Shown here: positions 1-31,404 of the stretch, piece by piece
How the letters are laid out: every line of letters starts with the position of its first letter
Position numbering within the stretch: the stretch's first letter is position 1
Origin: a virus
IMG/VR virus record: IMGVR_UViG_3300001041_000045
Coordinates: 1 to 31,404 of that record
Length of the DNA: 31,404 nt
Strand: one strand, 5' to 3'
Position numbers and translations under genes: made by a program
The notes under the pieces: model-generated
What the model saw: only the letters and a program-made list of their open reading frames with translations
Database searches by the model: none
Told to the model about the DNA's origin: nothing

Positions 1-207
1 AATAGGCGTATGTGTTTTTTGCGTATCAATTTTAGTATGTGTTTTTGGTGTAGGAATTGGTGTAGGAATTGACTTCATAGCTTGATATGCAAGGCGTAAC
101 ATATCTCTAATTATTCTTGATTGATTCTTATGATTCTTAATAAATTCAATAATATCATTATCATATTCTTCATTAAGATGAAAGTTATATCTACTAATTT
201 GTATCAC
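1..207 (-). CDS. Ribbon-helix-helix (CopG/ParR-like) DNA-binding protein, partial
   Basis: The reading frame is open from the window edge to a GTG at 207, and its C-terminus lies outside the window. The visible 69 residues begin with a short strand (SRYNFHLNEEYD) followed by two helices (IIEFIKNHKNQSRIIRDMLRLAYQAM). This is the pattern of ribbon-helix-helix repressors and plasmid partition proteins such as CopG and ParR. A Pro/Thr-rich stretch follows (PIPTPIPTP, from a 12-bp tandem DNA repeat at about 48-71), then KTHT-type residues. The Shine-Dalgarno sequence AGAAGGGA lies very close to GTG, so the ATA or ATT just downstream could be the true start. It follows the helix-turn-helix gene with a 55-base gap and is probably co-transcribed with it. 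A maintenance or copy-control role is inference. Confidence 0.6.
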   Translation of the reverse strand, partial: MIQISRYNFHLNEEYDNDIIEFIKNHKNQSRIIRDMLRLAYQAMKSIPTPIPTPKTHTKIDTQKTHTPI

Positions 208-262
208 TTCCCTTCTGTTTTTTTGTATGTTTAATTCTATGTCGTGTCGAAAAATAATAGAA

Positions 263-943
263 TTAATTTTTGAATAGTAATTTTTTCCATTTTTTATAGA
301 ATGGAATTTTCTTTTGTTTTATTTCTTCTAGTTTTTCATTTAATTCTTTAATACGTTCTAATAGTTTTTCTTCTTGAATTGCAATTTGAGCTGTCTTTAT
401 TTCCGACACCTCTTCACGAATCAAATTAATAGCTTCGGTAAAATCTTTTAAAGCTAAAGTATAAGAATTTAATTCATCCTTTGTAACATAATTTTCTATA
501 GGCATAGGAATATATTCTTCTACATTAGAGTTATCCACAGTTTCTATAGTATTTTCTATACTGTCAGGCTTACCATTTTTCCATAAATCAAGGTTTTCTA
601 TAGAAACTAATTTCTTATTTCCATCCATAACATAAGGCATACCATCTTTATTTATGCGGTTTCTTATTGTTCTTGGATTACAATTTAGATATTTAGATGC
701 TTCTTCTATAGAAAGAAATTTGTTTTCTACTTTTTCAACAAGATGCAAAGTCACATCATTCACCTCTTCTATGTTTTCTATATTGTTTCTAGTTAAATAT
801 AACTTTAAAGCATTACTTTTAGCTTTAATAATCTTTAAATAATCATAATCATCATTATCTTGATTATTATATACGTGTGGAATTTCTATAGAATTTCTAT
901 GATTTTCATAGATATTTTCTAGCTTTTTCATAGCTTGTCCCAT
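263..943 (-). CDS. Helix-turn-helix/coiled-coil DNA-binding protein, possible plasmid maintenance factor
   Basis: 226 residues. I chose the ATG at 943 because GGAGG sits just upstream of it; the in-frame TTG at 958 overlaps that site. Residues about 75-125 (FLSIEEASKYLNCNPRTIRNRI, then GNKKLVSIENLDLW) look like an excisionase/MerR-type winged helix-turn-helix. Residues about 155-215 are charged, heptad-like and probably a coiled coil, ending in a basic tail. The tripeptide IEN recurs through the protein, and at DNA level this appears as repeated TTTCTATAGAAA-like palindromes. It is read divergently from the promoter at 971-998 and is followed by a ribbon-helix-helix gene, a pairing that suggests plasmid partition or copy control. 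The exact function is not recognised. Confidence 0.6.
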   Translation of the reverse strand: MGQAMKKLENIYENHRNSIEIPHVYNNQDNDDYDYLKIIKAKSNALKLYLTRNNIENIEEVNDVTLHLVEKVENKFLSIEEASKYLNCNPRTIRNRINKDGMPYVMDGNKKLVSIENLDLWKNGKPDSIENTIETVDNSNVEEYIPMPIENYVTKDELNSYTLALKDFTEAINLIREEVSEIKTAQIAIQEEKLLERIKELNEKLEEIKQKKIPFYKKWKKLLFKN

Positions 944-970
944 TGTAAATACCTCCAAAAATAATTTTTA

Positions 971-998
971 TATATAATAAAAGTAGAGGTATTGACAA
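971..998 (-). promoter_or_regulatory. Promoter for the minus-strand operon, overlapping the divergent promoter
   Basis: Read on the minus strand: TTGTCA (998-993), a 16-base spacer and TATATA (976-971), followed by GGAGG and the ATG at 943. Its -35 box occupies nearly the same bases as the -35 of the plus-strand promoter (992-997), so polymerase can probably use only one at a time. Confidence 0.5.
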
Positions 999-1019
999 GC
1001 TATCTGTTTTTGCTATAAT
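992..1019 (+). promoter_or_regulatory. Consensus sigma-A promoter for the intergenic RNA
   Basis: TTGACA at 992-997 and TATAAT at 1014-1019 with a 16-base spacer; both hexamers are perfect consensus. No convincing coding gene lies between it and the terminator at 1170-1198, so it probably drives a short non-coding transcript. Confidence 0.75.
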
Positions 1020-1025
1020 AAAAAG

Positions 1026-1198
1026 ACAAAAGCAAAGCAGGTAGATGAAAACATCTACTGAGGATAAAGTCACCTAATTCTTTTGCAGGGAAGTGAGGTG
1101 GCTTTTGCATTTAATTAGCAATAATTTTAACATTACTTTTTGTTATAAACAATATACTTCCTTCTATTAAACTACATTTATTTTTATGTAGTTTTTTT
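1026..1198 (+). ncRNA. Candidate small regulatory RNA (about 170 nt)
   Basis: The stretch lies between a perfect-consensus promoter and a strong intrinsic terminator and holds no convincing ORF. Visible structure: a hairpin GTAGATG-AAAA-CATCTAC near 1041-1058; a longer stem between AAAGTCACCT (about 1066-1075) and AGGTGGCTTT (about 1096-1105); and a possible closing pairing of GCAAAGC with GCTTTTGC. Tiny reading frames exist: a 10-codon one starting in the first hairpin, and a GTG frame of about 25 codons ending at the terminator. Neither is persuasive. Transcribed divergently from the helix-turn-helix/ribbon-helix-helix pair, it could be a copy-control or antitoxin-type RNA. It matches no family I can name. 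The ends are inferred from the promoter and terminator. Confidence 0.5.
1170..1198 (+). terminator. Intrinsic terminator of the small RNA
   Basis: Stem AACTACAT (1170-1177) with ATGTAGTT (1186-1193), 8-base loop, followed by a run of T to 1198. Confidence 0.75.
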
Positions 1199-1257
1199 AT
1201 TGCATAAATTCGCCAAAATATGATATAATGAAATTTTAATACTACACAAAATACTTA

Positions 1258-1286
1258 TTGACAAATATAAAAACATAGTGTATTAT
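1258..1286 (+). promoter_or_regulatory. Sigma-A promoter of the 132-residue HTH gene
   Basis: TTGACA (1258-1263), 17-base spacer, TATTAT (1281-1286), 38 bases before the ATG at 1325. Confidence 0.7.
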
Positions 1287-1324
1287 TATTATATTAATAA
1301 AATTTTAAAAGGTGATGATAGTAA

Positions 1325-1723
1325 ATGAAATATCATATTATAAATCTTAGCAAAGAAGAATTAGAAACTAGAAGTAAATTTGAAACATTTTTTACTGTAC
1401 CAGAAATTGCAAAAATTATAAAAAAATCAGAAGAACAAACTAGAAGAATACTTAGAGATGAGAAAATTCAATCTCACAAAGTATGGAAAAGTTACTATGT
1501 TCTTGAATCAGATTTGCGTGACTATATGATTTCAGAAGATAGAACAAAAATAGAGATATATAAGTTTTTTGAATTTGAGTATAAGCATCAGGTGAAATTT
1601 TATCATCCTTCGGAAGATTTAAAATTTCAAGGTGTTATATCTGTATTAGTTAATATGCTTATAGATTTTCAAATACCTTTATTAGATAATATTAAAGAAG
1701 AATTGAAAAGTATGTATTTATAA
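1325..1723 (+). CDS. Excisionase/MerR-type helix-turn-helix regulator
   Basis: 132 residues from the ATG at 1325, preceded by AAAGGTGATGATAGTAA. Residues about 20-62 (FFTVPEIAKIIKKSEEQTRR, then a turn, KVWKSYYVLESDLRDYM) match the helix_turn_helix_17/excisionase pattern: recognition helix, wing, then a helix beginning with an acidic residue. The C-terminal half is helical and of no recognised family. It has its own promoter (1258-1286) and its own terminator (1722-1754), so it is a single-gene transcript, which fits a regulator of the early region. Alternatives are a recombination directionality factor, although no integrase is visible here, or a plasmid copy-control repressor. The DNA-binding assignment is fairly safe; the role is not. 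Confidence 0.6.
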   Translation: MKYHIINLSKEELETRSKFETFFTVPEIAKIIKKSEEQTRRILRDEKIQSHKVWKSYYVLESDLRDYMISEDRTKIEIYKFFEFEYKHQVKFYHPSEDLKFQGVISVLVNMLIDFQIPLLDNIKEELKSMYL

Positions 1724-1754
1724 CTTGCTAATTTACATAGCAGGTTATTTTTTT
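1722..1754 (+). terminator. Intrinsic terminator
   Basis: AACTTGCTA (1722-1730) pairs with TAGCAGGTT (1738-1746, one G-T pair), then A and seven T. The stem begins inside the stop codon of the HTH gene. Confidence 0.75.
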
Positions 1755-1788
1755 GTTTAAAAAATTATCATAATCACAAAAAAACATA

Positions 1789-1818
1789 TTGACACATATG
1801 ATGAATATATGGTATTCT
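1789..1818 (+). promoter_or_regulatory. Sigma-A promoter
   Basis: TTGACA (1789-1794), 18-base spacer, TATTCT (1813-1818), 55 bases before the ATG at 1874. Confidence 0.6.
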
Positions 1819-1873
1819 ACACATAGAAAATATATACCAAGAAAAATAAACCAAAAAACGGAGGTTATTATAA

Positions 1874-2200
1874 ATGAATAAATTAACAACTGAAGAATTT
1901 GTTGAAGTATTTGAAAGTAGATTTAATTGTTGTAGTATTGGTATCAACTTGAATACTAAATATGCAAATGTAGTAACTTGTTTTGAATCAGCCACTATTG
2001 CTCATTTTGCAGATAATACGATTCATTTCTATGAAGAAGCTGGTGAAACTGATTATCAATTTGCAATTAAGTTAGATGATATTAGACAGATATATATGAA
2101 TGATTATGAAATTAATATTTTACCTGATGATGATTTTGGTGGGCAATTTGTTTTTCTTTGTAATGATGGTACAAAAATAATCATAGATGGAGATAAATAA
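1874..2200 (+). CDS. Hypothetical acidic protein, 108 aa
   Basis: Starts at the ATG at 1874 behind ACGGAGG. It is acidic, with alternating hydrophobic and charged strands (YEINILPDDDFGGQFVFLC, then DGTKIIIDGD), suggesting a small beta-rich fold. I do not recognise the family. It is the first gene of a two-gene operon with its own promoter. Its stop codon is one base before the ATG of the next gene and its last codons hold that gene's Shine-Dalgarno sequence, so the two are probably translationally coupled. Confidence 0.6.
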   Translation: MNKLTTEEFVEVFESRFNCCSIGINLNTKYANVVTCFESATIAHFADNTIHFYEEAGETDYQFAIKLDDIRQIYMNDYEINILPDDDFGGQFVFLCNDGTKIIIDGDK

Positions 2201-2201
2201 T

Positions 2202-2471
2202 ATGGCAAAAATATATAAATTCCCTGCTGTTGCTGTTGTCGCTGTCAGTGATAATGAATTTGAATTAACTCTTGATGATATACCTGATATACCTGATATA
2301 GATTATGCTCAAATGTTTAGAAATAAATCTACATGCTATAAGTGTGGTAAATCACTAAATCTTAGTGACTATGCAAATACAATTTATAGTGTGAGAGAAT
2401 CAACAGGATATAGTAATGAAGTCGAAATCTGTAGCGAATGTATATTGGGATTTTTAGGAAATGCAATTTAA
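2202..2471 (+). CDS. Small zinc-finger-like protein, 89 aa
   Basis: I chose the ATG at 2202 because GGAG (2189-2192) is well spaced for it; the in-frame ATG at 2187 overlaps that site. The N-terminus has a DIPDIPDID run from a short DNA tandem repeat. The C-terminal half carries CYKCGKSL and CSECI, two CxxC knuckles about 35 residues apart, which probably bind one zinc ion. Such small zinc-ribbon proteins are common in Bacillota phages and may bind nucleic acid or a host protein. It is the last gene of the operon, followed by a terminator. No specific function is recognised. Confidence 0.6.
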   Translation: MAKIYKFPAVAVVAVSDNEFELTLDDIPDIPDIDYAQMFRNKSTCYKCGKSLNLSDYANTIYSVRESTGYSNEVEICSECILGFLGNAI

Positions 2472-2480
2472 TAATCAAAA

Positions 2481-2514
2481 AACAACCAAGTGAAAATTAT
2501 CTTGGTTGTTTTGG
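2481..2514 (+). terminator. Probable intrinsic terminator
   Basis: AACAACCAAG (2481-2490) pairs perfectly with CTTGGTTGTT (2501-2510), 10-base loop, followed by a short T-rich stretch. The T tract is modest. Confidence 0.6.
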
Positions 2515-2656
2515 TGTTTAAAGTTTGAATGAAACTGAGATTTTATCATGATTTTCATTTTTCTAAATGCTTATAAATTAAGGGTTTAGAGCATGTGTCA
2601 ATTTTTGGAAATTTTGATATTTTTGATGGATTTTTAAGATTGTAAAAATAATTGTA

Positions 2657-2685
2657 TTGACAAATTGGAAAAAATATGTTACAAT
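2657..2685 (+). promoter_or_regulatory. Upstream tandem promoter
   Basis: TTGACA (2657-2662), 17-base spacer, TACAAT (2680-2685), with an extended -10 (ATATGTTACAAT). Confidence 0.7.
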
Positions 2686-2758
2686 AAAGTTGTATGGAAA
2701 TTTATATATCTAATTATGAAAAGTATATATGAGTGACAAAATACAAATATAAAAATGC

Positions 2759-2787
2759 TTGACATGAAATTTTGAATATGTTACAAT
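2759..2787 (+). promoter_or_regulatory. Downstream tandem promoter
   Basis: TTGACA (2759-2764), 17-base spacer, TACAAT (2782-2787). It has the same AATATGTTACAATA core as the promoter 102 bases upstream, so the two probably share control. Confidence 0.7.
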
Positions 2788-2896
2788 ACGTTTAGAAGTA
2801 TGAAAAAAAATAAAAATAATTTTATGGAACTTTTTTAAAATTTATGTGTCTAAGTAAGTAGGGAACAAATTATAAAACTAATTGGAGGAAGATATT

Positions 2897-3160
2897 ATGA
2901 GTTATGAAAAAATGAAAAATGATTTAAAAATGCTTATCAAGAATAATGATGAAATTAAACAAGAATTAAAAATGTTTGAAAAATTATTTCAAAGGCAACG
3001 TATACTAATAGAACATGGACAACAAATTGATAGTATGTATGCAAAACAATTTGATTTTATGTATTCTATGCTATCACAAGAACAAAGAATTATATTACAT
3101 CAAAAATTTAGCAATGAAAATGAATTGGTATTTGTAAAATCACAATTGTATTTAAATTAA
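2897..3160 (+). CDS. Hypothetical helical protein, 87 aa
   Basis: The ATG at 2897 follows GGAGG (2885-2889) with good spacing; an in-frame TTG at 2882 lies upstream of that site and is rejected. The protein is almost wholly helical and charged (MKNDLKMLIKNNDEIKQELK, then FEKLFQRQ), a likely coiled coil in its first half. It is driven by two tandem promoters, so it is probably well expressed, and is followed by a large inverted repeat. No family is recognised. Confidence 0.55.
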   Translation: MSYEKMKNDLKMLIKNNDEIKQELKMFEKLFQRQRILIEHGQQIDSMYAKQFDFMYSMLSQEQRIILHQKFSNENELVFVKSQLYLN

Positions 3161-3162
3161 AT

Positions 3163-3222
3163 TTTTTACTAGCATACTACAAATTGTTAATATAATTGTG
3201 ATTAGTAGTATGCTAGTAAAAA
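3163..3222. repeat. 18-bp perfect inverted repeat
   Basis: Arm TTTTTACTAGCATACTAC (3163-3180) is the exact reverse complement of 3205-3222; the spacer is 24 bases. It sits between two small genes upstream of the replication origin. The T run is on the 5' side of each arm, so it does not look like a normal intrinsic terminator. It may be a binding or partition site, or an RNA-stability hairpin. Confidence 0.8.
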
Positions 3223-3246
3223 TTAATAATGAGAAGGGATGGTATT

Positions 3247-3417
3247 ATGAAAACTACACAAGTAATTAGAAATTTTAATGATGCTAATTATTTATTAGAC
3301 AAAGGACATAGAATATATTCTATTGATAGAGATAGGAGGGATAGGAGATATTTAATATTTTATTTTGTGAACAATGAACAATTACAAAAAGATTTAAAGG
3401 ATATTACACCAAAATAA
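3247..3417 (+). CDS. Small DUF5659-like protein, 56 aa
   Basis: I chose the ATG at 3247 because GAGAAGGGA precedes it; the ATG at 3229 overlaps that site. The pattern ANYLLDKGHRIYSIDRDRRD followed by YLIFYFVNNEQLQKDL resembles DUF5659, small proteins in Bacillota phages and plasmids: a helix, a glycine turn, then two strands ending in an F.F pair and an acidic/amide stretch. The match is from memory of the pattern, not a search. The function of that family is unknown. It lies just upstream of the iterons; another protein of similar plan (3691-3879) lies just downstream of them. Confidence 0.5.
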   Translation: MKTTQVIRNFNDANYLLDKGHRIYSIDRDRRDRRYLIFYFVNNEQLQKDLKDITPK

Positions 3418-3423
3418 AATTAA

Positions 3424-3498
3424 ATTCTCCTATACACAAAATGTGATATGAAAATCATCATATTTGACTTTTATAACACAAAATGTGTATAGGAGAAT
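3424..3498. repeat. 15-bp inverted repeat spanning iterons 1 and 2
   Basis: ATTCTCCTATACACA (3424-3438) is the exact reverse complement of 3484-3498. The arms extend into the first two iterons, so a large cruciform or RNA hairpin could form over the start of the origin. Confidence 0.75.
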
Positions 3499-3556
3499 CA
3501 ATTTTTATAACACAAAATGTGTACTGCATAATAAAATTACACAACACAAAATGTGT
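3434..3556. repeat. Four iterons, core ACACAAAATGTGT (replication origin)
   Basis: Copies at 3434-3445 (last base differs), 3476-3488, 3510-3522 and 3544-3556; start-to-start distances are 42, 34 and 34 bases. Each core is a dyad (ACACA-AAA-TGTGT). Two copies share the longer context TTTTATAACACAAAATGTGTA. Directly repeated binding sites next to an AT-rich tandem array and a Rep-like gene are the standard layout of an iteron-regulated plasmid origin. Confidence 0.75.
3464..3493 (+). promoter_or_regulatory. Possible Rep-operon promoter overlapping iteron 2
   Basis: TTGACT (3464-3469), 18-base spacer, TATAGG (3488-3493). The spacer contains iteron 2, so Rep binding would block it, as in autoregulated iteron plasmids. 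The -10 box is weak. Confidence 0.35.
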
Positions 3557-3568
3557 ATACTTCCAGAG

Positions 3569-3630
3569 TGTATAAAGAACTAAATAGTATAAAGAATAAA
3601 ATAGTATAAAGAATAAAATAATATAAAGAT
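3569..3630. repeat. Four 17-bp AT-rich tandem repeats (likely unwinding element)
   Basis: TATAAAGA recurs at 3571, 3588, 3605 and 3622, exactly 17 bases apart; the best copies read AGTATAAAGAATAAAAT. The array directly follows the last iteron and is almost pure A/T, as expected for a DNA unwinding element, although it could also be a second protein-binding array. Confidence 0.75.
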
Positions 3631-3690
3631 ATATTCATAATTGCTAAAGCAATCATTTTATGATTTATAAATAAAATTAGGAGGATAATT

Positions 3691-3879
3691 ATGAAAGATG
3701 ATAATAATAATTATCGTGTGATATATAAAAAATATTTAGCTGATGCTTTATCATTTTTAGGATTTAGATATTACAAATATAATGATGATAAAGGTACAGG
3801 ATATTCATTTGTTAAATCAGATAAATTTATCAATGCTTTGAATGAGTTATTAGAATTAAAAAATAAATATAATAAATAA
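3691..3879 (+). CDS. Small DUF5659-like protein next to the origin, 62 aa
   Basis: ATG at 3691 behind AGGAGG. The pattern YLADALSFLGFRYYKYNDDK, then GYSFVKSDKFINALNELLEL (helix, LGF turn, strand, G-x-SF strand, helix) resembles DUF5659-type small proteins and the protein at 3247-3417. It is the first gene after the iterons and lies 15 bases before the Rep-like gene, so it is co-transcribed with Rep and may modulate replication or copy number. That role is inference from position only. Confidence 0.55.
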   Translation: MKDDNNNYRVIYKKYLADALSFLGFRYYKYNDDKGTGYSFVKSDKFINALNELLELKNKYNK

Positions 3880-3894
3880 ATGGAGGTTATAATT

Positions 3895-5169
3895 ATGAGT
3901 GAGAATTTAGAGAAAAAAGAAAAAAGTTTTATTATTTTACCACATAGTTGTTATGATAGTAAGGATATAAGTAATGAAGAATTAACTATACTTGCTTTAT
4001 TACATAGAAATTTTAATAATGCTACTTCAAGAAGTATATGTTCTATTAAAATGTTAATTGATTATATGCGTAAAGATAGCAGAATAGATAGAACAATAGT
4101 TAAAACTATTAAAGAAGCAATTAAATCTTTAATGAGTAAAAAATATAAATATAAATATAAAGATATAAAAGATAAAAAAGATTATATCATAGAAGAATTT
4201 TATATTACTGAATTAAGAGATATTTATTATAATTTAATTACAATTGATGATATTAAAAATATAGATTTTATATTTTACATTGGATTAACTAAACCTAAAA
4301 ATCAATTTATTCAGATTGATAATATTGATATTGATAAAATATTTGAACATATAAAAGGTGTAAGTTTAAATAAATTTGCTTTGGTTAGATATTATATTGC
4401 TTGTAGAAGAGTAATGCAAAATGAAGCAAATTTTGGATTTATTACTCAAAGTAAATTAAAATCATTAATAACTGATTCTAAAAGTATTCAAAGATATAAT
4501 AAGATACTCCAAGATGATTTAAATTTAATTAGATATTGCAATGATTATCTTACTCCTGATAAACATTATTGTAGTACATTTGTTGGTTTATATGAGGATG
4601 AAAAATCATTTAATAGTCAAGTAAAATATATAGTTGATGCACAAGGATTAATACCAACAGATAAAACTAAATCTAATCAAAAGAGAAGTACAAAACAAAA
4701 GATTAATGGTTTAACTAAAAAAGAATTAGAAAATAATTTGCTCAAAGAAGAAATTGAAAAATTAAAAGCAGAAAACGAAAAATATAAAGAATTGCAATAT
4801 AAAGAAAGCAAAAAGGATAAAAAGAAAAGAATAGAAAAAGAAGATGCAGAAATAGTTGAAGGTATTAATGATTTATATGGTGCTAATCAATATGAAGAAG
4901 AAGAAGAACAAATGAATCCTGATGATATTGTTCCTGAAAGTTTAAAAATAACTCAAGAATATTTACAAAAGCAAGAACAAAATGATGAATTAGATATTTG
5001 GGATAATGATGAAATTGATATTAATAGTATTTGGGGAGAAGAAAAAGTAGAAGCAAAAAAATGTATTATTTGCAAAGAATACTATACTGAAGTTACTGAT
5101 GTAGATGATTGGTGTCAAAGTTGTATTGATGAAAATAGAATTGTCAAAAGGTATCGTGGAAAATTTTAA
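3895..5169 (+). CDS. Plasmid-type replication initiator (Rep-like) protein
   Basis: 424 residues. The ATG at 3895 is used because GGAGG (3881-3885) is its Shine-Dalgarno sequence; the ATG at 3880 overlaps it. Residues about 10-75 (DISNEELTILALLHRNFNNA, then a helix and LIDYM.RKD...IVKTIKEAIKSLM) look like the winged-helix start of RepA/replisome-organiser proteins. Residues about 125-225 may hold a second winged helix, as in iteron-binding Rep proteins. From about 260 there is a basic, then strongly charged coiled-coil region (LLKEEIEKLKAENEKYKELQ) and an acidic linker. The C-terminus carries CIICKEYY and CQSC, a likely zinc finger and an unusual addition. It lies directly downstream of iterons and an AT-rich array and 37 bases before the RNA polymerase gene. 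The initiator role rests mainly on context and the N-terminal fold pattern. Confidence 0.65.
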   Translation: MSENLEKKEKSFIILPHSCYDSKDISNEELTILALLHRNFNNATSRSICSIKMLIDYMRKDSRIDRTIVKTIKEAIKSLMSKKYKYKYKDIKDKKDYIIEEFYITELRDIYYNLITIDDIKNIDFIFYIGLTKPKNQFIQIDNIDIDKIFEHIKGVSLNKFALVRYYIACRRVMQNEANFGFITQSKLKSLITDSKSIQRYNKILQDDLNLIRYCNDYLTPDKHYCSTFVGLYEDEKSFNSQVKYIVDAQGLIPTDKTKSNQKRSTKQKINGLTKKELENNLLKEEIEKLKAENEKYKELQYKESKKDKKKRIEKEDAEIVEGINDLYGANQYEEEEEQMNPDDIVPESLKITQEYLQKQEQNDELDIWDNDEIDINSIWGEEKVEAKKCIICKEYYTEVTDVDDWCQSCIDENRIVKRYRGKF

Positions 5170-5206
5170 ATAAAAAATAAAATGACGAAGGGATGATGAT
5201 TATATT

Positions 5207-7843
5207 ATGAAAAAAGAAAATAAAAATAATAATGTTTATATTATGTCTATTGAAGGTGCAGATTTATATGAGAATATGAATAGAGAGAATTATATTATTG
5301 ATGAAAATGGTAAAATAGTCACAGAGAAAAAAGAATTACATACTTCATTTGTTGGTATGTTTCCTCATTCTTCAGAATTAGTAAAATTAAAGGAAACAGG
5401 ACTTAAAACATTTGATAGCAAAAGATATAATAAAGTAATGACAAATGATATAATAAATGTGAAATTCAGGAAAGGTATTAAATCAGGAAAAGACATAGCA
5501 AAATCAATAAAAAAGAAAAATAAAGAGGATATTAGAATTGAATTCTTCAAAAGTAAAGATGATTGGGAAAGTATTAGTATTGACGATTTAAGAGAAAAAT
5601 TATATGTAGATGGATTTGAATTAGAAATTGAAGGTAAAAAAGTAAGGTATACTGTTTACAAACGGAGTAGTGCAAAAAGTCGCACTTCTCAGGTACTTTT
5701 TATAAAGGAATCAATGAGATATGAAATGATTAAATGGGCAAGGTTAGGAATGAATTTAGATGATAGAGATGATTGTGATTTCCCTTCATTATTAGCCTAT
5801 GAAAGTTTAGTTTCTTCAAGTGTAGATTATTTTATTAAAATTAATCCTGATAATATTCTTATTGTTGATGATGTTAAATCTATATTTCCTATTGATTGTA
5901 ATGTAGTTGAGAAGGATGAAGAAGGTAAGTTAGTTAGTAATCCAGTAGATAACTATATGATGGAAAATGATATTTTTGATGGTGAAGGTTTGCTACAATT
6001 GGAATATTTTCCAGAAGGTAAAACAATGCAATTATTACGTCAACATATGGCAAAATGTTGTGCTTTTGCATGTGATATTCAAAAGTTTCTTAGAGATAAT
6101 TGTCCTGATGATATTGATTTTGACACATGGAAAATAAATAATATGTTCAATGAACCAATGTTAGCTAGTGAAATACATATGATATTAACTCCTGCATCAT
6201 TGAAAGCCTTAAAATTTTCTGATATAAAAGGTAGTAAACCTAAAATGTGGAAACATTGGAAAGAAAAAGTTAAAAAAGAAAATAATCAATTTGGTGTTGT
6301 TAAATATGATAAAGAATCAAAAAGAGGTAGAGATTATGAAGATAATATTTTACAACAGACTTCATACCAGATGCTAAACAGTATGCCTATCTCATATAGT
6401 GATATGAAAGATTTAAGTTTCTTTGAATGTGAATATGTAATGGAATTAAAAAATAATGATGATACATATATTGAATATTTAAAGCAAAATGCAAATAATA
6501 TAAATTGCAACAATATGTTAGTTGATTTATATATGAAGAATAAGAATATAGTTAATTTAGATTTATTCAAAAACAAAAGAACAAAAGATATTCATAATTA
6601 TGTAAATCACGTTAAAAAAGGTAAAATTAGACTGAATGGTGATTACTGTACAATCCTTGGAAACGGTAAGGAATTATTATATCATGCTATAAGACAACTA
6701 CCAGTTGAAAAAGGTATCCTTAATTTTAAGGAATGGGAAAGTAAAATGATATTAAAGGATAATGAAATTTATACTACATTGCATGATTTTAATTGTGAAT
6801 ATGTTGGCTTTAGAAATCCACATACTGCTCAATCTAATGTATTGATAGTGAAAAATAAGAAAGTTAAATTCATTGAAGATTATTTTGTAATGAGTGATAA
6901 TATCATTTATGTAAATTCTATAAACTTCCCTATTTGTCGAATCTTATCAGGTCAAGACCTTGATAGTGATAATTTAGTATTATTTTCCAATTGTAAATTA
7001 TTAGAATTAGCAAGAAAATGTTACATAAAAAGTGATGAATCAAATTATCGTGTTTGTGTAAATAATGTAGCTAAATCTCCTGTACCATATGCAGTAAATT
7101 CTAGTGACCATGCTAAGATTGACAATATCCTTGCAAAATCACAATTCAATATAGGCACAGTAGTTAATTTAGGAGCACTATTTTTAAGTGAGTATTGGCA
7201 TAGGATTAAAAATAAAAATAATAAAGACTTAGATAAGTTATTAAATTGTATAGATATTTGTACAATTTTGTCAGAGATATCTATAGATAGTGCTAAGAGG
7301 TTATATGATATTGATATATCAGAACAAATTAAATATTTATATGATAGTGGATTGTTACGCAAAGAAAAACCTGATTTCTTTAAATATGTATCACAAAATG
7401 AAAAAATAACTACTAAACATTATGATACAGCTATGGATTATTTGTTTGATGCAATGGATAATTTACCTGATGCAAAATGGAAAAATACTATCACTATGAA
7501 TAATAGTAAACTTTTAAAAGATGTAGATACAAGTAAAGCAAAAGATAGACAAGTAAAAGGTATTATTGAAAATGTTGTAAAAATGTCAAATTCTATTAAA
7601 GCAATTGAAGCAACATATAAACTTATGGAAAAGTATAGTAAAATAGATAAGAAAGAAAAATATAATTCTATTGATGATGTTATATCTGATGGAATGTATC
7701 AAGTAAAAAAATACAAGGTTAAAATTGAAACAGTTGTAAAAATATTGCTAAGTGATGAATTTGAAGAATGTCAAAGAAAATTAGATTTATTAAATGCTCT
7801 TTACAAAGGACACAAAGAAAACTTTTTGCAAGCATTTAAATAA
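5207..7843 (+). CDS. YonO/QDE-1-like single-subunit RNA polymerase
   Basis: 878 residues; ATG at 5207 with AAGGGATGATGAT upstream. The signature GQDLDSDN places D584, D586 and D588 in the DxDxD motif that binds catalytic magnesium in the two-barrel RNA polymerases (multisubunit beta-prime, QDE-1-type RdRPs, SP-beta YonO, crAss-like phage polymerases); the usual DxDGD has Ser for Gly here. About 320 residues earlier, DGEG (258-261) and MQLLRQHMAKCCAF (274-287, with R278 and K283) match the conserved block of the first double-psi barrel in YonO-like proteins. Between them GFRNPHT (534-540) matches the conserved R-x-P segment before the active site. The size suits a YonO-type enzyme. It follows Rep by 37 bases, apparently in one operon ending at the hairpin at 7857-7894. 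By analogy it would transcribe phage genes; priming replication is another option. Assignment is by motif, without a database search. Confidence 0.75.
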   Translation: MKKENKNNNVYIMSIEGADLYENMNRENYIIDENGKIVTEKKELHTSFVGMFPHSSELVKLKETGLKTFDSKRYNKVMTNDIINVKFRKGIKSGKDIAKSIKKKNKEDIRIEFFKSKDDWESISIDDLREKLYVDGFELEIEGKKVRYTVYKRSSAKSRTSQVLFIKESMRYEMIKWARLGMNLDDRDDCDFPSLLAYESLVSSSVDYFIKINPDNILIVDDVKSIFPIDCNVVEKDEEGKLVSNPVDNYMMENDIFDGEGLLQLEYFPEGKTMQLLRQHMAKCCAFACDIQKFLRDNCPDDIDFDTWKINNMFNEPMLASEIHMILTPASLKALKFSDIKGSKPKMWKHWKEKVKKENNQFGVVKYDKESKRGRDYEDNILQQTSYQMLNSMPISYSDMKDLSFFECEYVMELKNNDDTYIEYLKQNANNINCNNMLVDLYMKNKNIVNLDLFKNKRTKDIHNYVNHVKKGKIRLNGDYCTILGNGKELLYHAIRQLPVEKGILNFKEWESKMILKDNEIYTTLHDFNCEYVGFRNPHTAQSNVLIVKNKKVKFIEDYFVMSDNIIYVNSINFPICRILSGQDLDSDNLVLFSNCKLLELARKCYIKSDESNYRVCVNNVAKSPVPYAVNSSDHAKIDNILAKSQFNIGTVVNLGALFLSEYWHRIKNKNNKDLDKLLNCIDICTILSEISIDSAKRLYDIDISEQIKYLYDSGLLRKEKPDFFKYVSQNEKITTKHYDTAMDYLFDAMDNLPDAKWKNTITMNNSKLLKDVDTSKAKDRQVKGIIENVVKMSNSIKAIEATYKLMEKYSKIDKKEKYNSIDDVISDGMYQVKKYKVKIETVVKILLSDEFEECQRKLDLLNALYKGHKENFLQAFK

Positions 7844-7856
7844 TACCTGAAAAAAA

Positions 7857-7894
7857 TTGGATATATTTACACATTGGTGGAAAAATATATCCAA
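7857..7894 (+). terminator. Hairpin ending the Rep-RNA polymerase operon
   Basis: TTGGATATATTT (7857-7868) pairs perfectly with AAATATATCCAA (7883-7894). The bases after it are A/T-rich but not a clean T run, so termination may be partial. Confidence 0.55.
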
Positions 7895-7907
7895 TAAAGT
7901 ATTATTT

Positions 7908-8052
7908 TATAATGGTTTAGAGCATATGAAATTGATTCTTAAAAGGAATAGGAGAAAGGTGTAAGGGATTGTGTACACGTTTATTCCGTACAAAAGGCTA
8001 TATGCTTAGTAGTAACACCTTTCTCAATAAATTTAAACAGGAGGAATTTAAT
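7908..8052 (+). promoter_or_regulatory. Structured 5' leader upstream of the 170-residue gene
   Basis: Contains TATAAT (7908-7913) running into GGTTTAGAGCATATG (7914-7928), then a perfect 11-bp stem GAGAAAGGTGT (7952-7962) with ACACCTTTCTC (8015-8025). The 52-base loop holds an inner stem TGTAC (7972-7976)/GTACA (7988-7992). AGCATAT (7921-7927) could pair instead with ATATGCT (8000-8006). The Shine-Dalgarno sequence follows about 15 bases after the stem. This looks like a regulatory leader; no known riboswitch class is recognised. Confidence 0.45.
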
Positions 8053-8565
8053 ATGATTAATAAGAAAATTGAAGAATTAAAAGGTAGGAATGATTTAAAT
8101 GATAGTGAAAAGGGTTTTTTAGGTTTATTAGAAAAGTTTGTTTATTTTGATTGTGATTATGATAAAACAATTAGACATCATTTATTTAATACTTTAAAAT
8201 TTAATCCTAATGAATTTACTGAGTATGAAATAAAGGAACAAGAATTTGAGTTGAAAAAACATATTCAAAAATTGCAAGGAATTATACCAGAAAAAATAGT
8301 ATTTGATGAAGATTATTTTAAACCAGTTGAAAATAAAACTAAGAAAATAGATATGGTAAAATATTATCAAATTAAACATTATATGAATGATAAAGAATTA
8401 GAAATGTTTACAATTTTACGTGATTTTGATTTTGATTTTGAAAGGACAGTTAAATATTATTTTACTCATATGTTGAAAAAAGATTTAAATGAAATTTATC
8501 CTGGAACTATAGAAAAGTCTATTAATAAATTAAAAGAAGAATTTGATTTTTTAATAGGAGGATGA
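8053..8565 (+). CDS. Hypothetical protein with an internal duplication, 170 aa
   Basis: The ATG at 8053 follows CAGGAGGAATTTA, while upstream in-frame starts lie within the structured leader. The protein has two related units: residues about 15-71 (FDCDYDKTIRHHLFNTLK core) and about 110-164 (FDFDFERTVKYYFTHMLKK core), each followed by a charged helix, joined by a short linker. Both units are helical and acidic/aromatic, suggesting a small helical protein-binding fold that arose by duplication. It overlaps the Shine-Dalgarno region of the next gene and forms an operon with it. No known family is recognised. Confidence 0.6.
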   Translation: MINKKIEELKGRNDLNDSEKGFLGLLEKFVYFDCDYDKTIRHHLFNTLKFNPNEFTEYEIKEQEFELKKHIQKLQGIIPEKIVFDEDYFKPVENKTKKIDMVKYYQIKHYMNDKELEMFTILRDFDFDFERTVKYYFTHMLKKDLNEIYPGTIEKSINKLKEEFDFLIGG

Positions 8566-8566
8566 T

Positions 8567-8932
8567 ATGAAAATATTAGAATATTTTGGATTTGGCAAGA
8601 AGGATAAAATAATTGAAAAATTGAATCAAAAGCAAAAAGAATTAGAAGTATACATGTTAATTAACAATAATTGTATATTAGTTAATAATTATATTTTACA
8701 ATCAATGATGAAAGATAATAGTAAAATATTGGAAGAACATGATAAGATAACAGAAATTTGTATAGAAGTAAAAAATAATATTGATAAATTAGTAGTAGAA
8801 TGTCAAGAAACAAGAGAAATTAATGAAGATGAAAAATTTAACTTACAAATATTCAGAAAGAAATTAAATGGCAATATGACAGAAGAAGAAAAAGATAAAA
8901 TGATGCAGGATTATAAGGATGGTAAGTGGTGA
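8567..8932 (+). CDS. Hypothetical coiled-coil protein, 121 aa
   Basis: ATG at 8567, one base after the preceding stop; its AGGAGG lies inside the end of the upstream gene, so the two are translationally coupled. The N-terminus MKILEYFGFGKKDKIIEKLN could be a short amphipathic helix. The rest is a charged helix with heptads (about 20-70, and ETREINEDEKFNLQIFRKKL near 87-106). No recognised family. The partner gene upstream suggests the pair work together. Confidence 0.55.
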   Translation: MKILEYFGFGKKDKIIEKLNQKQKELEVYMLINNNCILVNNYILQSMMKDNSKILEEHDKITEICIEVKNNIDKLVVECQETREINEDEKFNLQIFRKKLNGNMTEEEKDKMMQDYKDGKW

Positions 8933-9274
8933 AATAAGCTAAAAATTAATTATTTTTAATTATGTCTATAAAGTATTAATATTAGTAGGTTTATAGTAGT
9001 TTTTGCTATGCGTAAAAATGCGAAATTTTAAGGCTAGATTAAGAGATAATTTTTAAAAGGTATAAGTTTAGGTAGAGATAATTTAAGTGTCTTATTTAGG
9101 CTTAAATTTGCGTTTAAAAGACCAGTGGAAAGGGTGGTTAGATTTAGCCATCCTGTAGCTGTGGAGAGGGTGGACAGATTTTGGCTAATTTAGAGGTAAA
9201 TTTTAATCAAAAGTATTGTTATTGTTAGGTTTAAGAGAGGGGGACTTTGCCGAGGAAAGGATGTGATATGAAAA
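8933..9274 (+). other. 342-base gap with a G-rich imperfect direct repeat
   Basis: No confident gene. Near 9122-9195 two related units, starting GTGGAAAGGGTGG and GTGGAGAGGGTGG, each run on into AGATTT and GGC/GCC, and are notably G-rich for this genome. GGTGGTTA and TAGCCATC can pair. A weak frame of about 40 codons beginning at an ATA behind AAAAGG (about 9058-9060) covers the repeat (VERVVRF, VERVDRF) but has no support beyond being open. Confidence 0.4.
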
Positions 9275-9442
9275 TTGTCACCTTGTGGGAATCAAGACAT
9301 AGATTGTATTGATTGTTGTGGTAGAGAAGTATGTGATTTGAGTGAATTTTATGAAGGTATAGATGTTATTGAAGAATTGAAAATAGCATTGAAAGAAACA
9401 ATGGGAATTGATATTGATGAATGGAAGAGTAGATTTGGATAG
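9275..9442 (+). CDS. Small cysteine-rich protein, 55 aa (non-ATG start)
   Basis: The frame from a TTG at 9275 encodes LSPCGNQDIDCIDCCGREVC, then an acidic helix (EFYEGIDVIEELKIALKETM) and ends at 9442. Four or five cysteines in the first 20 residues suggest metal binding. A near-perfect Shine-Dalgarno sequence (AAAGGATGTGAT, 9257-9268) precedes it. An ATG at 9268 leads into a different frame that stops after 14 codons; loss of one A from the AAAA run would join that ATG to this frame, so a sequence error or a frameshift is possible. It is probably a real small gene of unknown function. Confidence 0.45.
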   Translation: MSPCGNQDIDCIDCCGREVCDLSEFYEGIDVIEELKIALKETMGIDIDEWKSRFG

Positions 9443-9459
9443 AAAAGAAAAAATAATTG

Positions 9460-9488
9460 TTGACAACTAATTATTCAAATGTTATTAT
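9460..9488 (+). promoter_or_regulatory. Sigma-A promoter of the 54-residue gene
   Basis: TTGACA (9460-9465), 17-base spacer, TATTAT (9483-9488). TTGTTGACAA around the -35 is itself a small dyad. Confidence 0.7.
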
Positions 9489-9525
9489 TGAAATAATAAA
9501 ACTAATTGAAAAGGTGGTTGACAAT

Positions 9526-9690
9526 ATGAAAATTGAAAAAGTTAAAATTGTAGTGACAGAATGTAATTTAGAATTTTACATGAGCAAAAGAAGAGCGAAT
9601 GACATAGACAACGTATTGAGAAGAATTAGAACATATAGACCATGTGTAGACTTGCATAATATAGAAATTAAAATTAGTGAAGTATATTAA
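9526..9690 (+). CDS. Hypothetical small protein, 54 aa
   Basis: I use the ATG at 9526, behind AAAAGGTGG and downstream of a consensus promoter; an in-frame TTG at 9457 precedes the promoter and is rejected. The protein begins with two short strands (KIEKVKIVVTECNLEFYM) followed by a basic helix (SKRRANDIDNVLRRIRTY) and a final strand, a compact alpha/beta plan. It is a single-gene transcript with a strong promoter and terminator, as for small host-takeover or regulatory phage proteins. No family is recognised. Confidence 0.6.
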   Translation: MKIEKVKIVVTECNLEFYMSKRRANDIDNVLRRIRTYRPCVDLHNIEIKISEVY

Positions 9691-9691
9691 G

Positions 9692-9717
9692 CTACTCCTA
9701 AGAGTAGTTTTTTCTTT
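9692..9717 (+). terminator. Strong intrinsic terminator
   Basis: CTACTC (9692-9697), loop CTAA, GAGTAG (9702-9707), then TTTTTTCTTTTT. The stem is identical to that of the terminator at 10346-10370. Confidence 0.85.
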
Positions 9718-9761
9718 TTCTCAATCAAGAAAATAAATATAATAATCTATCAAAATATATG

Positions 9762-9790
9762 TTGACATTGTTTTAAGTATGTAGTAAGAT
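9762..9790 (+). promoter_or_regulatory. Sigma-A promoter
   Basis: TTGACA (9762-9767), 17-base spacer, TAAGAT (9785-9790), 41 bases before the ATG at 9832. Confidence 0.65.
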
Positions 9791-9831
9791 AAGATTAATA
9801 AAATAATTAATTGAGAAAAGGAGAATGAATT

Positions 9832-10194
9832 ATGAAAAATTGGTTAAATAAAAACAATCCAGAAGGTAGAATTTTTGAAGATGAAACAGTTTATTTGGTA
9901 AAAAATATTAATCTTACTGATGAAGAAGTGGTGGAAGTTGAAAAAACTTTAAAAACTGCTCTTTTCGTTGAAGAAGAAATTTCAATTATGGATGATGCTG
10001 ATATTTTAGGAATTATTAAGAATTATACTAAGAACAGTGTAGATGCAAGAATCTTAGGTATTAATGAAAATATATTTGAATATGATTTTTTTGCGGATGA
10101 TATAGTTATATTCTCTATTGAAGATATTTTAGAAGTTAGAAGAGTGCAAGATTTTCTTATAGAACGTGGCAATAGTATTACGGAGGAAAATTAA
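9832..10194 (+). CDS. Hypothetical acidic protein, 120 aa
   Basis: ATG at 9832 behind AAAAGGAGAATGAATT. It is strongly acidic (ETVYLVKNINLTDEEVVEVE, then EEEISIMDDADI) with mixed helix and strand, and ends in a charged helix (EDILEVRRVQDFLIERG). No recognised family; small acidic phage proteins often act as inhibitors or DNA mimics, but nothing here proves that. It is the first gene of a two-gene operon with its own promoter and terminator. Confidence 0.55.
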   Translation: MKNWLNKNNPEGRIFEDETVYLVKNINLTDEEVVEVEKTLKTALFVEEEISIMDDADILGIIKNYTKNSVDARILGINENIFEYDFFADDIVIFSIEDILEVRRVQDFLIERGNSITEEN

Positions 10195-10356
10195 ATGAAA
10201 CATTTAGATATGAAAAAATTTGATGTACCTTTTTTATCTCCTGAAATGATGAAAATAAAAATGCAGGTTGAAGAAATTAAATCAAATAAAAGAAGTTTTA
10301 TATTATTTTTAAGTACAAATTTAATATTATGTGGGATTTATATAGCTACTCTTTAA
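10195..10356 (+). CDS. Small single-span membrane protein, 53 aa
   Basis: The ATG at 10195 directly follows the upstream TAA and has GGAGG at 10181-10185. About 33 mostly polar residues (MKHLDMKKFDVPFLSPEMMK, then KMQVEEIKSNKR) are followed by one hydrophobic helix (SFILFLSTNLILCGIYIATL) that ends the protein, so it is a tail-anchored or single-pass membrane protein. Its stop codon lies in the loop of the terminator hairpin. The function is unknown; a superinfection-exclusion or small membrane modulator role is possible but unproven. Confidence 0.55.
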   Translation: MKHLDMKKFDVPFLSPEMMKIKMQVEEIKSNKRSFILFLSTNLILCGIYIATL

Positions 10357-10370
10357 TGAGTAGTTTTTTT
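10346..10370 (+). terminator. Strong intrinsic terminator
   Basis: CTACTC (10346-10351), loop TTTAAT, GAGTAG (10358-10363), seven T. The loop contains the stop codon of the membrane-protein gene. Confidence 0.85.
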
Positions 10371-10457
10371 ATGTGTTTTTTTTGCAAAAAGTCAATAATA
10401 TCTCATTGTAAGTATATCACAAAATATAAGAATGTCAATAGGATGGAGGAAAATAAA

Positions 10458-10916
10458 ATAAAAATTTGTTCATATGACCAAGCAACAAAAATAACAGGTT
10501 ATTCAGTATTCAATAATAAAGAATTAGTTACATTTGGTAAATTAGAAGTTAATGAAGAATTAAACTACATAAAAAGAATTAAGTTAATGAGTGAATTAAT
10601 CAAACAAAGTATCATACTACATAAACCTGAAATAGTGTTGTTTGAGGATACACAATATCAAAATAATGTTTTAACATTAAAGCAATTATGTCAACTTCAA
10701 GGTTCTATTATAAACATTCTACATGAATTTGAATTAAAATTTTTTATAATCGAACCTACTAAATGGCGAAGTGGATTAGGTATTAAAGGGCGTAAACGTA
10801 AAGAACAAAAATTTAACACTCAATTAAAAGTTAAAGAATTATATGGAATTGAAGTAAGTGAAGATGAAGCTGATGCTATTGCGTTGGCTTCTTTTTATTT
10901 GCAGAGGGAGGAATAA
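10458..10916 (+). CDS. RuvC-like Holliday junction resolvase
   Basis: 152 residues from an ATA at 10458. RuvC-fold (RNase H-like) resolvases cut Holliday junctions and branched DNA, typically to debranch concatemers before packaging. The four acidic residues are present: D7 (CSYDQATKITGYS), E63 (VLFEDTQ), D136 and D139 (SEDEADAIALA), with spacing like E. coli RuvC (D7, E66, D138, D141). A Lys/Arg-rich stretch (KGRKRKEQK, 110-118) precedes the last motif. Start choice: GGAGGA (10445-10450) is perfectly spaced for ATA, which also puts the first Asp at residue 7. The in-frame ATG at 10443 overlaps that Shine-Dalgarno sequence and has none of its own, but it cannot be excluded and adds five residues. 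The next gene starts immediately after its stop. Confidence 0.8.
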   Translation: MKICSYDQATKITGYSVFNNKELVTFGKLEVNEELNYIKRIKLMSELIKQSIILHKPEIVLFEDTQYQNNVLTLKQLCQLQGSIINILHEFELKFFIIEPTKWRSGLGIKGRKRKEQKFNTQLKVKELYGIEVSEDEADAIALASFYLQREE

Positions 10917-11438
10917 ATGAGCATACAACATAATTTTGCTGATTCGATAAAGGTAGGTAAAAAAGGTGAAAATATAGTTTATGATTGGCTAATGAGTAGA
11001 GAAAGTGTTAAAAATGTGATTGATGTGTCAGATGATAGAGATTATCAGAAAAAAGATATTGATTATATTGTACAATTTCATAAAGGGAAGAATGTCAGTA
11101 TTGAAATAAAGTGTGACACTTACTATCACACAGGAAATTTTTTCTTGGAACTTATTTCTAATGATAATAAAGGTACAGAAGGATGTTTGATTTATACTGA
11201 AGCTGATTACTTGTTTTATTTTTTTGATAAAGTTAATATTTTATATATTATTCCTGTGAAGGAGTTACAGCAATGGATTAGTGAAAATAAAGATAGTGGT
11301 AGATTTAGGAAGAAAAAATGTGGAAATTATATTAATGGTAGATATGTTTATTCTTCAGTTGGATTGTTAGTTAATAGAGATACTTTGTGTGAAGAGATAA
11401 ATGAAATGGGTGAACGTGTTTTAGTTAGAAATATATAA
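10917..11438 (+). CDS. PD-(D/E)XK nuclease-like protein, 173 aa
   Basis: ATG at 10917, directly after the resolvase stop; AGGGAGGAATAA provides the Shine-Dalgarno sequence. The pattern GKKGENIVYDWL (E18), then KKDIDYIVQF (D49), then SIEIKCD (E63-I-K65) fits the E...D...ExK active site of the restriction-endonuclease-like fold, with the usual helix-strand-strand order. The C-terminal half is less clear (IIPVKELQQWI, common in such nucleases of Bacillota phages). Sitting with a RuvC-like gene it probably processes phage or host DNA; a recombination nuclease or host-DNA degradation enzyme are both possible. Confidence 0.6.
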   Translation: MSIQHNFADSIKVGKKGENIVYDWLMSRESVKNVIDVSDDRDYQKKDIDYIVQFHKGKNVSIEIKCDTYYHTGNFFLELISNDNKGTEGCLIYTEADYLFYFFDKVNILYIIPVKELQQWISENKDSGRFRKKKCGNYINGRYVYSSVGLLVNRDTLCEEINEMGERVLVRNI

Positions 11439-11456
11439 TAGAAAGGTAATATAAAT

Positions 11457-11654
11457 ATGATTATAAGATTCATTAAGAATTTCATATGGTTTTGGAAAGA
11501 ATCATTTAGTTTTATGGAAGGATATAACAAATTATATATTACATATGGTTGTATTATAAAAGTTATACCTTTTTGCATTGAACAAGAAAAATGGTATAGG
11601 ACAGAGGATAAATTGAAGGCTTATTGTGAAATGAATAGGATTATGTATTTTTAA
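11457..11654 (+). CDS. Hypothetical small aromatic-rich protein, 65 aa
   Basis: ATG at 11457 behind GAAAGGTAATATAA. The N-terminus is hydrophobic and aromatic with basic residues (MIIRFIKNFIWFWKESFSFM) and may associate with membrane; the rest is mixed (IIKVIPFCIEQEKWYRTEDK). No recognised family. Same-strand position between two genes with a good Shine-Dalgarno sequence supports it as real, but its shortness leaves doubt. Confidence 0.45.
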   Translation: MIIRFIKNFIWFWKESFSFMEGYNKLYITYGCIIKVIPFCIEQEKWYRTEDKLKAYCEMNRIMYF

Positions 11655-11680
11655 ATTAAATAGAAAAGGGAGATATAATT

Positions 11681-12505
11681 ATGAAATATCAAACAGGATG
11701 GAAGATTAATATGTTAGAGAATAATAAACAAGCATTAGAAAAAGAAATTGAAGAGTTGAAAGCAAGATTAAATGAATATGAAAAAATTAAAAGAAAACAT
11801 GAACATAGATTATTTTGTAAAAGTTCAGAATATGTTTGTGATAATAAATTTAAAAGTTGTTCTTATGATGGTGTTATAGATTATATCATTGATGATGTTG
11901 TAAAATTTAAAGAACATAATGATATATGGGAAAAAGAATATAATAAATTGAAAGAAATTATTAGTAAGATTGACAAGAGAGTACCTATTGAAAAGGTATT
12001 AGATTTATTGGATGCTTATGAAAAGCAGAATGATGAATTAATGAAAGATAATTCAATATTAATAAAAGATAATACAAAGTTAATGGAAAAAGTTAAGCCT
12101 AATATAAGGTGTATGTTAAAAGAATTAAATGACAGTAGAAATTATAATGATATTCATATAGAAGATATTGAAGATGCTATATGTTTTCTTGGAAGAAATA
12201 ATAAATATGGTGAAGTATATGTAAGTGATAGTGTTAAAATAATCAGAAGTGTATATGAAGAGATTCAATTTAAAATACTTTTTGATAAAAAGGATATTAT
12301 TGAAACATGTGAATTAGATGAAATGCTGTACTTTTTAATGAATAATAAGAAATTTCAAATTGAGATGGATGATTTTGATTTTAGTGAGGTAATGGGATTT
12401 ATTAAAACAATTTATGATTGTAGTTTGGATGATAGAATTAAGGTTACATTTGAAAGTGATATGAGTGATATAAAAGATAATATAATATATTATAATAAAG
12501 GATAA
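11681..12505 (+). CDS. Hypothetical coiled-coil protein, 274 aa
   Basis: ATG at 11681 behind AAAAGGGAGATATAA; an internal ATG at 11711 is a less likely start. Residues about 11-45 form a coiled coil (LENNKQALEKEIEELKARLN), followed by a Cys-containing stretch (FCKSSEYVCDNKFKSCSYDG) and a second coiled region near 110-145. The last 120 residues are helical and acidic (DIHIEDIEDAICFL, SDSVKIIRSVYEEIQF). No recognised family. It ends the middle-gene group; a terminator follows. Confidence 0.5.
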   Translation: MKYQTGWKINMLENNKQALEKEIEELKARLNEYEKIKRKHEHRLFCKSSEYVCDNKFKSCSYDGVIDYIIDDVVKFKEHNDIWEKEYNKLKEIISKIDKRVPIEKVLDLLDAYEKQNDELMKDNSILIKDNTKLMEKVKPNIRCMLKELNDSRNYNDIHIEDIEDAICFLGRNNKYGEVYVSDSVKIIRSVYEEIQFKILFDKKDIIETCELDEMLYFLMNNKKFQIEMDDFDFSEVMGFIKTIYDCSLDDRIKVTFESDMSDIKDNIIYYNKG

Positions 12506-12518
12506 GAATAAAATGGAA

Positions 12519-12545
12519 GTAGGTGCTTTTTAGTGCCTACTTTTT
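12519..12545 (+). terminator. Intrinsic terminator
   Basis: GTAGGTGC (12519-12526) pairs with GTGCCTAC (12533-12540) with two G-T pairs, loop TTTTTA, then TTTTT. Confidence 0.7.
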
Positions 12546-12562
12546 ATATTGGAGGAATTATT

Positions 12563-12730
12563 ATGTATGCGTATTGTTTTAAGTGTAATATTTATGATTC
12601 TGGAGATACAGACGATTTAGATAGTTTAGTTGAATTAGTCAAGGAACATGGTGGATTATTAAGTTTTGATGATGATAGAGATAGTGTATGTCCTCGATGT
12701 GGTGAGAATAATTGTTTGAGGATTGATTAA
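12563..12730 (+). CDS. Small zinc-ribbon-like protein, 55 aa
   Basis: I use the ATG at 12563, with GGAGG at 12551-12555; a longer frame from 12533 would start inside the terminator. CFKCNIYDSGDTDD near the start and VCPRCGENNC near the end give two CxxC knuckles, so the whole protein is probably one zinc ribbon with an acidic helix between. Likely a nucleic-acid or protein-binding accessory factor. Its TAA overlaps a TAATG junction leading into the next gene. Confidence 0.6.
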   Translation: MYAYCFKCNIYDSGDTDDLDSLVELVKEHGGLLSFDDDRDSVCPRCGENNCLRID

Positions 12731-12762
12731 TGTGGAGAGAGAGAGAAGGAGAAGGTATAGAT

Positions 12763-13047
12763 ATGTGTGAAGATGAATTAAAGTATTTTAATGAAACTAA
12801 ATCAAGAGATAAATTTATTGATAATTATAGTATTGAAGAAACAAAAGTTAAATTTTTAAAAAGTACATATATTAAAGGTGATATATTGAAGATTACAAGA
12901 ACAGATGAAGCTATATGTATTAAAAATAAAGATAATAATGGTGTATATACTATTATAAGAAGTTTTGGAAGTATTGAAGCACAAGAAATATTCAAAGATG
13001 ATTTAGTTATTTTAATAGGTAATTTATCGGAAGAGGATGAAGAATAA
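12763..13047 (+). CDS. Hypothetical protein, 94 aa
   Basis: I prefer the ATG at 12763, preceded by AAGGAGAAGG. An ATG at 12730 in the same frame overlaps the upstream stop and has GAGG upstream, but the residues it would add (WREREGEGID) look like translated Shine-Dalgarno sequence. The centre (KGDILKITRTDEAICIKNKD, then GVYTIIRSFGS) reads as a small beta-barrel, SH3-like in rhythm, between a helical N-terminus and an acidic tail. No recognised family. Confidence 0.5.
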   Translation: MCEDELKYFNETKSRDKFIDNYSIEETKVKFLKSTYIKGDILKITRTDEAICIKNKDNNGVYTIIRSFGSIEAQEIFKDDLVILIGNLSEEDEE

Positions 13048-13048
13048 T

Positions 13049-13231
13049 ATGTGTGATGCGTTAAGTGGAATTGTTTATCAATTATTTGATGAAGTTAAAA
13101 AGTTAAAGGATAAAGTTAGTGAGTTAGAAAATGAAGTAGTTGATTTAAAGGATAGTATGGAAGTATTGGAAAATGATGCTTATGGTTGGTTTATGGTGAA
13201 TAGGATTGATAAAGTGGAGGTAAGTGAATAA
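13049..13231 (+). CDS. Hypothetical coiled-coil protein, 60 aa
   Basis: I use the ATG at 13049, one base after the upstream stop, with AGAGGATGAAGAA upstream; the ATG at 13037 overlaps the previous gene. Residues about 8-48 are an ideal heptad coiled coil (LFDEVKKLKDKVSELENEVV and on), so it is probably an oligomeric small protein. It is the last gene before the regulatory gap and the packaging genes. Function unknown. Confidence 0.5.
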   Translation: MCDALSGIVYQLFDEVKKLKDKVSELENEVVDLKDSMEVLENDAYGWFMVNRIDKVEVSE

Positions 13232-13240
13232 ATTTATCAT

Positions 13241-13373
13241 ACTACATATATGGTAGTTTGACGTTAAAATAGGGTAAATGTTAGGTAAAAATTAGGGGAA
13301 AAGTGTATCATTTTGATACAGTATTTTAACACTTTACTATGCTAAAGGATATGTAGTATTGAATACTATGTGA
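13241..13373. promoter_or_regulatory. Cluster of dyads upstream of the small terminase (candidate operators)
   Basis: Three inverted repeats: ACTAC-ATATATG-GTAGT (13241-13257); TGTATCA-TTT-TGATACA (13304-13320), of which part can instead pair AAAGTGT (13300-13306) with ACACTTT (13329-13335); and TAGTATT-G-AATACTA (13354-13368). Perfect 7-bp half-sites are typical of dimeric repressor operators. No clear sigma-A promoter is seen. Confidence 0.5.
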
Positions 13374-13458
13374 TGTAGAAATTAATGCTAAGTAATTGAT
13401 ATGTAAGGGTTTTGTAAGTGTTTGATATTTGTTTGGTATTTTGAAAGTAGGTGAAAGG

Positions 13459-13905
13459 ATGGGAAAGTTAACTGTAACAGACGGTGAAAATGTGACTCCT
13501 GCTGAGTTACGTTTATTGAAAGTTTTACAAAATCCTGATAATTTTGGAAAAACTCACACAGAAAAGGCAAAATTGGCAGATGTTAGTAGAACTTATTACT
13601 ATGAAATGATTAGAAAACCAAGATTTATGGAAGTTATGAAAAATACTGTTAATGATTTACTATGTGATGAATTGTTTCCTATTATAGATTCATTAAAAAA
13701 GAAGGCTAAAGAAGGTAGTTACAATCATCAAAAGTTATATTTTGAAATGATTGGTTTGTATTCACAGAAGAAAGATATTAATGTTAATGTGAATAACGGT
13801 ATTGAGAAGCATTTAAAAGAACATCAAGAATATAAAGAATATATGGCAAGTATGGGCGAAGTAGTTGAAGATATTGAATACTTTGTTAATGATGAAGATG
13901 ATTAA
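13459..13905 (+). CDS. terS: Terminase small subunit
   Basis: 148 residues. I use the ATG at 13459 (AGGTGAAAGG upstream); the frame is open from an in-frame TTG at 13429. The N-terminal half (TPAELRLLKVLQNPDNFGKT, then HTEKAKLADVSRTYYYEMIR) is a helix-turn-helix of the phBC6A51-type small terminases, followed by a helical oligomerisation region and an acidic tail. TerS binds the packaging site and hands DNA to the large subunit. It precedes the large terminase, from which it is separated by a 583-base non-coding stretch that probably contains its binding site. Flanking copies of AATACTATGTGA lie on both sides of the gene. Confidence 0.7.
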   Translation: MGKLTVTDGENVTPAELRLLKVLQNPDNFGKTHTEKAKLADVSRTYYYEMIRKPRFMEVMKNTVNDLLCDELFPIIDSLKKKAKEGSYNHQKLYFEMIGLYSQKKDINVNVNNGIEKHLKEHQEYKEYMASMGEVVEDIEYFVNDEDD

Positions 13906-14231
13906 GTTTGAATAAAATTTTCGTTTTATCATGTTATTCTATCTATAGAAATACTATGTGAATTTCGCTGAGATAATAGTATTTATATAATTGTTAGCAT
14001 AAGTTCCGAATAATACAGCGTAAATTATATTATAAACCTTGTACCATTGATTCTATAAGGGTTTGTTGGTAGTTCTCTAGTTTACATAATATTTATTATC
14101 GGAAGTTCCGTATATAATTAGTTTCGCTTATAATTGAACGGGTAAGTTTATAGTTACATAAGGCTAGGGTTGTGAATACACATTGTACTTTCATAGCTAA
14201 TACTTGGACACTTGAACACCCAAAGTATGTT

Positions 14232-14353
14232 AAAATTGTGTGATAAATGTTAATGAAAATTGTGGAAAGTTAGTAAAATTGTGGTAAAATTACGTTGTTT
14301 CGTTATTACGGAATTACGTTATAACGGAAGGGGGTATCCCCAAACGTACCCCC
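14232..14353. other. Candidate cos/pac packaging site
   Basis: Direct repeats of AAAATTGTG(G), then paired 13-mers CGTTATTACGGAA/CGTTATAACGGAA 16 bases apart (the second containing the palindrome CGTTATAACG), then GGGGGTA (14330-14336) and TACCCCC (14347-14353) forming a 7-bp GC stem, with GGGG-TAT-CCCC as an alternative. 30 of the 60 bases at 14301-14360 are G or C, far above the surroundings. Repeated terminase-binding sites beside a GC-rich cut site match the general plan of cos regions. Inference. Confidence 0.4.
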
Positions 14354-14401
14354 ACACCCACAAATATAATATATGGCTATCAGAGTACATATATAAAATT
14401 G

Positions 14402-14418
14402 CCAATATACTCTAAACC
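14402..14418 (-). promoter_or_regulatory. Conserved intergenic motif, minus-strand copy
   Basis: Read on the minus strand this region contains AATGGTTTAGAGTATAT, almost the same as the plus-strand copy at 7912-7928 and related to GGTTTAGAGCATG at 2583-2595. All three are intergenic. Function unknown. Confidence 0.4.
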
Positions 14419-14488
14419 ATTGATTTTACTATGTTTTTAACACTAAGTGTAATGTCAAATAATCAATATATAAACAGGAGTTGCTATA

Positions 14489-14629
14489 ATGTCTAGTAAA
14501 ATTGACAAATTATTAAATGAATTAAACTATTCAATAACAAGCAAACATACAACTAAAAAACAACGTAAAGCAAAGCAACGTGAATATCTCTTAGAAGAGA
14601 AAAGAAAAAGAGGTGAACATATAAAATAA
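14489..14629 (+). CDS. Small basic protein upstream of the large terminase, 46 aa
   Basis: ATG at 14489 with AGGAG eight bases upstream. It is very basic in its second half (KKQRKAKQREYLLEEKRKRG), so probably nucleic-acid binding, or simply a short coupling ORF. Its TAA (14627-14629) overlaps the ATA (14626-14628) that I take as the terminase start, in the way ATGA junctions couple genes. Its last codons (AGA GGT GAA) provide that start's Shine-Dalgarno sequence. A ribosomal frameshift fusing it to the terminase is an alternative. Confidence 0.5.
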   Translation: MSSKIDKLLNELNYSITSKHTTKKQRKAKQREYLLEEKRKRGEHIK

Positions 14630-16350
14630 CTATTAAAAAATCAGAGCAACACAAGTTAAAAATAACTAAATCAGAGCAAAAAAAAGGTTTAACTGAAGCA
14701 GATATTATACAAAAATCATTAACTGAATTCCCTTTTTATGCTTATAAAAATTTAAAAATACGCACTAAAGAAGGTGAATTAAAAAAATTTAAACTAAATT
14801 CAATTCAAATTAAATTAGATAAAATAATTGAAAAACAACGTAGTTTAAATAAACCAGTTAGATTAGTAATCCTTAAAGCTAGACAAGAGGGCGCTTCAAC
14901 ATATACAGAAGGTAAATTATTTCATTTAACTTCAACACAGGAAAACATTAATACAACAATTATAGCACACTTAGAAGAATCCACAACTAACTTATTTAAT
15001 ATGTCTAAATTGTTTTTAGATGAATTACCTGATGAAATGCGTCCTATGGTTAAATCAAATAATTCACAACAATTAATATTTGAAAATCCAACAAAAGAAG
15101 TAAAAGAGAAACAAGAAAATCCAGGTTTACGTTCTAAAATGAGAATGATTACAGCTAAAGGTTCTGGTGCAGGACGTTCAAATACTATTCACTATTTACA
15201 CGTATCTGAATTAGCTTTTATGCCTTCACCAAAAGAAACAATGTTAGGATTATTACAATCAGTACCATATTCTAAAAATTCAATAATTATCGTTGAATCT
15301 ACTGCAAATGGTATAGGTGATTATTTTTATGAATTATATACTAATGCCAAAAAAGGATTAAATGATTTTATACCTTTATTTTTTGCATGGTTTGAACACA
15401 AAGATTATCAAATGGAATTAGATGAAGGTGAAGTATTAAAATTAACTGATGAAGAAATTGAGCTTCAAAAAGCATATAATTTATCTCCTGAACAATTAAA
15501 ATGGCGTAGATGGTGTATTAAGAATAATTGTAATGGTGATGAAGAAAAGTTTAAACAAGAATATCCATCAAATGATAATGAAGCATTTTTATCATCTGGT
15601 AGACCTGTTTTTAATCATAATAAATGTGAATATTACAAAAATAATAAATGTAAAAATCCTTTAAAAAAAGGTAATATAATTGAAGTAAATAAAAGAGTAC
15701 AATTTAATTCTAGTAAAAAAGGTTATCTATCTATATGGGAATTTCCTATTGATGGACAAGAATACATAATATCTGTAGATACTGCTGAAGGTTTAAAACA
15801 TGGTGACTATTCATGTGCAGATGTTTTAAATAGGAAAAACAAAGAACAAGTTGCACAATTTCATGGACATATTGACCCTGACTTATTTGCTAAAGAAATT
15901 GAAATGTTAGCAAGATTTTACAATCGTGCATTAGTTGTTCCAGAATTAAATAATACTTCTGGTGGTAGTTTCTTATCCTCACTTAAACCAATTTATAAAA
16001 ACATCTATAAACGAAAAGAAAATGTTGATAGCGTAAGCAATAAAACTATTCAAGAATATGGTTGGCGTACTATGCAAAACAATAGAAAATTAATTATTGA
16101 TAATCTTATTCGTATGTTTAGAGATGATTTAATAAAAATAAATTGCAAAGAAACAATAGAAGAATTTATTACTTTTGTCTATGATGATAAAGGTAAACCA
16201 CAAGCACAATCTCTAAAACATGATGATAGAGTGCTATCGCTGGCTATATGTGCTTATGTTGATTCACAAAAATACTATAATCCAGATGAAGCAAATGAAA
16301 TAGATGATTATGAAGAATATAGACCAGTTAATTCAAGGACAGGCTATTAG
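14626..16350 (+). CDS. terL: Terminase large subunit (ATPase-nuclease), apparent ATA start
   Basis: 574 residues. The packaging motor cuts and pumps DNA into the procapsid. Walker A: LKARQEGAST with K84; Walker B: YLHVSELAF with S194-E195; coupling motif STANG (225-229). The RNase H-like nuclease has D385 (SVDTAEG), E440 (VVPELN) and D533/D534 (KHDDRV). The first ATG in frame is at 15001, which would delete Walker A; no ATG, GTG, TTG or CTG lies in frame between the stop at 14614-14616 and 15000. The ATA at 14626 has AGAGGTGA (14609-14616) nine bases upstream and overlaps the preceding stop, so I take it as the start. The ATT at 14632 is an alternative, as is a -1 frameshift from the 46-residue ORF. 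Confidence 0.85.
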   Translation: MTIKKSEQHKLKITKSEQKKGLTEADIIQKSLTEFPFYAYKNLKIRTKEGELKKFKLNSIQIKLDKIIEKQRSLNKPVRLVILKARQEGASTYTEGKLFHLTSTQENINTTIIAHLEESTTNLFNMSKLFLDELPDEMRPMVKSNNSQQLIFENPTKEVKEKQENPGLRSKMRMITAKGSGAGRSNTIHYLHVSELAFMPSPKETMLGLLQSVPYSKNSIIIVESTANGIGDYFYELYTNAKKGLNDFIPLFFAWFEHKDYQMELDEGEVLKLTDEEIELQKAYNLSPEQLKWRRWCIKNNCNGDEEKFKQEYPSNDNEAFLSSGRPVFNHNKCEYYKNNKCKNPLKKGNIIEVNKRVQFNSSKKGYLSIWEFPIDGQEYIISVDTAEGLKHGDYSCADVLNRKNKEQVAQFHGHIDPDLFAKEIEMLARFYNRALVVPELNNTSGGSFLSSLKPIYKNIYKRKENVDSVSNKTIQEYGWRTMQNNRKLIIDNLIRMFRDDLIKINCKETIEEFITFVYDDKGKPQAQSLKHDDRVLSLAICAYVDSQKYYNPDEANEIDDYEEYRPVNSRTGY

Positions 16351-16366
16351 AAGGGAGGTTTAAATC

Positions 16367-18262
16367 ATAGCAAAACCTAATCAAAAAAATTTAAATAAAT
16401 ATATGAATAGAATTATATTATCAGAACAAAATGTAGTTAATAATTACAAAGATAAATGGGAAAGATTCTATCAAATGTATAATAACTATGTTGATGCTAT
16501 TATTGACCCTGCAACACAAAAACAAATAACAACTACTAGCAATATTTCTATTCCGTATGCTTATATTCAAGTAGCGACAATTTTGCCGAGGTTAGTAGAA
16601 ACATTATTTTCTGCAAGACCTTATATCACAGTGAAGGATAGGGAAGTTAACGACTACAATTTTGCAACAAATAATCAAGTTTTATTAGATTATCAAATGA
16701 ATGAGCGAATGAATTTACGTTCTAAGTTTGCAGAAGGATTAAAAACTTTATGTATATATGGAACAACTATCGCTTATACAGGATGGAAGTATGATACAAG
16801 AAATATAATTAAAAAACAATTAGTTGATATTATTGATGAAGAAACTAATCAGCCATTTGTTGATGAAGTTACTAGACAACCAATTCAAAGATATCAACCT
16901 GTTAAAACTAAAGAAATTCTATATGATGACCCTGATGTATATTTTGTTGATTTGTTAAATTTCTTTGTAGACCCATATGCAGAAGATATTGATACAGCAA
17001 GATGGTGTGGACATATCACATATGAAACAAAATCAGAAATACAAAAGAAACATGATAGTGAAATATATGTTGTTGATTGGAAAAAAATAACTTCTTCTAA
17101 TTCATATAATAAACCTAAACAAGAAAGAATGGCATCTATAGGAATTGCTATAAATAATTCTTCTCCAAATTCTGAAGATGATTTATATGAAGTTATTCAC
17201 TATTGGGAAGATAATAGACATGTAATTATTATTGAAAGAAGTTATATAGCAAAAGATGAAGAAAATCCATACTGGCATAAAAAGAAACCATATGATATGT
17301 CAAGATATGACTCAATCCCAGGTGAATTTTATGGCAAAGGTGTTATGGATAGAATTGAACCTTTAATTGATGAATTAAACACATATAGAAATATGCGAAT
17401 TGACTATGCTGCTATGTCAAATCGTAGAATGTTTAAATATAAAAAAGGTTCAGGTATAAGTAAAAAAGATTTGACATGGCGTCCAAATGGTTTAATTCCT
17501 GTAAATGAGATGGATGATATAGAAGAAATTGGCGTTCAAAATGTATCACCTCAAATGTTTAATCAAGAAGAAACGGTGAAACAGGATATCATGGATGCAA
17601 CCGGGGCTCAATCAGTGATAATGGGAACATCTTCCAGAGATACAGCAACAGGTACAATGACTAAAGATTCAAATGCTTCAATTAGATTTAAAGAAATTAT
17701 TACTTCTATTGAAAAAGATTTACTAGTTAATATTGCTAGAAAGATGATGCAATTAAATCAACAATTTTTAGATACTGAAAGAGTATTAAGAATTTCTAAT
17801 ATTAAAGGTGATGATTGGGTAAATATTAATCCAGACGAAATACAAGGGGAATTTGATTGTATTGCAATGGGTTCAAGTGTAGAACCATTAGCTAATAAAG
17901 AAGCATATAAACAAAGATTATTGCAATTATATCAAATATCTAATACAGACCCAATATTCCAAGCATTTCCTGAAAAGAAATTATATTTAATGAAACTTAT
18001 TTTCCAAGCATTTGATATGCAAAATATTGAAGAATTAATTCCCACAGAAGAAGAAGTAAAAGCAAAACAAATGCAACAAGTACCAGTACCACCTAATGAA
18101 CAAACTTTACCTGAAAATACTTTACCTCAAAATGATATGCAATTACCACCAGATTTAATGAATCAATTAATGGGTATGCAAAATACTGAAAACTTTTCAG
18201 CAAATGCAAGTGGTGGATTAAATCGTTCAATTATGGAAGGACAAGGTTTATTACCTGAATAG
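16367..18262 (+). CDS. Portal protein
   Basis: 631 residues from an ATA at 16367, which has GGGAGG (16353-16358) at ideal distance; the first in-frame ATG (16403) has no Shine-Dalgarno sequence and would lose 12 residues (AKPNQKNLNKYM). The portal forms the dodecameric ring at the capsid vertex through which DNA enters. The pattern of N-terminal helices, a beta-rich wing (VYFVDLLNFFVDPYAEDIDT), then GEFYGKGVMDRIEPLIDELN, and the crown helix region GTMTKDSNASIRFKEIITSI matches podovirus (P22/T7-type) portals of Bacillota and other bacteria. The C-terminus is Pro/Gln/Asn-rich. It directly follows the large terminase and precedes the head genes. Confidence 0.8.
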   Translation: MAKPNQKNLNKYMNRIILSEQNVVNNYKDKWERFYQMYNNYVDAIIDPATQKQITTTSNISIPYAYIQVATILPRLVETLFSARPYITVKDREVNDYNFATNNQVLLDYQMNERMNLRSKFAEGLKTLCIYGTTIAYTGWKYDTRNIIKKQLVDIIDEETNQPFVDEVTRQPIQRYQPVKTKEILYDDPDVYFVDLLNFFVDPYAEDIDTARWCGHITYETKSEIQKKHDSEIYVVDWKKITSSNSYNKPKQERMASIGIAINNSSPNSEDDLYEVIHYWEDNRHVIIIERSYIAKDEENPYWHKKKPYDMSRYDSIPGEFYGKGVMDRIEPLIDELNTYRNMRIDYAAMSNRRMFKYKKGSGISKKDLTWRPNGLIPVNEMDDIEEIGVQNVSPQMFNQEETVKQDIMDATGAQSVIMGTSSRDTATGTMTKDSNASIRFKEIITSIEKDLLVNIARKMMQLNQQFLDTERVLRISNIKGDDWVNINPDEIQGEFDCIAMGSSVEPLANKEAYKQRLLQLYQISNTDPIFQAFPEKKLYLMKLIFQAFDMQNIEELIPTEEEVKAKQMQQVPVPPNEQTLPENTLPQNDMQLPPDLMNQLMGMQNTENFSANASGGLNRSIMEGQGLLPE

Positions 18263-18277
18263 GAATGGAGTAATTAT

Positions 18278-18493
18278 ATGGAATATAGTAAAGAAGATAG
18301 ATATAATATTTCCAATATGCTTGAAAATGATGGATGGAAGTTAATGGAAGCATATATTAATCAGATGAAAGATTATTATATGAATGAATTAGCTACATGT
18401 AAATTAGAAAATATAATATTTAATCGTGCAAAACTTGAAGCATATAAAAGTATTATAGAACAAATTAATTTTATTTTAGATTCTGAAGATTAA
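18278..18493 (+). CDS. Small head protein between portal and scaffold, 71 aa
   Basis: ATG at 18278 behind GGAATGGAG. It is all helical (ISNMLENDGWKLMEAYINQM, then DYYMNELATCKLENIIFN and a final helix KLEAYKSIIEQINFIL). Small helical proteins with a GWK-type motif are often found between portal and scaffold genes in related phages. The role is unknown, perhaps head assembly or a portal accessory. It is co-transcribed with its neighbours. Confidence 0.55.
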   Translation: MEYSKEDRYNISNMLENDGWKLMEAYINQMKDYYMNELATCKLENIIFNRAKLEAYKSIIEQINFILDSED

Positions 18494-18536
18494 CTACATA
18501 GTTAATATATATAAAAAATAATAGGAGGTTTATATT

Positions 18537-19370
18537 ATGAGTTTTTTAGGATTAGGAGAACCTATAACCGATGTTACTACTTCCCCTACTGGACAAGAAG
18601 TATTTAGTGACATGGCAGGTGATTCTCAATCTAGTGTAAATGAGGAAGTTGAAGTAGAAGTTAATAATGACCAACAATTTCAAGATGATGAAACTGGTCA
18701 GGAAGAACAAGATAATTCTACTGAAGAGGAAGTAGAAGTAGAAGATAATTCTACTACTAATGAAAAATTAGCTGGTAAATTTAAAAGTGTTGATGATTTA
18801 GTTAAAGGTTATAAAAATCTTGAAAAAGCATTTCATCAATCAAGACAACCACAACAACAAAATAATAGTCAACAACAACAACCAGTTAAATCACAACAAG
18901 AAGTATCAGATGCTATTTTTCAAGCTATGACTGAAGACCCTGCATCTGTAATTCAATATTTTGTACAACAGGCTTTAGCACCAATTCAACAAGAAAAAGC
19001 AGACATGCAATTGCAAAATAATTTACAAGAATTATCTAAAGATTATTCTGAAATTTCTGATGAAAAAGGTTTAGCTGATATGTTTATTAAGGCAAAAGAA
19101 ATTGCTTTTGAATTAGGTAATCCTAATTTATCAGAATCTAAACGTATATTAAAAATGGCTTGCCAAGAATTATATCCTAAGTCAACATCTAAACTTGTAA
19201 AACAAGTAAAGAATGAAACACAAAAAGAAATACTTGAAAATATGAAAAGTAAGCAAAGTGTAAATACAAATAACAATATGAAACAATCAAAACAGAATAA
19301 TGGTAGTAAAACACCAGAAGAATTGATTATTGAAGGAATATTCAATGCTGGTAGAAAAAATATATTTTAA
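18537..19370 (+). CDS. Capsid scaffolding protein
   Basis: 277 residues; ATG at 18537 behind AGGAGG. The N-terminal 75 residues are highly acidic and repetitive (EEVEVEVNN, EEEVEVEDN). Then comes the block KLAGKFKSVDDLVKGYKNLE, a common signature of podovirus scaffolds, a Gln-rich linker, a helical middle and a basic C-terminus (KQNNGSKTPEELIIEGIFNA) that would bind the capsid protein. Scaffolds direct procapsid assembly and leave before packaging. The position directly before the major capsid gene supports this. Confidence 0.75.
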   Translation: MSFLGLGEPITDVTTSPTGQEVFSDMAGDSQSSVNEEVEVEVNNDQQFQDDETGQEEQDNSTEEEVEVEDNSTTNEKLAGKFKSVDDLVKGYKNLEKAFHQSRQPQQQNNSQQQQPVKSQQEVSDAIFQAMTEDPASVIQYFVQQALAPIQQEKADMQLQNNLQELSKDYSEISDEKGLADMFIKAKEIAFELGNPNLSESKRILKMACQELYPKSTSKLVKQVKNETQKEILENMKSKQSVNTNNNMKQSKQNNGSKTPEELIIEGIFNAGRKNIF

Positions 19371-19407
19371 AAATAAAAAATAAAAATTATAGGGGGAATA
19401 TTTAAAC

Positions 19408-20565
19408 ATGGGAAATATTAATGGAGTATTAACAACCGCAAACATTGTAACTGCAAAACAAATTATAGATATGAGTAACGTAATCGCAACTCTATCTCCG
19501 ACTGAAACACCTTTTATTTCACTTTTAAAGCAAGTAAAAACTATGAAGGAAGATGCTACCAATCCTAAATTTCATTGGTTAGAAGATGATTTAGTTGGTA
19601 GAAAAACACAATTAAATATGGCTGGCAATGCTGCTGCTGATGTAACAAAATTGATTTTTGATGATGGTACTATTTTTGCAATAGGTGATATTGTTAATGC
19701 TGTAGCTACTAATGAAAATATGATTGTAACTGCATTAAATCCTGATGGTGACAACGTGAACGAAATTACTGTGACTAGGGCATATGGCACTACTACGGCT
19801 GCTATTATTGCTGATAATGCTGTAGTATTAATTGTTGGTAATGTTAGTCAGGAATTTTCTGGTACTAGAGTTGCTAAAACTACTGAAGTAGAAGATAAAT
19901 TTAACTATACTCAAATCTTCAAAACACCTTTTGGTATTTCTGGTACTGCTAAAGCTACTTCTGTTTATGGTGGAGTAGATGAATTAGCTTATCAGAGAAA
20001 TAAAGCTGGTATTCAACACTTGATTGATATTGGTAGAGCATTTTATTTTGGACAGAAGAAATTAGATACTTCTGGTACTTATGTAGCTAGAGCAACAGGT
20101 GGTATTTTATCTTTTGCAACAGAAAACATATATAATGCCAACGGTACATTGACACAAGCTAATTTTGAGCAGAATTTATGTAAAAATGCTTTTCTTTATG
20201 GTAATGATGAGAAAATGCTTTTTGCAGATGCTACATTACTTTCTGTTATCAATGGTTGGGCATTAGGTAAACTTCAAATTAATCAAGAAGCAAAGAAATA
20301 CGGATTATCTGTATTCCAATACATTTCTCCGTTTGGTATTTTAAATATTGTTTATGACAGAATTTTAAATGATTCTACATATAATGGTGTTGTTCTTGAT
20401 GTTAAAGAAGTAAAATATCGTCCGTTAAAAGGTAGAGATACTAAACTTGAAACTAATCTTCAAGATAATGATGAAGATGGTATCAAAGAACAGTATATTA
20501 CTGAATGTGGTTTGGAAATTCGCAATCCTAAGAAACATGCTTCTATCTATGGTGTAACTGGTTAA
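19408..20565 (+). CDS. Major capsid protein (DUF5309/SU10-type, HK97 fold)
   Basis: 385 residues; ATG at 19408 behind AGGGGGAA. Features of the SU10/DUF5309 major capsid family: N-terminal TETPFISLLKQVK after a short helix, FHWLEDDL, an insertion rich in beta strands (about 70-140), then SGTAKATSVYGGVDELAYQR and the helix with LIDIGRAFYFGQ, GGILSF, and a C-terminal LEIRNPKKHASIYGV. It builds the icosahedral shell. It follows the scaffold, and a strong terminator follows it, allowing high expression of head genes. Confidence 0.8.
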   Translation: MGNINGVLTTANIVTAKQIIDMSNVIATLSPTETPFISLLKQVKTMKEDATNPKFHWLEDDLVGRKTQLNMAGNAAADVTKLIFDDGTIFAIGDIVNAVATNENMIVTALNPDGDNVNEITVTRAYGTTTAAIIADNAVVLIVGNVSQEFSGTRVAKTTEVEDKFNYTQIFKTPFGISGTAKATSVYGGVDELAYQRNKAGIQHLIDIGRAFYFGQKKLDTSGTYVARATGGILSFATENIYNANGTLTQANFEQNLCKNAFLYGNDEKMLFADATLLSVINGWALGKLQINQEAKKYGLSVFQYISPFGILNIVYDRILNDSTYNGVVLDVKEVKYRPLKGRDTKLETNLQDNDEDGIKEQYITECGLEIRNPKKHASIYGVTG

Positions 20566-20575
20566 TTAAATATTT

Positions 20576-20609
20576 AAGAGAGTTGAAATATACTCTCTTT
20601 TTATTTTTT
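20576..20609 (+). terminator. Strong intrinsic terminator after the capsid gene
   Basis: AAGAGAGT (20576-20583) pairs with ACTCTCTT (20592-20599), 8-base loop, then a T-rich run to 20609. Confidence 0.85.
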
Positions 20610-20639
20610 AAATTTAAATTTAAGCAAGGGAGGTAAGAT

Positions 20640-22070
20640 ATGAATACATTTGATTTACTAGCAAAATATATAGACATGGAATCAGGTATTGCAAAAGTAG
20701 AAACAATAATGGGTGTTAGCACAAGTGGAACAAAAACAACTATTGTAGATACAAATAAAGAATTTATTACCAATATGTTTGCTAATTCAATAGTAAAATT
20801 TACCACAGAAGATAAAGAATATTTTAAAACAATTGTTTCTAATACTGCTGATACTATAACATTTACTCCTGCTTTAGCTGGTGCAAAAGCTACAGCAACG
20901 ATAGGTGAAGGTACAAGTGAAATTGTAGTATCGTATATAGATGAAGGTGTAATTGGAAATGTATATGATATTGAAATAGTAGAGGGAGATTCTGCTGATT
21001 CTGATTTATCAGCTATATTAACAGATTCTACAATTGTAGTTTCATTAGGTACTGATTCTGGAGATGCAGCTATAGCAAGTATAGGTACAGGTACAGATGG
21101 AACAGTTAATTTAGAAGTTGTAGAAAATGGTATTGATGGAAATGACTATACTATAGAAGTTGTAGCAGGTACAAGCACATTATCTTTTGTTATAGTAGAA
21201 AAAGCTATAACTATTACATTAGCAGAAAATGGTAGTACAGCAGGTGATATTGCTACATTAATTAATAGCGAAACTTTATTAGTTGATGCTGTTGCAAGTG
21301 GTACAGGATTAGATTTATTAACATTGGCAGAATCAGCAACTTTCTCTGGTGGTGGAGATAATTTTGCTGTAGATGATACTAAAAATACTGCAACATTAGT
21401 AGCAACAGAAATTAATGCTTTAGATGAATTTACATGTAGTACAAGTAATACAGGTGTTGTTGAAGTAACAACTGAAAATATTGTTTTTAGTGGTGGAGTA
21501 GATACTATAAATGTAGAAAATGGTAGTAAGTATGAAATTTTAAATTCTTTAGCTACAGGTGCATCAACTTCAGCAAAGCAAGATACTATCATATCTCATG
21601 TAGATGGTATTGAAACAGCATTAACTACTTTAAATGGTAAAGATTTTTCAACAGAAGCAAAATTAGAAGCAGTTAGAGCATTATTAGCAGGAACATTAAA
21701 TACTAATATAACAAATAGAACAACTATAAAAACTGCTACTATAACTTCAGGTACACCTCTTTCAACAGAAATAGACCTCGAAGGTTATCAATTAGCAGCA
21801 ATAGAAATGCCGTCTGAATGGACTGCTGCTGGATTAACTTTCCAAGGTAGTTCTACTTCTGGAGGAACATATAAAGATATAAAAGCCAATGGTTTAGAAG
21901 TAACTGAACCTGGAAGTAATCTTACTGCAACAGCAAATGTAATAAATGCAATTGATGTAAATGCTTTGGCTTTAGCACCTATTAGATATTTAAAAATTAG
22001 AAGTGGAACATCAGGTTCAGCAGTCAATCAAACAGCAGATAGAACATTGACTTTGATTCTGAAAGTTTAG
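20640..22070 (+). CDS. Virion decoration or appendage protein, 476 aa
   Basis: ATG at 20640 behind GGGAGGT. Almost entirely beta-strand, rich in Thr, Ser, Ala and Gly. Two related modules are visible (GNVYDIEIVEGDSAD...TIVVSLGTDSGDA near 100-140 and GNDYTIEVVAGTSTL...ITITLAENGSTAGD near 160-205), a repeat style seen in phage structural proteins. The last about 100 residues (EGYQLAAIEMPSEWTAAGLT, FQGSSTSGGTYKDI, IRYLKIRSGTSGSAVNQTAD) match a C-terminal beta-sandwich found on many phage head and tail fibres. Its position between capsid and spike suggests a head or tail surface protein. The exact location in the virion is unknown. Confidence 0.55.
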   Translation: MNTFDLLAKYIDMESGIAKVETIMGVSTSGTKTTIVDTNKEFITNMFANSIVKFTTEDKEYFKTIVSNTADTITFTPALAGAKATATIGEGTSEIVVSYIDEGVIGNVYDIEIVEGDSADSDLSAILTDSTIVVSLGTDSGDAAIASIGTGTDGTVNLEVVENGIDGNDYTIEVVAGTSTLSFVIVEKAITITLAENGSTAGDIATLINSETLLVDAVASGTGLDLLTLAESATFSGGGDNFAVDDTKNTATLVATEINALDEFTCSTSNTGVVEVTTENIVFSGGVDTINVENGSKYEILNSLATGASTSAKQDTIISHVDGIETALTTLNGKDFSTEAKLEAVRALLAGTLNTNITNRTTIKTATITSGTPLSTEIDLEGYQLAAIEMPSEWTAAGLTFQGSSTSGGTYKDIKANGLEVTEPGSNLTATANVINAIDVNALALAPIRYLKIRSGTSGSAVNQTADRTLTLILKV

Positions 22071-22081
22071 GAGGTGTTATC

Positions 22082-24292
22082 ATGGCACTTCCTTTAAAAC
22101 CAAAACGTCTTATTCAAAACGGATTAGTTGCTCATTATGCTCCAATTCGACAGAGGAATTTGTTGAAGTGGAGTGAGGATTTTAGTAATAGTGTGTGGAT
22201 AAAGACAGATACTACTATAGTTTCAAATGACAAGACAGCACCAAATGGTGAATTAACTGCGGATAAAGTTCTTGGAAGTGGTGTTGGTTCAAGTGTAAAT
22301 TGTACGTTTGCTGTAGGTTCTATAACTTCAAAAATATTTACTATTTCATTATGGGTTTATGCTGACACACAATTTAACTTTACAATCAGGGTACGTGGAA
22401 CAGGCACAATGCAAGAAGCAGAAAATCTTATAGTTTCAACAATTGCAGGACAATGGGTGCGTATTTCTGTAAAGAAAACATTTACTGCAAGTGCAGATGG
22501 TAATTCAATATTATTAGCTATTTATACAGGTTTATTAAATATTGATACATCTAAAACTTTTTGGCTTTGGGGTGCTCAACTAGAACTCTCCCCATCCGCA
22601 ACAACATACCAACGCACAACTGATTTGCAGACTTTATGGAATCAAAAGCAAGAAAATATGAGTGTGACGAATATTGTGCAAGGTGGGAATTTTCCTAGTA
22701 CTAGTGGGTGGAGTAGTGTAGGTGGTGCCTTGACAATATCTGATAATAAAGCAATTGTTACGGGAGATGGTGTTAGCAGATATCCAACACTTAAAAGATT
22801 TGATACAAATTCACTTATAGCAGGTAGAAAGTATTACGTAAAAACTAAATGTAAAGTAACAAATTCATCTTGTTTATCTATTAATTTATGGCTTTATGAT
22901 GGCGTTAGTTTATATGTAGTTTCTAATCCAATTAACGGTAATATTTATACACTTTCAGGGGTAGGAGTAGCATCAATCACGACCACAAACCTATTAACTA
23001 TAGAGCATAAATATGTAGACGCAACAACAGCAAACGGAAAAGTAATGGAAGTACAACAAGTATTAGCAATAGACCTAACTTCCCTCTTCGGTGCAGGAAA
23101 CGAACCAACTGCCCAACAATGTGATGAAATGTTTAAATATTGGTTTGATGGTAGTATTAGGATGAATTTACCAGGAATGTTTTCAAATAAACAATATACT
23201 GCTACTAATATTATTCAGAATGGAAATTTTGTAGATACAAGTATTTGGACTCCTGCTGGTAGTACACTTACTGTATCAGCAAATAAAGGAATAATAACAG
23301 GTTCAGGCACAACACGTTATCCACAGATTTATCAATCTATTTCTTCATCTATAAATAGTAAAATTTATGTACGTGCAAAAATAAAATCAACTAGTGCCTC
23401 ACCACCACAAGCAATAACAATAGCATGTGCAGGAACAGCAACAGTATTTCAAGCAAATCCTGTACAAGATGTAGTATATACATTATCTGGTATTCGTACA
23501 ATGTTATCTGTTTCAGAAAGTTTATCTATTTTTGGTACATATGTAGATACTGCAACAGCATTAGGAAAAGTAATAGAGGTTCAAGAAGTATTAGTTATAG
23601 ATTTATCTTTATTATTTGGATTAGGAAACGAACCAACTATTACTCAATGTGATGTTATATTTTCTAATTATTTTGTTGGTAATTCAACAATATATATTAA
23701 ATCTTCAAGTGTAGCAGGTATACTAGGTAATTCATCAAGTTCTGATGGTTCAGACCCAATTTTTACAGGTGAAGGTTTTAAATTTGACGGTATTGATGAC
23801 TATATAGAATTAGGAAACAATGAATATTTTCAATTGCAAAATGGATTTTATATTGAATTTATTTTTAAAGCATCAATTGCAAATGGTTATATAATCGCAA
23901 AGAATTTATCTACTGTAACTGATATGCAATATGGAATTTATTGGAATTATACTAATAAATCTGTAGTTGGTGTAATAAACGGTGTTGCAAGAGGTGCTTC
24001 AGCAAATAATAGCATACCTGAAAATACATATGTTCATGTAGGATTTATGTATGACAGAAATAATGTTTATTATTTTGTAAATGGTATTTTGTCTGGTGTG
24101 CCTACAGTTTTCACAGACGCAATATTACCAACTAGTAGTACAGTTAATATCGGACGAAGAAAATCTTCTGCTTATTTAAATGGTGAAATTGCATACTTAA
24201 ATATGTGTAACAGAGCATTGACAGATACAGAAAGAATAAAAAATTATAATTATTTAAAACAAATTATAGCAGGAAAGGGGATAATGATATAG
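22082..24292 (+). CDS. Spike/fibre protein with repeated carbohydrate-binding-like modules and a C-terminal LamG-like domain
   Basis: 736 residues; ATG at 22082 behind TTAGGAGGTG. The N-terminal domain (NLLKWSEDFSNSVWIKTDTT, TAPNGELTADKV, FWLWGAQLELSPSATTYQRT) is the head-spike-fibre type beta-sandwich. Two tandem homologous modules follow (about 195-365 and 375-545), each starting TNI(V/I)Q.GNF and ending IDL(T/S).LFG.GNEPT..QCD. The C-terminus (FKFDGIDDYIELGNNEYFQL, YVHVGFMYDRNNVYYFVNG, INIGRRKSSAYLNGEIAYLN type) is a LamG/concanavalin-like lectin domain. It probably binds cell-surface glycans. Lectin-type modules repeated in tandem suggest recent duplication. Confidence 0.65.
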   Translation: MALPLKPKRLIQNGLVAHYAPIRQRNLLKWSEDFSNSVWIKTDTTIVSNDKTAPNGELTADKVLGSGVGSSVNCTFAVGSITSKIFTISLWVYADTQFNFTIRVRGTGTMQEAENLIVSTIAGQWVRISVKKTFTASADGNSILLAIYTGLLNIDTSKTFWLWGAQLELSPSATTYQRTTDLQTLWNQKQENMSVTNIVQGGNFPSTSGWSSVGGALTISDNKAIVTGDGVSRYPTLKRFDTNSLIAGRKYYVKTKCKVTNSSCLSINLWLYDGVSLYVVSNPINGNIYTLSGVGVASITTTNLLTIEHKYVDATTANGKVMEVQQVLAIDLTSLFGAGNEPTAQQCDEMFKYWFDGSIRMNLPGMFSNKQYTATNIIQNGNFVDTSIWTPAGSTLTVSANKGIITGSGTTRYPQIYQSISSSINSKIYVRAKIKSTSASPPQAITIACAGTATVFQANPVQDVVYTLSGIRTMLSVSESLSIFGTYVDTATALGKVIEVQEVLVIDLSLLFGLGNEPTITQCDVIFSNYFVGNSTIYIKSSSVAGILGNSSSSDGSDPIFTGEGFKFDGIDDYIELGNNEYFQLQNGFYIEFIFKASIANGYIIAKNLSTVTDMQYGIYWNYTNKSVVGVINGVARGASANNSIPENTYVHVGFMYDRNNVYYFVNGILSGVPTVFTDAILPTSSTVNIGRRKSSAYLNGEIAYLNMCNRALTDTERIKNYNYLKQIIAGKGIMI

Positions 24293-24293
24293 T

Positions 24294-24521
24294 ATGGTAG
24301 CAGTTTTTGCAAGTGTGGAGATTTATACAAATATATCTAATTTAGGAATATTGCCTTCAGGAGTAAGTTTAGGTTTACCTCCTGCAAATATTGATGAACC
24401 AACAGGTAGATGTGTGGTAGGTTATCCGTTTACCGAAGATGACCAAGTATATTTGCTTGGTTTTGAAGGTGTAGAATTAAGAGATACTATGCCTGAAGAT
24501 TGGTATTATCCTGAGTGTTAA
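24294..24521 (+). CDS. Hypothetical small virion-region protein, 75 aa
   Basis: ATG at 24294, two bases after the spike stop; GGAAAGGGG lies further upstream, so translation may be coupled. The sequence is beta-rich with prolines (LPSGVSLGLPPANIDEPTGR, then GYPFTEDDQVYLLGFEGVEL) and ends in an acidic, tryptophan-containing tail (PEDWYYPEC). It may be a small chaperone or capping part of the fibre. No family is recognised. Confidence 0.5.
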   Translation: MVAVFASVEIYTNISNLGILPSGVSLGLPPANIDEPTGRCVVGYPFTEDDQVYLLGFEGVELRDTMPEDWYYPEC

Positions 24522-24544
24522 ATAAAATAGAAATATAATTTATA

Positions 24545-24586
24545 TAGACATATGTAAAATAAAATTACATATGTCTATTATTTTTT
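24545..24586 (+). terminator. Intrinsic terminator
   Basis: TAGACATATGTAA (24545-24557) pairs perfectly with TTACATATGTCTA (24565-24577), 7-base loop, followed by TTATTTTTT. Confidence 0.75.
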
Positions 24587-24612
24587 AATATACAAGATTG
24601 GAGGTATGAATT

Positions 24613-25179
24613 TTGACAGGACTTCAAATTATTAAACTTGCAAATCGACATGTAGATGATGACATAGAATATTTAGATGGAGTTTATTGGATTAATGAAT
24701 GTTTAGTTGAATTAGGCGAAGATGCAAAATTATTTGATACTGCTACAATAGAAGTAACAGATACAACTGCATGGTATGATATACCAACAAATATGATAAG
24801 AGTAATAGAATTTGAAGATAGTAATGGAGAAGTATCATATGTTGATTATGTTATCCGAAATGGTAAAATAAAAATATCAGCAACAGGTACATATTCAATT
24901 TACTATTCTAAATTATCTACTGAAATTGAAATTGTAGATGAAGATGATGAAACAGAAATTGAAACTGCTTTAAGTGCTGAAATAGATTGTCATAAACTTT
25001 TACATAAATGTGTAGCATTATTTTTAGCTTCACGTTTCAAAGACATGGACAATTCAGATGAAATTGTTATTCAAGATGCACAAAGGTTAATGAAAGAATT
25101 TGAATATAAAAAAGCAAAAGCATTAAGACAAATAAATGAATTAGATAATTATAACAACCTAGCGATAAGGGTGATATAA
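24613..25179 (+). CDS. Head-tail adaptor (tail tubular protein A-like)
   Basis: 188 residues from a TTG at 24613, behind GGAGG. The layout is an N-terminal helical part (LQIIKLANRHVDDDIEYLDG, VYWINECLVELGEDA), a central beta region (TAWYDIPTNMIRVIEFEDSN, SIYYSKLSTEIEIV), then long C-terminal helices (CHKLLHKCVALFLASRFKDM, then FEYKKAKALRQINE). This matches the adaptor/connector proteins of podoviruses (T7 gp11, P22 gp4 class), which dock under the portal and seal the head. It is followed by a nozzle-like protein, as expected. Confidence 0.65.
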   Translation: MTGLQIIKLANRHVDDDIEYLDGVYWINECLVELGEDAKLFDTATIEVTDTTAWYDIPTNMIRVIEFEDSNGEVSYVDYVIRNGKIKISATGTYSIYYSKLSTEIEIVDEDDETEIETALSAEIDCHKLLHKCVALFLASRFKDMDNSDEIVIQDAQRLMKEFEYKKAKALRQINELDNYNNLAIRVI

Positions 25180-25180
25180 T

Positions 25181-26623
25181 ATGAGAAAAAATATACCAGT
25201 TTCTGCTTTTTCAGGAGTAAATAATCTTAATATAAAAGACACAACTGAAATTGTTACAGGAAAAAACTTTAGAACATTTCAAGGTGAATTATCTTCACGA
25301 AAAGGCAATATAATTTTAATAGAAAAAATATTTGACAATGCTGTAAAATCTATACATTCTTGTGGTGTACCTCAAATGACTTCAAGAATTTTGGTTCAAG
25401 AAGGTACAAATTTATGGTTAAAAAATGGAACAGATAATTGGACATTATTAGATGATACTATATCTTCTGCACAATTAAATTCTACTCAATGGTCAACTTT
25501 TAGAGAAGGTAGAGATTCACAATTAGTTCTTTCAAATGGTGCAAACAATTATGTGTTTAATATTAATGCTGGCACAGGTATTTCAGAATTAACTAATTTA
25601 TCTGAAATATCATATGATGTACCAAAAATGGAAAAAGTTACTACACATCAAGGTAGAGTTTTCGGATGGTCGCCAAATTATGCTCCTGCAAATACAATTA
25701 AATTTAATGATTATATTGTTATCGGTGAAGATGCAGATGCAAAAAAATATATAGATATTGATTATTGGAATCCTGCCTTTCAAATCGACCCTTCAAATAT
25801 CAATGAAACTACACTAGAATTCGTATCATTCGACACGCATGGATTAGCATTAACAAATAGAGGTGCTTATCGGCTTGAAGGTTATGATGAAACAAATTTT
25901 TCTACTTCTGTTGTAGGGAAATATCCTGTTTATGGAATGAATTGTGCATCAAAAGTAGCAAACTATATTATATACGTTGGTAGAGATTCAAACAAACTAA
26001 AAGTTTATGCTTATTCTGGTAGTGATATAGTTTCTATAAGTGAAAAAATTGAAGAAGAATTGAATTCAAGAACATTCACAAAAATATTTACAATAGGACA
26101 TGATGGAAAATTCTATATATTCATGCCAGATTTAACAGATACTAAAGTGTTCATTTTTGATACAGTAGAAAAACAATGGTATATTGATGTATATGAAAAA
26201 ATATTTACGTGTGCATGTATTCACCATGAGAATTTTTTACAAAAAGGATTTCTTTATGTAGGTACAGATAACGGTGATTTAGTTAAATTCGATAATACCG
26301 CTATTACAGATTTTGGTGTAACTGAATATTCTACTGAATTTGAATATTTATTAGAATTAGGAAGAGAAAAATCAAAATTAAAAAGAATATATATTACAGC
26401 AGAACCAGCAAATGATTTTACATTAAATGTAGTTTGTCAAGGTGACAATAATCCTGAAACAGATATATTTAGTATATTTTTTCCAGCAGGAGAACAATCA
26501 ACACAAAAGTTAAAAATCAAACGTGCTAAAGGTGGTAATATGAAAGTTAAATTCTATACTACTGATTTTATTGATAAATTAGTGCATTTGAATTTTATTG
26601 TTACTCCTAAAAAATTTAGATAG
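25181..26623 (+). CDS. Tail nozzle/tail tubular protein B-like protein
   Basis: 480 residues; ATG at 25181, one base after the adaptor stop, with AAGGGTGATAAT upstream. The N-terminus (VSAFSGVNNLNIKDTTEIVT, NFRTFQGELSSRKGN) is the usual opening of podovirus nozzle proteins. The rest alternates strands in a beta-propeller rhythm (ILVQEGTNLWLKNGTDNWTL; FYIFMPDLTDTKVFIFDTVE; FLYVGTDNGDLVKFDN). Such proteins (T7 gp12, P22 gp10 class) form the hexameric nozzle below the adaptor. Context and size agree. Confidence 0.65.
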   Translation: MRKNIPVSAFSGVNNLNIKDTTEIVTGKNFRTFQGELSSRKGNIILIEKIFDNAVKSIHSCGVPQMTSRILVQEGTNLWLKNGTDNWTLLDDTISSAQLNSTQWSTFREGRDSQLVLSNGANNYVFNINAGTGISELTNLSEISYDVPKMEKVTTHQGRVFGWSPNYAPANTIKFNDYIVIGEDADAKKYIDIDYWNPAFQIDPSNINETTLEFVSFDTHGLALTNRGAYRLEGYDETNFSTSVVGKYPVYGMNCASKVANYIIYVGRDSNKLKVYAYSGSDIVSISEKIEEELNSRTFTKIFTIGHDGKFYIFMPDLTDTKVFIFDTVEKQWYIDVYEKIFTCACIHHENFLQKGFLYVGTDNGDLVKFDNTAITDFGVTEYSTEFEYLLELGREKSKLKRIYITAEPANDFTLNVVCQGDNNPETDIFSIFFPAGEQSTQKLKIKRAKGGNMKVKFYTTDFIDKLVHLNFIVTPKKFR

Positions 26624-26633
26624 GAGGGATTAT

Positions 26634-27092
26634 ATGGCAGATAAGTTAGCTTTAAGAAGATTAAGTTATCAAGATATTAAAAAACCTGAAAATATTATTA
26701 ATGCTTTTAATGAAAATAAGATGAAAACTGAATTGTTTGTTAATTCTATAAATGATTTTCAAGGTATTATATATGATGGTACTGGTGAATATATAGAATA
26801 TGGTTGGCTAACATATTCACAACAATATATAGATTTTAATTTTGTAAATGAATATGAATTTGAACCAATTTGTACAGCAAAAATTCAAGTTGCATACAAC
26901 ACTGAAGGTTATATAGGTGATGAAGTAAATCAATCATCTGATATGAAGATAATACCAATGGCACAAAAATTTAATTCATCTACTAATTTTAATGGTGTTA
27001 GAGTGTATATAAAGGGGACAAGTCTTCCAGAATATTTCCCATATGGAAAAATAAGTATAACAGCTATTTGTAATGGAAAGGTTGAATCATAA
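26634..27092 (+). CDS. Tail-associated protein, 152 aa
   Basis: I use the ATG at 26634 behind AGGAGGG; the frame is open upstream into the preceding gene. A helical start (RRLSYQDIKKPENIINAFNE, NKMKTELFVNSIND) is followed by beta strands (YGWLTYSQQYIDFNFVNEYE, GVRVYIKGTSLP, GKISITAICNG), a plan like small adaptor proteins that attach fibres to the tail hub. Its stop overlaps the start of the next gene (TAATG), implying coupling. No specific family is recognised. Confidence 0.55.
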   Translation: MADKLALRRLSYQDIKKPENIINAFNENKMKTELFVNSINDFQGIIYDGTGEYIEYGWLTYSQQYIDFNFVNEYEFEPICTAKIQVAYNTEGYIGDEVNQSSDMKIIPMAQKFNSSTNFNGVRVYIKGTSLPEYFPYGKISITAICNGKVES

Positions 27093-28342
27093 TGACATAT
27101 CCTGCACAAAGAACATTTGAATGTATGCTTTATGAAAATATTCAAGGTTATATTTTATTAACCTTTGAATACAATTCAAAAATATATTCAGTATATATTT
27201 CAAAATATTCACATGCAGAAAGTAGTTACACTGAATATTTTGAAATTACAATAGCAAATATGAATATAGATGGAACAGATTTCCAAAAAATAAATACATT
27301 TACATTAATAGATTCATTGACTAATGCTAGTTTTTATGATGGCAATATTTATTTTTTGCAAGACACATATCAAGAAGATTTGTCATTGGTAAAATATTCT
27401 TTAACAACTAATAATTTAACAACTATCTTTTTAGGAGAATCATTGCGTTGGTATGGTGGCACAATTGATGATGATAGTTATACATTCTGGCATACTCTTC
27501 ACGTAGATTCAAATGGAGTACACATTGGTTGGTTTTATTATCATCAATTGGCAACATATTCTATAAAACGTGAATTGTGGTATGCAAAATGTTCAACTTC
27601 TGGTGGTGAATATGTAAAATACCATGTGACAGCAAATTTCACATGGATTACAGAAACAACTACTTATTATAATAGAACAGACGGGTTTTCTGGTGCTATT
27701 GAACGTATGAAATTTATTCCTACACCTAATGGTTTGCTTTATGTGTGGCGAGATAATTCAAATTATAGTTACAATTCTGGATATATTTCATATTGTACAA
27801 GTAGTTTCACTGGTACGAATACAGTAATAAGAAGGTCAACACTTCATACTTACACATTGAATCCTCAATATATTTACACAGATGGAACAAATTGTTATTG
27901 TATTTTTGATGGTTTTCAATCAACATATTCAAAATATATTTTTCAATATGATTCATCTGGATTAGAAGTAGTCAAAAGAGGATTTTCAGGATATGCAGGA
28001 TTTCAATTTTCAGAATTACTTGTTTATAACAATGAATTATATTGTATGTTTTGGGATAATAATACTGTAAAATATGTAAAATATGATTCAAGTTTTTCAA
28101 CATACACAGAACATGTTGATTTTGGTATGCAATATTCTTACAATACTATAGACAATATGAAATTTGCATTTGTTGATAATGAAATAAAATCTTTTATGTC
28201 AGCTACAAACAAAAGTAATATTTGTTTATATATATGGTCATATCCTGGAACATTTGTCCCAATTACAGCAAATACACAAGTTTCAGAAAGATTAATTTCA
28301 GCAAATACAAATCAATATATTCAAAATTATATTTATATATAA
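27092..28342 (+). CDS. Tail protein with beta-propeller-like repeats, 416 aa
   Basis: The ATG at 27092 overlaps the upstream stop (TAATG). The protein is rich in Tyr, Ser, Thr, Asn and aromatic residues, with recurring short strands of the form YDGNIYFLQDTYQ, TDGTNCYCIFDGFQS and VYNNELYCMFWDNNTVKYVK. These look like blades of a beta-propeller. It lacks signal peptides and catalytic motifs I can see. Its position after a probable fibre adaptor suggests a tail tip or receptor-binding protein. This is inference. Confidence 0.5.
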   Translation: MTYPAQRTFECMLYENIQGYILLTFEYNSKIYSVYISKYSHAESSYTEYFEITIANMNIDGTDFQKINTFTLIDSLTNASFYDGNIYFLQDTYQEDLSLVKYSLTTNNLTTIFLGESLRWYGGTIDDDSYTFWHTLHVDSNGVHIGWFYYHQLATYSIKRELWYAKCSTSGGEYVKYHVTANFTWITETTTYYNRTDGFSGAIERMKFIPTPNGLLYVWRDNSNYSYNSGYISYCTSSFTGTNTVIRRSTLHTYTLNPQYIYTDGTNCYCIFDGFQSTYSKYIFQYDSSGLEVVKRGFSGYAGFQFSELLVYNNELYCMFWDNNTVKYVKYDSSFSTYTEHVDFGMQYSYNTIDNMKFAFVDNEIKSFMSATNKSNICLYIWSYPGTFVPITANTQVSERLISANTNQYIQNYIYI

Positions 28343-28359
28343 AATGGGAGGTGCAAAAT

Positions 28360-29889
28360 TTGGCAGTAGATTTTTCCAAAATGGCTCCAATTAGACAATT
28401 ACTACAAAATGTAGGTAATGTACAATGGAATCCTGAAAGGAATCAATTTGGTAATCGTTCAATTAATGTTAATGGAATGAATCTTGAAGAAAATAAAGAT
28501 TTTTACATTGACCCAACAAATGACAGGGCATATGGTGATTTCACTAAACTTTCTAATACATTAGGTAGTTACGCTTTAAAGCCATTTGACCCTAATGATT
28601 TAACAAAATATCAGACACAAGCAAAACAATATGCTAATGTAGCTTATCAACCAAAATTAAATGCTTTAGATGGAAAACTGGCTGAATTACAATCGGCTGC
28701 TGATGCTCAAAGAGATAGTGCTAGAAGTGCATATGATGATGCTAGAGCAAATTTACAAATTAATAAACGTGAAGGACAATCACAAACTAATTCTAATATA
28801 ACTGGCAGAGGATTACAGAATTCACAATTATCAGAATATTTACGTCAAGATACAGCAAATAAATTTATGCCTATGCAAAAAAACATAGAGACAGAACAAG
28901 CAAGACAATTAGCTAATATTTCAAATCAAACTGCAAACAATATAGCAAGTTTAGGCAATGAATATGCTATGCTTGAAGCTGATAGAGCACAAAAAGAGAT
29001 GGACTATTCTAATCAATATTATCAGCAAGATAAAACTAACATGATGAATATGGCTAATTTACTTTCACAACAAGGACAGATGAATACACAAGCAGAACAA
29101 CAAGCATTTGCAAATAAATTAGCCGAAGCAGGATTAACTCAAGAATGGAATGGAAATCCTACTTTTCAAAGGTTATTGTCAGAAGCTGGAATGACTCAAA
29201 TGTGGAATGGTAGTCCTACATGGCAAAGAAATTTACAAGAACAAGAATTGAAAAATCAAAAAGACCAGAGAGATTTAGAAATCATGTATAAAAATATTGG
29301 ATTAACTGGTATGATGCCAGATGGCAGTAAAACATGGGAAAGAATGTATCAAGAGGGACAATTAAACAATGATACTTTACGTGCTTCTGGTGCAGGACAA
29401 AGTAATTTAACAGCAGGAGAAAGACAGAATCAGGCTGTAGCAAATTATTTTGAGAAAATAAATAATAGATACAATGAGAATATGGAAAATGGATTACAAA
29501 ATCCAGGATACTATGCAGTAAAATCTGCTTTAGCTGACCCTGAATGGATTGTAGAAGCACAAAAGGCAGGTATTAATCCACAGGATGCAGTAAATATGTT
29601 CTTCCAAAGTAAAAATGTTAAACCTTCTGAATTCTTTAAAGGAAAAGCTGGAGAATTAGCACCTTTATATCAATCATATTCACCTGATATGAAAGGTACT
29701 CAATTGACACAAGCTAAAAATGCTGCTACTGCAAAAGCATATGCTAGAATAAATGAATTATCTCAACAATATAGTGCAGAAGAAATTAAACAAATTATTC
29801 AAAGTGAAGCAGATACTTTTGCTCGTGCAGGTGTAGCTATTCCAACATTAATGAAATATATAGATGAAAATGTTTATGGTGTAGAATAA
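28360..29889 (+). CDS. Internal virion/ejection protein with WNG repeats, 509 aa
   Basis: Starts at a TTG at 28360 with GGGAGGTG ideally spaced; a longer frame from 28222 lies inside the previous gene and is rejected. The protein is Gln/Asn/Ala-rich and mostly helical, with a coiled coil near 95-135 and a Gln-rich helix at 175-250. From residue 255 there are 19-residue repeats (AEAGLTQEWNGNPTFQRLL, SEAGMTQMWNGSPTWQRNL) and a third looser copy (IGLTGMMPDGSKTWERMY). This composition and position after the tail genes match podovirus DNA-ejection proteins that sit in the capsid and form a conduit through the cell envelope. Confidence 0.6.
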   Translation: MAVDFSKMAPIRQLLQNVGNVQWNPERNQFGNRSINVNGMNLEENKDFYIDPTNDRAYGDFTKLSNTLGSYALKPFDPNDLTKYQTQAKQYANVAYQPKLNALDGKLAELQSAADAQRDSARSAYDDARANLQINKREGQSQTNSNITGRGLQNSQLSEYLRQDTANKFMPMQKNIETEQARQLANISNQTANNIASLGNEYAMLEADRAQKEMDYSNQYYQQDKTNMMNMANLLSQQGQMNTQAEQQAFANKLAEAGLTQEWNGNPTFQRLLSEAGMTQMWNGSPTWQRNLQEQELKNQKDQRDLEIMYKNIGLTGMMPDGSKTWERMYQEGQLNNDTLRASGAGQSNLTAGERQNQAVANYFEKINNRYNENMENGLQNPGYYAVKSALADPEWIVEAQKAGINPQDAVNMFFQSKNVKPSEFFKGKAGELAPLYQSYSPDMKGTQLTQAKNAATAKAYARINELSQQYSAEEIKQIIQSEADTFARAGVAIPTLMKYIDENVYGVE

Positions 29890-29909
29890 TATAAATAGGT
29901 GGTGAGATT

Positions 29910-31404
29910 TTGGGATTTTTTGATGATATTGGTGATAGTAATAATGAAATGAATAGTGGAGGTTTTTTTGATGATATAGGAGGTGATACATCATTAAATA
30001 GTGGGGGTGGGTTTTTTGATGATATTGGTACAGTTGATTCTACTCCTACTATGAATAATACTACTAAACCTACTATTAAAAAGAAAAAGGAATTAACTGG
30101 TTATCAAAAATTTGATAAAAACTTAGGAGGATTTTTACCTTGGAGTACTAAACCAATTGATTTATCAGAAATTTCAGGTTCAGATATATTAAATTTTGGT
30201 AAGAATGTAGGAAAAGATTTAATAAATCTACCATTAAAATTTAATGATGCTGTAGCAGAAGGTGTAACTTTTGGTGGTTCTGAAAAACTTTTTGATTATT
30301 TAACTTCTAAACTTGGTGATGATGCTATTAAATCAAGAGAAGAAGAAAAGAAAAATTTAGAATCAAAAAGTTTTGTGGGAAATGTAACTGAAGGTGTAGG
30401 AGAATTAGCAGGTTCATTAATACCTATATCAAAATTAGATAAAGGTGCAGAATTAATATTAAAGAAATTTGGACAAAAACCTGCTACAACTTTTGCTGGT
30501 AAAGTAGGGCAAGCAATGAAAAGGGATGCTATTGCTGGTGCTGGATATGGTGCTATAGATGAAACTATTGCTGGTGGTGATTTTGGTGATATTGTAGGAA
30601 GTGCAATAGGTGATGCTGCTTTATTTGGTGGTTTAGGTGGAGTATTGAAAGGTGTTGGTGAATGGAAAAGTTTAAAAAAACCTCCTGCTCCTGATTCAAT
30701 ACAATTAAATTCACCTGAAAGTTTTAATGAAAAAATATCATGGGAGAGTAAAACAGAAGAACCTAAAACATGGTCACAGAAAGTAGATAATTATTTAACC
30801 AATTTTGTTGATAAATTCAGACCTGCATATAATTTAGATAAAGATTTAACAAATGAAATAAGAAATAATATTGAAAAAGATTTTGAAAATGGAGTAATAA
30901 CAAGAGTAGAAGCAGATAAAAGACAAAAAGAATTTTATAAAATTTTTGATAGAGATGGTCTTAGTGATGCTGATAATTCTTTTTATAAACAATTAAGATT
31001 ATTTTCAGGAACACCAGAAAGTGCTAATAATTTTATAAATAAAAGTTTAAAACCTATTATTGATGATGTACAAAAAGCAGGATATACAGTAGAAGAATTA
31101 GCACAATATAGTTTAGCAAAACATGTTAAAGATGTAAATAAAACTTTAGGAAAAGATGGAAATCCAATTAAATCAGGTTTTACTGATGCAGAAGCAGATG
31201 CAATTATTAATAAATATGCTTCACCTGAAATGGATTTAGCACAACAAAGATTAGTTGAATATAATCAAAAATTACTTACTAATTTACGTGATGCTGAAAT
31301 TATAACAGGTGATACCTATGAAGGATTAATAAAAAAATATCCTAACTATGTACCTTTGTTTAGAGATATGTTTGATGGAGAAAAATTAGGTGTTGATAAT
31401 TTAG
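29910..31404 (+). CDS. Large ejection/polyvalent virion protein, partial
   Basis: Open from a TTG at 29910 (AGGTGGTGA upstream) to the window end, at least 498 residues, with no stop. The N-terminus carries three copies of a FFDDIG peptide in 40 residues with Gly/Ser/Asn spacers, followed by KKKKELTGYQKFDKN. Residues about 120-245 include Gly/Ala-rich segments (GNVTEGVGELAGSLIPISKL; AIAGAGYGAIDETIAGGDFG; LFGGLGGVLKGVGE) that could insert in membranes, as in ejection proteins. Near the window end, KYPNYVPLFRDM preceded by a helical segment resembles a segment common in large phage polyvalent proteins. A host-envelope penetration role is likely. More domains probably lie beyond the edge. Confidence 0.6.
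   Translation, partial: MGFFDDIGDSNNEMNSGGFFDDIGGDTSLNSGGGFFDDIGTVDSTPTMNNTTKPTIKKKKELTGYQKFDKNLGGFLPWSTKPIDLSEISGSDILNFGKNVGKDLINLPLKFNDAVAEGVTFGGSEKLFDYLTSKLGDDAIKSREEEKKNLESKSFVGNVTEGVGELAGSLIPISKLDKGAELILKKFGQKPATTFAGKVGQAMKRDAIAGAGYGAIDETIAGGDFGDIVGSAIGDAALFGGLGGVLKGVGEWKSLKKPPAPDSIQLNSPESFNEKISWESKTEEPKTWSQKVDNYLTNFVDKFRPAYNLDKDLTNEIRNNIEKDFENGVITRVEADKRQKEFYKIFDRDGLSDADNSFYKQLRLFSGTPESANNFINKSLKPIIDDVQKAGYTVEELAQYSLAKHVKDVNKTLGKDGNPIKSGFTDAEADAIINKYASPEMDLAQQRLVEYNQKLLTNLRDAEIITGDTYEGLIKKYPNYVPLFRDMFDGEKLGVDNL

What the first reader, a model, noticed from the sequence alone, without database searches (positions are those of the whole stretch)
5207..7843. YonO/QDE-1-like single-subunit RNA polymerase encoded directly behind a plasmid-type Rep
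Seen: D584-x-D586-x-D588 in GQDLDSDN, an upstream block MQLLRQHMAKCCAF, and GFRNPHT between them, in an 878-residue protein. Known: this order of conserved blocks is that of two-barrel RNA polymerases such as SP-beta YonO and crAss-like phage enzymes. Inference: the phage carries its own DNA-directed polymerase, made with the replication initiator from one operon, so it may serve late transcription, replication priming, or both. The DxDSD variant and the link to an iteron replicon are unusual.
Basis: partly seen in the sequence, partly recalled or inferred. Interest (0 to 1): 0.85.

Follow-up and report, generated by a model that had tools for sequence, protein, structure and literature searches.

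The report
Phage YonO-type RNA polymerase, DxDSD lineage
A small (about 39 kb) virus of Bacillota-type bacteria carries its own one-protein RNA polymerase of the YonO kind, and it belongs to a large, unstudied lineage in which the supposedly universal glycine of the catalytic motif (DxDGD) is replaced by serine.

Summary
The 878-residue ORF at 5207-7843 has every block quoted, at the stated residues. It is a YonO-family two-barrel RNA polymerase. It hits the PHROG that contains SPbeta YonO (557 bits, full length), and its family profile aligns to YonO at E 1.7e-17 with the catalytic triad in register. A confident AlphaFold model (pLDDT 90) finds only QDE-1 and plant RDR2 as significant PDB neighbours. 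Fourteen residues, including D584/D586/D588, R278, K283 and R536, are invariant in 114 sequences with YonO. The DxDSD variant is not peculiar to this phage: it marks one strongly supported clade (104 Ser, 2 Thr, 1 Gly of 107) of Bacillota (pro)phage enzymes; all but one of the YonO-type enzymes outside it keep DxDGD. The Rep claim is weaker: no sequence family, a low-confidence Rep-like winged-helix fold, 17-bp tandem repeats upstream here and in the closest relative, and a circular 39.3-kb genome without an integrase. Most likely role: a non-virion polymerase, made early with the Rep-like protein, that transcribes the late genes, as shown for YonO. Replication priming has no support. Side finding: group I introns interrupt relatives' genes at the catalytic codons.

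The parts
5207..7843 (+). YonO-family single-chain two-barrel RNA polymerase, 878 aa
   Evidence: phrog_8308 557 bits over residues 6-878, the same PHROG as YonO; hhalign of the family to YonO E 1.7e-17; AlphaFold pLDDT 89.9, PDB hits QDE-1/RDR2
6026..6067 (+). MQLLRQHMAKCCAF, residues 274-287, first-barrel basic motif (invariant R278 and K283)
   Evidence: aligned with YonO VRLPWVK; R and K invariant in 114 of 114
6806..6826 (+). GFRNPHT, residues 534-540 (invariant R536 and P538)
   Evidence: aligned with YonO RSPH; invariant in 114 of 114; QDE-1 has RSP in register, but that match is not significant (E 2.5)
6956..6970 (+). DLDSD, residues 584-588, catalytic Asp triad with Ser in place of Gly
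   Evidence: aligned with YonO DNDGD; the three Asp invariant in 114 of 114, position 587 Ser in 104
7151..7297 (+). Long helical region with invariant G650, N654, D694, K697, just after the second barrel
   Evidence: also the position of the second recurrent intron site in relatives
3880..5169 (+). Rep-like protein of 429 aa (predicted winged-helix modules, C-terminal Cys cluster), same strand, 37 bp upstream of the polymerase
   Evidence: homologues directly upstream of the polymerase in L012 and L010 and just downstream in L043; best fold match the WH1 domain of a replication protein, E 8.6e-3, on a low-confidence model
3570..3629 (+). Iteron-like 17-bp tandem repeat GTATAAAGAATAAAATA, 3.5 copies
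   Evidence: a 17-bp repeat of two similar copies also lies upstream of the Rep homologue in L012 at 8607-8640
3434..3556 (+). Four copies of ACACAAAATGTG(T) at 42, 34, 34 bp spacing; possible iterons or operators
   Evidence: not found upstream of the L012 Rep homologue
8931..9115 (+). Conserved non-coding block just after the polymerase cluster; candidate late promoter or leader (inference)
   Evidence: about 70% identical in L012 13290-13474 and L010 4142-4326; no conserved reading frame; flanking genes 7969 and 8567 have no homologue in those loci
13429..20565 (+). Start of the late cluster: small terminase 13429-13905, large terminase (first ATG 15001, frame open from further upstream), portal 16403-18262, major head protein 19408-20565
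   Evidence: PHROG matches; translation of the terminase frame upstream of 15001

Best explanation
The gene encodes a single-chain, DNA-directed RNA polymerase of the YonO family. Two double-psi barrels in one polypeptide form the active site: the second barrel holds the Mg-binding triad D584/D586/D588, the first supplies R278 and K283 (family membership and invariance shown; barrel geometry inferred from the model's match to QDE-1/RDR2). It is made early by host RNA polymerase together with a Rep-like replication initiator (inferred from gene order and a 37-bp gap). It then switches on the phage's late cluster of packaging, head, tail and lysis genes, probably from a promoter in the non-coding region after the polymerase cluster (inferred by analogy with SPbeta). 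The phage is probably a circular, integrase-less 39.3-kb phage-plasmid with no detected family A DNA polymerase, so it would lean on the host to replicate but not to make late RNA.
For: Sequence: phrog_8308, 557 bits; YonO in the same PHROG, 1220 bits; hhalign E 1.7e-17, motifs in register; 14 residues invariant in 114 sequences with YonO. Structure: pLDDT 89.9, pTM 0.85; 21 PDB hits with E below 0.001, all QDE-1 or RDR2; phage 'RNA dependent RNA polymerase' E 6.9e-57. Function by homology: YonO is a DNA-dependent RNAP, its Asp triad is needed for catalysis, and 37 late genes stay silent without it (PMC5467207). Position: next to Rep and upstream of RuvC, terminase, portal and head genes, not inside the structural cluster. 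Selection: dN/dS 0.18. Genome: ends of contig G001 overlap with a 1-bp length difference, giving about 39.3 kb; no integrase or resolvase; no family A DNA polymerase.
Against: No activity or transcript data exist for any DxDSD enzyme that I could find. Ser in place of the motif Gly could change activity. No late promoter was identified: the YonO promoter sequence was unknown when PMC5467207 was written, and the conserved block is found only in three close relatives. Global TM-scores to QDE-1/RDR2 are moderate (0.42-0.52), with 10-12% identity. Promoter-like sites in this AT-rich DNA are no more frequent than in shuffles, so host-driven early expression is not shown.
Confidence: 0.8

Rival explanations
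1. It is a virion RNA polymerase, packaged and injected to transcribe early genes, as in crAss-like phages or P23-45 gp96.
For: Related two-barrel enzymes do this in crAss-like phages and P23-45 (PMC7886860, PMC10770324).
Against: The gene lies beside the Rep-like and lysogeny genes, far from the head and tail genes, and is a stand-alone 878-aa protein not fused to a tape-measure or other virion protein. Its closest studied relative, YonO, is a late-gene polymerase.
Confidence: 0.1
2. It serves plasmid replication, for example by making primers or melting the origin by transcription, working with the adjacent Rep.
For: Adjacent to the Rep-like gene in the window, L012 and L010; tandem repeats lie upstream.
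Against: Most relatives have no Rep homologue nearby; only L012, L010 and L043 do. YonO, in the same family, transcribes late genes. No polymerase-specific feature was found at the repeats.
Confidence: 0.07
3. It is an RNA-dependent RNA polymerase acting on transcripts, like QDE-1 and RDR2, as several database entries call it.
For: Closest solved folds are QDE-1 and RDR2; Thomasclavelia and Psychrobacillus phage homologues are annotated 'RNA-dependent RNA polymerase'.
Against: No experiment behind those names was seen; they fit labels carried over from fold or sequence similarity. The nearest enzyme with biochemistry, YonO, is DNA-dependent (PMC5467207).
Confidence: 0.05
4. It is a degenerate, inactive homologue, the Ser marking a loss of catalytic constraint.
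For: The motif Gly is called universally conserved in RNA polymerases (PMC7598289, PMC8287921), and it is lost here.
Against: All three Asp and the basic residues are invariant in all 107 clade members, dN/dS is 0.18, and Ser itself is kept in 104 of 107.
Confidence: 0.02

Closest known systems
YonO of Bacillus phage SPbeta (PMC5467207)
   Same: Same PHROG, full-length homology; Asp triad, R-x-P, R-x4-K, IGxxxN and IDxAK motifs in register; gene lies between early and late regions
   Different: DxDSD instead of DNDGD; about 21% identity; host phage 39.3 kb instead of 134 kb; Rep-like neighbour instead of yonN/yonP; lacks the C-terminal Cys cluster seen in YonO
QDE-1 (Neurospora) and RDR2 (Arabidopsis, maize), eukaryotic RNA-silencing polymerases
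   Same: Best solved-structure matches, one chain with two barrels, same motif order
   Different: 10-12% identity, eukaryotic, RNA-templated role, DxDGD
crAss-like phage virion polymerase (phi14:2 gp66) and P23-45 gp64/gp96
   Same: Single-chain two-barrel phage polymerases with DxDxD
   Different: No significant PDB match to them; virion fusion in some; different host phyla
Thomasclavelia phage TR-TP1/TP2 'RNA-dependent RNA polymerase'
   Same: Same PHROG (216 bits), isolated gut phages of Bacillota
   Different: DFDGD; outside the DxDSD clade; 90-101 kb genomes

Membership tests
YonO-type single-chain two-barrel RNA polymerase | Full-length sequence homology to YonO | tested here: met
   phrog_8308 557 bits, residues 6-878; YonO in the same PHROG; hhalign E 1.7e-17
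YonO-type single-chain two-barrel RNA polymerase | Catalytic DxDxD triad | tested here: met
   D584/D586/D588 invariant in 114 of 114, in register with YonO D535/D537/D539
YonO-type single-chain two-barrel RNA polymerase | Gly inside the triad (DxDGD; called universally conserved in multisubunit RNA polymerases, a feature of the wider superfamily rather than a published criterion for YonO-like enzymes) | tested here: not met
   Ser587; the clade is 104 Ser, 2 Thr, 1 Gly. Not taken as excluding membership, since the metal-binding residues are intact and homology is full length; it is the reason for calling this a variant
YonO-type single-chain two-barrel RNA polymerase | Basic residues of the first barrel | tested here: met
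   R278 and K283 invariant in 114 of 114 and aligned with YonO VRLPWVK
YonO-type single-chain two-barrel RNA polymerase | Two double-psi barrels in one chain | tested here: met
   Indirect: full-chain fold match of a pLDDT 90 model to QDE-1 and RDR2, probability 1.00. Coordinates not inspected
YonO-type single-chain two-barrel RNA polymerase | DNA-dependent RNA synthesis; transcription of late genes | not testable with these tools
   Needs in vitro and in vivo work
Iteron plasmid replication initiator (Rep_3-like) | Match to a Rep sequence family | tested here: not met
   No Pfam or NCBIfam Rep match; Rep3_N absent at E up to 10; no plasmid or phage hit
Iteron plasmid replication initiator (Rep_3-like) | Two winged-helix domains | tested here: inconclusive
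   Low-confidence model (pLDDT 56); best match a replication protein WH1 domain, E 8.6e-3, probability 1.00; RepE54 at E 1.0
Iteron plasmid replication initiator (Rep_3-like) | Tandem iterons next to the gene | tested here: met
   17 bp x 3.5 at 3570-3629, 34 bp x 2.7 at 3469-3559; 17 bp x 2 in L012
Phage-plasmid | Circular genome, virion genes, Rep, no integrase | tested here: inconclusive
   G001 ends overlap; terminase, portal and head genes; no integrase or resolvase. Overlap could also be circular permutation, and the relative L012 has a tyrosine recombinase

The most novel reading that the evidence does not exclude
The DxDSD lineage is a functionally distinct branch of two-barrel RNA polymerases, in which a side-chain hydroxyl sits inside the metal-binding loop and alters catalysis (metal use, fidelity or substrate choice), fixed once and kept across Bacillota phages.
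Probability: 0.3. Interest if true: 0.75.

Novelty: new variant of a known kind. Interest (0 to 1): 0.55.

Why it matters
The DxDGD loop is described as universally conserved in multisubunit RNA polymerases (PMC7598289, PMC8287921). A lineage of over 100 phage enzymes that has fixed Ser (or Thr) there, with one apparent return to Gly, is a natural mutagenesis experiment on the most conserved part of the transcription active site. Because the phage is small and encodes the polymerase next to its probable replication initiator, it is a compact system in which the promoter used by YonO-type enzymes, unknown when YonO was characterised, could be mapped. The only records of the searched phage collection that fall in the clade are unverified metagenome assemblies; no cultured phage does.

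Tried and rejected
Direct PDB sequence search with the protein: no hit. With a 5-row profile, QDE-1 appears only at E 2.5 below chance hits, and with a 34-row profile there is none, so sequence alone does not link it to QDE-1; the fold and YonO do. Pfam and NCBIfam give nothing for the polymerase. The Rep-like protein has no relative among phage or plasmid records, and the polymerase is on no PLSDB plasmid. The 13-mer ACACAAAATGTGT is not a phage-wide promoter motif: all four copies are in one cluster, and total counts are within chance. A pattern search for the conserved AGGTATAAGTTTAGGT block in relatives and SPbeta gave scattered weak matches, and the sequence model found it only in the three genomes it was built from. 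RNA folding of that block: weak, three sequences only. Rfam on the window: nothing credible.

Full report
Observation. Window 5207-7843 (+) is a single 878-codon frame. The three motifs are at residues 274-287, 534-540 and 584-588 as stated. The gene starts 37 bp after the stop of a 429-aa frame at 3880-5169. The window is phage DNA: small and large terminase, portal, head-tail and major head proteins match PHROGs downstream.

What the protein is. It matches phrog_8308 over residues 6-878 with 557 bits; SPbeta YonO matches the same PHROG with 1220 bits. An alignment of 34 relatives from viral contigs aligns to YonO by hhalign with E 1.7e-17, probability 98.9, placing DLDSD on DNDGD, RNPH on RSPH and LLRQHMAK on VRLPWVK. 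An AlphaFold model on that alignment has mean pLDDT 89.9 and pTM 0.85. Against the PDB its 21 matches below E 0.001 are all QDE-1 or RDR2 (E 6.6e-16 to 1.3e-11); against viral models the best is an annotated phage 'RNA dependent RNA polymerase' (E 6.9e-57). TM-scores are moderate (0.42-0.52), as expected at 10-12% identity. In 114 full-length sequences including YonO, D258, G259, R278, K283, G472, R536, P538, D584, D586, D588, G650, N654, D694 and K697 never vary. Selection is purifying (dN/dS 0.18 against L012).

The DxDSD variant. Relatives were retrieved by patterns that do not include the motif. On a tree of 114 proteins, 107 form a clade with 100% SH-aLRT and a long stem (1.47 changes per column). 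Within it the residue is Ser in 104, Thr in two (L124, L132) and Gly in one (L066, Halobacillus). Outside it, YonO, Perkons, TR-TP1, PMBT24, L144 and a second Paenibacillus enzyme have Gly, and BUCT082 has Tyr. The tree is a quick search with some long branches; the count of changes is a minimum. Published descriptions call DxDGD universally conserved in multisubunit enzymes (PMC7598289, PMC8287921), and no held paper contains 'DxDSD' with polymerase. Most named hosts are Bacillota: a Desulfotomaculum MAG is nearest (59%), then Paenibacillus, Clostridium, Lysinibacillus and gut Lachnospiraceae, with a few MAG contigs labelled Treponema, Anaeroplasma or Thermoplasmata, which may be misbinned.

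The genome. Contig G001 carries the same phage. Its end lies at window 9365 and its start at about window 9229, the two copies of the overlap differing by one base in a G run, which gives about 39.3 kb if circular or permuted. Neither G001 nor the window has a tyrosine or serine recombinase, and G001 has no family A DNA polymerase. The nearest relative L012 does have a tyrosine recombinase.

The Rep. P0002 matches only phrog_20872, of unknown function. Homologues sit directly upstream of the polymerase in L012 and L010, and about 0.5 kb downstream of it in L043. A four-sequence model is of low confidence (pLDDT 56), yet its best PDB match is the WH1 domain of a replication protein (E 8.6e-3, probability 1.00) and RepE appears further down. 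Upstream are 3.5 copies of a 17-bp unit and 2.7 of a 34-bp unit; L012 keeps a 17-bp repeat in the same place. The label 'iteron-type initiator' is therefore plausible and unproven.

How it probably works. YonO is DNA-dependent, needs its Asp triad, and is required for 37 SPbeta late genes read as one operon from a start upstream of yonK, which lies downstream of yonO (PMC5467207). The window polymerase lies in the same kind of position, after early genes and before the late cluster. A 185-bp non-coding block just after the polymerase cluster is about 70% identical in L012 and L010, although the adjacent genes have no homologue there. I propose it as a candidate late promoter or leader; this is inference. 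No evidence for priming was found.

Introns in relatives. In L007, L041/L042, L048, L049, L050, L117 and L133 the polymerase gene is interrupted at or within about two codons of the DxDSD codons, and in L007, L038/L039, L048, L050 and L117 again about 95 codons later. Rfam finds group I introns above threshold at the second site in L117, L050 and L007, and at the first site in L050 (49.9 bits against a threshold of 50) and L007 (32 bits, E 2e-4). In L007 the junction follows the exon-ends-in-U, intron-ends-in-G rule, read from the sequence. Disruption of the RNAP DxDxD motif by stops and frameshifts is also reported for Zeta crAss-like phages (PMC7886860). The window copy is uninterrupted.

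Noticed in passing
L007 4275-4997 and 5284-5561; L041 11683-11976; L048 11560-12443; L049 9702-9978; L050 2409-3258; L117 11521-12644; L133 11392-12428: In relatives the polymerase gene is interrupted at the catalytic DxDSD codons, with a second recurrent site about 95 codons later; several inserts are Rfam group I introns.
   Followed up: partly
L065 6865-9657 (-): A Paenibacillus locus carries a second, YonO-like polymerase (931 aa, DYDGD) divergent from and next to its DxDSD polymerase.
   Followed up: partly
L136 (Goe11) 2378-3684 and L137 (phi3T) 2378-2794: SPbeta-group phages have yonO itself split in two frames by an insert at about codon 626, in Goe11 with a reading frame inside. No Rfam intron match in these two.
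   Followed up: partly
window 14600-15001: The large terminase frame, with a Walker-A-like GAST segment, is open upstream of its first ATG (15001) but has no ATG, GTG or TTG start; a rare start codon, frameshift or splicing would be needed.
   Followed up: partly
window 13925-14108; L012 17792-17905; L010 8604-8806: A second conserved block, about 70% identical, lies between the terminase genes and is in the opposite orientation in the two relatives; origin unknown.
   Followed up: no
L155 6280-8568 (-), 8808-9164 (-), 9491-9757 (-): Outside the window the same phage has a 762-aa P-loop ATPase on the minus strand, with distant homologues on three Bacillota plasmids, beside two small membrane-type proteins; role unclear.
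   Followed up: partly
L007 8424-9021; L038 13122-13731: ROOL RNA genes lie downstream of the polymerase in two gut relatives.
   Followed up: no
L141 (Bacillus phage BUCT082), 925-aa frame from 1228: Its polymerase-like protein reads DFDYD at the motif, Tyr in place of Gly.
   Followed up: no

Follow-up and report, generated by a model that had tools for sequence, protein, structure and literature searches.

The window (the whole 31,404-nucleotide stretch of DNA analysed here) covers the greater part of a circularising phage genome approximately 39.3 kb long, with a GC content of 27%. Contig IMGVR_UViG_3300025011_000093, whose ends overlap by 138 bp, aligns with essentially the whole of the window. 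The middle of the window encodes a small terminase, a 46-codon ORF, a large terminase, an SU10-like portal and an SU10-like major capsid protein; the large terminase, the portal and the start-site features discussed below all lie on the plus strand. The small terminase is separated from the 46-codon ORF by a region (13906-14488; 583 bases, 29% GC) without obvious genes, which holds inverted repeats (13944-13989) and a palindrome (14314-14329) and is possibly a packaging or regulatory site.

A DNA-level search among annotated phages did not find a relative of the window. Relatives compared below include two loci whose DNA is about 93% identical to the window (L002 and L003) and a third (L100) whose terminase is about 65% identical at the protein level. 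Identity to L003 across 8360-19401 is sharply mosaic, reaching 99.6% over 8360-12090 and 100% over the portal stretch at about 16350-17750, with the intervening terminase region ranging from 72 to 99%. This pattern indicates recent recombination between co-occurring phages. An 878-aa protein (5207-7843) belongs to PHROG 8308 (E 1.7e-166) and weakly resembles a protein of a Thomasclavelia phage whose annotation is RNA-dependent RNA polymerase. Given this resemblance, and the distant relatives of the portal found in Clostridia MAGs, the host is likely to be a low-GC Gram-positive bacterium.

The reading frame of the large terminase (14617-16350) opens after an in-frame TGA (14614-14616), and its first ATG does not occur until 15001. 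As the preliminary description had stated, with coordinates that all proved correct, the 128 codons that follow the TGA include no ATG, GTG, TTG or CTG. Start-like codons make up 3.7% of the codons in the genes of this phage, such that an absence of this length has a probability of about 0.008, and 194 of 4950 overlapping 128-codon stretches inside its genes (3.9%) likewise lack them. The absence of standard starts is by itself unusual but not decisive, since it would be expected by chance about 1-4% of the time in this phage.

What lies upstream of the ATG at 15001 is clearly part of the protein. The full-length product (14626-16350, 574 aa) matches PHROG terminase families and T4 gp17 structures, with the match to the gp17 ATPase domain spanning profile positions 27-266 and taking in the segment before 15001. 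A search of the window's record with Pfam Terminase_6N gave no match because the terminase is divergent. The Walker A motif does fall before the first ATG, as had been claimed: a conserved but deviant segment, LKARQEGAST, is encoded at 14872-14901, and columns L86, K87, A88, R89, Q90, G92, S94 and T95 of our alignment A1 are invariant. The interval 14626-15000 is under purifying selection (dN 0.17, dS 0.51 versus L003). Locus L046 holds, just upstream of position 3001, a further terminase homologue in which no standard start precedes the Walker A region. Close to the opening of its frame an ATG occurs in a different frame (CATGGAAAC), so that either a frameshift introduced by assembly or genuine frameshifting is possible.

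The candidate start codon is an ATA at 14626-14628. It overlaps the stop codon of the Lys/Arg-rich 46-codon ORF (14489-14629, with its TAA at 14627-14629) in the arrangement ATAA, and is preceded at a distance of 9 nt by the Shine-Dalgarno (SD) sequence AGAGGTGA (14609-14616), whose predicted duplex has a free energy of -13.3 kcal/mol. The ATA, its overlap with the stop codon and the sequence nine bases upstream were noted in the preliminary description, which proposed comparing homologues for an ATG at the same position. That comparison proved informative, as L002, L003 and L100 have ATG-ACT-ATT-AAA in place of the window's ATA-ACT-ATT-AAA. We favour the ATA start because relatives carry ATG at the same codon and because the segment that follows is under purifying selection. 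With the SD appropriately placed and the ORF conserved, we consider the proposal of a non-standard terminase start supported.

The same ATA is present in loci from two other metagenome samples (L001 and L004), which are identical to the window in this region. It is not kept beyond this one lineage, known from one series of metagenome samples, as both L003 and L100 have ATG. By parsimony, the ATA probably arose by a change from ATG in the window's lineage. The SD is about 17 nt from the start codon in L003 (duplex -7.6 kcal/mol) and is also distant in L100 (-3.8 kcal/mol), whereas an 8-nt deletion in the window relative to L003 brings it to 9 nt. The SD is thus well placed where the start is weak and badly placed where it is strong, which in this single example looks like compensation.

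The portal, encoded by the next gene downstream, exhibits the same start anomaly, which the preliminary description had not mentioned and which makes the case stronger than the terminase start could on its own. The full-length portal (16367-18262, 631 aa) matches PF23899 SU10_portal (E 3.9e-35). Its start region follows an in-frame TAA at 16361 and reads ATA-GCA-AAA from the proposed start codon (16367-16369), which is preceded at 7 nt by an extended SD, AGAAGGGAGGT (16349-16359). Of 38 start sites examined across the window, this one has the strongest predicted duplex (-17.1 kcal/mol). The homologous codon is TTG, in the context TTG-GCx-AAR, in three portals that are 48-50% identical (L012, L013 and L101), and ATG in a fourth that is 41% identical (L018). 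The residues AK..KNLNKY, encoded between 16367 and the first ATG at 16403, are conserved in the three TTG-initiated portals. In L100, whose portal is 67% identical (dS about 0.9), the arrangement is AGAAGGGAGGT-N7-ATA-GCA, with the ATA placed by an SD-anchored reading and a run of 67 codons free of standard starts. The portal ATA of L002 and L003 lies in DNA identical to the window, and so L100 alone provides independent conservation. Its retention of both SD and ATA argues that the portal start is older than the terminase start and has been kept.

At both start sites the SD is strong or extended and lies 5-9 nt from the ATA, in agreement with the class of AUA-initiated bacterial genes with extended SDs, and both ATA codons occupy the position of the relatives' standard start. 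Conservation of the non-standard start in relatives was found for the portal (in L100) and not for the terminase. More generally, the SDs of non-ATG starts are stronger than those of ATG starts (5 versus 31, one-sided p 0.005). RNA structure at the two starts was unremarkable, and no Rfam family was found.

From the position of the two codons, homology, SD placement and conservation, we infer that translation very probably begins genuinely at AUA at both 14626 and 16367, rescued by the SDs and yielding low expression of virion proteins needed in few copies. The 30S subunit would select each AUA through a strong SD duplex at proper spacing, and initiator fMet-tRNA would decode AUA through a third-position mismatch, giving a Met-initiated, full-length protein at a reduced rate. 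In the case of the terminase, ribosomes that have translated the 46-codon ORF, whose stop codon overlaps the AUA, probably reach the start by termination-reinitiation. A virion requires about 12 portal subunits and few terminase subunits, compared with hundreds of capsid proteins. The likely benefit of AUA initiation is therefore one of stoichiometry, in that weak starts would hold terminase and portal low within a shared transcript, and the AUA start probably keeps these few-copy proteins scarce.

Four other explanations must be weighed. The best of them, which we nonetheless regard as improbable, is a -1 ribosomal frameshift from AAA at 14624-14626 to 14623-14625 that would fuse the 46-codon ORF to the terminase (...RGEHIK-ITIKKSEQ...). 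At dnaX-type sites, re-pairing, a stop codon in the A site and an upstream SD-like sequence can favour slippage. At the terminase start, the tRNA could re-pair with AAA after the slip, and both an A-site stop and an SD-like sequence upstream are present. However, the XXXYYYZ heptamer is absent, and L003 has a separate ATG, with its own 42-codon version of the upstream ORF ending independently just past, and overlapping, that codon. No counterpart of the upstream ORF was found in L100, and a conserved 0-frame ORF leading into a slippery site is thus missing. Moreover, the portal has no such ORF, and its start would be left unexplained.

Initiation at the first standard starts, ATG 15001 for the terminase and ATG 16403 for the portal, with the upstream parts untranslated, is less plausible again. 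Neither codon is preceded by an SD. The former (15001-15003; duplex +0.2 kcal/mol), which we judge not to be the start, lies inside the ATPase domain, and its use would remove the conserved ATPase core despite purifying selection on the upstream segment. Use of the latter would likewise remove conserved residues of the portal, and this ATG has no counterpart in L100.

It is very unlikely that the ATA is an ATG misread in sequencing or assembly. The terminase codon does differ from those of the relatives by a single G-to-A difference at 14628, yet the ATA is identical in the window and in the L001 and L004 assemblies, the start region differs from L003 by the 8-nt deletion as well, and the portal ATA is present in every relative of the clade, including L100. 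Finally, we reject as scarcely credible an altered code in which the phage or its host reads ATA as Met and the two neighbouring ATA codons are ordinary starts, because homologues at internal ATA codons have Ile (42%) or Val (18%) and only rarely Met (4%), much like ATT and ATC codons (Met 4-6.5%, compared with 30% at ATG), and because the other tallied genes begin with ATG or TTG, which together point to the standard genetic code.

AUA is a very rare start codon, and initiation at it is already established in bacteria. In Staphylococcus aureus, infC, ccpN and citZ have AUA starts with Ribo-Ret evidence and, in infC and ccpN, extended SDs; reporters for ccpN and citZ gave approximately 10-30% of the AUG level, and the ccpN AUA start is conserved also in Bacillus subtilis (PMC13009471). 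The phage genes share with these examples the AUA start, a properly spaced extended SD (as in infC and ccpN), a reduced output (predicted for the phage genes) and conservation of the odd start. They differ in that the S. aureus genes are cellular regulatory or metabolic genes whose AUA starts are experimentally proven, whereas those described here are two adjacent phage DNA-packaging genes whose AUA starts are proposed from comparison. For Escherichia coli, initiation at AUA is put at no more than about 1% of the AUG level (Hecht et al. 2017, cited in PMC12864459), and in a host of that kind the output from AUA might be too little.

The portal belongs to the SU10-like/P22-like family and the terminase is T4 gp17-like, and nearly all members of these groups that we compared have standard starts (ATG, TTG or GTG). 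Among the compared portal and terminase relatives, the ATA start is limited to the window's own clade. A search of openly accessible literature did not find a report of AUA starts in phage structural genes. What is new is the proposed use of AUA starts in adjacent phage packaging genes, with conservation in the portal.

We also scanned IMG/VR for GAAGGGAGGT-N7-ATAGCA. Beyond the window's clade, the matches included two tape-measure genes (L111, TMP_3; L114, PhageMin_Tail) and a DUF6329 gene (L110); in all three, no standard start intervenes from the stop codon to the ATA. Counted as distinct sites, the result for SD-ATA was 5 of 9, versus 0 of 10 for control codons (ACA, AGA and AAA; p 0.011). 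With the window's own clade removed it became a borderline 3 of 7 versus 0 of 10 (p 0.051). Recurrence of SD-ATA starts in phages is thus suggestive, not proven.

A homologue of the L111 gene is present in a cultured isolate, Anoxybacillus phage A403, where ATA-GCG is preceded by an SD with a duplex of -19.2 kcal/mol (NC_048701.1 position 9972, complement; L146:1489). The RefSeq start of this tape measure CDS (YP_009837543.1) is an ATG located 46 codons later than the ATA. The expectation, raised originally for the terminase, that automatic annotation would truncate such proteins is therefore borne out in an analogous isolate. The homologous start is ATG in the tape measures of Enterococcus phage EH-TP1 and Lactococcus phage PLg-TB25. 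Like the genes in the window, the A403, L111 and L114 tape measures are virion genes with strong SDs (-16.9 to -19.2 kcal/mol) in which ATA, followed by GCA or GCG, is reached without any standard start after the stop codon. They differ in that the gene is a tape measure and the phages are unrelated.

It is possible, but in our estimation doubtful, that phages of low-GC Gram-positive bacteria recurrently use AUA behind an extended SD as a selected means of setting virion stoichiometry (portal, terminase and tape measure), one that is systematically hidden from gene callers and perhaps sensitive, as ccpN is, to host IF3 or nutrient state. An open-ended scan of all compared loci (2.2 Mb on both strands, 752 long ORFs) found convincing ATA starts only in the portals and L111, which argues that the device is rare and no general phage habit.

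If AUA initiation at these genes is genuine, gene callers limited to ATG, GTG and TTG will clip essential phage proteins, here at the cost of the ATPase of the terminase and the N-terminus of the portal. The portal would represent a case in which a start codon has stayed weak over long evolution with an unusually strong SD throughout, and it offers a natural experiment on whether virion stoichiometry is tuned through the strength of start codons. With the A403 isolate, AUA initiation becomes testable in a cultured phage.

One further element belongs to the portion of the genome that the window does not cover (L092:1-2663, minus strand). This region encodes a 689-aa protein with the P-loop GMQGAGKSEY, adjoins a gene for a small membrane protein, and is oriented opposite to the phage genes. 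Comparison with Pfam yielded no confident family for the 689-aa protein, which looks like a putative conjugation or T4SS-type ATPase.
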